From: Isosphaeraceae bacterium EP7
GTDB taxonomy: Bacteria; Planctomycetota; Planctomycetia; Isosphaerales; Isosphaeraceae
Direction: 5' to 3'
Assembly: GCA_038400315.1 (NCBI GenBank)
Contig: CP151667.1
Location: 4,661,174-4,725,173, forward strand
Length of the DNA: 64,000 nt
Made by a program: the position numbers and the translations under genes. This document shows positions 1 through 64,000 of this stretch, in pieces. The notes under the pieces are model-generated. The model was not told where the DNA came from. It worked only from the letters and a program-made list of their open reading frames with translations, and ran no database searches. Positions within the stretch are counted from its first letter, which is position 1; the number at the start of each line of letters is the position of its first letter.

Positions 1-3000
1 GTGGCGACGTCGCGGCGACGAGATCGCACCGAGTCGCCAGCCGTTGGATCTCCGATTCGAGGGTGGAGAAGTTGACGGGCTTGGTGAGGTGGGCACGGAA
101 TCCGGCCGAGAGGCATCGCTGGACGTCGGCCTCCATTCCGTAGCCGCTCAGGGCAAGCGCCGGGACGTCTCGGTCCTCTCGTAATTGGCGGATCAGGTCG
201 ATGCCGGTGCCGTCGGGCAGGCCGAGGTCGCTGACCAGGATGTCAAAACGCGACGTTGCCGCGAGATTCAAGGCCGCTGCGATGCTATCCGCGGTGAGGA
301 CCTCGTGGCCGCGCCGCCTCAGCAAATTTGCCATCACCCGGAGCGTGTCCGGGTCATCCTCTACCAGCAGGATTGAGCAGGCTCGGTTCCCGGGGGCTTC
401 GTCGGGGCCGAGCTGGGCGAATCTCGGGGCCGGGATCGGCGCCGGGGCGGTCGGGAATTCGAGCCGGAACGTCGCCCCCTTGCCGATGCCGGGGCTGTAC
501 GCAGATAGGGTTCCTCCGAGCGCCTCGGTAACCCCCCGGCAGATGGCCAGCCCCAGGCCCAGCCCGCCAAACCTGCGTGTCGTCGTCCCCCCGCCTTGTT
601 CGAACGCGTTGAAGATCTTGGGGAGAACCTCGGGAGAAATCCCGACGCCATCGTCGCTAAATTCCAGGACGATCCTGGGACGGCCGTCCGGCTCGTCGCC
701 CGGGACGTTGAATGTGCGGATGACGAGATGACCTCCAGCGGGCGTGAACTTCAGGGCGTTTTTGAGCAGATTCCAGAAGACCTGCTGCATCCGGGCCATG
801 TCTACGAGGATGAAGACGTCATCGGCATGAAGCTCGGTTTCGATGGTGAGCTGCCCCGGCTTCATATCCGCGGTGGCAACCTCCAGGGCGCGCTGGAGTA
901 GAACATGCGCATGAATGACCTCCATCGAGAGGCGGAGCTTCCCCTGGCTGATCCTCGTGATGTCGAGGAGGTCGTCAATGAGGCGGGCCTCCAGCTCGAT
1001 ATTCCGCTTGGTCATCTCCAGGGTTGGCCCGAGCGTGGGCGGGGTATCGGGGTCGTCGAGCATCGCCGAGACCGCCGCGAGAACCGGGGTCAGCGGGGTC
1101 CGTAACTCGTGGGAGAGGTCGGCGAGGAATCGGTCCTTCGCCTTGCCCGCCCCTTCGAGCGCCACGTTCGCTTGTTCCAGGAGCATCTCGGAGTGCTTCC
1201 GTTCGGTCACCTCGACGACGACGACGCCAACGCCCCAGAGTTCCTGGAGTTGAGAATGGACCGGGTAATAGCTGACCACGAAGCAGCGAGGATGTTCGGA
1301 AGAAGCCTCCAGCTCTTCGTCTACCTCGATGTCAAGAATCGGCCGGCCCGTCTCCAGGACCTCGCCCAACTCGGGACCTAGAATGATGCCGAGCGGCGAT
1401 GGTTCGCCGTCGTTCCATCGTTCAAGGGCATCGTTGGGGTCGAGGCCGCAGATGGCGTTGAGCGTCCCGTTCATGCGGACGAGCTGCAGATCGTGGTCGA
1501 AGTAGGCGAGGCCGACGGGCGCCGTATAGAAGAGTGTGTCGAGCAGCGCGATCGCCTCGTTCATCGATCGGATGGCCTCGCGCGACTCCCGATACAATCG
1601 TGCATTGTCGACCGCCTGGGCCACCCTGGCGGCCAGATCGTCGACCATCTCGAGGTCAGCGAGGTCGTAGATCCTGCCAGATTCGGCGGTCACGACGCTG
1701 ATGACCCCGAGCGTCCGCCCTCGCGCGATCATGGGGGCCGAGATCGCCGAGCGGAACCCAAATCCTCGCAGGACCTCCAGGTGCTGTTCGTCACGCGCGA
1801 TGCCCTGCAGGATTGCATCGTTGATGGTCGGATAAAGCTCGGCCTGGCCGGTACGCAGCACTCTAGCCTGAGCGTGGCGTGCGTCCGGGGCAAAGGCATC
1901 GTCGCGGCCGACCGGCGTCGCCAGGGCCATCTTCGCGGGGTCGCTGTGGAAGAGGGCGTGCCGTCTGACCGATCCGTCGGGCTCGACCATCTCGACGAAA
2001 CACCAGTCGGCGATCGCGGGCACGACCAGCCTGGCGACGTTGTCGAGCGTGGTCTCGTCATTGAGCGACTGGGACAGCACGGTGCCCGCCCTTGCGAGGA
2101 ATTTCAGCCGTTCCTCAGCCCGTTTCCGCGCCGTGATGTCGATGCCGATCCCGACGAGCCGCGAATCCTTGCCCTCTTCGTCGACGAGCAGGCGTGCCTG
2201 GGTGGCGATCCAATGGGTCGAGGCGTCGGGCCGGACCACGCGGAACTCCGCGTTGAAGTCGGCCCCCGTCTCGACCGAAAGACGCATCGCACCCTCGACA
2301 TCCGCTCGATCTTCCTCATGAATCTGGGCGAAGAAGTCGCGTTCGGTCGTGCTCGACCCTTCGACCGCGAGGCCGGCCAGCGGGGCCAGGCTCTCCGACC
2401 AGCTCATCAGTCCCCGGCGAAAATCCCATTCCCAGGTGCCCATGCGTGCGGCCTCGATGGCGGCCCTGGCCGCACTTGCGGCCTCATTGGCACGCCTCGA
2501 CGCAGTCAGGTCGGCCACCGAGACGACTCGCTCGACGGGGATCGACGCGGTCCCACCGGCAGGGGCAATGCAGATCTGCACCCGGAGCCTCGTCCCATCG
2601 GGTCTCACGAATCGAGCTTCGAAGTTCTCAAGATCGACGTTCGGGCGTGCCCGTAAGCTCTCCGAGAACACGCCGACATCCTCGGGGGCGACGAAGTCGG
2701 TCAGGTTCCGGCCGGCCATCAGCCCCGCCTGTCGGCCGAGGAGAATGGCCAGGCTCGGGTTGATATAACGAATCGAACCCCGCTCATCCGTGATGCAGAG
2801 TCCGATCGGGGCCTTCTGCACCAGCCTTCGGAACCGATCCTGCGGCAGCGGAGCCGTCTCCACCTGCACCGGGACTCTCGACTCACGCGCCGTCAGGCGG
2901 CTTGCGAGGAGCAGGCCTAGAGGCAGGAGGCCGGCGATGGCAACGCCAGCGAGGCTCGGACCTGTTCCCAGACGTTGGCCGAGGAGGATGCCGGCGATCG

Positions 3001-3052
3001 CGGCCAGGGCCAATGCCCAACCCCTGGCGTTTCCTGAGCGCACGCCTTGCAT
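1..3052 (-). CDS. Hybrid sensor histidine kinase/response regulator, cut at its C-terminus by the window start
   Basis: Reads open from ATG at 3052 through base 1, so only the last few residues are missing. Two hydrophobic segments (about residues 10-50) suggest a membrane anchor with almost no periplasmic sensor. Then come PAS (about 70-190), a second PAS (200-308), GAF (315-484) and a third PAS (495-618). The HisKA domain carries the H-box SHELRTPL with phospho-acceptor H648. HATPase_c follows (about 730-858; NLLKNALKF and GLGLGLAI boxes), then a receiver domain from about 890 with D942 in SDLGLPDG. It should autophosphorylate on H648 and pass the phosphate to D942; the signal is probably cytoplasmic, read by PAS/GAF. 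No DNA-binding domain is visible before the edge. The function class is certain; the signal is unknown. Confidence 0.93.
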   Translation of the reverse strand, partial: MQGVRSGNARGWALALAAIAGILLGQRLGTGPSLAGVAIAGLLPLGLLLASRLTARESRVPVQVETAPLPQDRFRRLVQKAPIGLCITDERGSIRYINPSLAILLGRQAGLMAGRNLTDFVAPEDVGVFSESLRARPNVDLENFEARFVRPDGTRLRVQICIAPAGGTASIPVERVVSVADLTASRRANEAASAARAAIEAARMGTWEWDFRRGLMSWSESLAPLAGLAVEGSSTTERDFFAQIHEEDRADVEGAMRLSVETGADFNAEFRVVRPDASTHWIATQARLLVDEEGKDSRLVGIGIDITARKRAEERLKFLARAGTVLSQSLNDETTLDNVARLVVPAIADWCFVEMVEPDGSVRRHALFHSDPAKMALATPVGRDDAFAPDARHAQARVLRTGQAELYPTINDAILQGIARDEQHLEVLRGFGFRSAISAPMIARGRTLGVISVVTAESGRIYDLADLEMVDDLAARVAQAVDNARLYRESREAIRSMNEAIALLDTLFYTAPVGLAYFDHDLQLVRMNGTLNAICGLDPNDALERWNDGEPSPLGIILGPELGEVLETGRPILDIEVDEELEASSEHPRCFVVSYYPVHSQLQELWGVGVVVVEVTERKHSEMLLEQANVALEGAGKAKDRFLADLSHELRTPLTPVLAAVSAMLDDPDTPPTLGPTLEMTKRNIELEARLIDDLLDITRISQGKLRLSMEVIHAHVLLQRALEVATADMKPGQLTIETELHADDVFILVDMARMQQVFWNLLKNALKFTPAGGHLVIRTFNVPGDEPDGRPRIVLEFSDDGVGISPEVLPKIFNAFEQGGGTTTRRFGGLGLGLAICRGVTEALGGTLSAYSPGIGKGATFRLEFPTAPAPIPAPRFAQLGPDEAPGNRACSILLVEDDPDTLRVMANLLRRRGHEVLTADSIAAALNLAATSRFDILVSDLGLPDGTGIDLIRQLREDRDVPALALSGYGMEADVQRCLSAGFRAHLTKPVNFSTLESEIQRLATRCDLVAATSP

Positions 3053-3280
3053 CGTGCCTCCCTCGCCATGCCGAGACGACTTCGGCGTCGGTCAAACGGC
3101 AGAAAGATAAGTGGATTCAAGAGCTGCTTCAGACGGAATTGCGTCGTCAGCTTCGAACAACATAGCCGCGAATGCGGCGATAGGGAAGCGTTCAACAAGT
3201 CGTAAGTTGATCGACTCAAAGCATTGCGAGCCTGCTTGGATCGAGCGTTGATCGACCGGGTTCACGCATCACTGTATGCT

Positions 3281-4399
3281 CTACAAGGCCCTGAATGGGA
3301 TGCGAAATGTCCTCGTTTCGTCGAGATTCGTCGAGGGGCGGGCGACGTCGACCTCGAATGGATGCAGGAGGTTATTGCCGGAACGATCTTCCAGGATGGC
3401 CTCGATCACAACCCGATAGCCCATCTTCGTCCATGCTTGCTTCGGACGGAATCGCCAGCGAGTTTCTCCGCGATCGACCTCGATGCTGCCCTCAATCGAC
3501 TGATCTTCACCCACCTCGACCCGAAGGGCGCTTCGAAGAAGGGCGTCGTCCAGCGGCTCGGGGAAGTCGATCGAAACCGGCTCCAGGCTCCCGACCCGAG
3601 GAGGGGTGAGCTTCCAGCTTGAGAGGGCAGGCGAGACTTCGTCGGCGCAGGTCGCCCGGAACGGTTTACGGAATTCTTCGGCAAGGACATTCCCGCCTGC
3701 ATCGGGCCATTCCTTGCGGATTCTCAGCGTGTATGAGCGACCCGAGATCAGGATCGGGCCTTCCTCCTCGCGCGGGACGAGCCCCCGCTTGATCCTTCCC
3801 GGGTCGAGGAGCAGCGTCAGGCGGGTGCCCGTGGGATCCCAGAGTTCCTCGCCAAGCTCGAGGAAGGGAAGGCTGAGTGGTCGGTCGTCCCGATCGAGAA
3901 TCTGGACGTGAGTATATGCCTCACCTCGAGCCATTGGTGCCGAGAACGTGACGTAGAATTTCAGTAGGTTTTCCGGCAAGTCCTCAGCCGTGGGCGTTAC
4001 TCGTATCACGCGCGCCGGAGGACCGCTGGGAGGCCTCGGCAGGCTGAAGTCCGCGTGGATCGCGGGGCGTCCTTCAAGGTGCAGGGATCCTCGATAAATC
4101 AGGCCCGGTTGGAGCGGAAATCTCGGCTCGAACCGGAGTGTCTGGCCGACGACGCGGCAGCGCCCCAGCATCGGCGGCCCCTCGGCGTCCTTCAGCCGGA
4201 CGGTCAAGAGTTCGGACAGCCACCCCGGATCGGCAGCCCTCCCGGCCAGCGTCTTCCAGGCTTGCGGTTCCAGACCTTCGACGATGACCACGGCCGAGGG
4301 CCCGCCGGTCTCAAGCCTGATCTTCGGCCCCTGGCCGTCCGCGAAGGCGACCGAGGTGAACAACAACGCGTAGGCCATCGCGTGGAGCCTGAGATCCAT
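3281..4399 (-). CDS. Secreted protein with bacterial Ig-like (SbsA_Ig-type) segments
   Basis: A 372-residue protein with a signal peptide starting MDLRLHAMAYALLFTSVAFA. I chose the ATG at 4399; the frame stays open upstream to 4513, but that extension is basic, unlike coding sequence, and would bury the signal peptide. The body is beta-rich. Phrases such as VTFSAPMARGEAYTHVQI (about residues 150-170) and SIDFPEPLDDALLRSALRVEV near residue 290 resemble the Ig-like domain used in surface proteins, where a structural 'extreme value' phrase precedes a strand. No catalytic motif is seen. It lies between the sensor kinase and another secreted protein on the same strand. The exact role is unknown. 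Confidence 0.72.
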   Translation of the reverse strand: MDLRLHAMAYALLFTSVAFADGQGPKIRLETGGPSAVVIVEGLEPQAWKTLAGRAADPGWLSELLTVRLKDAEGPPMLGRCRVVGQTLRFEPRFPLQPGLIYRGSLHLEGRPAIHADFSLPRPPSGPPARVIRVTPTAEDLPENLLKFYVTFSAPMARGEAYTHVQILDRDDRPLSLPFLELGEELWDPTGTRLTLLLDPGRIKRGLVPREEEGPILISGRSYTLRIRKEWPDAGGNVLAEEFRKPFRATCADEVSPALSSWKLTPPRVGSLEPVSIDFPEPLDDALLRSALRVEVGEDQSIEGSIEVDRGETRWRFRPKQAWTKMGYRVVIEAILEDRSGNNLLHPFEVDVARPSTNLDETRTFRIPFRAL

Positions 4400-4535
4400 C
4401 TGGGTCTTCCGTGCGGTAGTCGGCGTCGTCGGGGCGAAAAACCCCCGGCGTCCCATCCATGATCGGCCGGAGGTTCCAGTGCGATCGGCGACCGACCGTT
4501 CCCTGGTCGTCATTCGCCATGCGTCCGGCTTCAGG

Positions 4536-5633
4536 TCAGGGGAGGTCGATGGTGCGAAGGTCGAGCGACCCGTTCTCGCCGCGGACGAGGATCACCGCGT
4601 GATGGTCGTCGAGCTTGTCGAGCTGCTCGACGCCCTTCAGCTCGGCGATGGTCTCGTAGGGGACGCCCTTGGTCTCCGCGACCTTATCGGTGATGGGCTC
4701 GGCGGTGTCGGCCCCTTCGGTCGGGATCTTCATGACGCCCCGGCTGCTGTTGGCCAGCAGGAGGTAGTCCTTGCCATCCTTGCTGTAGGCGACGAGGTCG
4801 AGCGGCTTGTTGCGGTTGCCCAGCTCGGCGATCGTCTTCCCCTTGACGTGCGAGCCCGGCTTCAGGGCGGCGACGGGGATCTTCACCAGCGGGGTGCAGG
4901 TGTAAGCGGCCAGCAGGTGCGGCTCACCCTTGATCGAGTAAGGCACGAACGTCCGGACTGGGCTGCGAGTCTCGAAGCCGCCGTGGGCCCCGTGGTAAAT
5001 CTCGAGGCTGGTGCCGTCACCCGACTCGACGAACGGGTAGGGGATGGCCATCAGCCTGGATGCGAAGTTCTCGTTGGACAGGCCGGCGACGAAGACCTTG
5101 CCGTCCAGGAACGCGATGTCGGTGATGGCATCGGTCCGGCCATTGCGAGGGGCATTGGCGGCGGGAAGGTTCGGTAGGGACGCCTTCGCGAAGTTGACGT
5201 TTTCGAGCGGGACCAACTCGACCGTCCCGCTCCCGTCCACGCGCAGGACAGCCGGCATGGCCTCTGGGCCATTACCGCGAGCGACGGACAGATATGCCTT
5301 GCCTGACGCCGGGTTCACGGCGACGTCCTGGATCAGGATCGACTTTGCGGTAGTCCCCAGCAGCCCGGCGATCTTCTCGTTGATCGCGGTGGCCTTGAGG
5401 GTGGCCTTGCTCGGCGGGGGCGTGGTATCGCCTGTCTCGACGGCGAAGATCGAACCGCCCTTGGTGTCGCCGATGAAGAGCAAGCCATTCGGGCCGAAGG
5501 CGAGCGCACCGGCAGACTTCAGCTCCGGGGTACCTTTCGTCATCCCGGCGGGCGGATCGGCCGCATAGGCGGTCGTCGCCAAAAGAGCTGCGCCCAGCAG
5601 GGCGGGCATTGCGAGTCGGTTCGGATGGTTCAT
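4536..5633 (-). CDS. Secreted protein, probable beta-propeller of unknown function
   Basis: 365 residues with a clear signal peptide ending ALLATTAYAADPP. The mature part has repeated short strands with GxN/GDT turns (FGPNGLLFIGDTKGGSIFAV near residues 45-65, later IAFLDGKVFVAGLSN and YSKDGKDYLLLANSSRG). This pattern is typical of NHL/SMP-30-like propellers, but the match is by eye. The start ATG is preceded by GGAGAG about 10 bases upstream. It is co-directional with its neighbours but separated by 137 and 248 bases, so operon membership is uncertain. Substrate or partner unknown. Confidence 0.75.
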   Translation of the reverse strand: MNHPNRLAMPALLGAALLATTAYAADPPAGMTKGTPELKSAGALAFGPNGLLFIGDTKGGSIFAVETGDTTPPPSKATLKATAINEKIAGLLGTTAKSILIQDVAVNPASGKAYLSVARGNGPEAMPAVLRVDGSGTVELVPLENVNFAKASLPNLPAANAPRNGRTDAITDIAFLDGKVFVAGLSNENFASRLMAIPYPFVESGDGTSLEIYHGAHGGFETRSPVRTFVPYSIKGEPHLLAAYTCTPLVKIPVAALKPGSHVKGKTIAELGNRNKPLDLVAYSKDGKDYLLLANSSRGVMKIPTEGADTAEPITDKVAETKGVPYETIAELKGVEQLDKLDDHHAVILVRGENGSLDLRTIDLP

Positions 5634-5881
5634 GGTGGATGCTCTCCGGTCCGTGGTTCGAAGGGGTGTGGACGCCGGGTCGAGTCGCCACGAGTCTGGT
5701 CGAGGTCAGGGCGACGGCACAACAAGTTAGCGACACGCCCGCCCGTTCCGGCCTCGACTTCGGTCAGACCCGCCAAGAAATTGCAAAAGGGGGACGATCT
5801 GTCCCCTCCGGTCGTGCCCGGTCGGGGTGCCGACGGAGGTGACTCAAGCGGAGGATCGGAAGATCCGATCGCAAGGGGCGA

Positions 5882-6445
5882 TCATTGGATCTTCACCGAT
5901 CCATCCTCGGCCACGTCAAAGTTCATGGTCTTCGCGCCGGTGATTTCGACCGCGATCCCCGACTCCTGCGGATTGACCAGCTTCAAGGGCGTGACATAGC
6001 GGTATTTCCGGCCCCCGCGGTCGGTCATCAGGTCCTTAGCATTCGGAGACTGCCTGCGGGCCTGCGATGCTTTCGCCTTGGCCTTCATGTAGCCCAGCGG
6101 ATTCGACTCGAGGTCGATGACCTCCGAATCGGCAACCGGCTTGGCTTCGACCCCGGTGATCCCCACCTTATGCGACCCGACGATGACACCGTCTCCGGAA
6201 CTTTCCGTCGACATGATGTAGTGGCCGCCGGCGATGATCGAGCCGACGGCCGGGGGGCCCTCTGTTCCCTTAGATTCGTCGGGCATGAAGAAGATCGTCC
6301 CATTCTCCACGGGCTGGCCGTTGAAGGTCACCTTGCCGGAAACCTTGGCCAATGTCAGGCCGTTGTCGGGGCCGCAACTGAAGGCGGAGCACGCAGCCAG
6401 CATGCCAGCGAGAATCCATCCGCGGGGAGGATTCGGGGTCTTCAT
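5882..6445 (-). CDS. Small lipoprotein with carboxypeptidase-regulatory-like domain
   Basis: 187 residues. The N-terminus has a signal sequence with a textbook lipobox (LAAC, C19), so it should be lipid-anchored. The segment VSGKVTFNGQPVENGTIFFMP is the start of the small beta-sandwich found in planctomycete carboxypeptidase-regulatory-like lipoproteins. In many planctomycete genomes such a gene sits directly after a DUF1559 gene, exactly as here (88 bases downstream on the same strand). The function of the pair is not established. GAGGGA just upstream of the ATG fits a ribosome-binding site. Confidence 0.85.
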   Translation of the reverse strand: MKTPNPPRGWILAGMLAACSAFSCGPDNGLTLAKVSGKVTFNGQPVENGTIFFMPDESKGTEGPPAVGSIIAGGHYIMSTESSGDGVIVGSHKVGITGVEAKPVADSEVIDLESNPLGYMKAKAKASQARRQSPNAKDLMTDRGGRKYRYVTPLKLVNPQESGIAVEITGAKTMNFDVAEDGSVKIQ

Positions 6446-6532
6446 GGGGATCCCTCGTGGACGAAAGGCCGGGTGACGACAGCTCCATCGGCGGGCTCGT
6501 CGCCCCGGCTCGCGGCATGTCTTTGACCGGAC

Positions 6533-7555
6533 TCAGAAGGCGTCCGACGAGACGATCTCGCCGCCGGCCCTGGTCCCCAGGGCGTTGTAGATTCTGGCGC
6601 TGATGGTCTGCTTGATGAACTTGACCGACCCATCGGCCATGGCGAAGTTGGCGCCGCCGGGGTGCCAGCTCTTGAAGCCATAATTGACCGTCTGATTTCG
6701 CCAGCAACGCAGGGCCTGGCTGAAATTGTTGAGCTGGCTGATGTCGCAGGTCGTCCCATCCGAGGGGTCGCGTTCGCCGTCCTTCAGCGTGCTCTTCCAG
6801 TTCAGAGGGATGACCGTCGACGCATAAGTGCCATCTCCATTAACCCAGAGCAGCGATCCATTCATGTTGGGCGAGCATTCGCCGACGAGGAGGGTGTTGC
6901 TGCTGCCGTCGGTGCAATCCCTCAACCCAGTCGTCTGGCCATTGCTACAATCGCCGAAGATGCCGCGGAATTTCCCGCCACATCCCCAGTTCGGCCCCAG
7001 GCCAGGGAGGCTCTCGCCCGAGTAGAAATCGAAGGTGGTATTGCCGATCTTCATATCGCCCCAGTTGCCGACGTAACAGGTCACGCCGCCGCTGAACGGT
7101 TGGCCAAGCGCCACAATCGTCGTCCAACGCATGTTGTCCATCTTGCCGGTCCCAACCTGATCCGATGGGCACAGGAAGGCACTTATGGACGAGCGCCATA
7201 CCGTGACATTGGGGTCCTGGAGCGCCAGATCGTTGCTCGCGACGGAGATGTTATTCCGGGAAAAGTTGATGGAATTGTAGACATTCGTCTGCTCGATTTG
7301 CGGCAGTACGAAGGCCATCCAGTTCCACCATGTGCCGTTCCAACCCGTGTCGGCGATCGAGCCCGGTGCGAAGCTACCCACGACATCATGGTAATTGTGC
7401 ATCGCCAGGCCGAGTTGCTTCAGATTATTGATGCATTGGGCGCGACGGGCCGCCTCGCGAGCTGACTGCACGGCGGGGAGGAGCAGGGCGATTAAAACCG
7501 CGATGATCGAGATTACGACCAGCAGCTCGATCAGCGTGAAGCCTCGGCGTCGCAT
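6533..7555 (-). CDS. DUF1559 protein with prepilin-type N-terminal methylation motif
   Basis: 340 residues from the ATG at 7555, where the mature-type sequence MRRRGFTLIELLVVISIIAV begins. An in-frame extension to 7732 would bury this motif and is rejected. RRRG-FTLIE is a type IV prepilin/pseudopilin cleavage and N-methylation site followed by a hydrophobic helix and SAREAARRAQCINNLKQL, the hallmark of the large planctomycete DUF1559 family. The C-terminal SWHPGGANFAMADGSVKFI is the family's second conserved block. The protein is presumably processed by a prepilin peptidase and displayed at the cell surface. Planctomycetes carry many paralogues of unresolved role. It is probably co-transcribed with the lipoprotein downstream. 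Confidence 0.93.
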   Translation of the reverse strand: MRRRGFTLIELLVVISIIAVLIALLLPAVQSAREAARRAQCINNLKQLGLAMHNYHDVVGSFAPGSIADTGWNGTWWNWMAFVLPQIEQTNVYNSINFSRNNISVASNDLALQDPNVTVWRSSISAFLCPSDQVGTGKMDNMRWTTIVALGQPFSGGVTCYVGNWGDMKIGNTTFDFYSGESLPGLGPNWGCGGKFRGIFGDCSNGQTTGLRDCTDGSSNTLLVGECSPNMNGSLLWVNGDGTYASTVIPLNWKSTLKDGERDPSDGTTCDISQLNNFSQALRCWRNQTVNYGFKSWHPGGANFAMADGSVKFIKQTISARIYNALGTRAGGEIVSSDAF

Positions 7556-8023
7556 GGGACGGACCCTCGAAGAGAGGTTGGATTCGGCGAGTTGGCGAAC
7601 AAGCCTTCGTCCCGGGCCCCGTGATTGGAGCTGTGACGGGGTGGGCGTGGGCACGCAGCATACCCCGGCACGCACGCGACCGATCCAGATCCCGAGATCC
7701 TTTGAATTACATCGCCCCGGACGTCCGTGCAAGCAGAATCCCGCGCAATAAGACTTGGTGAGGTCGATCGACCCGCCGCGGCAAGATACGCGGTGTCGAC
7801 CGACCTTCGATCCTGCCTCCTTGCATGATCGAAGCCCTCATGATGAGCCTGAGCAATATGCCAGGCCAATCGATGCGAGATCGCTGTCGATTTTCTTCAC
7901 TCGTCTTCCGGGAGTTGCCCGTTTTGGACGAGGCGCATGGACTTGCAGAGAACCGCTCGGGCGGACCGTAGTCGGATCCTCGAAAGTCGGGGCATCTTCG
8001 CCCACGGTCCGATGCGGGCCGTC
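7556..8023. other. Intergenic region, no gene seen
   Basis: 468 bases between the start of the DUF1559 gene and the end of the response regulator gene. Open frames here are arginine/proline-rich and look like chance reading in GC-rich DNA. It must contain the promoter of the DUF1559 gene; I cannot place it with confidence. Confidence 0.5.
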
Positions 8024-8416
8024 TCAGTCGTCGTCCTCGACGGAGAGATTGAGGACTTTTTCCACGGACCGAATGAGCTTCTCCATGGCGAACGGCTTGC
8101 GGAGGTAGTCTCTCACCCCAAGCATCTCGGCGTAGGCTCGATGGCGGCTGCCTTCGTTCCCCGTAATCATGATCGTAGGGATCAGGCCGCCGGGTCGGCT
8201 CTTGAGCTTCTCGAGGACAAGGAAGCCCGACTTCTTGGGCATCATCATGTCGAGGATGATCAGGTCGGGCGACTCACGCTCGGCGACAGCGAGGCCGGCA
8301 TTGCCGTCGCGTGCGACGAGGATGCGGAACCCTTTGCCTTCGAGCACGGTCCGCATCGCTTCGATGATCTCGCCGTCGTCGTCGACCAGCAGGATGGTCT
8401 TGGGCAGTTGGGGCAT
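8024..8416 (-). CDS. Single-domain response regulator (CheY-like receiver)
   Basis: 130 residues from the ATG at 8416. All receiver landmarks are present: acidic pair D12/D13 in LLVDDDGEI, phospho-acceptor D56 in IILDMMMPKKSG, T85 in IMITGN and K107 in YLRKPF. Nothing follows the receiver except a short acidic tail (VEDDD), so output must be by protein-protein contact, as in CheY or Spo0F. An in-frame extension to 8491 exists but lacks receiver character. No kinase is adjacent; the hybrid kinase at 1-3052 is on the same strand but five kilobases away. The gene diverges from the lipoprotein gene at 8659. Confidence 0.92.
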   Translation of the reverse strand: MPQLPKTILLVDDDGEIIEAMRTVLEGKGFRILVARDGNAGLAVAERESPDLIILDMMMPKKSGFLVLEKLKSRPGGLIPTIMITGNEGSRHRAYAEMLGVRDYLRKPFAMEKLIRSVEKVLNLSVEDDD

Positions 8417-8658
8417 GGGGTTGGGTCTCGCGCGGCGGGCTCGCTCGGTGTGATGAAGGGTCATCATAAAGACCGGGATGCACACGGGCAAGGGTGGGGC
8501 ACGACACAGGCTCTGCCGCCGCGGAATCGGCCCGGTTGTCGCTTCCGCCCGGAAGTTCCGTCCGTCATAATCGAAGGAGAAGTGGCAACGCGTGCATGGG
8601 CTTCGAGAGTGTGCGTGCGCGGACTTTTATTCGACCGAGCCCAGAGAGAGGCAGACCG

Positions 8659-9696
8659 ATGAGACCGACGAGAAGCGACGCGGCTCGGTGGGCCCTTGCG
8701 GGGCTCAGCGTCTTCTGGCTTGGCTGCGGAGGGGGCGACGATGTCCCCGATCCTGAGTCGGATTCCACCGCGGCCGTCGCGGGCGCGCCCGCCTCGTCGC
8801 CCATTCCCGCCCCCGCCGCCCAGGCACCCGCGGCCGTCCAGGCACCAGTCGCGGCGGCGGTCGCCGAGAATCCCGTTAAGGCCGATCCCACGACGGCCTC
8901 GGCACCGGCTGGGGCCCCCCTGCAGGCGGCTTCGGCTGAGGTTTCCCCCGCGACTTCCGCGGCGGAGCCGGTCGAGGAAACCGCGGCGGTCGCGGCCGCT
9001 CCCGTGAACGGCGCGACTTCCGAGATGCTCGCCCTTTCCAAGGGGGCCGCAGCGCCAATCGCCGAGGGCGACCCGGCCAATCCGGGCGCGCCGGTCCCAG
9101 GGGCCCCGACGACTCCCCAGTCTCAGCAGCAGATGATGATGGCGGGCCGAGCAGCGGGCCGCGATCAGCCGCCTGGAAATCCGTTCAACCCCCAGCAACA
9201 GATGCAAGGGCCAGCCGGGATGCCCGGCGGGATGCCCGGCAGCCAGCGGTCGATGGATGGCTCAGGCGGTGCGGGTTCCCCCGGGACTCCGGCCAAGCCG
9301 GGAGACTACCGCACGCCGATGGGGGCGGTCACCGCGTTCGTCGATGCGGTCAAGGCGAAGAATCGGGACTCTCTGCTGGAAGCCACGGCAATGCGTGCCA
9401 GCCGCATCGCGGCCGTCAAGAATCAGCGGCTCTTCGGCTCGATCCTCGACGGCAGCATCTCGGACGAAGACCTCGATGATCTCGCGGAGATCTTCGACGG
9501 CTATACCGTGTCGATGAAGCTGCCGGCGCACAATACCGGCGAATCCAGCGTCCTGCTCTCGAAGACCGAAGGCCGAAAGCAGCTGACGCGTCGTGTCGAG
9601 GTTCGGCATGAAAAGGCGGGGTGGAAGGTCAGTGACTTCACCGGCTACCGCGACATGCAATCGTCGGGCTCTGGCATCCGCAGGAAGTCAAAATGA
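8659..9696 (+). CDS. Ala/Pro-rich lipoprotein, function unknown
   Basis: 345 residues. The N-terminus MRPTRSDAARWALAGLSV ends in a lipobox FWLGC (C23), which fixes the ATG at 8659 over an in-frame start at 8494. Residues about 30-210 are low-complexity (Ala, Pro, Val, then Gln/Met/Gly-rich), a flexible tether. The C-terminal part (from about residue 215; PMGAVTAFVDAVKAKNRDSL onward) looks like a compact alpha+beta domain of the kind seen in NTF2/SnoaL-like proteins, ending with a strand pattern RRVEVRHEKAGWKVSDF. That fold assignment is a guess from pattern. A strong terminator follows at 9751. Confidence 0.82.
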   Translation: MRPTRSDAARWALAGLSVFWLGCGGGDDVPDPESDSTAAVAGAPASSPIPAPAAQAPAAVQAPVAAAVAENPVKADPTTASAPAGAPLQAASAEVSPATSAAEPVEETAAVAAAPVNGATSEMLALSKGAAAPIAEGDPANPGAPVPGAPTTPQSQQQMMMAGRAAGRDQPPGNPFNPQQQMQGPAGMPGGMPGSQRSMDGSGGAGSPGTPAKPGDYRTPMGAVTAFVDAVKAKNRDSLLEATAMRASRIAAVKNQRLFGSILDGSISDEDLDDLAEIFDGYTVSMKLPAHNTGESSVLLSKTEGRKQLTRRVEVRHEKAGWKVSDFTGYRDMQSSGSGIRRKSK

Positions 9697-9750
9697 CATC
9701 CATCTCAGGCATTGTGTAAGTCTGACACAGCTGTCCGTGTAAGAATGACG

Positions 9751-9789
9751 CGCCTCTGCCGCGAAATAATCCGCGGCAGAGGCGTTTTT
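9751..9789 (+). terminator. Rho-independent terminator after the 8659-9696 gene
   Basis: Perfect 13-bp stem CGCCTCTGCCGCG / CGCGGCAGAGGCG with an 8-base loop (AAATAATC), followed directly by five T residues. Confidence 0.9.
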
Positions 9790-9940
9790 GTTCAAGTTTC
9801 GGACTTGATCGACCGGTGCCGAAGGCGGATTGGGCAGTTTGGATTGATTGGCACCGATTGTGCTTTTTCTTGGTCCACTCGATTCCGGCCGACATGATGT
9901 CGCCGCACCATCCGCCCGAGTTTCAAGGAAGGAATTCGGA

Positions 9941-10264
9941 ATGGCCATGTCTCAAGTTCAACTCTGCGTAATCCTGGAATTGGCCGTCGTCCTGTTTCAG
10001 ATCCTGGGCGTGCTCGCCCTGTGTCTGACCAGATTGATGCCCGAGACTTCCTGGGCATACCGTGGCCGTGTCGGATTTATTTTCGCCCTCTTCGGCCTGG
10101 GCGTCGCCGGCGCCCTCTGCGGACTTCACGATTCCGAGTTCGCCCTCTTTGCCGGAGTCACCATGACGGTTCTCCTCTTCGGAGTGACTGTCGGGGGCGG
10201 AATGGCGGGAGCGATCGAGACCAACTATGCTCACGGAGCGGTCGAACACGGCCCCCTTGTCTGA
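9941..10264 (+). CDS. Small integral membrane protein, function unknown
   Basis: 107 residues beginning MAMSQVQLCVILELAVVLFQ at the ATG at 9941, which has AAGGAAGGA about 7 bases upstream. Three hydrophobic stretches (about residues 7-27, 43-62 and 70-92) predict three membrane helices; the last contains a glycine run (VGGGMAG). No enzymatic motif is recognised. It is flanked by terminators at 9751 and 10311, so it is probably a single-gene transcript. Confidence 0.75.
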   Translation: MAMSQVQLCVILELAVVLFQILGVLALCLTRLMPETSWAYRGRVGFIFALFGLGVAGALCGLHDSEFALFAGVTMTVLLFGVTVGGGMAGAIETNYAHGAVEHGPLV

Positions 10265-10310
10265 CTCTGGCGTTGAAACATGACTCGAAGATCAACGACG
10301 AAGTGATGGC

Positions 10311-10335
10311 GGGCCCCTCGGGGCCCTTTTTTTTT
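10311..10335 (+). terminator. Rho-independent terminator after the small membrane protein gene
   Basis: GGGCCCC TC GGGGCCC followed by nine T residues. The innermost pairs would open to give a workable loop. Confidence 0.85.
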
Positions 10336-10728
10336 GGTCGCACGTTTCCCAGCTTTCGATGAGCCGCCGCCAGCCGTCGGCCCTGTGATCGGCGAGGACT
10401 CACCTCGTACCAACATCAGTAATCTTTCAACTTCTTGCGATTTCAGCCTCTCGGCGAAGGTCGACCGGGCGGTTCCGGGGCGGGGTATGGTCGACCTTGC
10501 TGGTGGGTTCACTTGTCCGATGGGACATCCTGGGTCGCCTCAATCGGCCGTGATGATTCGGGAGTGGACCGGTCGATTCAGGAGTGCCGGCCTTGGTCGG
10601 ACGTAGGCCGCGGCCCAATGAATTGGCCGAGGTATTCCGGACTGGATTTCCAGAAAATCCCCCGACTCGAACGACGCGTCCCGCACGCCGTTCGCACACG
10701 TTGAGGTCGGTCCCGGCGGGAGAAGGAC
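10336..10728. other. Intergenic region upstream of the BON-domain gene
   Basis: 393 bases with no convincing gene. A short imperfect inverted repeat, GGCCCAAT/ATTGGCC, lies around 10614-10628; otherwise nothing recognisable. The promoter of the BON-domain gene should be here. Confidence 0.45.
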
Positions 10729-11493
10729 ATGCCCATGTTGGTTGGATGGAAAAGGACTTCGCTGGCTCTTGGGCTGATCGCGGGGATGTCGACGACGACC
10801 TGGTCGCAAGCTCCGGCCAAAGGTCGCAACCAGGCCACCGCGGAAGCGGTCGCCATGTCGCTCGGCTCGAGCAGGTCACTGGCCAAATACCGCATCGAGA
10901 TCGAGGCGAAAGACGGCGTGGTGACCCTCGCGGGTGCCGTGTCGAACACCGCCCAGAAGGCCGAGGCCATGGATCGCGCCCGGCAGGTTGCCGGCGTCTC
11001 CTCGGTCGTCGATAAGCTGATGAGCAACGACTCCCGAGTTCGCCCGGCCCAGTATCAGCCGGCCGACCCCCGCCTCGCACTCGGCGGGCACGGCGGCCAC
11101 GGTCACAACCAGGGTGGATACGTCGGCGGCGGCGGCCCGATCGAGGGCGGGACGGTGACGAACTCGGTCGCCTCCGACCCGTTCGCCGGCGGACCGGTCC
11201 CCGAGGGAGCGGCCGGAATGGTCGGTGCCTCGCAGGCCAGCGCCCCCGGCGCCCCGAATTACGCCTGGCCCAGCTATGCTCCGGGCAACAACTACTCGGC
11301 CGTCGGTTACCCGACCGCCTACCCCTGGCAGGCCTGGCCGAATATCGGCCCCTTCAACCCCTACCCCGAAGTGCCGCTCGACTGGCGTGCGGTCACCCTC
11401 CGCTGGGATGACGGCATCTGGTGGCTGGACTTCAAGAAGCACTACACCCGCCCGTTCTTCACTCCCTATCCCTTCGGAATCTTCGCCTACTGA
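10729..11493 (+). CDS. Secreted BON-domain protein
   Basis: 254 residues with a signal peptide (hydrophobic LALGLIAGMSTTTWSQA). Residues about 32-100 form a BON domain: a helix (TAEAVAMSLG), then strand-rich YRIEIEAKDGVVTLAGAVSN and a second helix ending VAGVSSVVDKL. BON domains bind membranes or other surface molecules in periplasmic proteins such as OsmY. The rest is Gly/His-rich (GGHGGHGHNQGGYVGGGG near 120) and then Pro/Tyr/Trp-rich (YPWQAWPNIGPFNPYPEVP), ending with conserved-looking WDDGIWWLDFKKHY. An alternative ATG lies at 10735. A perfect 18-bp hairpin follows. Confidence 0.85.
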   Translation: MPMLVGWKRTSLALGLIAGMSTTTWSQAPAKGRNQATAEAVAMSLGSSRSLAKYRIEIEAKDGVVTLAGAVSNTAQKAEAMDRARQVAGVSSVVDKLMSNDSRVRPAQYQPADPRLALGGHGGHGHNQGGYVGGGGPIEGGTVTNSVASDPFAGGPVPEGAAGMVGASQASAPGAPNYAWPSYAPGNNYSAVGYPTAYPWQAWPNIGPFNPYPEVPLDWRAVTLRWDDGIWWLDFKKHYTRPFFTPYPFGIFAY

Positions 11494-11517
11494 GGCGAGA
11501 CGAGACGGGCATCACGT

Positions 11518-11556
11518 CAACAGGGCCGCGCGGGCTATGCCCGCGCGGCCCTGTTG
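11518..11556. terminator. Long perfect hairpin between converging genes
   Basis: CAACAGGGCCGCGCGGGC, loop TAT, then its exact complement: an 18-bp perfect stem. There is no T tract, but its position between converging genes (10729-11493 and 11604-13097) fits a bidirectional terminator or mRNA-end structure. Confidence 0.7.
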
Positions 11557-11603
11557 GCCGTTCGAAGGGTTTGTCTGTTTGGGGCTCGCTCGCCGGAGAT
11601 TGC

Positions 11604-13097
11604 TCAAGCAAGAAGTTCGGCGCGAAACGAGCGAAACCAATCGGCCGTCGGCTTAGGGGTCTTGTCGGCACGGTACAGGCCGGCATTCGGGAAATGGTGG
11701 TTCGGCAGGCCGTCGCTAATCTGGCTCCACGTCACCGACCGGACGAATGGCTTGGCGACAGCCATCGCGATCCACTCCGTAGCCATCTGGTGCTGGCTCG
11801 CTTCATCAACCGGGCCCGGCCATTGCGAATCGTCGACCGTCACGGTGGACTCGGCGCGGGGGTCAGCCTTCGTAGACGAAGGGATGGCAAACGTCAGGTG
11901 CAGCGGCAAGTTCAGGAGAGCGTAGAGGTCCAGTAGCCTGGAAAAGTCGAATAGATCACGCAGATGGCTCCCGGGCGGCGAGAATCCCGGGGCAATTTCC
12001 AGGGCCAGGCCGGCGAGTCCGAGGTCGGCCCTCGCGAGATAATCGGCCAGGTGGAGCGGGCCGAGCTGGAACGGGCTCGATCCCATCCATTCTGCCCAGG
12101 GGCGATCGAATCCGATCACGAACTGCGCGGCGGGATCGGCCTGGCGTGCGACCTGGATGGCACGCGCCGTGATCCGCACCTGCTCCTCCTCGGAGAGGCC
12201 GAGTAGACCTGTGGTCGCAGGTCGCTGGACCAGATTCCAGACGGGGATCTGCCCTTTGAAGCGGCCGACGGTCTGCCGCACTAGCGACACGACGAGATCG
12301 AGAATCGCGTCGAAATCCCCTTCCCAGAGCCAGATCCAATCGGGCAGGGCACCGGCGCGGAACTCGACGAGCGGGCCGGCCTGGATGGGGAGCTGACGCT
12401 TGCGGCACCAGGCAAGACGAGCGTCGAGTTCCTCCCACCGATATTTCCCCTCGGAGGGCTCTAACGCCTTCCAGGTCGTCGGAACCTGGGCAGCATTGAA
12501 GAGTTCGGACCAGGCTGGGCCCCACGGATTGCTCATCGGATCGTCTTCGACCACGCCAGCCAGGAGCGTTGGAAGTTTGGGCGAGGCCGAGAGGCGGTTT
12601 TGCAGGACCTGGGTCGTGTACTCCGACGCGACGAGATGGCCGGCCTGACAAGAGGCTGCGAGCGAGTCTTGGGCCTCTTTGAACGACTCCGCCGGCTGAT
12701 CACGCCGCGTTGCCGCAGCGACGAAGGAATGGCGGGCTGATCGCAGCAGGTTGTCCAGCTCAGGCGTGGTTGTCAGGCCCATCTGCCGCCAGTCGGCAAC
12801 CTGGTTGCGCACCTCATTAAGTCGCCCGCGGGCCAGCTCGACGGCAAGGTCGTACGGCTCGTTCCGCTCGGAGAGGGTGGCCGTTGACAGGATCGGCGTT
12901 CCGGCTCCGGGCACGGGCCACGGGACCGAGAGTCGCGCGCTCTCGGCCACGTCTCGATGGCCGAGGAGGATGTTCGACTTGATCTCGACTCGCACCCTCC
13001 CCGGAGTCCGGTCGAGCCCCGTGACGTACGCGCGGCGTAGATCCGCGAGGCGTGCCGCGGGCAGGTCGGGGGGGAGACGAAATTTGATCACGCCCAT
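11604..13097 (-). CDS. GH10-like TIM-barrel protein, probably not an active xylanase
   Basis: 497 residues, no signal peptide. The N-terminal ~170 residues are strand-rich (IKFRLPPDLPAARLADLRRA) then helical, and match no family I recognise. From about 185 the order of motifs follows glycoside hydrolase family 10: PWGPAWSELFNAAQVPTTWK, ALEPSEGKYRWEELD, LAWCRKRQLPIQAGPLVEF, then the strand IPVWNLVQRP at 284-293 where GH10 enzymes have the acid/base WDVVNE. The acid/base Glu is absent. E367 in LALEIAP may occupy the nucleophile position. A C-terminal W (VTWSQISDG, about 455-463) fits barrel strand 8. It lies 61 bases after the hydroxyacid dehydrogenase gene, on the same strand. A carbohydrate-related role is inferred only. 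Confidence 0.75.
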   Translation of the reverse strand: MGVIKFRLPPDLPAARLADLRRAYVTGLDRTPGRVRVEIKSNILLGHRDVAESARLSVPWPVPGAGTPILSTATLSERNEPYDLAVELARGRLNEVRNQVADWRQMGLTTTPELDNLLRSARHSFVAAATRRDQPAESFKEAQDSLAASCQAGHLVASEYTTQVLQNRLSASPKLPTLLAGVVEDDPMSNPWGPAWSELFNAAQVPTTWKALEPSEGKYRWEELDARLAWCRKRQLPIQAGPLVEFRAGALPDWIWLWEGDFDAILDLVVSLVRQTVGRFKGQIPVWNLVQRPATTGLLGLSEEEQVRITARAIQVARQADPAAQFVIGFDRPWAEWMGSSPFQLGPLHLADYLARADLGLAGLALEIAPGFSPPGSHLRDLFDFSRLLDLYALLNLPLHLTFAIPSSTKADPRAESTVTVDDSQWPGPVDEASQHQMATEWIAMAVAKPFVRSVTWSQISDGLPNHHFPNAGLYRADKTPKPTADWFRSFRAELLA

Positions 13098-13158
13098 GCG
13101 GACCCACCTTCCCCCGGAGTGACTGCCAGGATCCTCGCGGATGGCGTAGAGAAGCCGA

Positions 13159-14151
13159 TCACGATCGTCCCCCGGCTTGGAGAACTTGCGGGTTCAGAAG
13201 ATTGGGAGGGACCCGCCCATCGAGCGCGGCGATCAGGTTCTCCGCGGCCATCCGAGACATCGCCGCACGAGTTGCACGGGTGGCGCTTCCCAGGTGGGGC
13301 AGCAGCAACGCGTTGGAACATTGGGCCAGCCCCGGGGCCATCCTCGGCTCGTCCTCGTACACGTCCAAGGCAGCTCCGGCGATCTGGTCCGCCTTCAGGG
13401 CCTCGACCAACGCAACCTCGTCGACCACCGGCCCGCGTGAAGTATTGATCAGGTAGGCCGACGACTTCATCTTCGCCAGCGCGGAGGCGTCGATCAGGTG
13501 GCGGGTCTCTTCCGACAATGGGACATGCAGGCTGACGAAATCGCTCGATGACAGCAGCTCGTCAAGGCCGACGCCGCGTCCCCCCAGCGCGTCGAGCTCG
13601 GGCGAGGGACGCCGACCGTGGTAGAGCATTGGCATCTCGAAGCCGACGGCGCGGCGAGCGACGGCCGTCGCAATCCGACCGGGTCCGATCAAGCCCAGCG
13701 TGGCGCCGGCCACGTCACCGCCCAGCATGTAGAGCGGCCCCCAGCCGGGGAAACGGCCGGCGCGCATTTCCACGTCCCCCTCGGCCACTCGCCGTGCAAT
13801 GCCCAGGATAAGGGCCCAGGCGAGGTCGGCGGTGGCCGTGGTGAGCACTCCCGGAGTGTTCGTCACCTGGATTCCCAGGTCGGTGGCCGCGGCCACGTCG
13901 ATGTTGTTGTAACCGACCGCCATGTTGGCGAAGATGCGACACCCACGCGCAGCCTCCAGCACTGCGCGGTCGACCGCGTCGGTGAGGAGGCAGAGCACCG
14001 CATCGCAACCGACGACCGCCCGGCAAAGCTCGTCGTGCGAGAGCCCGCGGTCCTCGGAATTCATGGAGATCTCGACATCGGCGATCCCGTGGGCGATCAG
14101 GCCTGGGCCCGGCTCGGGGATCGGCCGCGTGATGAAGACGCGTTTCGGCAC
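13159..14151 (-). CDS. D-2-hydroxyacid dehydrogenase (glyoxylate/hydroxypyruvate reductase-like)
   Basis: 330 residues, the full length of the family. Catalyses NAD(P)-dependent interconversion of 2-oxoacids and D-2-hydroxyacids; the sequence style is closest to glycerate dehydrogenase (GyaR/GhrB type). Visible features: substrate-domain block MAVGYNNIDVAAATDLGIQV, Rossmann loop GLIGPGRIATAVA (a Pro replaces the usual Leu in GLGRIG), catalytic-Arg block NTSRGPVVDE, Glu block DVYEDEP and catalytic His in LPHLGSATRATR. It is divergent from the SDR gene at 14383 and upstream of the GH10-like gene. The substrate cannot be decided from sequence. Confidence 0.9.
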   Translation of the reverse strand: MPKRVFITRPIPEPGPGLIAHGIADVEISMNSEDRGLSHDELCRAVVGCDAVLCLLTDAVDRAVLEAARGCRIFANMAVGYNNIDVAAATDLGIQVTNTPGVLTTATADLAWALILGIARRVAEGDVEMRAGRFPGWGPLYMLGGDVAGATLGLIGPGRIATAVARRAVGFEMPMLYHGRRPSPELDALGGRGVGLDELLSSSDFVSLHVPLSEETRHLIDASALAKMKSSAYLINTSRGPVVDEVALVEALKADQIAGAALDVYEDEPRMAPGLAQCSNALLLPHLGSATRATRAAMSRMAAENLIAALDGRVPPNLLNPQVLQAGGRS

Positions 14152-14382
14152 GACGGGAACCTCGGTCGATCGTCGGGCGCCCGGCCGTGCGGTTCGCCGG
14201 CAAACCGGGCATCCGCAAGGGCCTCAGGCACCAAAGATAGCCGCGCCTGCCGCAATTGGCCAGTCGCTTCGAAACGACCTTCGCGGGTTACTGTCTGGCA
14301 CAACGTGTGCAGCGCCAAAGTGGTGGGCGAAAAGACGAACTGCCATCGCTGCCCGACGATCGAACCTGGAGATGTCGCATCC

Positions 14383-15405
14383 ATGCGCATTCGCACGAAA
14401 TTGCTATTGGCTGGTCTCGGCCTGGCTGGGGCTTCCGTCGGCGTCCGCACGTTTCTCAGGCACCGACGCAAGATTGCCCTTCCGGGGCGTATCGTGCTGG
14501 TCACGGGGGCGTCGAGCGGACTCGGCCTGATGGTCGCGCGGCAGGCCGCAGAGGGGGGCGCCCGCCTTGTGATCGCCGCCCGCGATGCAGAAGAGCTTGA
14601 ACTCGCCGCGGAATTACTCAGGGACGCCGGCTCGCCGGAGGTCCTTGCCGTGCCCACCGACGTCTCCGACCCCGAACAGGTTCGGCGGCTGGTCGATAGG
14701 GCATTAACTCGCTTCGGCCAGATTGACATCCTGGTGAACAACGCCGGCACGATGCTCGTCGGGCCCGCCGAGTCGCTGACGACCGATGATTTCAGGGCCG
14801 TCATGGCCACCAACTTCTGGGGCCAGCTCCACCCGATTCTGGCGGTCCTCCCTTCGATGCGGGCCCGCAAATTCGGCCGGATCGTGAATGTGGTCTCGGT
14901 GGGCGGGAAGGTGGCTGTCCCCAGGATGCTCGCTTACACGGCCAGCAAATTCGCGCTCGCAGGCCTGAGTCAGGGCCTGCGTACCGAACTGGTCCGCGAC
15001 AACATTCTGATGACAGCCGTCTACCCCGGCACGATCCGCACGGGCGGCCACACGCACGCGTGGATCAAGGGCGATGCCCAGGCCGAATACACCTGGTTTG
15101 CCCTCTCAGATGTCATCCCGGGCCTCGCGTCATCGGCCGAAGGAGCCGCCCGGACGCTCTGGGATGCCGCGCTACATGGCGATCCCGAGGTCATCGTCGG
15201 ATGGAATGCCAAGCTCGCCGTGATGGCCAACAACCTCTTTCCCGAATGGATGGCCGAGACCCTGGCGGTCGTCGATCGCTACCTCATGCCGACGCCGACC
15301 GACCTGCAAAAGCCGGCCGTCCAGGGCGGCGATCTGGCCGGGAAAATCCCCGAATCCCTCAGTCGGATGATCCCAGCGTCGGCTCGACCGGAGACCGCGG
15401 GCTGA
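14383..15405 (+). CDS. Short-chain dehydrogenase/reductase with N-terminal membrane anchor
   Basis: 340 residues from ATG at 14383 (GGAG about 11 bases upstream); a much longer in-frame reading from 13618 is mostly Arg/His-rich shadow and is rejected. The N-terminus MRIRTKLLLAGLGLAGASVG is hydrophobic, a likely anchor or signal. Classical SDR features follow: TGASSGLGL cofactor loop, VPTDVSDPEQV acid-specificity loop, NNAG, and the catalytic Tyr-Lys in AYTASKFAL. Residues beyond about 250 (WFALSDVIPGLASSAEGAAR...) form an extension common in SDR proteins of this subgroup. Substrate unknown. It is followed at 139 bases by a second hydroxyacid dehydrogenase on the same strand. Confidence 0.9.
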   Translation: MRIRTKLLLAGLGLAGASVGVRTFLRHRRKIALPGRIVLVTGASSGLGLMVARQAAEGGARLVIAARDAEELELAAELLRDAGSPEVLAVPTDVSDPEQVRRLVDRALTRFGQIDILVNNAGTMLVGPAESLTTDDFRAVMATNFWGQLHPILAVLPSMRARKFGRIVNVVSVGGKVAVPRMLAYTASKFALAGLSQGLRTELVRDNILMTAVYPGTIRTGGHTHAWIKGDAQAEYTWFALSDVIPGLASSAEGAARTLWDAALHGDPEVIVGWNAKLAVMANNLFPEWMAETLAVVDRYLMPTPTDLQKPAVQGGDLAGKIPESLSRMIPASARPETAG

Positions 15406-15543
15406 TGCTGGCAACGGACTTCGCTGGGCGACCCGAACTCCATTGAAAATTCGGTCGCTGCGCGATTCGATCGGCTAGAGTAAAGCTCGAGCCGATCTCG
15501 GCCCTACCTTTTTTTATGCTGTCCTAAGCCTGGCGAGGCGGCC

Positions 15544-16533
15544 ATGCCCAACGTGCTGATCGGACCCGAGCCCCTGCGTCACCAAGTAGGGGCATTCCGC
15601 GACCAGCTCATTGCCGCGGGATTCACTCCGATTGACCCCGAGGGAAACAACACGCTGACCGAGGAACAACTCCGCCGATGGCTGCCGGAAGCCGACGCCA
15701 TGATCGCGGGCGGAGAACGGGTCTCGGCCGATGTGATCGCGTCAGCAAAGAGACTCCGGGTGATCGCCAGGACGGGGGTCGGTTACGACGCAATCGACCT
15801 GCCCACGGCGAATGCCCGGTCGATCGCCGTGACGACGACTCCTGGGACCAACCACGAGGCCGTCGCGGAGCAGGCATTCGCCCTTCTGCTGGCCGTGACC
15901 CGCAACGTGGTGAACAATGATCGCCTGATTCGCGGCGGCGGCTGGAATCGCACGCTGGTCGTACCCTTGCGAGGTCGGACTCTCGGACTGATCGGGCTGG
16001 GCAGGATCGGTCGGGCGATGGTCACCCGGGCCGTCGCGTTCGGGATGCGCGTCGTCGCGTTCGACTCCATTCCCGATCCCGACTTCGATGCCCGCCACGG
16101 CATCGTCCGACTCGATCTGGACAGCCTGCTCGGCCAGTCCGACGCCGTCAGCCTGCACCTGCCGCTCACCTCCGAGACGCACCAGATCATCAACCGTCGG
16201 TCTCTGGCGTTGATGAAGCCCGGCTCGTACCTGATCAACACGGCGCGGGGCGGCCTGATTGCGGAGGGGGACCTTTTCGACGCCCTGACGTCCGGCCATC
16301 TCGCCGGGGCGGGGCTGGACGTGACCGACCCCGAGCCACCGCTGGTGGACAATCCGCTCCTGGGTGTCCCCGGCGTCGTCTTCAGCCCGCACATCGCCGG
16401 CATTGACACTCGAAGCATGGCCGACATGGCGGAATTGGCCGCGCGCTGCGTGATCGACCTCTCACAGGGACGCTGGCCCGAGGAGTGCGTCGTGAACCCG
16501 CAGATTCGTCGTGGTTATCGCTGGGCGATCTGA
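15544..16533 (+). CDS. D-isomer 2-hydroxyacid dehydrogenase (phosphoglycerate dehydrogenase-like)
   Basis: 329 residues. Same family as the product of 13159-14151 but a different branch, resembling short phosphoglycerate dehydrogenases without the ACT domain. Visible: RTGVGYDAIDL substrate block, GLIGLGRIGRAMV Rossmann loop, catalytic Arg in INTARGGLIAEGDL, Glu block DVTDPEPP and catalytic His in FSPHIAG. GAGG lies just before the ATG. The last 19 bases overlap the end of the converging kinase gene. Could act in serine synthesis or on another 2-hydroxyacid; the sequence does not decide. Confidence 0.9.
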   Translation: MPNVLIGPEPLRHQVGAFRDQLIAAGFTPIDPEGNNTLTEEQLRRWLPEADAMIAGGERVSADVIASAKRLRVIARTGVGYDAIDLPTANARSIAVTTTPGTNHEAVAEQAFALLLAVTRNVVNNDRLIRGGGWNRTLVVPLRGRTLGLIGLGRIGRAMVTRAVAFGMRVVAFDSIPDPDFDARHGIVRLDLDSLLGQSDAVSLHLPLTSETHQIINRRSLALMKPGSYLINTARGGLIAEGDLFDALTSGHLAGAGLDVTDPEPPLVDNPLLGVPGVVFSPHIAGIDTRSMADMAELAARCVIDLSQGRWPEECVVNPQIRRGYRWAI

Positions 16534-19500
16534 CACGCCCGGGCCGGCAAGGCAACACTCGGTCGCCCTCGAAACCGTCGAGCTTGGGCCGCCTTCACCG
16601 GGATCGATTTGACCAGCTTGCGGAAATCCTCACGGGTCTGGAGCTGGTCGTAATCGGGGTGAAGGAACTCCTCGGGATCATCGAATCCGGCGTGGATGGC
16701 CATCTTCAAGACGGCAATCGCGCGATCTCCATAGGCTGAAGTCAATTCAGGGCGTTCTTCCACGGATAGGGAGCGATCCTGGGCCGACACCGACGCGCAA
16801 CGAGCGAGGAATCGACCGGCCCGACGGAGTTCTTCGGCGTCGGTTGGGGTCAAGGCGACGATCTCTTCGGCGGTCTTGGCCGCATCGAAGTGGTCTCCGC
16901 GTCCGAGGTTGGCTGCGGCGAGTTGTGCCAGGTCGACGAGCAACTCTCCCTCGATCCGCTTATCGCCCGGCTCGGACTTCAGGACGTATCTGCGTTCATC
17001 GATGGCACGGCGTAAGGAGCGGGAAGCATTGCCGTATTCGTGGAGTTCTAGCCAGACTTCCCCGATGCTCGACAGGAATGAGGCGTGGTCGGTGTGATAC
17101 TCGACGACCTCGGGGAACCGCTGGACGAGGGAGCGGATTTCCTCGAGGCCGAGCTTGAGCAAGATGAGGGCCTCCGGATATTGCGCGGTGAGCTGGAGGT
17201 GCCTGGCCATCGCGAGTCGAACGAAGGCGAGCCGCCGGAGGTAGTCGAGTAACTCGGGCGACTGCTTGACGAGTCCCTCGCGGATCTTTAAGGCGCGCCT
17301 GAGGTCGTCATCGGAGTCTTGGAGCCGACCTTCGTCCTGAGAAACCGCCGCCCGGTCCGTCAGGATTCCTGCCAGTTCATTTCGATAGTCGACCACGGTG
17401 GGATATTCGGTTACGAGCCGTTCGAATCGCTCATAAGCCTCTCGCAATGCGTCATGGGCCTCGTTCGTCTTGCCGAGGGACGAGGAGGTGAAGGCCACGT
17501 TGCCGTAGGAGCGGGCAAGCCTCCATCGCACGGACGCCTGACCGGGCGAATCGCGCTCCAGAACCTTGAGAATGTCAATCGACTCTTCGAAGGTCTTGAG
17601 GGCGGCGTTCAGGTCCTTCTTGGACTGGAGCATGCCAAGATTGTTGAGGTTGCGGGCCAGGTCCAGCTTGAGATCGGGCCGTTCGCGATTGGATTCGACC
17701 AGGTCTCGGAGTTCCCGGACCGCCTTCTCGTAGGCAGGCAAGGCCTCGGTGGATCGGCCGGTGAGCCTTGCCATCAGGGCGCCGAGCTGATATCGGGTGT
17801 CGGCCAAAGCGGCGCGATCTTCCGGGTTGCCCAACTGGTTGAGAACCAAGGCCTCGCGAAGGCTCAGAGCCTTACGCATCATCGCCTCGCCGTCGGCAAA
17901 TCGATTGAGCTTACGCAGGACGACGCCGAGCCCATGGTATCCCTGAGCGAGCGAACGCTGGAGTGTCGGATCCTCGGGGTGGGTTGCCGCCAACGTCTCC
18001 AGGATCTTCAGTCCCGAGCGATGGTCACGCTCCGCCGAGGAAAGTTCCGAGAGCATCGCGCGGATCTCGCCCAGGCGGATCGACGCGATTCCCACCTCGG
18101 CCTGAGAGACCCGATCGTCGGGTCTCTGCCTCGCCAGCTCGATATAAAGTCGGACGGCGTCGTCGAGCAGGTTTTTACGCACCTGTTCCATTTGCGGGAT
18201 GTCGGCCAGTTCCGACTGGCCGAGCCGGGTGAGCATCCTGTCCACGGCCTGGTGCGCGACCCGGAAATTTTTCGTTGCCCGGTCGCGTTCCCGTGCGATC
18301 AGCACGTTGCCCACGGCGAGCGAGATCGTGAGGGTGGCCGCGACCAGCGCCGCCGCAACGGTTGCCCCGCGATGTCGCCTCGTCCATCGGGCCAGCCGTC
18401 GATGCCATGGCTCGGCATAGCATGAGACGGGCTCATCGGCCAACCAGTGCTCAACATCGTCCGCCAATGATGTGGCCGAGGCGTGACGATCGGCGGGCAG
18501 TAGGGACATCGCCTTCATGCAGACCGCGTTCAAGGGGGCGGGGACCGACGACTCAACAGATCTCGGCGGAGCAAAGGTCCCCTCCTTGACCTTCTCGATC
18601 ACCCGAATCGAGTCGGCGGCGTCGAATGGAGCCTTGCCGGTAAGCAGCACATAGAGAGTGGCACCCAGACTGTAGATATCGCAGGCGGGCCCCATCTGCG
18701 CGAGATCACCGCGCGCCTGCTCGGGGCTCATATACTGGGGCGTGCCCACCGCCCACCCTGCGACCGTCTCCTGCGAGCCGACCCCCGATCGAACGGTCAG
18801 AGGGCCCTCTCCCGGCGCGATCTGCGTTGCGATCGGGTCGTCCCCTTGTCCCATTGCCTTGGCCAGGCCCCAATCGACCACCAGCGTCTCGCCGAACTTG
18901 CCGAGCATGACATTGGCTGGCTTCAGGTCGCGATGGATCACTCCCCGGCTGTGGGCGTACGCCACCGCATTGCAGGTGGCCACGAACCGTCCGAGGAGGT
19001 CGCGTAGCCCCAACTCGCGATCGCCCGGAGTCTTCGGGCCCGTTTCCGGGTCGTAGAACCGATCGATGGCCTCGCCAAGACTCTCACCCGAGATGAACCT
19101 CATCGCGTAATAAGGACGGCCGTCGCCGTAGGTTCCCAGGCCGTAGACGGGCACAATGCCCGGGTGCTCCAGCCGCCCCGTGATCTCCGCCTCGAGCAGA
19201 AATCGAGACCGGCTCGACAACTGATCGGCGTGCCGAGCCTGGATCTCCTTCAACGCGACGTCGCGATTCAGTTCCTCGTCGCGAGCCAGATAGACTTCAC
19301 CCAGGCCGCCTCGCGCGTGTCTGCGGATGATCTTGAAGCGTGACTCGTGCGGCGTGCGCGTGGGAGATGGCTCCTGCGGCCCCTCATCGTCGGGAAGTCG
19401 CCGAGTCGAGCCGGATTCCACGTGGGTCGCTGCCGTCAACGCCCCCCTGCTGGCGGCACGCGTGGCATACGGGTCAAACTCGACGGAAACCTGCCTGAGC

Positions 19501-20204
19501 GTATTGGCAGGGCTTTCACCGGTCGCAATCTCTGTCCGAGCTGGATCTGCGACCGTCGGGGTCTGCTGCGTCGTCTCCGACGAATTCGGCCTGGGCCGTT
19601 CGTGGAGAGTCACTGGTTCGACTCGATTCCCGATCGTCCGATGCCTCTCATCATCCCTCGGGGCAAACAGCGTCGAGAACGGGTCGTGGTCGGGCAGGGT
19701 CAAAGGCTGGGTAGGCTGGAGCCGATGAGAGGTGGGTTCTCGCGTCCCTCGGTCATCGAGCCTCAGGCCCTCCGCTGATCTAAACCGCCGTTCATCTCGT
19801 GAAGGCTCGAGATTGGTTGCTTGCCCTTCGAAACGACCGAGACCTTGGTCTAAGAGATGAATCTGAACGGATTGCGCCGCAAGTTCTTGAATATCAGGGC
19901 TTTGCGGTAGCGAATCGGCCAGTTCGCAGGCCGCGGAGAATTGCTCACGAGAAAGGGCGGCGGCCTCGAGGCTCAGAGCAAGATCGCCCTGATGCGCTCG
20001 GATATGCTCCTCGGCTAGAGCGATGAGTAGGTTGGCCCGGCTACGGTCGAGATCTCCGCGTTCGACGAGGAGGCCGAGAATGTCGGCATCGGGCCGATCT
20101 CGCAGGCATTCGATGCCCGACTGCAACGCCTCCAGCGTCAAGAAATCCAGTTGCAACGCGAGCAGCGAGCGAAGCAAATTCAGATCGGAGTGGGCTCGGG
20201 CCAT
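16515..20204 (-). CDS. Membrane Ser/Thr protein kinase with C-terminal TPR array
   Basis: 1229 residues. Residues 1-285 are a helical and then disordered N-terminal region. The Hanks-type kinase domain (about 290-590) has G-loop RGGLGEV, VALKE with K319, alpha-C Glu338, HRDLKPANVM (H424-D426), DWG (444-446, in place of DFG), and SPEQ (493-496) for the APE motif; the catalytic residues look intact. A membrane helix lies at about 613-635 (AAALVAATLTISLAVGNVLI). Residues 640-1180 are a long TPR array, presumably the extracytoplasmic or partner-binding part. This architecture is common and expanded in planctomycetes. Phosphorylation targets unknown. A gap of 512 bases separates it from the divergent lipoprotein gene. 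Confidence 0.93.
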   Translation of the reverse strand: MARAHSDLNLLRSLLALQLDFLTLEALQSGIECLRDRPDADILGLLVERGDLDRSRANLLIALAEEHIRAHQGDLALSLEAAALSREQFSAACELADSLPQSPDIQELAAQSVQIHLLDQGLGRFEGQATNLEPSRDERRFRSAEGLRLDDRGTREPTSHRLQPTQPLTLPDHDPFSTLFAPRDDERHRTIGNRVEPVTLHERPRPNSSETTQQTPTVADPARTEIATGESPANTLRQVSVEFDPYATRAASRGALTAATHVESGSTRRLPDDEGPQEPSPTRTPHESRFKIIRRHARGGLGEVYLARDEELNRDVALKEIQARHADQLSSRSRFLLEAEITGRLEHPGIVPVYGLGTYGDGRPYYAMRFISGESLGEAIDRFYDPETGPKTPGDRELGLRDLLGRFVATCNAVAYAHSRGVIHRDLKPANVMLGKFGETLVVDWGLAKAMGQGDDPIATQIAPGEGPLTVRSGVGSQETVAGWAVGTPQYMSPEQARGDLAQMGPACDIYSLGATLYVLLTGKAPFDAADSIRVIEKVKEGTFAPPRSVESSVPAPLNAVCMKAMSLLPADRHASATSLADDVEHWLADEPVSCYAEPWHRRLARWTRRHRGATVAAALVAATLTISLAVGNVLIARERDRATKNFRVAHQAVDRMLTRLGQSELADIPQMEQVRKNLLDDAVRLYIELARQRPDDRVSQAEVGIASIRLGEIRAMLSELSSAERDHRSGLKILETLAATHPEDPTLQRSLAQGYHGLGVVLRKLNRFADGEAMMRKALSLREALVLNQLGNPEDRAALADTRYQLGALMARLTGRSTEALPAYEKAVRELRDLVESNRERPDLKLDLARNLNNLGMLQSKKDLNAALKTFEESIDILKVLERDSPGQASVRWRLARSYGNVAFTSSSLGKTNEAHDALREAYERFERLVTEYPTVVDYRNELAGILTDRAAVSQDEGRLQDSDDDLRRALKIREGLVKQSPELLDYLRRLAFVRLAMARHLQLTAQYPEALILLKLGLEEIRSLVQRFPEVVEYHTDHASFLSSIGEVWLELHEYGNASRSLRRAIDERRYVLKSEPGDKRIEGELLVDLAQLAAANLGRGDHFDAAKTAEEIVALTPTDAEELRRAGRFLARCASVSAQDRSLSVEERPELTSAYGDRAIAVLKMAIHAGFDDPEEFLHPDYDQLQTREDFRKLVKSIPVKAAQARRFRGRPSVALPARACQIAQR

Positions 20205-20716
20205 GGAATAGCGACCTCGAGGAGGGGCTGAGTCCGCTTATCCGCAAGCGTCGCGGGGGCGGTTCAGATCGGTTCGGTGCCGTCGCGTCGATGGTCGAGG
20301 GTAGATCGGGCGGAACTTGCTCGGCCCCATGAATTTTCGCAGAGCCTTGATCAGCGTACAACGCCCCGACCGCCCCGTCGTCACCGATCGAAGACTGAAT
20401 TGAAGGGCGCTCAACTCGAGCGGGCGCGATGACCGATGAATCGTGAGAGATGTGGAAGTTCGCTCGCTGGCGAGCTGCCGGGGGCCTTGCAAGAGGAATT
20501 CACCCCACAACAGGGAAATTCCTCACACCCGGACGCTCGACAGTTCGATAAGAACAGCACACGGTCGGTCGCCCTGCTGCAAGAGGCGGCAGGAACGGCT
20601 CGGCCTCGATGAGATGGTCGTCCAAAGGATTTCGGACCCGGCGCCAACGCCGGCGGCCCCGGGCAACCCGGCGGCCACCGTCGCAACCGCGCACGTTCCT
20701 AGGAGGGGATGTTCTC
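20205..20716. other. Divergent promoter region, no gene seen
   Basis: 512 bases between the kinase start and the lipoprotein start. No convincing open frame on either strand. It should hold both promoters; no repeat or operator stands out. Confidence 0.45.
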
Positions 20717-21337
20717 ATGACCCGATCCGCGCGGCACCGTGGCCCGATCACCCCGCGTTGGGTTCGAGGCCTGATCACGGGTGCTTTGTTAGCCGTCGTT
20801 TCCACCAGCTTCGCAGGCTGCGGCCTGACGTATGTCGCCAGGAATATCTCCCCGCTGCACGTCACGGGCTGGTCGATGGTCTGGCCCATCCTCCCGTCGC
20901 AGTCGCAGCGGCTCGAGCACGACATGGCTGCTGAGGAACGAGACAGGGTACCCATCCTCGACCCAATTCCCGGCGATTTCGCCGCGGCGACTTGCCTTGA
21001 TCCGCCCAGCGAGCAAGAAGTCTGGGACAAGGTCCCCAAGTTCAAGAACGGCTCGGCCCCGTTCTATGAATCCCAGCGCAATAACGTCAGCTTCCTCATC
21101 GAGAAGATCGGCGAGGCTCTGGACCCCTGCAAGGTCTATCCCCTGGCCGGTCCCTGCCAGCTCGTGCACTGCCACTACAAGTGCACGATCTATTACGATG
21201 AGGTCTACACGGCCGACTACCCGATTCCCTTCCAGCACACCGCTCACCGCGTCGAAGTGGTCTTCATCGACAAGGACCACCTCCGTCGCTGCGGCGGCCC
21301 GGCCGTCGCCACCGCCCCCCCCGCCGAAGGGCGCTAA
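20717..21337 (+). CDS. Lipoprotein of unknown function with Cys/His-rich block
   Basis: 206 residues from ATG at 20717, preceded by an excellent ribosome-binding site AGGAGGGG 10 bases upstream. Signal sequence with lipobox-like SFAGC (C35). The mature part has a segment LVHCHYKCTIYYDEVYTADY with closely spaced Cys and His, then the tail FQHTAHRVEVVFIDKDHL. The Cys/His spacing could bind metal, but no known site is recognised. No family identified. A hairpin follows at 21355. Confidence 0.82.
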   Translation: MTRSARHRGPITPRWVRGLITGALLAVVSTSFAGCGLTYVARNISPLHVTGWSMVWPILPSQSQRLEHDMAAEERDRVPILDPIPGDFAAATCLDPPSEQEVWDKVPKFKNGSAPFYESQRNNVSFLIEKIGEALDPCKVYPLAGPCQLVHCHYKCTIYYDEVYTADYPIPFQHTAHRVEVVFIDKDHLRRCGGPAVATAPPAEGR

Positions 21338-21354
21338 GCCAACCCGCACAGGCT

Positions 21355-21378
21355 CCCGGCGACGAAGATGTCGCCGGG
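21355..21378. terminator. Hairpin after the lipoprotein gene
   Basis: CCCGGCGAC, loop GAAGAT, GTCGCCGGG: a 9-bp perfect stem followed by TTCG. Likely terminator or mRNA end, with no true T tract. Confidence 0.6.
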
Positions 21379-21408
21379 TTCGCCTCGAGTCATTGCCGAC
21401 TTCGTTCC

Positions 21409-21453
21409 TCGACCCCGCACGAGCACGGCAATCGCCGGCCTGTGCGGGGTCGA
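21409..21453. terminator. Inverted repeat downstream of the converging PIG-L gene
   Basis: TCGACCCCGCAC and its exact complement GTGCGGGGTCGA, spaced by 21 bases. It lies beyond the stop codon of the minus-strand gene at 21513 and could form its transcript end. No T tract. Confidence 0.45.
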
Positions 21454-21512
21454 AGTCGTCCAACGATCCGCGCGCCGTCAAAAGCGATGGCACCGATCCA
21501 TCATCCTCGGTC

Positions 21513-22436
21513 TTATTTACGATCGGGCAGCGGGAACATCTTCCGCAACTCGTCCTTCGACGGCTGAGATCCATACTCGCAGAGCTCGAAGGCTTCGGCG
21601 ACCTTGACCGCCTTGCCTTTCTCCTCGCCCAACTCCTCGACGAGCAGCTTGCGGAAGCGATCCGCGACCTTGCCATACTGTGACTCGGCCCGTTTGCGGG
21701 TCCATTCCAGCCGCCCGGCTTTGTCCTTCGGAACGCTGTCCAAATAATCGAAGAGCCAGGGGTTCCACTCATAAAACTGCGACTCGAGGGCGTCGATGCA
21801 CTGCACCTTCTTGTCGATCGTCTCGTCGATAGGGACCACGACGTCCGGTTCGAACGGGTTCGGCTTCTTGAACGAGTCTTCGGTGTACATGAACACCGGA
21901 TTCTTCCGCAAGGCGGGCACGTCGGGGCAGAAGTTGGGGACGATCACCATGAAGGCCGCATCCTGGAGCAGAATGCCCGTGTAGCGATGGTCCGGATGGT
22001 AGTCATTTGGCCTCGGGCCGATGACGAGGTCGGCCTTCCACTCGCGAATCAACTTGGTGATCGTCTTGCGATTCTCCAGGGTCGGCAGGACTTCGCCGTC
22101 GTGGATGTCGAGCACCTGCGTGGCGATGCCCAGGATCTCGGCGCAACGGTTCACCTCGGCCGTTCGCCTTCTGGCGAGCGGCCCGCCGGCGATCTCGTGG
22201 TGGCCGATATCGCCGTTTGTCACCGAGACGAACTTAACCTTGTGCCCCTGCTTGGCCCAGAGCGCCGCGGTCCCGGCGGCCTCGAGTTCACAGTCGTCGG
22301 GATGGGCCCCGAAGACGATGATTCGAAGCGGCTCGGCGGCCGAAGCCGGCGTATGCGAGCCGATCCAGCAAGCCGATAGGCCGATGAGCAGGAGGCGGAA
22401 GGGTGTGCATGAATTTCTCGAAGGGGATGCTCGCAT
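21513..22436 (-). CDS. Secreted PIG-L family (LmbE-like) deacetylase
   Basis: 307 residues from ATG at 22436, with AAGAGGA 8 bases upstream; the frame stays open to 22703 but that extension is basic and lacks coding character. A signal peptide (LLLIGLSACWIGSHTPASAA) directs export. The zinc-binding GAHPDDCE (H45, D47, D48) and a second block YHPDHRYTG (about 150) are the family signature of zinc-dependent N-deacetylases acting on GlcNAc-containing molecules (MshB, BshB, PIG-L). The C-terminal half (EWNPWLFDYLDSVP..., GKVADRFRKL) is as in planctomycete members. Substrate unknown; probably a glycan outside the cytoplasm. Confidence 0.92.
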   Translation of the reverse strand: MRASPSRNSCTPFRLLLIGLSACWIGSHTPASAAEPLRIIVFGAHPDDCELEAAGTAALWAKQGHKVKFVSVTNGDIGHHEIAGGPLARRRTAEVNRCAEILGIATQVLDIHDGEVLPTLENRKTITKLIREWKADLVIGPRPNDYHPDHRYTGILLQDAAFMVIVPNFCPDVPALRKNPVFMYTEDSFKKPNPFEPDVVVPIDETIDKKVQCIDALESQFYEWNPWLFDYLDSVPKDKAGRLEWTRKRAESQYGKVADRFRKLLVEELGEEKGKAVKVAEAFELCEYGSQPSKDELRKMFPLPDRK

Positions 22437-22872
22437 GGTGCAAATCCTCTTGAAGACGATGTCGATTTCAGCTCGATACTGGCCCCGGGGGCCCCGTTTG
22501 TAACCGTGCCGTCGGGTCGAGTCGACGGTCCTCCTCTCCCGGGCGAAACGCGGTACGGCTCGGGACTTTCGATCGTCCCGGGCTCGACCGGGTTTCGATC
22601 TCGGGACTTCTCCAGGGGGGAGCCTCATGGAGATGACGGAGACCCCTCGCAAAGGGAGCCCTAAGTCGGCGAGCCTGGACTGTCCGGAGTTCGGCCCTTG
22701 CAAGGGGATTGATCTTGTCAGGTTGCTCTCGATGCCGATGATCCCGAAGCTGCCCCGTCAGCTTGATTTGGATTGGGGCCTGCTCATCGCGGAACGAGTG
22801 AACTTCGCCCGATCTCTCGAAGTGCGGGAATCGAGGCGAACTGTCCAGTAGACCTGGGAGAGGAATTGCGCC
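22437..22872. other. Intergenic region holding a doubtful small gene
   Basis: 436 bases between the divergent PIG-L and ALERRDLM genes. It contains the inverted repeat CGGGAC tttcgatc GTCCCG (22561-22580) and the possible small gene at 22627. Promoters of both flanking genes should lie here. Confidence 0.4.
22627..22851 (+). CDS. Possible small protein of 74 residues (doubtful)
   Basis: An ATG with GGGGGGAG 4 bases upstream opens a 74-residue frame (starts MEMTETPRKGSPKSASLDCP). No signal peptide, membrane segment or family recognised. It ends 21 bases before the next gene on the same strand, so it could be an upstream cistron, but the GC content of its third positions looks only moderately raised. 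May be leader sequence. Confidence 0.28.
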   Translation: MEMTETPRKGSPKSASLDCPEFGPCKGIDLVRLLSMPMIPKLPRQLDLDWGLLIAERVNFARSLEVRESRRTVQ

Positions 22873-23499
22873 ATGGGCCCGATCTGGCGAAAACTGTCAC
22901 CTTCCGGTCAACCTCGAGATCGTGGCATTCGCGAGCGCAGGCCCATCCTCGATGCGCTCGAACGACGCGACCTGATGGTCACGCAGATCGTGTTCCCCGC
23001 GGCTGTGCCGCATTACGTCTTCCCGCCGGACGGTCGGACGGTCACCATCCACGTCAGCGGATTTGTCGCGACATCCCGGACCGACAAGGCTCCGGTGGCC
23101 CATTTCCGGGTCGTGGACAAATACCGTCAATATGAGCCGCAGGGGATCGTCGCCCTGACGAAACTCGACCCGAACGGCTATTCCTATGCCTTCGACGTCA
23201 ATGTCCCGGCTAAGAACGGGCCCCTCGACCAGCAAGGTCGGTTCTTCAATATTCTCGTCGAGGGGACCGATCAGGACACAACCGCGGGTTCCTATGTTCG
23301 CGTGTCAGTTCCCGGTCCCCAGGCAGCCAAAGCCGCCAAAGCGACTCCGAAGCCGACCTCGACCGATCCCGACGCCATCCCGACGACGATCCCGACCAAG
23401 TATGGGCCGCAGCCTCTCTCGCCCCGCCAACTCAACACGGCAAAATTGGCTTACGCCAAAGCGCATCCAATGCCCGCGAACGCCAAGAAGTTTATTTAG
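22873..23499 (+). CDS. Secreted protein with planctomycete ALERRDLM-type N-terminal motif
   Basis: 208 residues. There is no ordinary signal peptide. Instead, residues about 20-36 read RERRPILDALERRDLMV, resembling the L-E-x-R-x-L-L/M motif near the N-terminus of many large exported planctomycete proteins. The middle (about 40-140) is strand-rich (GRTVTIHVSGFVATS, AHFRVVDKYRQYEP, GYSYAFDVNVPAK, GRFFNILVEGTDQDTTAGSY) and looks like one Ig/FN3-like beta sandwich. The tail is Ala/Pro/Thr-rich. Probably surface-exposed; role unknown. Confidence 0.78.
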   Translation: MGPIWRKLSPSGQPRDRGIRERRPILDALERRDLMVTQIVFPAAVPHYVFPPDGRTVTIHVSGFVATSRTDKAPVAHFRVVDKYRQYEPQGIVALTKLDPNGYSYAFDVNVPAKNGPLDQQGRFFNILVEGTDQDTTAGSYVRVSVPGPQAAKAAKATPKPTSTDPDAIPTTIPTKYGPQPLSPRQLNTAKLAYAKAHPMPANAKKFI

Positions 23500-23930
23500 T
23501 GGGTTGAATCGGATTTTCCGCCTGGAAAGGCGTTGAGAGATTGTGCTAGAATTTTATCGTCCCAATAGCCGAGCCTCTCTCGAACCGATCGAGAACGACA
23601 AAGGGATTTCGATCCAAAGTCCGTTCGATTTTGGTTCTCCCCTATCAACACCATCTCCGCCAACCAGGGGCTCGATCTAAGCCTAACTTAGCTAGTGATT
23701 CCTTCGTATCTACATCATTTAGTTAGGTTGATTAAAATTCCAACCATTTGATTGACGTCCTCGTTGTCCATCGCTATTTATTATTTCGTTGCGGACAAAC
23801 GTGGGGTCATGGTTGCACAGGGCACAACGACCATGGCCCGGATGAGAAATCCCATTTCATGGATCGACGTGGGTTCGTCTCGCCTCTCCGATCGGAGCAC
23901 GGCTATCACGCTCGCCCAAGAGGTCTCCCC
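23500..23930. other. AT-rich leader region upstream of the PEP-CTERM gene
   Basis: 431 bases without a gene. Bases about 23560-23770 are strikingly AT-rich for this genome. Two nested inverted repeats lie in it: CCTAACT (23682-23688) with AGTTAGG (23721-23727), and GGTTG (23726-23730) with CAACC (23741-23745). Likely a promoter and regulatory leader. Confidence 0.45.
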
Positions 23931-24581
23931 ATGATTTCGCAGTTGCGCTCGTTCCGTGGCCTCGCCATCGCGGCCGGCCTTGCCCTTGCTCTGTCCACCT
24001 CGGTCAAGGCTGACCAGATCGCCCAGTTCGCTGAGTCGGGCTCCACCCCGCACTTCACGTTCTCGAACCTTGGCGTTGCGGGCGGAACCATCGTGGGCAC
24101 GACCTCAGGCTTCTTCGTCGATCAGACGACGTCGAGCCTGTATTTCGCCTCGCTGGAGCTGAACCTGACGTTCGTTAGCGGCGACACCTACACCGGCTCC
24201 TTCACGGTCACCGCCACCCAGCCCGGCCCCATTGGCGACCCCAATCCGGTCATCCTGCCCGGCGATGTCCTCCTGAGCGCCGATTACACCGCCATCCTCA
24301 CCGGCGGCAACCAGTCGCTGTCGCTGAACAACATCTCGACCAGCAATACCGGCAGCGTCATCTTCGACTCGCTGCCCGGCCTGACGGCTGGTTTCACCTT
24401 CACCAACGTCTCGGGCGGAATCGCCTCGTCGTCCCTGCCCGTCACCGGCAGCGGCACGGCCAACGGTTCGGCTTCGTTCGCCACCGTCCCCGAGCCCGCT
24501 TCCATGGTCATGCTGGGCCTCGGCCTGGTTGCCCCGGTTGCCGTCTCCTACCGCCGCAAGATGCTCCGTAGCAGCAACTGA
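23931..24581 (+). CDS. PEP-CTERM sorting-domain protein
   Basis: 216 residues from ATG at 23931. N-terminal signal peptide (GLAIAAGLALALSTSVKADQ) and a C-terminal sorting signal: VPEPASMVMLGLGLVAPVAV followed by basic SYRRK. This tripartite tail (PEP motif, membrane helix, basic cluster) is recognised by an exosortase, which cleaves it and transfers the protein to the surface or extracellular polymer. No exosortase gene is in the window. The body is low-complexity, rich in Ser, Thr, Gly and Asn with beta-strand spacing, and lacks Cys. A longer in-frame start at 23748 is rejected because it would bury the signal peptide. A strong terminator follows. Confidence 0.92.
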   Translation: MISQLRSFRGLAIAAGLALALSTSVKADQIAQFAESGSTPHFTFSNLGVAGGTIVGTTSGFFVDQTTSSLYFASLELNLTFVSGDTYTGSFTVTATQPGPIGDPNPVILPGDVLLSADYTAILTGGNQSLSLNNISTSNTGSVIFDSLPGLTAGFTFTNVSGGIASSSLPVTGSGTANGSASFATVPEPASMVMLGLGLVAPVAVSYRRKMLRSSN

Positions 24582-24607
24582 GCACGGTTCGACCGATGCA
24601 GTTTCCG

Positions 24608-24643
24608 ACGTCGCGGGGCTAACCATGCCCCGCGACGTTTTTT
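24608..24643 (+). terminator. Rho-independent terminator after the PEP-CTERM gene
   Basis: ACGTCGCGGGGC, loop TAACCAT, GCCCCGCGACGT: a 12-bp perfect stem followed by TTTTT. Confidence 0.92.
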
Positions 24644-24804
24644 CGTCGACGGAAATTCCGACTTGGATCACGAGGATGATTAGGATTGACTGCATGATTG
24701 ACGCAATGTTGTCTGGCAATTGACGGTTCGTGGCTGGCGGGCAAAATTACCGGGACGGTCGTCTGGCCACGATCGAATTGCCCGGTTCTTAACATTAACC
24801 TAGA

Positions 24805-25956
24805 TCATGACGAGACTTGTTTCGCATAATCAACATGCCGGACCTGATAGCGTTTGACTTTCATCATGTCCAGGACGAAGCCTAGACCAGATCGGTCGGG
24901 GACGCGAAGGTAGCCGGGCGAGTGGAGTTCCAGGCGAGGTACGGTGAAATCGTCAACGAACCAACGCGAACTCGGTTCGATGTCAGTCGGGTATCGACAA
25001 TTTCCCAGCGATGCGAGGTGAATCCCGTGGGCCTGACCTACCCCCAGCTCGGGCATCGTTCCGACCCAGCAGGCGATGCCCTTTGATGCGCAATAGTCGT
25101 GGATAGCCTTTGCGGGGCCATACCCCCCGACCCGCTGGAGTTTGAGGTTGACGATCCTGCAGGCCTCTTGCTCGATCGCCTCGACGGTCATTGCGAGCGT
25201 ATCGGCGGTTTCATCAATGCAGATCGGTGTAACCAGACTGGCCTGAAGTCGCGTTAATCCCGCGATGTCGCGAGCCGCCAGGGGTTGCTCGATCATCAGG
25301 AGATCGAAATCGTCCAGAGCACGAAAGGTCTCCATCGTCTCGGCATCGAGGCGATACGCTGCATTCGCGTCGACCATCAACGGCAGTTCGCCGAAATGCT
25401 GGCGCACTGCCCTGACGAGTTCGAGGTCGCTGCCGGGGCAAATCTTGATCTTGACCCGACGATATCCTTCAACCAGATGTGTCTCGATCGTCCGCAGCAG
25501 CTCAACGACCGTCGGATAGAGACCGACGGCCAGGCCCGATTCGATGCCCAGCGAAGCCTGTTCCGCGGAGACGCCCAGAAGTCCCGCGATGCTCGTGTGG
25601 CGGGACTGAGCGAGTAGGTCGTGAAGGGCCGTCTCGGCGCCCGCCACTGCGAAGCGACTGGAAGCATCCCATCCCGCAACCAGTGACGCGATATCCTCGA
25701 CGCTCGCGACCGACCGGCCCAGCAACGAGGGAACGATTTGCCCGACCAGGTCGTCCCAACACCCCTCGGGTGTGTCGGACGAGTATCCGAAGCTGGAGGC
25801 CATGGGGGAACTCTCACCCAGCCCCAGACCGCCCGACGACTCGATCGTCACCAGGATCGCGTCCTTGATGGCGACTTCGCCTCCCGAAATCCGGAACGGT
25901 TCTTTCAGCGGTATCTGAATGTGAGTCAGGCCCACTCTCTCGATCGTCTCAGACAT
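24805..25956 (-). CDS. menC: o-Succinylbenzoate synthase-type enolase superfamily enzyme (MenC/NSAR)
   Basis: 383 residues from ATG at 25956 with GGAGGG 7 bases upstream. Muconate-lactonising subgroup of the enolase superfamily: KIK motif (K169, K171), metal ligands D196, E223 and D248, and the second catalytic Lys K272 in NLKLQRVGGYG. The late block GTMPELGVGQAHGIHLASL matches the OSBS/N-succinylamino acid racemase family. MenC dehydrates SHCHC to o-succinylbenzoate in menaquinone synthesis; close relatives racemise N-acylamino acids, and sequence alone does not separate these. No other men gene is adjacent, which leaves the racemase option open. Confidence 0.87.
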   Translation of the reverse strand: MSETIERVGLTHIQIPLKEPFRISGGEVAIKDAILVTIESSGGLGLGESSPMASSFGYSSDTPEGCWDDLVGQIVPSLLGRSVASVEDIASLVAGWDASSRFAVAGAETALHDLLAQSRHTSIAGLLGVSAEQASLGIESGLAVGLYPTVVELLRTIETHLVEGYRRVKIKICPGSDLELVRAVRQHFGELPLMVDANAAYRLDAETMETFRALDDFDLLMIEQPLAARDIAGLTRLQASLVTPICIDETADTLAMTVEAIEQEACRIVNLKLQRVGGYGPAKAIHDYCASKGIACWVGTMPELGVGQAHGIHLASLGNCRYPTDIEPSSRWFVDDFTVPRLELHSPGYLRVPDRSGLGFVLDMMKVKRYQVRHVDYAKQVSS

Positions 25957-26397
25957 CGAGGCCCTCCGATACGCGAGCGGGTGCCCGCGAAACGTCGCCA
26001 AGGACATTGGCCTCATGGGCGAGAATTAGCCGCCGATCCCGTCTGCAAAGGCTCGATGAAACCGAGGGACGACGTGCCGATGGATGCAAGCGGATGATCA
26101 GTCAACTTGGAAGGCACCATGTTGGAGTCTGCCGCACGACCGTCCCGGTCTATTGCAGTCAGAGAGCTCTCGCTTCACTTGGCAGATTTGCAAGTTCCGA
26201 AGGGGCTCGTCAAGCCTTCTCATCGAAACTTGGCTGCTTTTGTGCGGGACAATGACAATTTCGACGCGATCAGTGTCGCCTCGTCGCTGGACGCTGTCGA
26301 TCAGCAAGACTCGGTAGAGCGGTTCCAATGGATTCCTTCCTCGGGTACGACGTCCTGGGTTGCCCGTCGTCGATTGGGGGTCGTACAATCGACCAAC
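25957..26397. other. Divergent intergenic region, no gene seen
   Basis: 441 bases between menC and the secreted repeat protein. The frame of the downstream gene stays open back to a TTG at 26107, but the extra residues look non-coding and precede a good signal peptide. Promoters for both genes should be here. Confidence 0.45.
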
Positions 26398-28236
26398 ATG
26401 AAGCGGAACGCACTCATCTTCGTCGTCTTGGTCGGTACGATTGGCCCTGGATACGTCCGGGCCCAGGATCGGCCCACATCGCGGGCCGCCGGTGAAATGC
26501 TCCTCAAATCGCCCGGCGGACATGTGCCCGGTCGATTGGCGACGTCAGAACGTTCGCGACTCAGGTTCTTGCCCGCCAGTGGAGCGGCCCCGATCACTAT
26601 CGAGCCAGGTATGGCAATCCAGAGCGAGCCAGGCATCGCCACGAGCAACAGTCATCCCGCGGCCTTTCGGGCATCCCTTGGATATGACCAACGGATTTCC
26701 GGGCGTCTCATCTCGCTTGATGAGGTTGGGGTCTCGTTCGAAAATCAACCCGGTCAGAAGCCACTGATGATGATCAGGGGTGGAGTTTCCTCGATTCTTC
26801 AGCGTGAGGGCGAGGTCCAGGTTCTCCTCGACGACTTCGAGTCGATCGATCCCTCACGATGGTCGATGCTGGGAACGGCCGAGGTTGACAAGGCCTTGCA
26901 CCTTATCGGAAAGGGTAGCCTGCTCCTGCCTGCGGGGGGGACCAGCCTGACGAGCCGCCTTGCCGAGCCCATCGCGGACGGACGCCTCGACCTTGCCTAT
27001 CATGACAGCGGACAGATTGTCGCTGGCCATGAGTGGTGCGTCGACCTCCTCTTTCGGGGCCGTTCAGGTCCTGAAATCATCCGAGTCGTCCCTGGCTGGG
27101 GCGACGAGAGCATCGGGGTGGAAAGCCCCGGTGGGCCCGCTCTCGCGGTGCAACGGCTTTCGCGGAAGCCCGGCTGGCATCGGCTCTCCGTGCGGTTCGG
27201 TTCCGAGCGAACTGACGTGTCGATCGATTCGGATGAGCTCGTCCACGGCAAGGGGCCCGGTGGGCCATTAGTTGAGGTCCGACTCTCAAGTCTCGTTGGC
27301 AATAATATTCCAGCCGCCAACGAGGGATTGTCTGCTCACGTCGATGACTTGCGGCTCGTCCGTTTCACACGGCCTTCAGCGGAGGTCGAGCTCGACTCGA
27401 GCCAGGACGAAGCTCGCCTGGTGGGCGGAGACCAGATCTATGGATCGATTGTTTCGGCCGATTCGTCTCGTCTGACGATGACGATGGCGAGCCGAACCAT
27501 CGAACTTCCCTGGTCCGAGACCGTCGGAATCAACTTCCGGCGCAGCCCGATTCAATCCAGGCCGGTCGAGGGGCCCATCGTCCTGGCGGAGTGGCGGCCC
27601 GTTTCCGGCCCTGCCGAGGACCTCGACGGAATCGACGGAATCGAGGGGGCGCTCGTCGGAGTATCGGACGTTGCCCTGACGCTGGAAACCCCATTCGCGG
27701 GCACGATCGTCGTGCCTCGTGACCGCCTGTCACGGCTCGAAATTCGCAGCGGATGGGCCCGCCGAATTGTCTTCGACTCTCACGCCCACCACCTGGGCAA
27801 CGAGGTCTCGAGCGAGCCTCCGAAACTTGACCCGCCCCAGCCCGAAGGGGGAACCCTGGAGCGTACCATTGAGCTCAAGGTCATCCCGGAAGGGCGGCCC
27901 GTCCTGGTCCTGGACGTGGTGCAGGTCGTCGGCGAGACGGGCAACATCAACTTCTCAAAGTTACTGGCGGACGGGCAGTTACGTACCGAAGTCCGGCTCA
28001 ATGGGGAGATGTTCGACACGATCAATCGTCATATCAAGACCAGCAACGAGACACCGGAGCGTATCCGCTTGCCGCTGCCCGACGGCCTGCTCCGGCCTGG
28101 CATCAATCTCATTCGATTCGATCAGAAGGGCCTCAACGGCGATCCGGACTATCTGGACGACCTGGGCATCCTAGCGATGGCGATGGAATTCGAGGTCCCT
28201 GCACCTGCCGACGAGGGCGGACGGGGCCGACCTTGA
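26398..28236 (+). CDS. Large secreted protein with LamG-like segment and repeated small beta domains
   Basis: 612 residues with a signal peptide (MKRNALIFVVLVGTIGPGYV, cleaved near AQD). Three copies of a short strand-turn unit are visible: SGRLISLDEVGVSFEN near residues 101-116, YGSIVSADSSRLTMTM about 350-365 ending IELPWSETV, and EGALVGVSDVALTLET about 415-430 ending IVVPRDRLSRLEI. Between the first and second lies a stretch beginning LDDFESIDPSRWSMLG, like a concanavalin-type/LamG fold. A C-terminal beta region (TIELKVIPEGRPVLVLDVVQ) follows. No catalytic motif. The stop overlaps the TTG start of the diadenylate cyclase gene by four bases, so the two are translationally coupled. Role unknown. 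Confidence 0.78.
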   Translation: MKRNALIFVVLVGTIGPGYVRAQDRPTSRAAGEMLLKSPGGHVPGRLATSERSRLRFLPASGAAPITIEPGMAIQSEPGIATSNSHPAAFRASLGYDQRISGRLISLDEVGVSFENQPGQKPLMMIRGGVSSILQREGEVQVLLDDFESIDPSRWSMLGTAEVDKALHLIGKGSLLLPAGGTSLTSRLAEPIADGRLDLAYHDSGQIVAGHEWCVDLLFRGRSGPEIIRVVPGWGDESIGVESPGGPALAVQRLSRKPGWHRLSVRFGSERTDVSIDSDELVHGKGPGGPLVEVRLSSLVGNNIPAANEGLSAHVDDLRLVRFTRPSAEVELDSSQDEARLVGGDQIYGSIVSADSSRLTMTMASRTIELPWSETVGINFRRSPIQSRPVEGPIVLAEWRPVSGPAEDLDGIDGIEGALVGVSDVALTLETPFAGTIVVPRDRLSRLEIRSGWARRIVFDSHAHHLGNEVSSEPPKLDPPQPEGGTLERTIELKVIPEGRPVLVLDVVQVVGETGNINFSKLLADGQLRTEVRLNGEMFDTINRHIKTSNETPERIRLPLPDGLLRPGINLIRFDQKGLNGDPDYLDDLGILAMAMEFEVPAPADEGGRGRP

Positions 28237-29132
28237 ACGTCCTGACTCGCAGCCTGGTCAAGCACGCACACGCGATCGCCCGCGAATCAGGGGCACGTAC
28301 CATTCTGCTGCACGCCGACGTCGTCGAGGAAGACGACGCCCTGGCTTCGCTCATCCAGGATGTTGATTTCCGGGTCGTCCTCGTCTCGCGAAGGGTAGGG
28401 TTCCAGGCCCCCCCGGGATGGGGTGAACTGTGCTCGATCGTCCGTGTGCCGGACATCCCGATGACACGAGCCGGCCAGATCAAGGTCGCGGTGCTGGTCG
28501 CCGCGGCCGAGGGTCTGATCACCATCGGTGACCGGATTCTCTGCCTGGGAGGCCAGGATAGCTCGGGGATCCTCGATACCCTGATGGTACTGGACCTGGG
28601 CGAGGAGATCGAACTGTTCGCGGCCTCCGCCACGACCCCCTTGCCGTCCGACGTGGCCCCGACGGTGTTCGAGCGGCTCCTGACCCTGGCCAGCGAGCTT
28701 GGCCTGGAAGGCCGAGAGGGGAAGTCGGTCGGAACCCTCTTCATTCTGGGCGATACGGATACGGTTCTCTCGCAGAGCCGTCAGTTAGTGATCAACCCAT
28801 TCCATGGCCATCCCGAGTCGGAGCGGAATGTCCTCGATCCCCGACTCGAGGAGACGGTCAAGGAGTTCTCGGCAATCGACGGTGCGTTCATCATCCGCGG
28901 TGACGGGGTGATCCTGGCCGCTGGACGCTATCTCACGCCGCAAACCGAGCTGGAAGTGCCGCTTCCGCGTGGCCTGGGGACGCGCCATGAAGCCGCCGCC
29001 GGGATTACGGTGAACTCGGACGCGCTGGCCATCTGCATCTCACAGTCAACCGGGACCGTATCCATCTTTCGCCACGGCCGGTTGATGACCGATCTGTCGA
29101 AGCCGAGGAAGCGTTCACCTCAAGCACTCTGA
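28233..29132 (+). CDS. DisA_N-domain protein, probable diadenylate cyclase
   Basis: 299 residues, starting with TTG inside the upstream stop (TTGA). Residues about 1-135 form an alpha/beta domain like the C-terminal domain of pyruvate kinase, which archaeal CdaZ/DacZ-type cyclases also carry. The DisA_N domain spans about 165-290: GTLFILGDTDTVL, NPFHGH, the catalytic DGA (216-218) in AIDGAFIIRGDGVILAAGRY, and GTRHEAAAGI, where the usual RHR reads RHE (251-253). These enzymes make c-di-AMP from two ATP. The substituted Arg normally contacts ATP phosphate, so activity is likely but not certain. The protein appears cytoplasmic, unlike its secreted partner. Confidence 0.85.
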   Translation: MNVLTRSLVKHAHAIARESGARTILLHADVVEEDDALASLIQDVDFRVVLVSRRVGFQAPPGWGELCSIVRVPDIPMTRAGQIKVAVLVAAAEGLITIGDRILCLGGQDSSGILDTLMVLDLGEEIELFAASATTPLPSDVAPTVFERLLTLASELGLEGREGKSVGTLFILGDTDTVLSQSRQLVINPFHGHPESERNVLDPRLEETVKEFSAIDGAFIIRGDGVILAAGRYLTPQTELEVPLPRGLGTRHEAAAGITVNSDALAICISQSTGTVSIFRHGRLMTDLSKPRKRSPQAL

Positions 29133-29163
29133 TGGGATTCAGGGCTGGCGGTGGGGCGGAGCT

Positions 29164-30426
29164 TCACTTTGGCTTCGCGGCCTTGGGCTGGCCGGGGAGA
29201 GATCGGAGCTTGGCGTCGGCCAGGGCTTTGGCGAGATCTGCGTTCTTCGCCTTGGCACTCAGGCTGGAGGCCTCGGCGAACAGGGCTTCGGAACGGGACC
29301 GATCTCCGGCTTTGGCCCCGACCTCGCCGGCGAGGATGAGGAGCCGGCCCAAGGCGACGGGGTCCTCGTCCTGGCGGGCGGTGTCGACGGCCTCTCCCAG
29401 GGCTTTCGCCGCGGCCGACCAGTCATTCGTCTTGCCGCGGGCGTCTGCGAGCAAGACCAGCGCGGCGATCTCGCCGGGACGATCATCCGCGGCGCGAAAG
29501 GCCTCGACGGCACGGTTGGCGAATGTGGCGGCGTCGGCGGGTCGTCCCTGGCGGATGCGAAGTGCCGCAAGCCAGGCTGCGTCATCAGCTAGGTCGGCCT
29601 GCTGTTCGAGCTTGGTGTGGGCCTCCAGGGCCATCTCGGCGCGGGCCGAGGCGGCGTCGACATTACCCAACTCCGTCAACACGTCGGCGAGTCGCCGGTC
29701 GACCTCCGCCACCTCGCCTGGTCGGTCGAGCTTTGTGAGTGCGAACCGGGCATCGCTGAACGTCTCGGCCGCGAGAGCGTTGGCGCCGAGCATCGCAGCG
29801 GTCCGGCCGAGTTCGGCCTTCAGCCTGGAGAGACGCCCAGCATCCTTGAGTGACTCTGCGAGCTGAATCCCACGGGTGAGCGCCGGCCAAGCGATGTCGG
29901 CGCGGTTCAGGTCAATCGCCAGCTGCCCGTAAAGCCACTGGGCATCGGCCTCGTGATCGACCTCGGAAGCCTTGGAAAGCAGGGCGATCGATTTCCGGAG
30001 GGCCCGGACGGCGTCGGCGGGCCGCCCTCGATCCTTCTCCGCCTGGCCGATCAGGAGCCAGTCGTAGCCCAGGTCACCGACCGCCTTCCGCTCGGTATCG
30101 ATGGGGATGACTTCGAGATAGGCCTCGATCGCCCCGTCGAAGTCTCTCAGATTCGCCAGGCAGGAGCCGATCGCGCGGGCGGCCAGTGATTCGTATCTGA
30201 GATCGCCGAGGATCTTACGGCTCGCTCGCTCGGCCTGGTAGATGGGCAGGGCGGCGGCATAGTCGCCCGCCTTGAAGAGCCGATCGGCCTCCGCGGCCTG
30301 CGCCGTGGCCTCGGATTCAAGACGGGCCCGGCCTGCGTCTTGCCCGCGAGCCAGGCCCGCGGAGAGGAGCAGGATCGTCATCAATGCCGCCGACGATTGC
30401 AGGAAATGCCCAGCGAACCCGGCCAT
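29164..30426 (-). CDS. Secreted TPR-repeat protein in the MMPL operon
   Basis: 420 residues from ATG at 30426, with AAGGAG 7 bases upstream. A signal peptide (SAALMTILLLSAGLARGQ) is followed by about nine helix-turn-helix TPR units: A/G/Y pattern in AEADRLFKAGDYAAALPIYQ, then AIGSCLANLRDFDGAIEAYL, VRALRKSIALLSKASE and so on to FAEASSLSAKA. TPR proteins mediate protein-protein contacts. It starts 32 bases after the MMPL transporter stop, so it is almost surely co-transcribed and may be a periplasmic partner of the transporter. No known family name. Confidence 0.85.
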   Translation of the reverse strand: MAGFAGHFLQSSAALMTILLLSAGLARGQDAGRARLESEATAQAAEADRLFKAGDYAAALPIYQAERASRKILGDLRYESLAARAIGSCLANLRDFDGAIEAYLEVIPIDTERKAVGDLGYDWLLIGQAEKDRGRPADAVRALRKSIALLSKASEVDHEADAQWLYGQLAIDLNRADIAWPALTRGIQLAESLKDAGRLSRLKAELGRTAAMLGANALAAETFSDARFALTKLDRPGEVAEVDRRLADVLTELGNVDAASARAEMALEAHTKLEQQADLADDAAWLAALRIRQGRPADAATFANRAVEAFRAADDRPGEIAALVLLADARGKTNDWSAAAKALGEAVDTARQDEDPVALGRLLILAGEVGAKAGDRSRSEALFAEASSLSAKAKNADLAKALADAKLRSLPGQPKAAKPK

Positions 30427-30458
30427 GTTTCGCTCCTTCTGGACACCAACGGCTCTGA

Positions 30459-33023
30459 TCATCGCCAACCCGGCTTCCACCAGCGTTCGTCGTCGCGGCT
30501 GAGGACCACGTCAACATAGGGGGCATTGACGTCCTGCTCGATGACCGGGATGCCCGGGGGGGAGTCGATCGTCCCGGCGACGAAGGCGGTCTCGGTCGGG
30601 GTCGGGGTTTGAGTCGGCAATGGGTCTTTGCCGTGTTTCAGGTTGTGCACCAAGACCACGAACGCAGGGACGAGGATCGGCCGGACGATAAAGGTGTCGA
30701 GCAGCACGCCCAGGCCGAGTGCGAACCCGAGCTCTCTCAGGGTCGTCAGGCTGCCGGTGAGCATCGAACCGAACGTACCGGCCATGATCAGGCCGCACGA
30801 GCTGATGATGCCGCCCGTGTGCGACATCGCCTGACGCGTCCCTTCGATCGTCCCGTGCTTGCGTTCCTCCTCCAGGACGCGGGCCATCAGCAGGATGTTA
30901 TAGTCCTCGCCGACGGCGACCAGGATCACGAAGAGGAAGAATCCGACCTTCCAGTCCAGCCCGACCCAGGGCTCGGGCCCGACGTGCATCGCCTTGAAGG
31001 CAAGTTCGGTCATGCCCAGGGACGCCAGATAGCCCAGGATGACAGTAAAGATGAGGTAGAGGCAGATGCCCGGACGCCGCAGCAGGATCACGAGGATCGT
31101 GTAGACGCCGAGGGTCACCAGGACGTACATCCTCTGCTGGTCACGAGTTGTGACGTCCTTGAGGTCGTAGATCAACGCGGTGGCGCCGGTGAAGCCGGTG
31201 GCGGACATTCCCGCCATGGGATGTCCAGGCTGGGCCTCCGCCTTCACGACCTTGCGGACGTCATCAAGGGCATTGAGACTCGTCTCGGCGAAGGGATCGT
31301 ACTTCAGGACGAGGTCGATCTTGGTGATGTGGTCATTGTCGGCCGCAGAGGTCGATTGCGTGGCGATATACCGCGGGTCGGCCGCGGTGCGGAATCCCCT
31401 TCGCAGGAGCTTGTCGGCGAAGCTCAGGTTCTCGGCGGTCTTTTCGGGCTTGCCCAGGGGCCGAGAGGCCGAGCGGACCTCGACGACGTGGGGCAGGGCG
31501 GCCAGCGACTTGCTCAGGGCCTCGATCGCAGCCCGGCCTTCCTCGGAGCGGAAATTGAGCTTCGGATGCGCCAGTAGCACGCTGGACGGGCCCAGCTCTC
31601 CGACGGCGAAGTATTTCTGAACGATCCGCGAACCGACAACGCTGGGCTGGTCGTGGCCCAGGTCGGCGAGCTGGCTGTAGTTGGGGGTGGTTTGCGAACC
31701 GATCACCGCGAACGGGAGCAGGGCGAGCAGGCTGACGAGCAGGATCCGGCCCGGGTAGCGAACGACGAAGTCGGCAATGCGGGCCCAGGCCCCGTGCATG
31801 GGTAACTGCTCGAGCGCCTCCTGGTCGCGGTCATGGCCCAACTCGTGATGCGGCGGGCGGAACGGCCAGAAGACGGCGCCACGGAGCCAGTGGAGCAAGA
31901 CAGGGGCCAGTGTCAGCGCCGCCAGCAGGCCGATGGCGAGGCTCAACGCGATCGCCGGGCCGGTGTACTGGATCTTGGCGAAGCTGGAGAACCAGAGCAT
32001 CCCCAGGCCGCAGATGACCGTGCCGGCGCTGGCCACCAGGGCCCCGCCCACCTGGACGATTGCCTCACGCAACGCGTCGGGGCCACTGCGGCCCCGGGCC
32101 AACTCCTCGCGATAGCGGGCAATGAGGAACAGGCAGTAGTCGGTGCCTGCTCCAAAAAGGATGACGATCACGAACACGTTCGTGATGTTGATGACCTGGA
32201 AATTGAGACCAGGGATACGCGTTAGCGCGGCGATCCCCCAGAGCGACGTTTTGACCGACAGGCCGATCGAGAGCAAGGGGAGCAAGGCCAGCAGCGGAGA
32301 CCGATAGACGATCAAGAGAATGAGGACGACGAGCAGGATGGTCGCCTTGGTCGTGGCGTCGATGCTGGAGTTGGACGCGACGTTGACGTCCCGCCCCACC
32401 GCCGCCGATCCGGTGACGGCCTGGACCAGGCCCTCGGGGGCACGCGGCTCCGTCTTGAGGATCCGGAGCACGGCGTTCACCGCGACCCGGGTCTGGCGCG
32501 CAAGGTAGGTGCCGCTGAGGGTGACAACGGTGAGCGCCGCCTGCCCGCCGCCGGCCTTGGTGCCGACAAGCCGGGGGCCGATGACCAGGGCCCGGTGGTC
32601 GACGACTTGCTTGATCCCCAGTCCGGTGCCGGCGAGCCTGAGTCGATCGACGTCGCCGGCCATCTCGGTCTCGCCGAGCGCTTCGAGCTCTTCGACGACC
32701 TTGCCGATCTCCAGGTTCTGGATCCGCTTGATAGCGTCGGCCATGCGGTCGACGTGCGCGAGGTCGGAGGCGGTCAGGGGACCGTCGGGCCGCTCTGCCA
32801 CGAGGATGAACTGGGCTCCCGAGGCGTCCTTGGGGAACCCTCGTTCGAGCAGGTCCTGGCCGACGACGCTGGGATAGCCGGGCGGGAAAAACCGCACGTC
32901 GTCGTCGCGGCTAACCGTTTCCCATGGGGGTGCGATCGCACGCAAGGTGATCGCCAGTGCGATCCAGCCGAGCACGACCAGCCATCCCCGGCGGATGACG
33001 ACGGAGGCGAGCAGATCAAACAT
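30459..33023 (-). CDS. MMPL-family RND transporter
   Basis: 854 residues from ATG at 33023; an upstream TTG at 33050 is possible but adds only nine residues. The organisation is that of MMPL/HAE2-type RND proteins: an N-terminal helix (about 8-30), a large extracytoplasmic loop (40-230), five membrane helices, a second loop and a second helix bundle. The first bundle includes ATILLVVLILLIVYRSPLLAL, the proton-relay region FVIVILFGAGTDYCLF and a basic cytoplasmic segment RYREELARGRS; the second has GFFLFVILVAVGEDYNILL. The GxxxDY motifs match the MMPL signature. These transporters export lipids or hydrophobic molecules. No adaptor is needed. Cargo unknown. The C-terminal tail is short and hydrophilic. 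Confidence 0.93.
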   Translation of the reverse strand: MFDLLASVVIRRGWLVVLGWIALAITLRAIAPPWETVSRDDDVRFFPPGYPSVVGQDLLERGFPKDASGAQFILVAERPDGPLTASDLAHVDRMADAIKRIQNLEIGKVVEELEALGETEMAGDVDRLRLAGTGLGIKQVVDHRALVIGPRLVGTKAGGGQAALTVVTLSGTYLARQTRVAVNAVLRILKTEPRAPEGLVQAVTGSAAVGRDVNVASNSSIDATTKATILLVVLILLIVYRSPLLALLPLLSIGLSVKTSLWGIAALTRIPGLNFQVINITNVFVIVILFGAGTDYCLFLIARYREELARGRSGPDALREAIVQVGGALVASAGTVICGLGMLWFSSFAKIQYTGPAIALSLAIGLLAALTLAPVLLHWLRGAVFWPFRPPHHELGHDRDQEALEQLPMHGAWARIADFVVRYPGRILLVSLLALLPFAVIGSQTTPNYSQLADLGHDQPSVVGSRIVQKYFAVGELGPSSVLLAHPKLNFRSEEGRAAIEALSKSLAALPHVVEVRSASRPLGKPEKTAENLSFADKLLRRGFRTAADPRYIATQSTSAADNDHITKIDLVLKYDPFAETSLNALDDVRKVVKAEAQPGHPMAGMSATGFTGATALIYDLKDVTTRDQQRMYVLVTLGVYTILVILLRRPGICLYLIFTVILGYLASLGMTELAFKAMHVGPEPWVGLDWKVGFFLFVILVAVGEDYNILLMARVLEEERKHGTIEGTRQAMSHTGGIISSCGLIMAGTFGSMLTGSLTTLRELGFALGLGVLLDTFIVRPILVPAFVVLVHNLKHGKDPLPTQTPTPTETAFVAGTIDSPPGIPVIEQDVNAPYVDVVLSRDDERWWKPGWR

Positions 33024-33309
33024 GTGCGGGGCCAAGTCCCTTCCGAGCAACGCGGGCGGTCATCTTCGATCGTCGCGTGGAGGGCAGCCTCCGAACTGCC
33101 GGCCACCTCGCGGGCCTAACCCGTCCCGTCGCAACATAATGTCGCCAGAGGAGCCTGTCAAACCCGATCGCCGCCGTCACACGGGCCGACTCCCGCCGTC
33201 GAGATCTTTGGAGCTTCCCCTTGTCCGGCCCGCTATGATAGTTCCGACGCATCAAGAGGCCCGCCCGGACACGCGACGGGCCGCATCACCCCGGAGGGAT
33301 TTTCACGCC

Positions 33310-33699
33310 GTGCCCGCCCAAACCGTTCGCGACCTGTCCCGTCAGTGGATCGACCGCCTCTCCGGCTTCCGCTCGCACAAGAATGACGAGCACCGCGAAG
33401 CCCTCGTGGAAGAAGCGAGCCGATACGCCGGGATGCATCTGGAAAACGACCTGGCCCGCTCGGGCTATTGGTCGAAGGCTCCGCTGTCTCGCCGCGTCGC
33501 CGTGCTGCTCTTCCTCGTCGATCGCGGCGCCGTCTGCCGCGGGGTCGAGAATGGCCGACGCGTCTATCTGGCCCAGCCGCATGCCGAAGAATGGGTCCTT
33601 CAGCAGCAAGCCCTGGCCCCCTATCTTGGGCCCGTCCTGGAATTGATCGCCGCCCTGCGCACGGCCAAGGCCGACCGCGGCACGATCAACCCCTCCTGA
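33310..33699 (+). CDS. Small conserved-looking protein of unknown function
   Basis: 129 residues from GTG at 33310, with GGAGGGA ending about 11 bases upstream; the frame reads further back to 32947 but that part is Arg/Pro-rich. No signal peptide or membrane helix. The sequence is amphipathic and helical (TVRDLSRQWIDRLSGF, HREALVEEASRYAGM, YWSKAPLSRRVAVLLFLVD), ending LVLELIAAL-like. Codon use looks like a real gene. Not recognised. It diverges from the MMPL gene; the 286-base gap between them would hold both promoters. Confidence 0.65.
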   Translation: MPAQTVRDLSRQWIDRLSGFRSHKNDEHREALVEEASRYAGMHLENDLARSGYWSKAPLSRRVAVLLFLVDRGAVCRGVENGRRVYLAQPHAEEWVLQQQALAPYLGPVLELIAALRTAKADRGTINPS

Positions 33700-33742
33700 G
33701 CCGTGCCGGGGACGCAGCCGGCCAAGGCTGGTCCCCGTTCTG

Positions 33743-33771
33743 GCCCCCCTCGATGGTGACTTGAGGGGGGC
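33743..33771. terminator. Hairpin after the 33310-33699 gene
   Basis: GCCCCCCTC, 11-base loop, GAGGGGGGC: a 9-bp perfect stem with no T tract. Probably a transcript end. Confidence 0.55.
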
Positions 33772-33871
33772 ATCCCCGGCCGTTACGATGCCCGGGGGTC
33801 GAGCGTTGAGACGCGTTGGACGGGCCTTGCGCCGCGGTTCGACCTGCGCACCGACCCCGGGAGTCCCATCG

Positions 33872-34573
33872 ATGCAATGCTGGAACCGCCGCAGGGCTGG
33901 CCTCGTGCTCGCCGTCCTCTCGACGCTCGCGTCGATCGCACCGAGGACTCACGCGGAGAAGGCAGCGGGGGAGAAATCCGTCCGCCTGTTCAACGGTAAG
34001 GACCTGTCCGGCTGGACGACCTTCCTCGTTCATCGGGACAAGGCGATCGATCCCCGTTCCGACCCGCTCGGCGTCTTCAAGGTCGAGGACGGCCTGATCC
34101 ACGTGTCGGGCCAGGAGTTCGGCGGCATCACGACCGAGGGCGAGTACGAGAACTATCGGCTGCGCCTCGACGTGAAGTGGGGGGCCAAGAAATGGCCTCC
34201 TCGGATGAACGTCGTCCGAGATTCCGGCGTCCTGCTGCACTGCGTCGGGCCCGACAAGGTCTGGACCAAGTCGATCGAGTGCCAGATCCAGGAGCACGAC
34301 ACGGGCGACTTCTGGGTGGTCGACGGGGCCACGATCGAGGTCGACGGCAAGCCGATCAAGACCATGTCGGTGAAGAAGAAGGACGCCGAGAAGCCGACCG
34401 GCGAGTGGAATACCGTCGAGGTCGTCTGCGACGGCGGGCGCATCACCAACATCGTCAACGGCGTGGTGGTCAACGAGGGGACCAACGCCAGCGTGACGCG
34501 CGGTCGGATCCTGCTCCAGTCCGAGGGGGCCGAGGTCTTCTTCCGGAATATCGAGCTGACTCCGTTGCGCTGA
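33872..34573 (+). CDS. Secreted DUF1080 protein (3-keto-disaccharide hydrolase family)
   Basis: 233 residues from ATG at 33872; a longer in-frame start at 33761 is rejected since it would bury the signal peptide (LVLAVLSTLASIAPRTHA). Diagnostic opening VRLFNGKDLSGWTTFL, then KVEDGLIHVSG, EYENYRLRLDVKWG, RDSGVLLHCVG, KSIECQIQEHDTGDFW, and closing ILLQSEGAEVFFRNIELTPL. This is the DUF1080 concanavalin-like fold, many members of which are annotated as 3-keto-disaccharide hydrolases. Exported, it probably binds or cleaves a glycan. Gfo/Idh and ThuA genes of the linked 3-keto pathway lie 23 kb away. Confidence 0.92.
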   Translation: MQCWNRRRAGLVLAVLSTLASIAPRTHAEKAAGEKSVRLFNGKDLSGWTTFLVHRDKAIDPRSDPLGVFKVEDGLIHVSGQEFGGITTEGEYENYRLRLDVKWGAKKWPPRMNVVRDSGVLLHCVGPDKVWTKSIECQIQEHDTGDFWVVDGATIEVDGKPIKTMSVKKKDAEKPTGEWNTVEVVCDGGRITNIVNGVVVNEGTNASVTRGRILLQSEGAEVFFRNIELTPLR

Positions 34574-34875
34574 GTCCGGCGGGCGTGGCCGAGGGATTTC
34601 GTCGGGAAGTTCCGACCTTGCCTCATCCCATTGTCTGGGGTACAAGGCCCCGCACTCGTCACCCTGGTCGCGATTCTTGAGAGATTCCCTGCGCCACCGG
34701 CGGCTTCCCCCGCCCGGGCGTTGGAGCGAGTGTCCGAAACGTCCGGTGCCCGAGATCCATGGATGGGTCGAGGGCTCGCCCGGGCCACCGTTCCAGTAGG
34801 CCACGTCCGCCCTTGGATGAGGGTCGCCCCCCCGGCGACCACGCCGGGCGGCCCTCCGTTGGGAAGCGATCGCCC
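34574..34875. other. Intergenic region before bamA
   Basis: 302 bases, no convincing gene. The bamA frame remains open back to 34759, but those residues are Arg/Pro-rich. Nothing recognisable beyond the expected promoter. Confidence 0.4.
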
Positions 34876-37752
34876 ATGAGACGCGGCTCAACCGTGCAGC
34901 CGTCGTGGCCAGGGATGGCCCCGTCGGATCGATCAGCGAACCGAGGTGACTTCCCGGGTCGCTCGAGCTTCGCCCCCGGCGGGTCGACGATGGCCGCGAT
35001 GGGCCTCCTCGTCGCCTTCGCTCTGCTGGCCCTCGGGGCCGGGCCGAAACCGCTGCCCGAGGGGACGATCACCGAGGTCGTCATCGAAGGGAACGACACG
35101 GTCCCCGCCGCCGACATCAAGGCGAAGCTCCAGAGCAGGGCGGGCCGGCCACTCGACCAGAAGACGATTGACGTCGATATGAAGAATCTCTTCGCCATGA
35201 AGAAATTCTCCGACGTTTTGCCGTATTACGACCCCGATCCCGACGGCAAGGGCTACAAGCTGATCTACAAGGTCACCGAGATGACCATGCTCACCTCGGT
35301 CGAGTTCCGGGGTCGCAAGAAGGTCAAGCTGAGCGACCTGGAAGAGGCCACCGAGCTGAAGAAGGGCTCCAGGGCCGATACCATGCGGGCCCGACTGGCC
35401 GTCAACCAGATCACCCGCGTCTACCAGGACAAGGGTTACGAGCTTGCCCGGGTCCAGCTGCTCGAAGGGGGCAAGGAAGGCGACACGAAGGTCGTCTTCG
35501 AGATCTACGAGGGGCCGTACTACCACGTCGGCAACGTGACCTTCAAAGGGAACACATTCGTCAGTGACGCCACGCTCGCCACGAAGGTTGGCAGCAGGGC
35601 CGCGATCCTCGGGCTCATCGGCGGAAAGTACCACAAGGAGAGCCTCGACGAGGATCGCCGCAAGCTCGTCGAGTATTACCAGGCCAATGGGTTCCTTGAG
35701 GTGAAGGTTAGCCCTGTCACACGGACCGGCAGCGACCTGGGCGACCTCCGTATCGAGTTCGTCATCTCCGAGGGGGTGCAGTACAAGGTCCGCGACCTGA
35801 AGTTCGAGGGGAACAAGAAGATCCCGTCCGAGGATCTGAAGGTTGGCCTGAACCTGCACTCCGGTCAGCCGTTTAACGACTCTGTGCGCGAGGCGGATCG
35901 CAAGAAGATCCTGACGAAGTATTACGAGCTCGGGTGTATCGACACCCAGATCAACCCGGAGCCGAAGTACACCGACCAGCCCGGCGTGATCGACTTGGTC
36001 TACGCGATCGACGAGGGCGAGGTGTACTACCTCGCCGACTTCCTTGTCCGCGGGAACCAGAGCACCCGCGATAAGGTCATCCGCCGAGAGGCGATCATGG
36101 CCGGGGTGCTCCCGGGCGAGACGCTCAACCTCAACCGGCTCGAGACTTATCGCACGCGACTGCAGAATCTGAACTATTTCCAGACCGACCCGCAGCTTGG
36201 CAAGGCGCTGGACATCAAGATCGTCAACCGCAGGCCGAACGATAAGCCCTACGGCGACCTGCCTGTGTTCGACATCGGCCAGGCCCCCAAGGAACGGATG
36301 CAGGATTCCCCGGTCGAGGTCACTCGGACTCGGATGCAGAGCCCCGACCCCGCACAGGACCCGATCCCCGCGCTGGAGCCCGGCCCGCCCCCATCGCTCG
36401 ACGAGCCACTTGAGGTCCCCGCGGCAACGGCCGAGCCTCAACCGGGGCAAGGAGTCGGCCTACCTTTCGGTGCGGGCGCCGACTTCCAGCCGCCCCCGGA
36501 TACCCCTCCGATGACGGTCGTCCCGCCGCCCGGCGGTGGCCGTAGGATGGACCCCCGACCGATCGCGCCTCAGGTGGTCTCCCCGGAAGGGCCTCCGCCC
36601 AGTTCACCCGACGGGTTCCCTGAGCTGCCCGGCGGTAACATGACGGACGTCGGCCCCGACCGCCAGGAGCCCTTTTCGAACAGGTCGTATGCCGATATCG
36701 TCACGCAGGTCGACGAGGCCCCGACCGGGCGACTCCTGTTCGGCGTCGGCGCGACCAGCTACGGCGGGCTCAGCGGAAATCTGATCCTCCACGAGCGGAA
36801 TTTCGACATCTTCAATGCTCCACGCAGCTTCGGCGACCTGACAAGCGGCCGCGCCTTCCGCGGAGCCGGCCAGGAGTTCCGGGTCGAGCTGTCGCCGGGT
36901 ACGCAGATCAATCGATTCGTGGTCAGCTTCCGCGACCCTTATCTCTTCGACCAGCCTCTCGGCTTCGGCTCCAGCGGCTACATCTTCCAGCGCATTTACA
37001 AGGACTGGACCGAAGGTCGCGCCGGCGGTCGGTTCTCGCTGGGCTATCAGTTCAGCCCGCAGGCCTACGCCGACATGGCCTTCCGCATTGAAGACGTGAA
37101 CCTCTACGGCTACAAATCCCCCGCGCCTGCCGACCTGCTCGCCGCGGCCGGCCACACGACGCTGGCCACGCTTCGCCCGAGCCTCCGCATCGATAACCGC
37201 AATAATCCATTCCTGCCGACGAAGGGTCAGTATCTCGAGTTGGCCTATGAGCAGCTCTGGGGCACCTTCACCGCCCCCAAGTTCACCGCCGAAGGTCGTC
37301 AACACTGGCAGACCGGCAGCCGCCCCGACGGCTCGGGTAAGCGCACCCTGACGGCCCGCGGATTCTTCGGGATCACCGGCCGAGACACACCGATCTACGA
37401 GCGGTTCTTTGCCGGCGACTTCCGCAGCATGCGAGGCTTCGCCTATCGCGGCGTCGGCCCGCACCAGCTCGGCGTGAACGTTGGCGGCGTCATGACAGCC
37501 GTCGGCTCCCTGGAATATCAGTTCCCCTGGACGGCCAGCGACACCCTCCAGCAGGTCATCTTCTGCGACTTCGGCACCGTCGAGGCCGACTACAGCTTCA
37601 CCAACTTCCGCGCCGCGGTCGGCACAGGCATCCGGGTTTCGATCCCCGCCCTCGGCCCCTTGCCGCTTGCATTCGACCTGGCCTTCCCTGTGGCCAAGGA
37701 CCCCGGCGACCAGACGAAGTACTTCACCTTCTTCATCGGCGCGTTCTGGTGA
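34876..37752 (+). CDS. bamA: Outer-membrane protein assembly factor BamA (POTRA plus barrel)
   Basis: 958 residues from ATG at 34876; a later ATG at 34990 (MAAMGLLVAFALLALGAGPK) gives the tidiest signal peptide. POTRA repeats run to about residue 450: ITEVVIEGNDTV, TSVEFRGRKKVK, VGNVTFKGNTFVSD, VRDLKFEGNKKIPSEDL and LADFLVRGNQSTRDKVI. Residues about 455-600 are a Pro-rich linker with PPPSLDEPLEVP-type sequence. The barrel follows from about 610 (GRLLFGVGATSYGGLSG) with FDIFNAPRSFGD, FRDPYLFDQPLGF, the lid-loop-like FAGDFRSMRGFAYRGVGP, and a C-terminal strand ending in FFIGAFW (terminal aromatic as expected). BamA inserts barrel proteins, so the cell has an outer membrane. No BamB-D nearby. 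Confidence 0.93.
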   Translation: MRRGSTVQPSWPGMAPSDRSANRGDFPGRSSFAPGGSTMAAMGLLVAFALLALGAGPKPLPEGTITEVVIEGNDTVPAADIKAKLQSRAGRPLDQKTIDVDMKNLFAMKKFSDVLPYYDPDPDGKGYKLIYKVTEMTMLTSVEFRGRKKVKLSDLEEATELKKGSRADTMRARLAVNQITRVYQDKGYELARVQLLEGGKEGDTKVVFEIYEGPYYHVGNVTFKGNTFVSDATLATKVGSRAAILGLIGGKYHKESLDEDRRKLVEYYQANGFLEVKVSPVTRTGSDLGDLRIEFVISEGVQYKVRDLKFEGNKKIPSEDLKVGLNLHSGQPFNDSVREADRKKILTKYYELGCIDTQINPEPKYTDQPGVIDLVYAIDEGEVYYLADFLVRGNQSTRDKVIRREAIMAGVLPGETLNLNRLETYRTRLQNLNYFQTDPQLGKALDIKIVNRRPNDKPYGDLPVFDIGQAPKERMQDSPVEVTRTRMQSPDPAQDPIPALEPGPPPSLDEPLEVPAATAEPQPGQGVGLPFGAGADFQPPPDTPPMTVVPPPGGGRRMDPRPIAPQVVSPEGPPPSSPDGFPELPGGNMTDVGPDRQEPFSNRSYADIVTQVDEAPTGRLLFGVGATSYGGLSGNLILHERNFDIFNAPRSFGDLTSGRAFRGAGQEFRVELSPGTQINRFVVSFRDPYLFDQPLGFGSSGYIFQRIYKDWTEGRAGGRFSLGYQFSPQAYADMAFRIEDVNLYGYKSPAPADLLAAAGHTTLATLRPSLRIDNRNNPFLPTKGQYLELAYEQLWGTFTAPKFTAEGRQHWQTGSRPDGSGKRTLTARGFFGITGRDTPIYERFFAGDFRSMRGFAYRGVGPHQLGVNVGGVMTAVGSLEYQFPWTASDTLQQVIFCDFGTVEADYSFTNFRAAVGTGIRVSIPALGPLPLAFDLAFPVAKDPGDQTKYFTFFIGAFW

Positions 37753-37779
37753 GATCCGGACTCGAGCCGATCTGGCCGC

Positions 37780-38364
37780 TCATTTTGAATTCAAGGGGAT
37801 CCGGATCACTAACCCGGCGAAGTTCGGGGACTTGGTTTGTCGCACGGAAAATCCCGCGTGACATCCGACACAGCCCGCCGTCAGCGGGATGGCCCCGGCA
37901 CGCTGGTAGTAGTCCTTCTCGACGCGCTCAAACTCGCCCTTTCCCGAGGCAATTTGCCTGACGGCCTCCAGCTCGAAATCGCTTTCCGCCTGATGATCGA
38001 GGCTCATCGCCTTGGTCGTTACGGCGATCCAACGGCTCTGGATTTTCGATTGTTCGGCCAGCTCATCGAAGACGTCCTCCATCGCTCGGGCGGGTAGGAT
38101 GGAATTGCCTTTCCGGAAGTAGTGGTGGTGAAGGGCCTCCAGGGTTGACGCGTAAATGGTGTGCATCAATTTGGCGCGATCGCGTGCTTGCTCGACCGTA
38201 ATAGGGAGATCGCCGTCGACCGGTGTTGAGACGGTCGAACGCTTGTCATCTTCCGGCCCGGGCCCGGCCATTGCGGGCGACTCGACGCTCGGGAGGTAGC
38301 CGGCGAACAAGGTTCCCATCCCGATGGCTACCCCGACCAGGCCTGTCAATGTTCCGCGACGCAT
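37780..38364 (-). CDS. Tll0287-like (DUF3365) heme-binding protein with one CxxCH
   Basis: 194 residues from ATG at 38364, with AAGGAG 9 bases upstream; an in-frame extension to 38553 would remove the signal peptide from the start (MRRGTLTGLVGVAIGMGTLFAGYL). The middle matches the DUF3365/Tll0287 pattern: helix AKLMHTIYASTLEALHHHYF, then KGNSILPARAMEDVFDEL and QSRWIAVTTKAMSLDHQAES. The single CVGCH near residue 172 is a c-type heme attachment site. So it is a periplasmic monoheme redox or sensing protein. Its partner is unknown. It converges with bamA, and an inverted repeat lies 208 bases upstream. Confidence 0.88.
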   Translation of the reverse strand: MRRGTLTGLVGVAIGMGTLFAGYLPSVESPAMAGPGPEDDKRSTVSTPVDGDLPITVEQARDRAKLMHTIYASTLEALHHHYFRKGNSILPARAMEDVFDELAEQSKIQSRWIAVTTKAMSLDHQAESDFELEAVRQIASGKGEFERVEKDYYQRAGAIPLTAGCVGCHAGFSVRQTKSPNFAGLVIRIPLNSK

Positions 38365-38571
38365 CTCGGCAATCTCCTTGATCAGGGCTTGGCGCTGATT
38401 GAATCGAAATTCGTGAGCTGATCGATGGCCTGATTCTCGCGAGACCTCGCCGGTAGAGCCTCCGTCTCGCAATCCGCCCCCCCATAGTGTGTTCACCTCG
38501 CTCTGGAAAAGCGTCCGTGACGACCGGTCTGGCGATGGCGAGGATTGGGACAAAGAGATCTCCTAGGATTG

Positions 38572-38595
38572 AAACAGGATAGCCATGTCCTGTTT
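38572..38595. promoter_or_regulatory. Inverted repeat upstream of the heme-protein gene, possible operator
   Basis: AAACAGGA, 8-base spacer, TCCTGTTT: two perfect 8-base half-sites. They sit 208 bases upstream of the ATG at 38364, the right distance for a regulated promoter with a leader. Confidence 0.45.
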
Positions 38596-39211
38596 AACAA
38601 TAATCACGCCGCGAGGCAATCGGGTCAGTCTCGACAAATGGTCGGGTCGCTAGCGAATTGGCTGGAGTAAGGGCTTTTCAGGCAGACATCGACGGCCAAA
38701 TTTTGAAATCGCTTTTCTCGGAATCAGGTCGAGGGAGCTTTGACAGAAGCTTGGAATTCCGGGGCACACCGCATCGTGAATCCGACATGGTACTGTCCGA
38801 GTCACGGTCCTTTTGACTCAGGCTCAAGTCGAAGGGCATCATTCGGCTGATCCAGACAGTGCGAGTCGAAACCAATTTTGCACCGCTCGAATCCCATCGA
38901 CCCATCGAGTTTGTCTTCCGCCGGCGGAGAGATTCTTATCCCGATCGTCGTCATGAAGAATTCTCGGATAAGCGATGGGCCCCTGGCAGTATCCAGACTC
39001 CTTGGGTTTCTGATGTCGTTGGGCTGGCCTTCCTTCCGGTCCCTCCTGGCGTGTACCTTTGATTCAGCAACATCGACGCGTTTTGCGACACTCGGAAAGA
39101 TCAAAGGTCGCCGAGACTCGGCTCGGGTTTGATCGAGCCAATCGCGATGGACCGAAATCATCGCGATCTCGATCGCCCTTCCGAAGGGCACGACTCGCGA
39201 TTGGGGAACGA
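38596..39211. other. Intergenic region, no gene seen
   Basis: 616 bases between the heme-protein promoter region and the small membrane protein. Open frames here are short or basic and unconvincing on both strands. Base composition is less GC-rich than the neighbouring genes. No tRNA-like fold recognised. Confidence 0.45.
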
Positions 39212-39400
39212 ATGCACGACTACTTTTACCTGGCCGTGATGATCTCGGGTGCCGTCCTGATGATGCTCGTTGGATATCTCGGAATCTGGTGGATGTGCCT
39301 CCAGATCCCCTCGGACGAGCCTGTGATTCGTCCGACGAGTGATGCAGAGTCGACACCAATCATCGGACAGACGGCACGAGAAGCGCCGTACAAAGCCTGA
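39212..39400 (+). CDS. Small single-helix membrane protein
   Basis: 62 residues beginning MHDYFYLAVMISGAVLMMLV, with one membrane helix (about 6-30) and a polar tail (PSDEPVIRPTSDAEST). GGGGAA lies 8 bases upstream. The helix and tail look genuine, but nothing identifies a family. It precedes the nitrilase gene by 258 bases. Confidence 0.5.
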   Translation: MHDYFYLAVMISGAVLMMLVGYLGIWWMCLQIPSDEPVIRPTSDAESTPIIGQTAREAPYKA

Positions 39401-39658
39401 GGAAAGCCCTGTTTGCTGCATCTGGCTTCACGAATCCATCCTTTCGATGTCCGAGCGGATCATTCGTTGAGGAAGGCACGATCGGCGGATTCCACGGTCC
39501 GAGTTCATCCTGCGATCCTGCTCGTTCATCCATCGAGGATTCGGTTCCATCCCACGATCGTCGAAGGATAGACGACTGGCGAGTTATACGGGCGGTATCG
39601 CTGCGTTCCGACCTAGTCCGTACAACGGAGTGTGTTGGCGAACCTCCGGAGCCGCGAA

Positions 39659-40669
39659 ATGACGACCGTCCGAGCCGCCGTGGTGCAGTCAGCCCCCGTC
39701 GCTTTCGACTGCAGGAGGACCCTGGAGAAAGTCGGCGAGCTGGCCGCGGAAGCGTCCGCGTTAGGGGCGAAGCTTATCGTTTTCCCCGAAGCGTTCCTCT
39801 CCGGCTATCCGCGTGGGCTCGACTTCGGCGCCAGGGTTGGCTCACGCACCCCCGATGGACGGGAATGGTTCCGTCGCTACTGGGAAAGCTCGGTCGACGT
39901 TCCGGGCCCCGAGATCCAGGAGATTGCGTCGATCGCTCGGGACTCGGGGGCCTTCATAGTCATCGGCGTCATCGAGCGAGATCGGGGGACGCTTTACTGC
40001 TCGGTCCTGTTCTTCGGCCCCGGCGGCACCCTGATGGGCAAGCATCGCAAGCTCATGCCGACGGCGGCCGAACGGCTCATCTGGGGGTTCGGCGACGGCT
40101 CGACCATCCCGGTGTTCGAGACCCCGATCGGTCGCCTGGGCGCGGCGATCTGCTGGGAGAATTACATGCCTCTCCTGCGGACGCACCTCTACGCCCAGGG
40201 CATCGAACTCTACTGTGCGCCGACTGCCGATGACCGCGAGAGCTGGCAGTCGACCGTCCGCCACATCGCGGTGGAAGGGCGCTGCTTCGTGCTCTCGTGC
40301 AACCAGTTCGCCCTTCGATCGGACTATCCGGCCGACTACCCGGCGATTCAGGGAGATGACCCCACGACCGTCATGTCGCGCGGGGGAAGTTGCATTGTCG
40401 ACCCGCTGGGACGGGTCCTTGCCGGCCCGCTCTATGATTGTCCGGGGATCCTCACGGCGGACCTGGATCTCGGCGAAGTGGCGAGGGGCAAGTTTGACCT
40501 CGACGTCGTCGGCCATTACGCGCGTCCGGATGTCTTTCGACTGATCGTCAATACATCGCCGACTCCGCCAGTCGTTGCCGGGGCGATGGCTTTGCAATCC
40601 GAGATCCACAGGGGGCGTGAAGCCGATTCCGGCGCGTTCTCCGACGAGCCTGGAAAGAGACTCTCATGA
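39659..40669 (+). CDS. Nitrilase (carbon-nitrogen hydrolase superfamily)
   Basis: 336 residues from ATG at 39659, with GGAG about 9 bases upstream. Catalytic triad of the superfamily is complete: E44 in VFPEAFLSGYPRG, K131 in GKHRKLMPTAAER (with assisting E138) and nucleophile C165 in GAAICWENYMPLLR. The EAFLSGYPRG and CWENYMPLLR blocks are specific for branch-1 nitrilases, which convert nitriles to carboxylic acids and ammonia; related cyanide hydratases are less likely. Near the end, YARPDVFRLIVN is the typical C-terminal block. The stop overlaps the start of the SufS-SufE gene by four bases (ATGA), so the two are coupled. Confidence 0.93.
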   Translation: MTTVRAAVVQSAPVAFDCRRTLEKVGELAAEASALGAKLIVFPEAFLSGYPRGLDFGARVGSRTPDGREWFRRYWESSVDVPGPEIQEIASIARDSGAFIVIGVIERDRGTLYCSVLFFGPGGTLMGKHRKLMPTAAERLIWGFGDGSTIPVFETPIGRLGAAICWENYMPLLRTHLYAQGIELYCAPTADDRESWQSTVRHIAVEGRCFVLSCNQFALRSDYPADYPAIQGDDPTTVMSRGGSCIVDPLGRVLAGPLYDCPGILTADLDLGEVARGKFDLDVVGHYARPDVFRLIVNTSPTPPVVAGAMALQSEIHRGREADSGAFSDEPGKRLS

Positions 40670-42501
40670 ACTCGCCCCACGAAACGCATCGGCCCTCGAA
40701 GGGTATTGGCGGGCGGGTGCCGCTGGCCGGAATCCGTTCTCTCTTCCCCGCCTTGAAGCAGGACGTTCATGGCAAGCCGCTGGTCTACCTCGACAACGCC
40801 GCCAGCACCCAGAAGCCGCGGGTCGTCATCGATGCCCTCGTTCGGTTCTACGAAATGGACAATTCGAACGTCCATCGGGGGGCCCATGCGCTGAGCGACC
40901 GCGCCACAGCGGCCTACGAGCGAGCACGCGATACGGTCAGACGTTTCCTGAATGCCCGAGAGGCCGGGGAGATCGTGTTCGTCCGGGGTGCCACCGAGGC
41001 GATCAACCTCGTAGCCCAGACGTTCGGCCGCCAGCAGGTCGGCCCCGGCGATGAGGTGGTGGTCACAGCGCTGGAGCATCACGCCAACCTCGTGCCCTGG
41101 CAGCAACTCTGCCGCGAGAAGGACGCAGTCCTACGCGTCGTGCCGATTACCGACCGCGGCGAGATCCGGCTGGACGCCCTGGAATCAGTGCTGAATCCTC
41201 GCACGAAGCTCGTCGCTGTGTCCCACGTCTCCAATGCCCTCGGCACGGTCAACCCGGTGAAAGAGGTTGTTGCTGCGGCCCACCGATGGTCCGTGCCGGT
41301 GCTGGTCGACGGCGCCCAAGCCGCTCCCCATGTCCACGTCGACGTTCAGGATCTAGACTGCGATTTCTATGTCTTCTCGGGCCACAAGGTATACGGGCCA
41401 ATGGGCATCGGGGTTCTGTACGGGAAGTCGGAGCGGCTCGCCGCGATGCCCCCCTGGCAGTTCGGCGGAGACATGGTCGAGACGGTCGGTTTCGATGAGA
41501 CCACGTTCAATGAGGCCCCCTATCGGTTCGAGGCGGGTACCCCGAATGTCGCCGGTGCGGTCGGACTGGCGACTGCCCTGGAGTTCCTGGAAGGGCTCGG
41601 CCGTGACGAGGTGGCCGCTCATGAGTCCGAGCTGCTGGAGCTGGCCCTGAAACGCCTCTCGGAGATTCCGGGCATCCGGATCGTTGGCGAGCCGAGCGAA
41701 CGCGCCGGGGTCATCTCGTTCTCGGTGGAAGACCCGCCGATGTCGGCCCTCGATGTGGCAGCCCGCCTCGATGCGGAAGGGATCGCCGTCCGAGCCGGGA
41801 ACCATTGCTGCATGCCTCTGATGGGGCGACTCGGAATTCCGGGAACGGTCCGCGCCTCCTTCGGCCTCTACAACAACGAGGACGACGTCGAGCGACTGGC
41901 GTCCGCCGTCAGCGCGATCATTTCAGATTCGATCAAAGTCCGCCCCGTCTCTGGTCATCGAAGCTTGACGGAGAAGGACTCGGGCCCTTCGGGGTCGAGA
42001 GAGCGGGCGGAGACGGTCGGCATGGTTGCAGCGACTCTTCTCGACGAGTTCGATGCAATGGAGGACTGGGCCGAGCGTTATGAATTCCTCATCGACCTGG
42101 GACGTCGAGCTCCGGCCTTGAGTGACGACCTGAAGACAGAAGCCAATCGGGTGCGAGGCTGCCAGAGTACGGTCTACATGGCACCCAGTCTCAAGCCAGG
42201 TACGCTCGACGTCATCGAGTTCAAGGCGGATAGCGACAGCGAACTGGTCAAAGGGCTGCTCGCCTTGTTGCATCTCCTTTTCTCCGGCCATCGCGCTGAA
42301 GACGTGCTCGCCTTCGACCTTCCGCGATTCCTCGAAATGGCCGGTCTGAACTCGAATCTGACGACCGGGCGGAGAAACGGCCTGGCGGAGATGATCAAAC
42401 GTCTTCAAGGATTCGCTGCCGGATGCCAGGTCGCCAATTCGACGATCGATCCAAGGCATTCAAGCCCCGCTCAACAAACAATCGCAGGTCGCCCCGCTTG
42501 A
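40666..42501 (+). CDS. sufS: Cysteine desulfurase fused to SufE (SufS-SufE)
   Basis: 611 residues. Residues about 15-425 are group II cysteine desulfurase: PLP-binding YLDNAASTQKPR, H138 in LEHHANLVPW, D215 in LVDGAQAAPHV, the PLP lysine K241 in FSGHKVYGPMGIGV, and persulfide Cys C381/C382 in RAGNHCCMPLM, then RASFGLYNNEDDVERL. After a linker (about 425-450) comes a SufE domain (455-590): LIDLGRRAPALSDDLK, then EANRVRGCQSTVYM with the sulfur-acceptor Cys C499. Free Cys gives alanine and a persulfide passed from C381/C382 to C499 in the same chain, for Fe-S assembly by SufBCD (not in window). Separate SufS and SufE are the usual arrangement. Confidence 0.94.
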   Translation: MNSPHETHRPSKGIGGRVPLAGIRSLFPALKQDVHGKPLVYLDNAASTQKPRVVIDALVRFYEMDNSNVHRGAHALSDRATAAYERARDTVRRFLNAREAGEIVFVRGATEAINLVAQTFGRQQVGPGDEVVVTALEHHANLVPWQQLCREKDAVLRVVPITDRGEIRLDALESVLNPRTKLVAVSHVSNALGTVNPVKEVVAAAHRWSVPVLVDGAQAAPHVHVDVQDLDCDFYVFSGHKVYGPMGIGVLYGKSERLAAMPPWQFGGDMVETVGFDETTFNEAPYRFEAGTPNVAGAVGLATALEFLEGLGRDEVAAHESELLELALKRLSEIPGIRIVGEPSERAGVISFSVEDPPMSALDVAARLDAEGIAVRAGNHCCMPLMGRLGIPGTVRASFGLYNNEDDVERLASAVSAIISDSIKVRPVSGHRSLTEKDSGPSGSRERAETVGMVAATLLDEFDAMEDWAERYEFLIDLGRRAPALSDDLKTEANRVRGCQSTVYMAPSLKPGTLDVIEFKADSDSELVKGLLALLHLLFSGHRAEDVLAFDLPRFLEMAGLNSNLTTGRRNGLAEMIKRLQGFAAGCQVANSTIDPRHSSPAQQTIAGRPA

Positions 42502-42632
42502 TCAGGAGGCTGAAAAGTCCGGGCGGAACAGACAGGTTGTCATTCGTTTTTCGACCTTGGCGATCAAGGTCATCGCCCGAAGTCCTGGCGAGATCTGGGC
42601 CTGTTTACCGGCTAGGATCCGACAAAAGCGAA

Positions 42633-42666
42633 GACGCCCCGGCGAGGTGGGCCTCGCCGGGGCGTC
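42633..42666 (-). terminator. Hairpin serving the converging genes at 42501 and 42727
   Basis: GACGCCCCGGCGAGG, loop TGGG, CCTCGCCGGGGCGTC: a 15-bp perfect stem. Read on the minus strand it is followed by TTCGCTTTTG, which makes it a better terminator for the small lipoprotein gene. Confidence 0.8.
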
Positions 42667-42726
42667 CTTGATTCGCAGGGCCGCCGACCGAAATCGGTCA
42701 GGCGGCCTGATTTGTACGCGAGCCGA

Positions 42727-42960
42727 TCACGGCCCGAGTCCGCCGTGGGTGCGGAACGGGGTCATGTGAGAGGGCTGATCGAGGAACCAGAAACGGTTCC
42801 ACTCGTCGCCGGCCTGTCGGAGATTCTCCGAGTCGACCAGCAGTTGTTCCACCCGCTGCGGCGGGTTGGCCGCATAGCGCGGCAAGGGCACTGGCGCACA
42901 TCCCTGGCCCAGGGCGAGGGTAGCCACCACCAGGGCGATGGCCAACAACGATTTCCGCAT
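42727..42960 (-). CDS. Small lipoprotein of unknown function
   Basis: 77 residues: MRKSLLAIALVVATLALGQG followed by a Cys (C21) as a likely lipidation site, although the -3 residue is Gly rather than Leu. The mature part is polar (QRVEQLLVDSENLRQAGDEW), then WFLDQPSHMTPFRTHGG. No family recognised. It sits 232 bases downstream of the HU gene on the same strand. Confidence 0.75.
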   Translation of the reverse strand: MRKSLLAIALVVATLALGQGCAPVPLPRYAANPPQRVEQLLVDSENLRQAGDEWNRFWFLDQPSHMTPFRTHGGLGP

Positions 42961-43192
42961 GTGGGGTCCCTCCCGACGTCGATCCTGGCCGCCAGATCGA
43001 TCGGCCGCGGCGTCCTGACCGCGATCGTCCGACCTGCTCGGGTCGCCTTCATCGCCTCGGCCCGGAGGCCTTGGTCGAGCTCGGCGCAGCCCGAGTCCGT
43101 TCGCAACTATCGAGGCTCGCCCGGCTACTCCGTCCGATTCGCTTCAACGCGAGGCAACCGCGGCTGGCCTCATCCGGGGGAGGGACGGGTGG

Positions 43193-43582
43193 TCACTCTC
43201 CGGAGTCGGCCCGTGCCGAAGTTTCCGATCGGGGCGGCTGGGCGGGCCCGTTACTTACTTCATCGGCTTCTCGCTCGTCGTCCAACAGCGGAAGATCCTG
43301 CGGATTCATCTTTCGGACGAGTTCTTCCATTTCCTTGCCCGGCTTGAACGTGACTACGTTCTTGGGGGGCACGTAAACCTTGTCGCCGGTCCGAGGGTTG
43401 CGGGCCTTGCGGGGGGCCCGACGCTTGACCTCGAAGACGCCGAAATTGCGCAGCTCGATCCGCCCTTCGGAAACCAGCGTCTGGATGATCGCGTCAAGGG
43501 TTCTCTGGACGATGTCCTTGGTCTTGAGCTGGGTCAGACCGATGTCCTCGGAAATCTTCTTGACGATCTCTTTCTTGGTCAC
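43193..43582 (-). CDS. HU/IHF-family DNA-binding protein
   Basis: 129 residues from a GTG start at 43582, with AGGAG 10 bases upstream. Typical HU/IHF order: [54 protein letters not shown], the DNA-inserting arm [15 protein letters not shown], and [16 protein letters not shown]. It bends or wraps DNA as a dimer. After about residue 95 there is an acidic, Pro/Ser-rich tail ([16 protein letters not shown]) not found in enterobacterial HU. The gene diverges from nothing nearby; it is the last before the small lipoprotein. Confidence 0.93.
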
Positions 43583-43696
43583 TTGGCGGTCTCCTGATGG
43601 ACGGGGTGACCCGTGCCTCGGCGATCGGCTCAACTGTATTTGTAGCTTGGACTAATGTCAAGAAAATTTACTGAAGTGGGCGTCTCGAGCTTAGAC

Positions 43697-44236
43697 TTAA
43701 TGCCGACTCGCGATCGGGTTTTCCGATCCCAGACTGTCCGCTTCAAGACTCTCCGACCTTGGCGTTCCCATCAAGCCAGAGCGAACGGCCTCGTCAAGGT
43801 GACGGTGGAGCGGGGCGTAATTCCAGGGAAGCCCCATCTCGATGACCATCGCCTTGATGCGGGCCAGGAATGCTTCGGTCAAGTCAGGTGCCAGCGGTTC
43901 GTAGGCCGGGTCGCAGAAATAAACCCTGCATCCCAGGGGCCGTGCGTCGCGTGCCGTGCACCGATTATTCAAATCCTGCCAGGGGCAGGTCGCACCGCCG
44001 TCAAGCGGCCTGGAAGGCGTTGGGGCATCGGCGAGGAGCAGGTCGAACTCCGGGGCCGAGACGAACAGAGTGTGCCCGTACTCTTCGAACTTGCAGCAGC
44101 GGCCGCTGAGCGAGCAGACCGGCGCCAGTCGGGCAATCTCCGCGTCGAGGTCTCGATAGATGCCCTGAAGCCGTTGTCGAAAGCGAGATGGGTCCGTCGA
44201 GTCTTCGTCGCCCAGTCGAGGAGGGTGTCCGCTCAT
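43697..44236 (-). CDS. YkgJ-type cysteine-cluster protein (second of the pair)
   Basis: 179 residues. Cys-rich signature: CSLSGRCCKFEEYGHTLFVS, then CPWQDLNNRCTARDARPLGC and RVYFCDP. This is the YkgJ/CxxCxxCC pattern annotated as a putative zinc- or iron-chelating domain. It starts in the ATGA overlap with the gene at 44233, so the two are translationally coupled. Function unknown; the position next to moaA and another cysteine-cluster gene suggests metal handling or protein modification, an inference. Confidence 0.88.
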   Translation of the reverse strand: MSGHPPRLGDEDSTDPSRFRQRLQGIYRDLDAEIARLAPVCSLSGRCCKFEEYGHTLFVSAPEFDLLLADAPTPSRPLDGGATCPWQDLNNRCTARDARPLGCRVYFCDPAYEPLAPDLTEAFLARIKAMVIEMGLPWNYAPLHRHLDEAVRSGLMGTPRSESLEADSLGSENPIASRH

Positions 44237-44652
44237 AAGCCAACCCTCGCGGCGTTCAGGCGGATTTCATCGAGGGTAAAGACGCGGCCGACCCCGGCAC
44301 CCGGGCAACCACGCTGGACTCGCTGCCAGTCTCCGGGAGTCTCGATGTTCTCATCCCAGAATGGCCAGGTTTGGCATTGATCGGGGCGAGCAGAGTAGAC
44401 TGTGCAGCCGCTAGCTTTCTCCCAGAAAATGCAATCGCCCCCGGGACGTTCAATCAGGCTGAAGCGGTCATTAACCTGGCGGACATAAGTCAAGCAGAAG
44501 GTCTCGACCGATTCTCCCCGGAATGCGGCGAGCCTGGCGATTTCTTCGTCCTGGACCCAGACGTAACCCGGGGCTCCCGTGCAGCAAGCGCCGCAGCGGG
44601 TGCATTCGAATGCGAGTCCGTCGCGATACCAAGGTTCGTCCCGGACTTCCAT
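44233..44652 (-). CDS. YkgJ-type cysteine-cluster protein (first of the pair)
   Basis: 139 residues. Signature FECTRCGACCTGAPGYVWV, then CLTYVRQVNDRFSL, GDCIFWEKASGCTVYSARPD and QCQTWPFW. Same domain as the following gene but a distinct subtype, with the CxxCGxCC arrangement at the N-terminus. Metal binding is probable; a catalytic role is unproven. It lies 175 bases after the moaA stop on the same strand. Confidence 0.88.
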   Translation of the reverse strand: MEVRDEPWYRDGLAFECTRCGACCTGAPGYVWVQDEEIARLAAFRGESVETFCLTYVRQVNDRFSLIERPGGDCIFWEKASGCTVYSARPDQCQTWPFWDENIETPGDWQRVQRGCPGAGVGRVFTLDEIRLNAARVGL

Positions 44653-44827
44653 CGCTGGTCCCTTCCGACTCGCCCGCCCGTCCCGGTTCGGGCCCAGTGT
44701 ACCGACGACGGCCGCCGTCGATCAACGACCTTCCGCCTCAAGACGAATCAAGCTCTCGGCTTGCGGAACAGTAAGGCGATCCGGGGGGTCTGGGTCGAGT
44801 GCGTGGATGGCTTGATAAGCGGTCGAA

Positions 44828-45826
44828 TTAACCGCCGATTGAGTGCATCAATCGATCTGGTTTGATAAAGCGAGAAGACGAGATTTGATGACCTTCCCAC
44901 TTACCTTCCACGCTCATCATGATCGCGGAGGCCAGGTCCTGGTCGCTTGACCCGTCGCGCAGGAGGCCACGCAGATCGGTTTCGTCGATGGCGAAGAGGC
45001 AATTTCGCAGCTTACCGTCGGCCGTGATACGAATCCGGTTGCACGATGCACAGAAGGGGCGGCTCACGGAGGCGATCAACCCGATCCGCCCGCACCCATC
45101 GTCGTAGTCATAATCCAGGGCTGGGGCACGTGCATCCTGGTTAGCGGCGGGCGTGAGGTGGCCGAACTCGCGCGAGAGGATTTCGAGGATGTCTTCGGCG
45201 AGCAGGACTTTCTGACGTTCCCACGCCCCTGCATCGAGCGGCATGTACTCGATGAATCGCAGTTCGAGGCGATTTTCGCGGGCGTAACGGGCTAGAGGGA
45301 TGATGTCCTCTTCGGTGGTCCCTTTGATTGCCACCGCGTTAAGCTTGATGGGGTCGAAACCGGCGTCCTTCGCGGCTTGAATCCCTTCGAGCGTTTGCTC
45401 AAGGCCCGTTCGACGGGTGAGGGTGAGGAACCGGGCCGGGTCCATTGTGTCCAGGCTGACGTTGAGGCGGAGGAGCCCGGCGTCCCGTAGCCGTCGCGCG
45501 AGCGGGGCTAACAGGATCCCGTTGGTCGTGAGGCCGACGTCCTCGATCCCTGGGACTGCGGCGATCTTCTCGACGAGATGCGGGAGATCCCTGCGGACGA
45601 GCGGCTCTCCGCCGGTCAGTCGAATCTTGTTGACGCCCAGTGAGGCCGCGACGAGGACGATCCGGTGAATTTCCTCGTAGCTGAGCAGGTGCTGGCGGGG
45701 CATGAAGTCGACGACCTCGGGCATGCAATACACGCACCGGATATTGCAGCGGTCGGTCACGCTGATCCGGAGGTTGTTGTGCACCCGGCCGAAGGAGTCG
45801 ACGAGGCGTCCTGTCGTATCATTCAT
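44828..45826 (-). CDS. moaA: GTP 3',8-cyclase MoaA
   Basis: 332 residues from ATG at 45826; a longer in-frame reading to 45919 is rejected. Radical SAM enzyme of molybdenum-cofactor synthesis: turns GTP into 3',8-cyclo-7,8-dihydro-GTP. The radical SAM cluster is C27, C31, C34 in SVTDRCNIRCVYCMPE, and the second Fe-S cluster is C259, C262, C276 in PFCASCNRIRITADGKLRNC. Also seen: KIRLTGGEPLVRRDL, LTTNGILL, RLNVSLDTMDPARF, RFIEYMPLDAG. The C-terminal GG (HSIGG) is required for activity. No moaC or other moa gene is in the window. Divergent from glnE. Confidence 0.95.
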   Translation of the reverse strand: MNDTTGRLVDSFGRVHNNLRISVTDRCNIRCVYCMPEVVDFMPRQHLLSYEEIHRIVLVAASLGVNKIRLTGGEPLVRRDLPHLVEKIAAVPGIEDVGLTTNGILLAPLARRLRDAGLLRLNVSLDTMDPARFLTLTRRTGLEQTLEGIQAAKDAGFDPIKLNAVAIKGTTEEDIIPLARYARENRLELRFIEYMPLDAGAWERQKVLLAEDILEILSREFGHLTPAANQDARAPALDYDYDDGCGRIGLIASVSRPFCASCNRIRITADGKLRNCLFAIDETDLRGLLRDGSSDQDLASAIMMSVEGKWEGHQISSSRFIKPDRLMHSIGG

Positions 45827-46018
45827 GAGGGACGCCGCCTCGAAACTGGTTGCTCGGGAGGGGTTGAGACTCGCCCACTCGATCCGTTTGATTGTAAGGC
45901 CACCACCGCCCAAACCCAAGGGGTGGACGGGCGCGGGAGGCTGCGCCGTGGCACGGAATTGGTATCGTCACGAGATCTCGGGGGATTGGGCCTCGACCAT
46001 AGCGGAGCGGCCACTGCC

Positions 46019-49000
46019 ATGTCGGAATCGCAGCCTACGTCGTCGATCGGCCGATGGCTGACCGACCAGAGCAGGCCGGAGCAGGTGAAGATCTGGCTCT
46101 CAGGGGTCGGTGTCCGCGACACGGAACGCGCCGAGGCCGACCTGCGCGACCTCGCAAGGCGGGCGCACAGTCCCGAGACGATGGTGGTCCTGGCCGACTT
46201 GCTAGGGGGGCTGCTGAGTCGCAGTTCCGATGCAGGGATGGCGCTTAGGAATCTCGAACGATTCGTGTCGGCACATCCCGAGCCGGGCTCGATCTTGGCG
46301 GAGCTGGCAGTCTCGCCGCGCACGACCGAGATCGCGGTGCAGCTCTTTAGCTCGAGCCAATATTTCAGCGAGATGCTCATCCGCGAGCCGTCGTTGCTGG
46401 GCTGGTTGAGGTCGGGTGCCGAGCGTCGCGACCGGGAAGATCTGGTCGAGGACCTCTGGGCCGAGCTCAAAGATGTCGGGGACGAAGGGCGTGAGAGGCT
46501 CGTTCTCCGGCGGTTCCGCCGCAGGGAGCTGCTCCGGATCGGGTTCAACGACATTGTCCGGGGCGTGCCGCTTGAGGTCACCACGCAGGACCTCTCGCAC
46601 CTGGCCGACTCGTGCGTCGAGTGCGCCTACCGCCTGGCCAGGCGCAGGGCGAGAGCCAGGCATGGCGAGGGGCTCGGCCACGATGGCACGCCGATCAGAT
46701 TCGTCGTCTTGGCCCTGGGCAAGATGGGCGGTACCGAGCTGAACTACAGCTCGGACATCGACCTGGTCTTCCTTTACGAGTCCGAAGGGCAGACCGAAGG
46801 GCCAAGGTCGGTCAGCTTCGCCGAATTCTTCGCGAGGATGGGCGGCGACATGGTCCGACTTCTCTCGGATCACACCGAGTTGGGAGTGGGATACCGGGTC
46901 GATATGCGTCTGCGGCCGGACGGCGACCAGGGACCACTCGCTCGATCGCTCTCGGGCACGCTGGAGTACTACGTCAACAGCGGTCGGACCTGGGAGCGGC
47001 AGGCCCTGATCAAGTGCCGGGCAGTCGCCGGCGACCTCGCCCTGGGCGAGCAGTTCTTGCATGCGATCGCCCCGTTCGTTTATCGGAGGTATCTGGGCGC
47101 GACGGAGATCGCCGAGATCAAGACGATGAAGCGGCGGATCGAGGGCCGGACGATCTCCGCGGGCGAGGCCGACTTGGAGGTGAAGACCGGCCACGGCGGG
47201 ATTCGTGACGTCGAATTCGTCGTCCAGTTCCTCCAACTCTTGCACGGAGGCCTGCTGCCTGGCGTGAGGGACTCGAACACGCTGATCGCCCTTTCGAAAC
47301 TGGAGGAGGTAGGCTGCCTGACCCCCGAGGAGCGGGGGATCATGGACGACACGTATCGATTCCTGAGGCAGGTTGAGCACCGGCTTCAGACGATGTTCGA
47401 CCGCCAGACCCACAAGATGCCAGCGGACTCCGAAGGGGCCCGCACGCTGGCGATTCGGATGGGGTATCCCCCACTCAATCGCTGGGAGGATCGGGTCGGC
47501 CCGTCGGAGCGATTCCTGTCCGACTACCGCGCGAAAGCCGAGCTCAATCGGCGGATCCTGAATCATTTGCTGCACGACGCCTTCCGCGACGACGACGGGG
47601 CCGCGGCGGACCCGGTGGTCGACCTGGTCCTCGACCCTGAGCCGCCGCCCGAACTGATCGCGTCCGCGCTGGCGCGTTATCCCTTCCGCGACCCGTCGCT
47701 GGCGTATCAGAACCTGATGGCCCTGGCCCGAGAAGAGTACCTGTTCCTGTCGCAGGCAAGGTGCCGGCACTTCCTGGCAGCGATTGCGCCCAGGCTTTTG
47801 CAGGCTGTCGCGGAGACGTCCGACCCGGACATGGCCCTGAACAACCTGGAGAAGGTCTCGGCCTCGCTCGGAGCTAAGGCGATGCTCTGGGAACTGTTCA
47901 ACTACAACCCGCCGACCTTACGCCTGTTCGTCGAGGTCTGCGCCACGAGCCAGCTCCTTTCGGAGATCCTGATCGGTAATCCGGGGATGATCGACGACCT
48001 GATGGATTCGCTGGTCGTCGACCGGCCTCAGCCGGGCAAGGCCATCCGCACGGAGCTTGCCGAACTCTGTCATGGAGCCGAGGACCTGGCGCCGATCCTG
48101 GTCGGATTCCGCAACAAAGAATGGATCCGGATCGGCACGCGCGACGTGCTGGGCCGTGAGCCGATCCGCGACGTCACGAGAGAGCTTTCCGATGTGGCCG
48201 AGGCGATCGTCGGCCAGGTGGCACGCGTGGAGTGGGACCGAAGGGCGGAGAAGCACGGCGAGCCCCGGACGATCGAAGGGGCCCGCGACCGGTGGGCGAT
48301 CGTGGCGCTGGGCAAGTTCGGCGGAAGGGAGTTGAACTACCGGAGCGACCTCGACCTGGTGTTCCTGAACGAGTCGGACGGCCGGACCGTTCGCCGGGCG
48401 TCGGTCCCGATCGACAACGACTTGTTCCTGACGGAGGTGGTGCGTCGACTGATCAAATCGCTCGCCGATCCCGCCTCTCCCGGCCCGCTTTACGTCGTGG
48501 ACACACGCCTGAGGCCGCATGGGGGCTCGGGGCCGCTGGTGCTGACCCTGTCGGCCTTCGTCGACTATTTTGCGACCCAGGCCAAACCCTGGGAACTGCT
48601 GGCGTTGACGAAGGCGCGGGTGATCTTCTCATCGGGAGACTTCGGCAAGAAGGTCTCTGAGTCGATCCAGGAAACACTGACGAATCAGGTGGACGCTTGC
48701 CTCTTGGGCGCCGAGGCCCTGGCGATGCGTAAAAGGCTGCAAGATTCGAGGTCGCCCGGCGACCTGAAACGCGGTGCGGGGGGCCTGGTGGACGTCGAGT
48801 TCGTGGTCCAGTACCTGCAACTGGTCAACGCACGGGAGCATCCCGAGATCCTGAGAACGAACACCTGGGATGCCCTGGATGCCCTGAAGCGGGCCGGCAT
48901 CCTGAGTCGTTCCGACCACGCCTCGCTCCGCGACGCATACGACTTTCTGCGAGCGGTGGAAAGCCGTCTGCGGATCGTCAGGAACAGGAGCTCAACCGGC

Positions 49001-49171
49001 TGGCCGGAGCAGGACGAGGAAGTAGCGAAGCTGGCCAGGCGACTACCCCAGATCGAGGGGGACGCGCGTGATTCGGCCGAGGCATTCCGGGCCCTCAAGC
49101 TCGGGCACGCCACGCGGACTCGTGCCGTGTTCGACGGCTTCTTCGGGCGTTTTGGTGGGGCCAAGCTTTAA
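46019..49171 (+). CDS. glnE: Bifunctional glutamine synthetase adenylyltransferase/adenylyl-removing enzyme GlnE
   Basis: 1050 residues from ATG at 46019; an in-frame start at 45665 would overlap moaA and is rejected. Two nucleotidyltransferase domains: ALGKMGGTELNYSSDIDLVF near residue 231 (de-adenylylation) and ALGKFGGRELNYRSDLDLVF near 762 (adenylylation), each followed by a regulatory helical domain (KTGHGGIRDVEFVVQFLQL; KRGAGGLVDVEFVVQYLQL). Both metal-binding DxD motifs are intact, so both activities are likely. It controls glutamine synthetase in response to nitrogen through PII. The length is close to the family norm of about 950. Converges with the thioredoxin-protease gene. Confidence 0.95.
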   Translation: MSESQPTSSIGRWLTDQSRPEQVKIWLSGVGVRDTERAEADLRDLARRAHSPETMVVLADLLGGLLSRSSDAGMALRNLERFVSAHPEPGSILAELAVSPRTTEIAVQLFSSSQYFSEMLIREPSLLGWLRSGAERRDREDLVEDLWAELKDVGDEGRERLVLRRFRRRELLRIGFNDIVRGVPLEVTTQDLSHLADSCVECAYRLARRRARARHGEGLGHDGTPIRFVVLALGKMGGTELNYSSDIDLVFLYESEGQTEGPRSVSFAEFFARMGGDMVRLLSDHTELGVGYRVDMRLRPDGDQGPLARSLSGTLEYYVNSGRTWERQALIKCRAVAGDLALGEQFLHAIAPFVYRRYLGATEIAEIKTMKRRIEGRTISAGEADLEVKTGHGGIRDVEFVVQFLQLLHGGLLPGVRDSNTLIALSKLEEVGCLTPEERGIMDDTYRFLRQVEHRLQTMFDRQTHKMPADSEGARTLAIRMGYPPLNRWEDRVGPSERFLSDYRAKAELNRRILNHLLHDAFRDDDGAAADPVVDLVLDPEPPPELIASALARYPFRDPSLAYQNLMALAREEYLFLSQARCRHFLAAIAPRLLQAVAETSDPDMALNNLEKVSASLGAKAMLWELFNYNPPTLRLFVEVCATSQLLSEILIGNPGMIDDLMDSLVVDRPQPGKAIRTELAELCHGAEDLAPILVGFRNKEWIRIGTRDVLGREPIRDVTRELSDVAEAIVGQVARVEWDRRAEKHGEPRTIEGARDRWAIVALGKFGGRELNYRSDLDLVFLNESDGRTVRRASVPIDNDLFLTEVVRRLIKSLADPASPGPLYVVDTRLRPHGGSGPLVLTLSAFVDYFATQAKPWELLALTKARVIFSSGDFGKKVSESIQETLTNQVDACLLGAEALAMRKRLQDSRSPGDLKRGAGGLVDVEFVVQYLQLVNAREHPEILRTNTWDALDALKRAGILSRSDHASLRDAYDFLRAVESRLRIVRNRSSTGWPEQDEEVAKLARRLPQIEGDARDSAEAFRALKLGHATRTRAVFDGFFGRFGGAKL

Positions 49172-49184
49172 GAGGACGAAGCCG

Positions 49185-49217
49185 GATGCGACAGACCAAT
49201 CACTGGCCTGTCGCATC
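49185..49217. terminator. Hairpin between converging glnE and thioredoxin-protease genes
   Basis: GATGCGACAG / CTGTCGCATC, 10-bp perfect stem; the 13-base loop adds a CCA/TGG pairing. No long T tract. Confidence 0.7.
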
Positions 49218-49239
49218 TCGGGCCGATGAAGTCGTCGAA

Positions 49240-50829
49240 TCAAGGTGCCTCGACGAGCGCTCGCTGCGGATTGCGGAACTGGCCGGCCTTCCAGCCCGAG
49301 ACGCGTGAGTCCGCGGGACGGGAATCGGGCTCGGGGATGTCTTCCGCGTTGAGCTCCAGATCCGCGTCTGAGGGGTCGGAAGTCGGGGCCGTGTCGGCCG
49401 GGGTTTGCTCGCGAACGAGCCCGACCTGGACGCTGCGATTGCCCTCGTTCGACTCGTCGGACGTTGTGGGTTGCAGCCGGGCGACCCGCCGGTCACCCCT
49501 CGGTGAGTCGGTCTTCCAGCCGATGGCGCCCGGGTCTCGGATGCCGAGCAGGTCCGGGGGAGGAACGGTGATGTCGCCGGCCTCGGGAGACTGGGCCCTG
49601 GCATGTGCGATAAGGCGATTCTGGTCCTTGACCGCGCGGGGCTTGGCCTGGGCCAGCATCTCGCCGTTGTTCTTGCCTGGAGGGGCATAGAGGGCCATCA
49701 GATTGTTGCGATCGAGCATGGCGTAGATCGACCGCGGGGTGGCATACAGGCCGTGGTCGTCTTGCGGCGAGGCAAAGTCGCAGACGCCGGCGACGAAGCC
49801 GTCATGAGTGAACAGGCCGCCGCCGGACCGGCCCTGCTTGGGGGCGGTGGTGCACTCGATGGCCTCGTACTGCTGATGGCCGGGGACGTTCATCATCGAG
49901 GCCTTGACGATGACGGTATCCCAGGCGGTTGCGTCCTGGCCCTCGGGGCAGCCGACCGCGATCATCCCCATGTCCTTCTTGGGCTTCCAGAACGCGGGAA
50001 CGACCCGGGCGGCGGGAATACGCTTGCCGGGGCGGATGCGGAGCAGGCCGACGTCCTTGACAAAGTCATAGTCCATCGCCTGGCCCTTGTAGGTCTCACG
50101 GGCATAGTGGACCTGCGCGGGTTGCTGGCCGCTGAGCTTGCCGTCGAAGAGGTCAACCTGGATGGGGCTGGGGAACTTCGACGGGTGGGCCTGGCGTGGC
50201 CCGTCGAGCTTGAAGATGTGGGCGCAGGTGAGGATGATGGCCTGCTCGGGATCGCTGTAGATCACCGTGCCGGAGCCGAAACCGGTCATGTTGCCGGGGC
50301 CCTGCACCTTGATCCGGACGACCGTCTGCCAGGGCTTGGGGTTGATGGGAGCAGCGGGCTCCACAGCGACGTCGAGGTCGGCGGGCTCCGACGAGCCGTC
50401 GTCCTCGGGCGTGGGGACCGAGTTGTCGGCGGCCTGGATCTCGGCCGGGACGACCTCTTCGGCGGCCTCAGGCGGCGCCGCGGCGATTTCGGCGTATTCG
50501 TCGGCCGCCTTGTTGCGTGCGGCGAGGTAGAACCTGGCGAGCTGCCCGGCCGGGCGCGGACCGACTGTCTTGGCGAGCACCTTGCCCGAGCCGTCGACCA
50601 CGACGAATGCGGGGATGCTCGTAATCTGATATTTCTTGGCCAGCTCGGGCGAGCGGTCCACGTCGATCGACTTGATCGGATATTTGTGCTCGATGAGCCG
50701 GCGGACTGCCGGCCTCATCTCCTGGCACGGGCCGCACCAGGAGGCGTGGAAGTCGAGCAGGATTGGCGTGTCGGCGCGTTCGGCCCCGGCGGAGACGACG
50801 GCGGCGAGGAGCAAGGTTGTGACGATCAT
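49240..50829 (-). CDS. Secreted thioredoxin-trypsin-like protease fusion
   Basis: 529 residues. Signal peptide (MIVTTLLLAAVVSAGAE), then a thioredoxin domain (about 20-105) with the intact WCGPC (31-35) and the cis-Pro block ITSIPAFVV (about 69-77). After an acidic linker (115-160) comes a trypsin-like domain (165-380): H204 in LTCAHIF, D259 in KDVGLLRI, and S335 in QGRSGGGLF, a complete catalytic triad. The last 140 residues are polar and disordered, with EDIPEPDSRP-type sequence. The protein is predicted to be exported. It may combine disulfide exchange with proteolysis. Substrates unknown. Confidence 0.9.
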   Translation of the reverse strand: MIVTTLLLAAVVSAGAERADTPILLDFHASWCGPCQEMRPAVRRLIEHKYPIKSIDVDRSPELAKKYQITSIPAFVVVDGSGKVLAKTVGPRPAGQLARFYLAARNKAADEYAEIAAAPPEAAEEVVPAEIQAADNSVPTPEDDGSSEPADLDVAVEPAAPINPKPWQTVVRIKVQGPGNMTGFGSGTVIYSDPEQAIILTCAHIFKLDGPRQAHPSKFPSPIQVDLFDGKLSGQQPAQVHYARETYKGQAMDYDFVKDVGLLRIRPGKRIPAARVVPAFWKPKKDMGMIAVGCPEGQDATAWDTVIVKASMMNVPGHQQYEAIECTTAPKQGRSGGGLFTHDGFVAGVCDFASPQDDHGLYATPRSIYAMLDRNNLMALYAPPGKNNGEMLAQAKPRAVKDQNRLIAHARAQSPEAGDITVPPPDLLGIRDPGAIGWKTDSPRGDRRVARLQPTTSDESNEGNRSVQVGLVREQTPADTAPTSDPSDADLELNAEDIPEPDSRPADSRVSGWKAGQFRNPQRALVEAP

Positions 50830-51487
50830 GCCGCAAGGACTCCTTTCCCACGGGACGACCGGGCACCATCGACCGTCGTGAACGGGCGGGCTGGACTCCT
50901 GCGATCCGCGAGGGCCGAGGTGTGGTCGGCGCCTGCGTCTCGTCGGGTCTCGCCCCTCGGGTCGAGGGCGTACCGGGTTCGGGCCGCGCTACGCGAGGGG
51001 GCCACCAAACGCAACATGCCAGGACCCGTGAGGGGTCGGCAGCCGCGATGGCACACGCCCGGTTGCCCGGGCGGGTTCGCCTTGTGAAGAGGAGGAGTAT
51101 TCGAGGGGTGTTGCGCCGGCCGGGGAGATTCCCCGGCCCTTCGTCGGGCGAGCTTCGCGTCGAGGGCCCCGCGCCCGACCGTCATGGCCGAACGCGTCCC
51201 ACCAGCAATGCCCGAGGGCATGGCCGGCGAGACCGCGGCGTCGACATCCCTTTCGTTGTGACGGTCCGAACATCCTGTCGGACCGGGTCGGGCAACGTTG
51301 GGCGTCGCGTTCACCGCGGATGGCCCCTTTTACTCGGAGTGTGGCTTGTGTACCAGATCACTTATCGACCAGCCGGGAGTTCAACTTGAACGTCGATTGC
51401 GAGAGTTCCCATTTCCTCGGGAAAACTGACATAAATTCCAAATTGGTAGGAACTTAAGTGGGAATTAATGCTGGGAATTCAGGGATT
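50830..51487. other. Intergenic region upstream of the efflux operon, no gene seen
   Basis: 658 bases between the thioredoxin-protease start and the TetR operators. Open frames on both strands are Arg/Pro/Gly-rich and unconvincing. A hairpin GGCCGGGGA gat TCCCCGGCC lies at 51118-51138. The 150 bases before the operators are AT-richer, fitting a promoter. Confidence 0.45.
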
Positions 51488-51505
51488 CTAGACCGATCGG
51501 TCTAG
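51488..51505. promoter_or_regulatory. TetR-type operator 1 (perfect palindrome)
   Basis: CTAGACCGATCGGTCTAG, an 18-base perfect palindrome, 42 bases upstream of the regulator's ATG. Its centre is 32 bases (about three DNA turns) from that of operator 2. Confidence 0.85.
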
Positions 51506-51519
51506 CCCGAGCTTGCCTT

Positions 51520-51537
51520 CTTGACCGACCGGTCTAG
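51520..51537. promoter_or_regulatory. TetR-type operator 2 (near-palindrome)
   Basis: CTTGACCGACCGGTCTAG matches operator 1 at 16 of 18 bases. It ends 9 bases before the ATG at 51547, overlapping the ribosome-binding site, so bound repressor would block its own expression. Confidence 0.8.
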
Positions 51538-51546
51538 GATCAACTC

Positions 51547-52164
51547 ATGGAGACGAAAGCCGACCGCAAATCGAATTTGAGACCGGCGACCTATGAGGCG
51601 TTGCTCGATGCCGGGACCGAGCTGATCCTGGAGAAGGGCTACAACCACTGCGGCCTCGACGAGATCTTGAAGCGTGCGGGGGCTCAGAAGGGGTCGTTCT
51701 ATCACTTCTTCGCGAGCAAGGAAGATTTCGGGCTGCGGGTGATTGACCGGTACTCGAAGATCCGGCTCGCCAGCATGGACGAATACTTGATTGACCCCTC
51801 GCGGGCGCCGCTGGCGCGACTCAGGCGTTGGTATGAGAGCACGTGTCTCAGGAAGCTCGATCAGGAGTGCCGCATCGGCTGCCTCTTCGGGAGCCTGAGT
51901 CAGGAGCTTTCCAACCAGAGCGAGGCGATCCGCCAGAGCCTGGATCAGTGTCTTTCCCAGGTCCGCAAGCGTCTGACCGCCTGCCTCGTGGAAGCCCAAT
52001 CCGCGGGCGACCTGCGTGCCGACCTCGACGCGGCGCAGCTGGCGGAATACTGCCTCAATGGCTGGGAAGGGGCACTCCTTCGCATGAAGGTGGTCCGATC
52101 CGTCGAGCCGCTGGAAATTTTCGTCCGCGTCACCTTCGACCTGGTCCTCAGGCCCTGCTCGTAA
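51547..52164 (+). CDS. TetR/AcrR-family repressor of the efflux operon
   Basis: 205 residues. N-terminal helix-turn-helix: ALLDAGTELILEKGYNHCGL, then EILKRAGAQKGSFYHFFASK (about 38-57), the classical TetR recognition helix region with the YHFF end. The C-terminal ligand domain contains CLRKLDQECRIGCLFGSLSQ, with three Cys in 14 residues, recalling the YxaF/LmrA and AcuR branch. It is first in the operon and has two matching operators just upstream, so it should repress itself and the transporter genes that follow (permease ATG 99 bases downstream). The ligand is unknown; the Cys cluster leaves electrophile or redox sensing open. Confidence 0.93.
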   Translation: METKADRKSNLRPATYEALLDAGTELILEKGYNHCGLDEILKRAGAQKGSFYHFFASKEDFGLRVIDRYSKIRLASMDEYLIDPSRAPLARLRRWYESTCLRKLDQECRIGCLFGSLSQELSNQSEAIRQSLDQCLSQVRKRLTACLVEAQSAGDLRADLDAAQLAEYCLNGWEGALLRMKVVRSVEPLEIFVRVTFDLVLRPCS

Positions 52165-52263
52165 CCCAACCGTCTGACCCGCCCCGTACCCCGCCCCCAA
52201 TCATTTCCGCCGGCGTGGGCTCTCCCCTCGCGGCCGGGAATTCGCCGGACACCGGAGCCATCC

Positions 52264-55200
52264 ATGTGGATCGTCGAGCTGGCCTTGCGTCGGCCTTATA
52301 CGTTCGTGGTCATGTCCTTGATGATTGTGGTGCTCGCCGGGGTGACGATCCTGCGGATGCCCGTCGACATCTTCCCGGAGATCGACATCCCCGTCGTGGC
52401 GGTCGTCTGGAGCTATCCGGGGGTCTCGCCCGACGAGATGGAGAAGAGGATCGTCACCGTCTGCGAGCGGGCGATGACGACGACCGTCAATGACATTGAG
52501 CACATCGAGTCGCAATCGCTCAGTGGCGTGAGCGTCGTGAAGGTCTTCTTCCAGCCGGGGGCGAAGGTCGAGGCGGGGGTGGCGCAGATCAACGCCATCA
52601 ACGCGACCATCCTCCGAGTGATGCCGCCGGGGATCACGCCTCCGCTGATCATCAGATACAGCGCGACCAATGTGCCGATCGTTCAGATCGGCGTCGGCAG
52701 CGACTCGATGTCGGAGCAACAGCTCTACGATTACGGGCAGAACTTCATCCGGACGCAGCTCGCCACGGTGCAGGGGGCCCAGGTGCCGCTGCCGCTGGGG
52801 GGCAAGCCGCGGCAGATCATGGTCGACCTCGATCCGCAGGCGCTCTACTCGCACAAAGTCTCCCCGGCGGACGTCAGCGCGGCGATCAACGCCCAGAACC
52901 TTATTCTGCCGGCGGGCTCGGCCAAGATCGGCCCCCGAGACTATCAGGTCCAGCTCAATAGCAGCCCCGAGGTGATCGACGCCCTGAACGACCTGCCGAT
53001 CAAGATGGTCAACGGCGCGGTGGTCACCATCCGGGACGTAGCCCACGTCCGCGACGGCTACGGCGTGCAGACGAATATCGTCAACACCAATGGCAAGCGG
53101 GGCAGCCTGCTCACCGTGCTGAAGGCAGGCGGGGCTTCGACCCTGGATGTTGTTCGCAGGGTGCGCGAGACCCTCCCGCGGATCATGGCGAATCTGCCCG
53201 ACGAACTCAAGACGACGCTCCTGTTCGACCAGTCCCGATTTGTCGCCGCGTCGATCGAGGGGGTGCTGCACGAAGCCCTCATCGCGGCGGGACTGACGGC
53301 CCTGATGATCCTGCTCTTCCTGGGGAGCTGGCGCAGCACCGTGATCGTGGCGGTCTCGATCCCGCTGTCCATCCTCGTTTCGATCCTGATCCTCAGCATG
53401 CTGGGGCAGACCCTCAATACGATGACGCTTGGCGGGATGGCCCTGGCGGTCGGGATCTTGGTGGATGACGCCACCGTCGAAATCGAGAACATCCACCGGA
53501 ATCTGGGGATGGGAAAGCCCTTGAAGCAGGCGATCCTGGATGGTGCGCAACAAATCGCCACGCCAGCATTCGTCTCGACGCTGGCCATCTGCATCGTCTT
53601 CCTGCCGGTCGGCTTCCTCACGGGTGCGGCCAAGTCGCTCTTCGCCCCGCTGGCCATGGCGGTGGTGTTCGCGATGCTGGCGTCGTACTTCCTCTCGCGG
53701 ACCATCATCCCGACCATGACGCACTATCTGCTCGCCAAGGAGGTCGACCTCTACCGCGAGCACGCCGAGGGGGGGCACGAGCCCGCCCGCGACGAATTCG
53801 GCGTCCCGAAGCCCGCGGCCCCCAAGGGGGACATCTTCTGGCGGGTGCACCGGGCCTTCAATCGTCAGTTCGAGAAGTTCCAGTGTGTCTATCTGTCGCT
53901 GCTGGGGTGGGCGTTGCGGCACCGGGCCGCGGTGGTCTGCTTGTTCTTCGCCTTCGTGGGCGGGACGATGACGCTGACCGGTTACCTTGGGCAGGACTTC
54001 TTCCCCGAGGTGGACGCCGGCCAGTTTCGACTCCATGTGAGGGCCCCGGCCGGGACCCGTGTGGAGGAGGCCGAGCGACTCTTTTCGCGGGTCGAGGCCG
54101 AGATCCGCAAGGTCGTCCCGGCGGACGAGATCGACCTGATCCTGGATAATATCGGGCTCCCTTCCAACGGAATCAGCCTGGCATTCGGCGACAGCAGCAC
54201 GATCAGCAACTCCGACGGCGAGATCCTCGTCGCATTGCACGAGCATCACTCGCCGACGGCCGCATACGTGGCGCGACTGCGGAAGGAACTGCCCAGGAAG
54301 TTTCCCGAGGCGGTCTTCTTCTTCCAGCCGGCGGACATCGTCGGGCAGATCCTCAACTTCGGACTCGCGGCCCCCATCGACGTGCAGGTGATGGGCAACA
54401 GACGCGACGAGAACTACGCGCTGGCCCGCAAAATCGAGGCGGCGATGCAGAAGATCCCCGGTGCCGTGGACGTCCACCTGCATCAGGTGACCGATGCACC
54501 TTCCCTGAAGTTGGAGGTCGACCGGGCCCGGGCCGAGCAGATCGGCCTGACTCAGCGGGACGTGGCCAGCAGCATGCTCGTCTCGCTCAGCTCGAGCGGC
54601 CAGAATGCCCCGAATTACTGGCTCAACCCCAAGAACGGCGTGAATTACATCGTCGCCGTGCAGACGCCGCAGTACAGGATCGACTCGGTGGAGGCGCTCA
54701 TGAACACGCCGATCATCGCCCCCGGGGCCACGGAAGGGAGGCCACAGCTCCTGGGAAACTTGACCAAGCTGGAGCGGGGGACGACGGCCTCGGTGGTCAG
54801 CCACTACAACGTCCAGCCCGTCTTCGACGTCTTGGCGGCGGTGCAGGGACGCGACCTGGGTGGGGTCGCGGCCGACTTGAACACGATCCTCGACGAGATC
54901 GGCGGCAAGCCCGACGCGAGCGGTTTGAGGCCCAAGTTGCCCAAGGGGACCACGATCAGCGTGCGGGGCCAGGTCGAGAGCATGACCTCGTCCTTTAAGG
55001 GATTGGCCGCCGGACTCGTCTTCGCGGTCCTGCTGGTCTATTTCCTGATGGTCGTGAATTTCCAGTCGTGGCTCGACCCATTCATCATCCTCTGCGCGTT
55101 GCCCGGGGCGATGGCGGGGATCATCTGGATGCTCTTCGCCACGCAGACGACCTTGAGCGTCCCGTCGCTCATGGGCGCGATCATGTGCATCGGCGTGGCC

Positions 55201-55506
55201 ACGGCCAACTCAATTTTGATGGTGACGTTCGCCAACGAGCGTCGGGCCGAGGGGGATGATGCGATCACGGCGGCTCTTGCGGCCGGGCACACAAGGCTGA
55301 GGCCAGTGTTGATGACCGCCGCGGCGATGATCATCGGGATGCTACCGATGTCCCTCGGCCTGGGCGAAGGCGGAGAGCAGAACGCTCCCCTGGGCCTGGC
55401 CGTCATCGGCGGCCTGACGGTCGCCACGGCCGCGACCCTGCTCTTTGTGCCGGTGGTTTACAGCCTGCTCCGGACCAAGGCGCCGACGATCCTGCTCGAA
55501 AACTGA
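52264..55506 (+). CDS. RND multidrug efflux permease (HAE1-type)
   Basis: 1080 residues, the full AcrB-like length. Two halves each with a TM helix bundle and a large periplasmic region: opening RRPYTFVVMSLMIVVLAGVT, porter region MPVDIFPEIDIPVVAVVWSY, then the TM4 block LAVGILVDDATVEIENIHRN with proton-relay D401/D402, and the second half from about 550. In TM10, G977-VATANSILM shows A981 where AcrB has Lys940. Functional in families lacking it, but unusual. It pumps drugs or metabolites in a tripartite complex. The permease gene comes before the adaptor, reversed from E. coli acrAB. No outer-membrane TolC-like gene is in the operon. Confidence 0.93.
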   Translation: MWIVELALRRPYTFVVMSLMIVVLAGVTILRMPVDIFPEIDIPVVAVVWSYPGVSPDEMEKRIVTVCERAMTTTVNDIEHIESQSLSGVSVVKVFFQPGAKVEAGVAQINAINATILRVMPPGITPPLIIRYSATNVPIVQIGVGSDSMSEQQLYDYGQNFIRTQLATVQGAQVPLPLGGKPRQIMVDLDPQALYSHKVSPADVSAAINAQNLILPAGSAKIGPRDYQVQLNSSPEVIDALNDLPIKMVNGAVVTIRDVAHVRDGYGVQTNIVNTNGKRGSLLTVLKAGGASTLDVVRRVRETLPRIMANLPDELKTTLLFDQSRFVAASIEGVLHEALIAAGLTALMILLFLGSWRSTVIVAVSIPLSILVSILILSMLGQTLNTMTLGGMALAVGILVDDATVEIENIHRNLGMGKPLKQAILDGAQQIATPAFVSTLAICIVFLPVGFLTGAAKSLFAPLAMAVVFAMLASYFLSRTIIPTMTHYLLAKEVDLYREHAEGGHEPARDEFGVPKPAAPKGDIFWRVHRAFNRQFEKFQCVYLSLLGWALRHRAAVVCLFFAFVGGTMTLTGYLGQDFFPEVDAGQFRLHVRAPAGTRVEEAERLFSRVEAEIRKVVPADEIDLILDNIGLPSNGISLAFGDSSTISNSDGEILVALHEHHSPTAAYVARLRKELPRKFPEAVFFFQPADIVGQILNFGLAAPIDVQVMGNRRDENYALARKIEAAMQKIPGAVDVHLHQVTDAPSLKLEVDRARAEQIGLTQRDVASSMLVSLSSSGQNAPNYWLNPKNGVNYIVAVQTPQYRIDSVEALMNTPIIAPGATEGRPQLLGNLTKLERGTTASVVSHYNVQPVFDVLAAVQGRDLGGVAADLNTILDEIGGKPDASGLRPKLPKGTTISVRGQVESMTSSFKGLAAGLVFAVLLVYFLMVVNFQSWLDPFIILCALPGAMAGIIWMLFATQTTLSVPSLMGAIMCIGVATANSILMVTFANERRAEGDDAITAALAAGHTRLRPVLMTAAAMIIGMLPMSLGLGEGGEQNAPLGLAVIGGLTVATAATLLFVPVVYSLLRTKAPTILLEN

Positions 55507-55543
55507 GGCAGAACGAACCATCCACCCATCGGGATTCCTAGTA

Positions 55544-56845
55544 ATGACAACGGCAGTGCAAGAGCCGAAGACTCATGCGACGAGACAGATCATGCCGCCC
55601 CCTTCGAGGGGCTGGCGGGGCCTGCTCCAATTCCTGTTCGTCCTGATCGCGATCGGGGCCGCGATCGGCGGGTTGCTGGCGGCGGGGATCTTCCCCAGGA
55701 TCCGGCAGGAGGCAGAGCTTCACGCCGGATCGGTCGAGGTCGCGACCTCATTGCCGCGAGTTCGCGCCGTCCAGCCGAAACGCGTCACCGGAACGTCCGA
55801 GATGATCCTGCCGGGCGATGTGACCGCCTTCAGCGAGACGAGCCTGTTCGCCAGGACCAACGGCTACCTGAGACGCTACCTCGTCGACATCGGCGACAAT
55901 GTGAAGGCCGGCCAATTGCTCGCCGAGATCGAAACTCCCGAGCTCGACCAGGAGTTGCTGGTGGCCAAGGCGACCGTCGACCAGTTCGACGCGGAGCGAC
56001 TGCTGGCCTCGGCGAAGGAAGACCTCGCCCGCGTCTCCCGGAATCGCAACCTGAGCCTGTTCAATCGCAACGCCGCGACCCGCCAAGAGGTCGACGATGG
56101 CGACGCCGCGCTCAAGGTCGCCGAGGCCGCTGTGAAGGCCGCCGACGCCGCGGCCGACGCGAAGCGAGCTGCCGTCAACCGATTGGAAAGCCTCCAATCC
56201 TTCCAGAAGATCCTCGCCCCATTCGACGGAGTGGTCACGGCAAGGAACGTGAATCAGGGCGACCTGATCGACCAGAACGGTGCGACGGGAGGGCGTGAGC
56301 TGTTCAAGCTGGTCAACGTCGACACCTTACGCATCTTCGTCTATGTGCCGCAGCTCGAAGCCCCCGAGATCCACAACGGCCAGGAAGCCCAGCTCCTGGT
56401 CCGCGAGTTTCCCGATCGAGCCTTCGTGGGCAAGGTGGTCCGGACCGCCGGAGCCATCGACCCTGCATCTCGCACATTGCTGACCGAGGTGCAGATCGAT
56501 AACGGCAACAAGCTTCTCTACGCGGGGATGTACGTCAAGGTCCGGTTCCAGCTCAAGCGTGCCAGGCAACCCCTGACCGTGCCGGCGACCGTGCTGAGCG
56601 TCAACGCGGACGGGACACGCGTCGCGTCGGTCGGCAATGACGGAGAGATCCATTACTTGAAGATTGAACTCGGGCGTGACATGGGGCAGGACGTTGAAGT
56701 CCTCTCGGGCCTTGTCGGCGACGAGTCTTTGATCCTCAACCCGATCGAGTCTCTGAGCGAAGGCCGGAAGGTCGAGATCATCGCGGCCGTTTCCGCGACC
56801 GCCGAGCCCTCGCCCGCGAAGCCAGCCGCACCCAAGGTTCACTGA
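55544..56845 (+). CDS. RND efflux periplasmic adaptor (HlyD/AcrA-type)
   Basis: 433 residues from ATG at 55544; an in-frame extension to 55445 overlaps the permease gene and is rejected. N-terminal membrane anchor (LLQFLFVLIAIGAAIGGLLA), no lipobox. Adaptor order: TSLFARTNGYLRRYLVDIGD lipoyl half, a coiled-coil of heptads (about 145-225; VDQFDAERLLASAKEDLARV), second lipoyl half SFQKILAPFDGVVTARNVNQ, beta-barrel with VYVPQLEAPEIHNGQ, and a membrane-proximal domain. It links the permease to an outer-membrane channel. The start is 37 bases after the permease stop, so this is one operon. A terminator follows. Confidence 0.93.
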   Translation: MTTAVQEPKTHATRQIMPPPSRGWRGLLQFLFVLIAIGAAIGGLLAAGIFPRIRQEAELHAGSVEVATSLPRVRAVQPKRVTGTSEMILPGDVTAFSETSLFARTNGYLRRYLVDIGDNVKAGQLLAEIETPELDQELLVAKATVDQFDAERLLASAKEDLARVSRNRNLSLFNRNAATRQEVDDGDAALKVAEAAVKAADAAADAKRAAVNRLESLQSFQKILAPFDGVVTARNVNQGDLIDQNGATGGRELFKLVNVDTLRIFVYVPQLEAPEIHNGQEAQLLVREFPDRAFVGKVVRTAGAIDPASRTLLTEVQIDNGNKLLYAGMYVKVRFQLKRARQPLTVPATVLSVNADGTRVASVGNDGEIHYLKIELGRDMGQDVEVLSGLVGDESLILNPIESLSEGRKVEIIAAVSATAEPSPAKPAAPKVH

Positions 56846-56858
56846 GCCCATCAACGCG

Positions 56859-56909
56859 AGACGCCCGCTCGTCCCCGAGAGATTGATCCTCGGGGATGAG
56901 CGGGCGTCT
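56859..56909. terminator. Long hairpin ending the efflux operon
   Basis: A 21-bp stem (left arm 56859-56879, AGACGCCCGCTCGTCCCCGA onward; right arm 56889-56909) with one G-T wobble and a 9-base loop. Sits between converging genes; no long T tract. Confidence 0.8.
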
Positions 56910-56932
56910 GCGGCGTCTCGGGCTCGATCGGT

Positions 56933-57760
56933 TTACTTGCGGGCGGGCTTGGGGTCGAGGTTCTTCGCGAGGTCTTCCTTGGAGACTTCGGTCTCGACGC
57001 CGCCGGCCGGGATGTCGACCTTGGCCGTCCAGAGGATGCCGTTGAGGACGAGCTTGCGGAAGTCGGCGTTGCCCCAGTTGGTGTGATTATGGCCACCGGT
57101 GAAGCCGAAGGCGCGGCCCCCGTTTTCACGCTCGACGGCCCAGCCGAGGGTTTCGTTGTTCGACGAGCCCTTGGGCAGGATGCCGGTCAGGACCGGGGTG
57201 ACTCGCTTGTCGTTGTCCCGGAAGCGGATCTTGTAATACCACTCGTCGTTGGCCTGGAACGGCTTAACGCCGCTGCTGATCGGATGGCTAGCGGCCGGGG
57301 TGACTGTGATGTCGTTGTGAGGGTTGGTCGAGTAGCCGGTCTCGTAGTAGCCGCCGAGCCAGTCGAGAATGGGTGTGGCGTGCTCCTTGGGGAACTCGAC
57401 GGCGTAGTGCAGGCAGACGAGGCCGACACCCTTGTCGATCTGCTTGCGCAGAACTTCGAGGTGGTTCGACTGGATGACCGGGTGGCCGCCGCCTCCGTCC
57501 ATGAAGAAGACGATCGATTTGGCCCCGTCGAAGACCGACTCATCGGCCGGCCATCCCCCCTTGACGACGACGGGATCGACGCCGTGCACCTGCTTCAGGC
57601 ACTTCTCCAGCAAGAGGATGCCGGCGTTGAACTCATGCTCGCCTGGCCCGTGGCTGGGCTTGCCGGCGACGAGGACGATCTTGGCGTCGGCGGCGAAGGC
57701 AGGCGCGGACGCCGCCAGCGTGCCAAAGGCGAGCGCGAACAGTCCGAGCGTCTTTTTCAT
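56933..57760 (-). CDS. Secreted ThuA-domain protein
   Basis: 275 residues with a signal peptide (TLGLFALAFGTLAASAPAFAA). The ThuA fold (class I glutamine amidotransferase-like) is seen in VLVAGKPSHGPGEHEFNAG, SIVFFMDGGGGHPVIQ, GVGLVCLHYAVEF and AFGFTGGHNHTNWGN near the end. The active-site Cys of amidotransferases sits at the CLHYAV position, as in ThuA proteins; catalysis by this Cys is not proven for the family. ThuA proteins occur with Gfo/Idh dehydrogenases in trehalose/disaccharide use through 3-keto sugars. Here the gene follows exactly such a dehydrogenase, 127 bases downstream. Confidence 0.92.
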   Translation of the reverse strand: MKKTLGLFALAFGTLAASAPAFAADAKIVLVAGKPSHGPGEHEFNAGILLLEKCLKQVHGVDPVVVKGGWPADESVFDGAKSIVFFMDGGGGHPVIQSNHLEVLRKQIDKGVGLVCLHYAVEFPKEHATPILDWLGGYYETGYSTNPHNDITVTPAASHPISSGVKPFQANDEWYYKIRFRDNDKRVTPVLTGILPKGSSNNETLGWAVERENGGRAFGFTGGHNHTNWGNADFRKLVLNGILWTAKVDIPAGGVETEVSKEDLAKNLDPKPARK

Positions 57761-57887
57761 CGATGCGGGCCTCGCGTGGGGTTGAGTGAATCCGAGTCGT
57801 CGATGGATGCAGGGCCCGTAGACGCGAAGGGCCCGCCCCGCGCCCTTGTGTGGGCGAGGCGGGCCCCGGCGTCGGGCATGGCTTCGT

Positions 57888-59174
<1,287 letters not shown>

Positions 59175-59277
59175 GGCATGGGTCTCCGGGAGAGAGTCGG
59201 GGCGCGTGCCGACGCGCCCCGGTCGCGGACTTTCGAGGTTGAGTCAGGAGGCCTCGTCAGCCGTGCGGGAATGGAGC

Positions 59278-60312
59278 TTACTTGCTGCCCTTGCCCTTGA
59301 CGACCAGCGACTTCACCCCGCGGAGATTTTCCTGCTCGTCCAGCGGCCGGACGAGGCGGAAGCCGCAGAATGTGGCGTCGGTGTGCCACCAGATGCTCTG
59401 GGGTCGCTGGGGGTCCTGCACGCTCCACTCGAGGTCTGAGCCCCGGCGGGCGGCCGAGCGGAGGCGGTCGGAATCATCGTCCCACGACCCGCCGCGGGCG
59501 ACGTAGGAATATTCCTTGGGCGTGGGGAAATTCACGGGGCCTGGCGCGGTCGCCGCGGCCGTCCCGTAGAACTTGGGGTCGTAATGGTCGATGCACCACT
59601 CCGCGACATTCCCGTGCATGTCGTGCAGGCCCCAGGGGTTGGGCTTCTTCTTGCCGACCTGCTGCGGCTTCTCGGTGTTCTCGACGAACCAGGCGTACTC
59701 GTCGATGTCGGCGGGGTCGTCGCCGAAGGAATAGGCCGTCTTGGTGCCGGCGCGACAAGCATATTCCCACTCGGCTTCGGTGGGCAGGCGATAGGTCTTG
59801 CCCGTCTTGGCCGAGAGCCATCGGGTGTATTCCATCGCGGCGTGGTGGGTCATACAGATGACCGGCTGATTCCTGCGTCCGTAGCCGAAGGTCATGTCGG
59901 CGTAGGGCGGGGTCGGCCGGGTGACGGCGTCGCCGGCCTTCTCGGAGTCAACCTGAGCCTTCAGGTCGATCTTCTCGCGCGACTTCCGCTTGAGGTCCAT
60001 TGCGGCGGCGAACTCGTCGAATTCGTCCCAGGTGACCTCGACCCTGCCCATCCAGAACGGGGCGATCTTGACGTCGTGGACAGGCCCTTCGTCGTCGGAT
60101 CGCTTGGCCTCGGTGTCGGGGCTGCCCATCGAGTACGTTCCCCCCGGGATGGGGAGCATCTGGAAGGAGAGGGCCGTGCCGGGGATGGTCTCGGTGTAGG
60201 GTTTCTGATCGCCCGCAGGTGGGGCGGCTTCCTGGGCGCCGGCGACGGACGCGACGCCGATCGCGGACGAGGCGAAGACCGCGAACAGACGACGCAGCGG
60301 GATGGGGGACAC
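59278..60312 (-). CDS. Formylglycine-generating-enzyme-fold protein lacking catalytic Cys
   Basis: 344 residues from GTG at 60312 (GGAG 10 bases upstream). The ATG at 60417 would overlap the divergent ApbE gene's start and adds an Arg-rich stretch. Signal peptide LFAVFASSAIGVASVAGAQE. The SUMF1 fold is clear: LPIPGGTYSMGSPDTEAKRS, DEGPVHDVKIAPFWMGRVEV, QPVICMTHHAAMEYTRWLSA, YRLPTEAEWEYACRAGT, NPWGLHDMHGNVAEWCID and GGSWDDDSDRLRSAARR. Where active FGEs have the two Cys (LCHxSYC region), this has DDDSD (278-282). So it is not expected to oxidise sulfatase Cys. Perhaps binding or scaffold. Same strand as Gfo/Idh, 103 bases upstream. Confidence 0.9.
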   Translation of the reverse strand: MSPIPLRRLFAVFASSAIGVASVAGAQEAAPPAGDQKPYTETIPGTALSFQMLPIPGGTYSMGSPDTEAKRSDDEGPVHDVKIAPFWMGRVEVTWDEFDEFAAAMDLKRKSREKIDLKAQVDSEKAGDAVTRPTPPYADMTFGYGRRNQPVICMTHHAAMEYTRWLSAKTGKTYRLPTEAEWEYACRAGTKTAYSFGDDPADIDEYAWFVENTEKPQQVGKKKPNPWGLHDMHGNVAEWCIDHYDPKFYGTAAATAPGPVNFPTPKEYSYVARGGSWDDDSDRLRSAARRGSDLEWSVQDPQRPQSIWWHTDATFCGFRLVRPLDEQENLRGVKSLVVKGKGSK

Positions 60313-60380
60313 CTGTGGTAAGCTCCGGATTCTGGGACGCGAACGAGACGCATGGCCTCGATTTGGGAGAATCAACGCCG

Positions 60381-61478
60381 ATGATCGGGCGGAATCGAGC
60401 CGCGTATGCGGCGGCAATCGCGGCGGGTTTGCTGCTGCTGGGCTGGGCTGCGTCTACGGCCATCGCCCGCGGAGGGCTTATCCGTTTCGAGTTCGTCGAG
60501 ACGCACATGGGAAGCCCGTTCCACCTCGTTTTATACACCGAAGACGAGGCATCCGCCAGAAGCAGCTCGGCGAAGGCGTTTGCCCGGATCGCCGAGCTGG
60601 ACCTGGCCCTCTCCGACTACAACCCCGAGAGCGAGCTGATGCGGCTCTGCGGCCGGGCCGGAGGCGGCCCCGTGTCCGTCTCCGCCGACCTGTTCGACGT
60701 GCTTCGGCGATCCCTGGTGTTCGCGGAGTGTTCCGATGGCGCCTTCGACCCGACGGTTGCTCCCGTCGTCCGGCTCTGGAGGCGTGCACGCCGCGAACGC
60801 AAGATGCCCGATCCGGCCAGGTTGGCCGAAGCTCGCGCCCTGGTGGGCTGGCGGGACGTCGTGCTCGACGCCAAGGCACGCACCGTGACCCTGCGCAAGC
60901 CGGGGATGAAGCTCGACTTGGGGGGCATCGCCAAGGGCCTCGCCTCGCAGGCGGCCGTCGATGTCCTGCGTCGCGAAGGGGTTCCGATCGCGCTGTGCGC
61001 GGGCTCGGGCGACATCGTCGTGGGCGACGCCCCGCCGGGCAAGGCGGGCTGGGACATCGGGCTCTCGCCGCTGGAGGGGGATCCCACGCACCCGAGCCAT
61101 CGGGTTGTACTGAAAAATGCGGCCGTCTCATCGTCGGGAGACGCCGAGCAGTTTGTCGTGATCGACGGGCGGCGCTACTCTCACATCGTCGACCCGAGGA
61201 CCGGGCTGGGGGTCGTCGACCGCTGCGGAGTGACGGTCGTCGCGGGCGATGGGGCCACGGCCGACGGGCTCGACACGGCGATCTTCGTGATGGGCCCCGA
61301 ACGCGGGCTCGCCCTGGCCGAGGAAATGACCGGGGCGGGTGCCCTGGTCGTTCGTGCGACGCCGGACGGGCGGAAAATCTGGCAATCGTCCCGATTCGAC
61401 GCCCTGGCGCCTCCGTCTTCCGACCGGGAGAAGCGGCCTTCGGATGCAAATCGGGCGGGACCTCAGGATTTACGTTGA
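60381..61478 (+). CDS. apbE: ApbE-family FAD:protein FMN transferase
   Basis: 365 residues from ATG at 60381, with GGGAGA about 10 bases upstream. N-terminal signal-anchor (YAAAIAAGLLLLGWAASTAI). Family blocks: FVETHMGSPFHLVLYTEDEA, LALSDYNPESELMRLC, DGAFDPTVAPVVRLW, KLDLGGIAKGLASQAAVDVL (about 175-194), YSHIVDPRTGLG (about 265-276), and a late TADGLDTAIFVMGPE. ApbE attaches FMN to Thr in membrane proteins such as NqrB/RnfD in a Mg-dependent reaction. No flavin-receiving subunit gene is in the window. It is divergent from the FGE-fold gene with 68 bases between starts. Confidence 0.93.
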   Translation: MIGRNRAAYAAAIAAGLLLLGWAASTAIARGGLIRFEFVETHMGSPFHLVLYTEDEASARSSSAKAFARIAELDLALSDYNPESELMRLCGRAGGGPVSVSADLFDVLRRSLVFAECSDGAFDPTVAPVVRLWRRARRERKMPDPARLAEARALVGWRDVVLDAKARTVTLRKPGMKLDLGGIAKGLASQAAVDVLRREGVPIALCAGSGDIVVGDAPPGKAGWDIGLSPLEGDPTHPSHRVVLKNAAVSSSGDAEQFVVIDGRRYSHIVDPRTGLGVVDRCGVTVVAGDGATADGLDTAIFVMGPERGLALAEEMTGAGALVVRATPDGRKIWQSSRFDALAPPSSDREKRPSDANRAGPQDLR

Positions 61479-61583
61479 AGAGGATGTTGTCTCAACCCGC
61501 CATATCACCTTAGAATCGGCGATTCCGGGGGGAGGCTCCGGGTTCCCCGATTCCGCCCCGGCCACGGAAAGGATGTCGCACAG

Positions 61584-62585
61584 ATGCGTTGGGTGATCTC
61601 GGTGACAGCCGCGGCCATGGGGATGCTCGCCTGTTGGTGCCCCGCCGCGCACGCGGATGAGGCCGACGTGATCGAGCTGAAGGACGGTCATCAGATCGTC
61701 GGCGACGTGGTGTCCGAAAAGTCGGGCACGATCTATATCGACATCGGCTTCGACGTCGTCCGGATACCTCGCGAGAGCATTGTCTCCCGTCGAAAGGCCG
61801 ACGAGAAGCCGACGACGATTCAGGCTACCGCCCGCGAAGCCCAGGATGAGACCGACTCAACCGGGTTCTTCTCGACGGGCAAGCCCAAGCCGGCCAATGT
61901 CAAGGACCTGGTCCATACCTTCGGCGAGGCGGTCATCTCGATCGAGACCCCGTCGGGCAAAGGTTCGGGCTTCATTCTCAATCGCGACGGCTACGCGGTG
62001 ACCAATGCCCATGTCATCGAAGGGGAAACCCGGGTTTCGGTGGTCCTGTACCAGAACGTCCCCGGCGGCCTGGCCCGGCGGCGGATCGAGAACGTCGAGA
62101 TTGCCGCGATCAACCCCTTCGTCGACCTGGCGCTCCTAAAGCTCCCGCCGCAGAAAGACTTGAAACTTGGCCACGTCGTGCTAGGTAACCTCGATGATCT
62201 GAACGCGGGCGACGGCGTCTTCGCCGTGGGCAATCCGCTCGGGCTGGAACGCAGCGTCTCTCAGGGGATCCTCAGCACCCGCAATCGCAACTTCGAAGGC
62301 AAGATCTACCTCCAGACCGACGCCGCGATCAACCCGGGCAACTCCGGCGGTCCGCTGTTCAATCTCAAGGGGGAGGTCGTCGGCGTGACCAACATGAAGG
62401 CCACGCAGGGCGACAATCTCGGCTTCGCGATCCCGATCAGCTACGTGAAAGACTTCCTGCGCAACCGTGAAGCGTTCTCCTACGACAAAGACAATCCCAA
62501 CACGGGCTATCGCTATCTGGATCCCCCGCGTCGGATGCGCCGGGGGATGCCGGATTCGTCCGAAGAGAAGCCCAAGGCGGGATGA
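61584..62585 (+). CDS. Secreted trypsin-like serine protease (HtrA-type, no PDZ)
   Basis: 333 residues. ATG at 61584 has GGAAAGGA upstream. Signal peptide to about residue 24. Residues 28-68 (VIELKDGHQIVGDVVSEKSG then FDVVRIPRESIV) form a small beta unit. The protease domain (about 108-295) has H143 in TNAHVIEG, D181 in FVDLALLKLP, and S254 in INPGNSGGPLFN: an intact HtrA-type triad with the GNSGGPL block. No PDZ domain follows; the tail is short and basic/proline-rich. It lies 105 bases after apbE on the same strand. Periplasmic quality control is possible but unproven. Confidence 0.93.
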   Translation: MRWVISVTAAAMGMLACWCPAAHADEADVIELKDGHQIVGDVVSEKSGTIYIDIGFDVVRIPRESIVSRRKADEKPTTIQATAREAQDETDSTGFFSTGKPKPANVKDLVHTFGEAVISIETPSGKGSGFILNRDGYAVTNAHVIEGETRVSVVLYQNVPGGLARRRIENVEIAAINPFVDLALLKLPPQKDLKLGHVVLGNLDDLNAGDGVFAVGNPLGLERSVSQGILSTRNRNFEGKIYLQTDAAINPGNSGGPLFNLKGEVVGVTNMKATQGDNLGFAIPISYVKDFLRNREAFSYDKDNPNTGYRYLDPPRRMRRGMPDSSEEKPKAG

Positions 62586-62811
62586 CCCGCCCAGGGTCAC
62601 TGACCGACGATCCGCGACGAGATTTGCCCGAGGGTGCGGCCCCGGTGTGGTTCGCTCGGAGCGGCCCACCGAACAGGACCGGCCCGAATTTTCTCGCGGT
62701 AGCCCCGCTGGCCATCGCGCCTGCGGCGGCCGAGGTGAGCGTTCAGGCAGGGACGGCCCCGGCCCGAGATCGACCTTGATCCGGCTTTGAGACCTCAGGA
62801 GTTCCAGGACC

Positions 62812-64000
62812 ATGGGTATTTCGACGCGGGCCGCGGCCCGCATGTTCCGTCCCTTCGTGCTGGGCGTCTCGGCCCTGGCCCTGGCCGTCACCCCGGCCTT
62901 CTCCGCCGGGCCGATCGACAAAGCCTTGCCGGATTCGACGATCCTCTTCGTCCGGGTCACCAACGCGGCCGCATTTCGCGAGTCCCTCCGTCAGAGCTCG
63001 ACCGGCCAGTTGATCGCCGACCCGGCCATGAAGCCGCTGGTCGACGATTTTCTCGGCAAGCTGGAAGGGCAGAGCAGCGAGCTCAAGGCCAAGCTGGGCG
63101 TCAGCATCAGCGAGCTGCTGGAACTGCCGCAGGGCCCGATCAACGTGTCCCTGATCGCACGTCCCGACGCCAAGGTGCCGGTCGCCTTGCTGATCGCGGC
63201 CGATGCCGGCAAGAACAAGGAGACGGTGCAGGGGGTCCTCACCAAGGCCACCGCCCAGGCCGAGGAGAAGGGCGCAAAGGTCGCCACCGAAGAGTTCAAG
63301 GGTGTGACCATTAACCTGGTCAAGCCCCCCAGGAAAGATGACAACGCCCCCGACGTCACGTTCGCCTGGGCCAACACCGGCACCACCTTCAACATCACCA
63401 GCGATGTCGACGCCCTGAAGGAATTCCTCACCAACGCCGAGGGACGCGAGGACTCACTGTTCTCCAACGAGTCGTACCAGGCCGTCCTGAAGCGGGTCGG
63501 TGCCGAGTCCCAGGTCCTCTGGTTCCTCGACGCCAACAAGGCGCTGCAGCTCGCGCTGGCCGCTGCGGCCAAGGGCGACGGCGGGGCCAATGTCCAGCAG
63601 GTCGAGGCCGTCCTCCAGCTGCTCGGGCTCAAGGGCCTGAAGGCCATCGGCGGCGGCACGACGTACGGCGTCGGCGGATACGACACCCTCACCAAGACTT
63701 ACTTCTACACCCCGGGCCCCGCCCAGGGAGTGCTCAAGGTCTTCAACACGCCGAAAGCCGACCTTCGTCCCCAGGCATGGGTGCCCGCCACGGTGGCCAC
63801 CTACCAGAGCCTGAGCTGGGACCTTGACGCCGCCTGGTCGGCGGTCAACGAGCTGGCCAATACCTTCCAGCCGGGAATCCTGCAGGTCGTCCAGCAGCAG
63901 CTCGTCGGTCCCGACGGGCAGACCCTCGACTTCCAGAAGGACCTCTTCGGCCCCATCGGCGACCGCATCACGGCGATCTCGGACTTCAAGAAGCCGACCG
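62812..64000 (+). CDS. Secreted protein of unknown function, cut by the window end
   Basis: Open for 396 codons from ATG at 62812 to the edge; at least the C-terminus is missing. Signal peptide (FVLGVSALALAVTPAFSAGP). The mature sequence starts IDKALPDSTILFVRVTNAAA, then alternating strand-helix units (INVSLIARPDAKVPVALLIA, KETVQGVLTKATAQAEEKGA, VTINLVKPPRKDD, GTTFNITSDVDALKEFL), resembling planctomycete proteins of the DUF3352-like type. That link is weak. CAGGAG lies 9 bases upstream. Role unknown. Confidence 0.8.
   Translation, partial: MGISTRAAARMFRPFVLGVSALALAVTPAFSAGPIDKALPDSTILFVRVTNAAAFRESLRQSSTGQLIADPAMKPLVDDFLGKLEGQSSELKAKLGVSISELLELPQGPINVSLIARPDAKVPVALLIAADAGKNKETVQGVLTKATAQAEEKGAKVATEEFKGVTINLVKPPRKDDNAPDVTFAWANTGTTFNITSDVDALKEFLTNAEGREDSLFSNESYQAVLKRVGAESQVLWFLDANKALQLALAAAAKGDGGANVQQVEAVLQLLGLKGLKAIGGGTTYGVGGYDTLTKTYFYTPGPAQGVLKVFNTPKADLRPQAWVPATVATYQSLSWDLDAAWSAVNELANTFQPGILQVVQQQLVGPDGQTLDFQKDLFGPIGDRITAISDFKKPT

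Follow-up and report, generated by a model that had tools for sequence, protein, structure and literature searches.

A putative DacZ-type diadenylate cyclase with RHE in place of RHR in an Isosphaeraceae planctomycete

A predicted diadenylate cyclase (DAC) gene in this planctomycete genome raises the question of whether an enzyme that carries RHE where solved DAC relatives carry RHR can be expected to make c-di-AMP. The gene, hereafter DacZ-E, lies on the plus strand at positions 28233..29132 of the window (the whole 64,000-nucleotide stretch of DNA that was analyzed) and encodes 299 amino acids from a TTG start, the coordinates including the stop codon; the frame is open throughout. The preliminary description had reported this ORF with D216-G217-A218 and GTRHEAAAGI, and all of these elements are present where it had placed them, the DGA motif (residues 216-218) at 28878..28886 and RHE (residues 251-253) at 28983..28991, both on the plus strand. 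Its statement that the second conserved motif is R251-H252-E253 rather than RHR is read directly in DacZ-E. The TTG start is supported by the homologous starts of relatives and by a 4-nt overlap (TTGA) with the stop of the upstream gene. Of 29 relatives, 26 have a start codon at the homologous place, where M, V, or L precedes a variant of K-x-L-T-R-S; G199 and G200 have their nearest start a few codons further upstream, and that of G211 lies beyond the range examined.

Profile searches and structure prediction both point to a two-domain protein. The Pfam DAC family (PF02457) matched residues 157-283 with 81.2 bits (E 5.5e-23; cut-off 27), and DacZ_P (PF21755) matched residues 6-128 with 67.6 bits (E 1.1e-18; cut-off 27.4). 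In an AlphaFold2 model built from 31 sequences (mean pLDDT 80.7), residues 1-128 (28233..28616, plus strand) resemble pyruvate kinase C-terminal (PK_C) domains, with Z scores of 13.3-14.0 over 113-120 residues at 2.1-2.8 Å, and residues from about 133 to 291 (28629..29105, plus strand) resemble solved DAC domains, with the closest matches being Bacillus cereus 2fb5 (Z 16.8), Mycobacterium tuberculosis DisA (Z 15.4), and CdaA (Z about 14-15). The protein ends right after the DAC domain. The DisA_N core and the PK_C-like N-terminal part proposed in the preliminary description were thus borne out. The haloarchaeal DacZ equivalog NF041371 was the best among five NCBIfam hits, with 131.1 bits over residues 80-288, which is below its cut-off of 430. 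The NCBIfam models for CdaA, CdaS, CdaM, and DisA covered the DAC core only and scored far under their cut-offs, as illustrated by CdaA TIGR00159 (47.1 bits, residues 216-294 only; cut-off 188.8) and DisA NF010009 (28.3 bits, residues 207-283 only; cut-off 201). DacZ-E shares the DAC fold with CdaA, DisA, CdaS, and CdaM, but the solved relatives that were aligned carry RHR, and DacZ-E, having RHE, is not a member of these RHR classes. By its predicted layout, DacZ-E is a DacZ/CdaZ-type diadenylate cyclase. Phage sequences searched with the window protein gave 17 records, with matches to query residues 216-299 only.

The third residue of the motif proved to vary widely within this family. Among 33 archaeal DAC loci, it was M in 11, I in 10, L in 4, V in 3, A in 2, and H, S, and N in 1 each, and R in none. 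This sample comprised 33 of the 65 places found in the phylum of a Haladaptatus genome (three from G243 and the 30 best-scoring others), and for 10 of them the alignment spans fewer than 190 residues; these may represent other DAC layouts, some of them lacking room for a PK_C domain. The 23 loci aligning over at least 190 residues showed I in 10, M in 5, L in 3, V and A in 2 each, H in 1, and again no R. Among planctomycete loci detected by PF21755 (30 of 38 places read, including the RHW gene of the window's own genome), the residue was W in 12, R in 5, Q in 4, A in 3, K in 2, and L, Y, and N in 1 each, the remaining row (L026) being truncated before the motif and outside these counts. A further 78 named planctomycete loci show W, but the scan pattern demanded H or W, which makes them uninformative on variation. 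Across Planctomycetota the third place is therefore occupied by W, Q, K, A, R, L, Y, N, or E; apart from E, which is acidic, the third residues in DacZ-type rows are neutral or basic.

The residues around this position are far more constrained. In 121 aligned sequences (32 with E, 39 with W, 17 of lineage II, and 33 archaeal, with the 66-residue second row of L105 left out), D216, G217, G225, G247, G249, R251, and H252 were invariant, and S270 was kept in 120. Position 296 in the tail was the only E-specific difference, defined as a position where one letter fills at least 90% of the W rows and at least 80% of the lineage-II rows and a different letter is commonest in the E rows. The chromosomal DacZ of Haladaptatus carries RHM and is followed by a frame that appears MscS-like by eye, an arrangement also described for Haloferax volcanii dacZ, the product of which is reported to be active with manganese (PMC6741144). 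When AAA replaces RHR in M. tuberculosis DacA (PMC3328451), Bacillus thuringiensis CdaS (PMC4568413), or Mycobacterium bovis CdaM (PMC13022847), c-di-AMP synthesis is lost; these mutants alter all three residues and do not probe the third alone. The residue counts, the invariance of R251 and H252, and the RHM of the Haladaptatus DacZ together indicate that RHR is the motif of CdaA, DisA, CdaS, and CdaM, and that DacZ enzymes, as judged from their alignments, keep only R-H. Residue 253 is accordingly variable across the aligned DacZ family, within which RHE appears to be no anomaly, and since the position is apparently non-essential there, a glutamate would be compatible with activity. Of the preliminary description, the archaeal CdaZ/DacZ layout with RHE holds, but its view of RHE as a noteworthy departure does not, given the freedom of the third position in DacZ-type sequences.

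The glutamate is not peculiar to the window. A DAC was present in all 45 genomes of the window's order, with ten weak matches from the order-wide scan left unread. DacZ with RHE occurred in 32 of these genomes, all within the window's family, and DacZ with RHW in 39; 26 genomes had both, 6 had RHE only, and 13 had RHW only, some of these 13 assemblies being incomplete. No other third residue was seen among the DacZ sequences of the order that were read, the few RHR or RHS rows aligning over no more than the DAC core (66-74 residues). A maximum-likelihood analysis of 97 rows under a better model placed 31 RHE rows in one clade (SH-aLRT 100) nested in a planctomycete lineage whose members carry Q, K, A, R, L, or Y at this position (48 rows, support 98), and the chosen RHW rows lay apart from that lineage (25 rows, support 99). 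The initial grouping of the rows had used the motif, and a faster 100-row tree served to establish that the groups are also clades. It comprised the 32 RHE rows (including L074, which has fewer than 190 residues and was absent from the 97-row tree), the 39 RHW rows found in the order, and 29 rows from the phylum, and it placed all 32 RHE rows in one clade (support 100) and all 50 RHW rows in another (99). These positions suggest that two old DacZ lineages coexist in the window's family. Nine close RHE pairs (dS 0.21-0.32) gave dN/dS values of 0.014-0.187, similar to those of close RHW pairs, deeper values being set aside because dS was judged too near saturation. The substitution pattern indicates that the DacZ-E clade is under purifying selection. 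A sequencing error or gene decay as the origin of RHE was rejected in view of the presence of E throughout a 32-genome clade and by the low dN/dS in close pairs.

Comparison with described systems places DacZ-E closest in layout to the archaeal enzymes. Euryarchaeal DacZ, including H. volcanii HVO_1660, likewise combines an N-terminal fold proposed to be PK_C-like (PMC6741144, as far as the consulted text goes) with a C-terminal DAC domain and conserves D-G and R-H; in Haladaptatus, too, the third residue is not R (RHM and RHH, with RHN in a short frame). DacZ-E differs from these proteins in having E at the third place, in matching Pfam DacZ_P, which had matches in none of 14 control genomes (H. 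volcanii, Methanocaldococcus jannaschii, and Methanosarcina acetivorans among them), and in having no MscS gene among the scanned window neighbors, unlike H. volcanii dacZ, the H. volcanii comparison being made by description. Searching plasmids with the RHW paralogue returned two Haladaptatus records. M. jannaschii CdaZ (DacY), also compared by description, has the same PK_C plus DAC layout and is placed in one family with DacZ in the portion of the source consulted, which reports activity for CdaZ itself (PMC6741144). The RHW-type planctomycete DacZ shares both Pfam domains and the catalytic residues with DacZ-E but differs in its separate tree lineage, its W at position 253, and its neighborhood. 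The family, its layout, and its occurrence in planctomycetes are already in print, and Pfam already has DacZ_P. The preliminary description had presented a planctomycete enzyme as an extension of c-di-AMP signaling to a poorly studied phylum, which is not new: a 2019 study shows a DacZ/CdaZ tree with proteins from Planctomicrobium piriforme, Isosphaera pallida, and Rhodopirellula islandica and proposes a PK_C-like fold for close bacterial homologues of DacZ (PMC6741144). A literature search for PF21755, DacZ_P, or DacZ_N returned no paper naming them; among the titles and abstract openings searched, no experimental c-di-AMP study in planctomycetes was found, nor were activity data for any planctomycete DacZ. 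The literature covered, which did not include the DAC review most likely to mention them, gave no description of the RHE clade or the upstream gene.

Six genomes have RHE as their only strong DAC match. Three of the six are at least 92% complete (G203, 99%; G221, 92%; G223, 99%), and in G223 the RHW gene is only a remnant, a single 86-aa frame whose C-terminal part matches residues 220-274 of the 282-residue query. A PgpH-like gene (PF07698) was found in 44 of the 45 genomes of the order, including these three; the PF07698 match was absent from G224, an RHE-only genome that is 77% complete. If RHE were dead, the G203, G221, and G223 lineages would possess a degrading enzyme without a DacZ synthase. 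The RHE-only genomes with a PgpH-like gene are thus suggestive of an active RHE enzyme, bearing in mind that they are drafts and that the PgpH family could have other substrates.

The host genome itself carries further parts of a c-di-AMP pathway. Besides DacZ-E, it has a second DacZ gene, the RHW paralogue (G000:C1, about 6967000), one PgpH-like protein with 7TMR-HDED, 7TM, and HD domains, and one c-di-AMP riboswitch (G000:C1:6793400-6793545) scoring 87.4 bits against a gathering score of 38. This combination of DacZ genes, a PgpH-like protein, and a riboswitch points to a likely production and sensing of c-di-AMP in these bacteria, whichever DacZ is its source. Under the stricter filters of the order-wide scan, the riboswitch (RF00379) was found in 8 of the 45 genomes, which fall in five genera. 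All eight carry RHE, but no association between the two is drawn from this, the probability by chance being 0.049 even on the assumption of independent genomes. In G224 and G241, a long frame with many hydrophobic stretches, probably a membrane protein, directly follows the riboswitch and in G224 ends in a C-terminal Usp domain; family searches identified no class for this protein. In the host genome, three frames after the riboswitch were read, none of them convincing as its gene.

One gene in the neighborhood of DacZ-E is conserved. The upstream gene (26398..28236, plus strand) encodes a 612-aa protein that is probably exported, judging from a signal peptide recognized by eye, and its stop forms the 4-nt overlap with the DacZ-E start. 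In 29 of the 31 other RHE loci, a relative of this gene immediately precedes DacZ-E on the same strand; in the two exceptions (G214 and G228), contig ends cut just before DacZ-E, and a relative was located at the end of another contig in G228 and none was found in G214. The overlap occurs at the homologous start in 7 of the 29 loci, with gaps from a few nucleotides to about 150 elsewhere. Beside RHW genes the upstream gene was seen in none of 40 rows from 39 genomes (counting the 66-residue second row of L105). Within the order, 43 of the 45 genomes had a match to it, among them 12 of the 13 with RHW only, and in the 11 of these 12 whose surroundings were read, no convincing DAC lay beside it (best E 0.006). 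Phylum-wide, it matched 14 of 199 genomes, the window's own included, and the 13 others matched in parts only (E 1.3e-15 to 9.6e-4). The protein had no family over the cut-off in Pfam (best bPH_6, E 0.022) or NCBIfam, and a single-sequence structure model was useless (mean pLDDT 33). The single row returned when its profile was compared with solved structures (E 0.011) was taken as chance. Other flanking genes of the window (an enolase-superfamily gene, TPR, and MMPL) are not common to RHE loci. Scans returned a single weak promoter-like site (26360-26389), where 0.8 would be expected, and no terminator-like site.

We consider it highly probable that DacZ-E is an ordinary, active DacZ/CdaZ-type diadenylate cyclase that makes c-di-AMP. 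By analogy with solved DAC enzymes of other classes, the D216-G217 and R251-H252 pairs would bind ATP, and two DAC domains would meet head to head to join two ATP molecules into c-di-AMP; the N-terminal PK_C-like domain, given its Pfam name and fold, is probably regulatory. The host has two DacZ paralogues, and this second one probably feeds the same c-di-AMP pool as the RHW protein, a pool that the PgpH-like phosphodiesterase would degrade and that at least one riboswitch would read. For DacZ-E, catalysis, product, and regulation are what we infer. Against an active enzyme weigh the acidic charge of the glutamate, the inactive AAA mutants of other DAC classes, the score under the DacZ equivalog cut-off, the RHE-only G224 without a PF07698 match, and the 13 of 45 genomes, some incomplete, in which RHW but no RHE was found, which make RHE look dispensable where RHW exists. 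A rival reading draws on the charge change, which affects a motif described as essential for DACs of other classes, together with the presence of an RHW paralogue in 26 of the 45 genomes: DacZ-E could be a weak or dead paralogue that binds ATP, c-di-AMP, or the RHW enzyme and regulates the latter. The retention of the remaining catalytic residues, the freedom of the third residue in the family, and the six genomes without an intact RHW gene in the assembly (three of which reach at least 92% completeness and keep a PgpH-like gene) argue against such a pseudoenzyme, which we regard as quite unlikely. More improbable still, and very unlikely, is that residue 253 alters the site so that another cyclic or linear dinucleotide is formed; its one argument is the fixation of an acidic residue in the RHE clade, but no other active-site change emerged under the criterion used, and the host carries a c-di-AMP riboswitch and a PgpH-like gene.

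A further reading, compatible with an active DacZ-E rather than exclusive of it, treats the enzyme and the upstream exported protein as one unit, a dedicated c-di-AMP synthase with an output set by an extracytoplasmic signal sensed or carried by the upstream protein. The strand and position shared by 29 of 31 other loci, against 0 of 40 RHW rows, and the overlap in the window and seven further loci speak for this coupling. Its match in 12 of 13 RHW-only genomes, with no convincing DAC beside it in the 11 read, implies that the upstream gene does not need DacZ-E, and nothing evident connects the two proteins physically across the membrane; we hold the unit to be unlikely. With similarly low confidence, the RHE clade may be pictured as a specialized second synthase of this planctomycete family whose acidic third residue tunes activity and which is translationally coupled with an exported protein of no known family, through which a signal from the envelope would reach the c-di-AMP pool.

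Because the DacZ-type sequences read retain R-H alone, RHR should not serve to select active DACs. Together, the two putative synthases, the PgpH-like phosphodiesterase, and the riboswitch would give a coherent picture of c-di-AMP signaling in one planctomycete genome, and the conserved upstream gene offers a testable lead on the role of the second synthase.

The gene directly upstream of DacZ-E, the DacZ-type diadenylate cyclase of the window, encodes a probably exported protein of 612 aa (window 26398-28236, forward strand), for which a search for a family found none. Order-wide matches to this protein were present in 43 of the 45 genomes, and its gene lay directly upstream of the cyclase gene at 29 of the 31 other loci.

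Two genomes, G236 (locus L137) and G235 (L138:4617-5843), encode a DAC carrying GTRHSAGLGL, in which the third motif residue is serine (RHS). Because the L138 protein weakly matches CdaA_N, below the cut-off, its sequence suggests that this residue may also be variable outside DacZ. The dacZ copies on the Haladaptatus plasmids L139 and L140 carry RHH, and the genome containing L141 has three DAC matches in total. Two proteins of about 560 aa with a weak DAC domain, from genomes G199 (L132:3777-5453, forward strand; 30.7 bits, cut-off 27) and G240 (L133:4983-6674, reverse strand; read by motif, the score being from L132 only), retain DGA, with ART at the seeming place of the R-H pair, and are perhaps catalytically dead DAC homologues.

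The window's genome contains a c-di-AMP riboswitch (RF00379, 87.4 bits) at C1:6793400-6793545 (L263:3401-3546), and no convincing gene was found right behind it in the three frames read. In relatives G224 and G241, a probable membrane protein gene directly follows the riboswitch, with a C-terminal Usp domain in the G224 product.

DacZ_P also occurs within frames of approximately 480-540 aa (G022, G104, G193, G133, and others). A domain scan of a single locus, L032 of genome G126, revealed a fusion of PTS EIIA-2, DacZ_P, and DAC (L032:1000-2547, reverse strand), a possible phosphotransferase-controlled c-di-AMP synthase.
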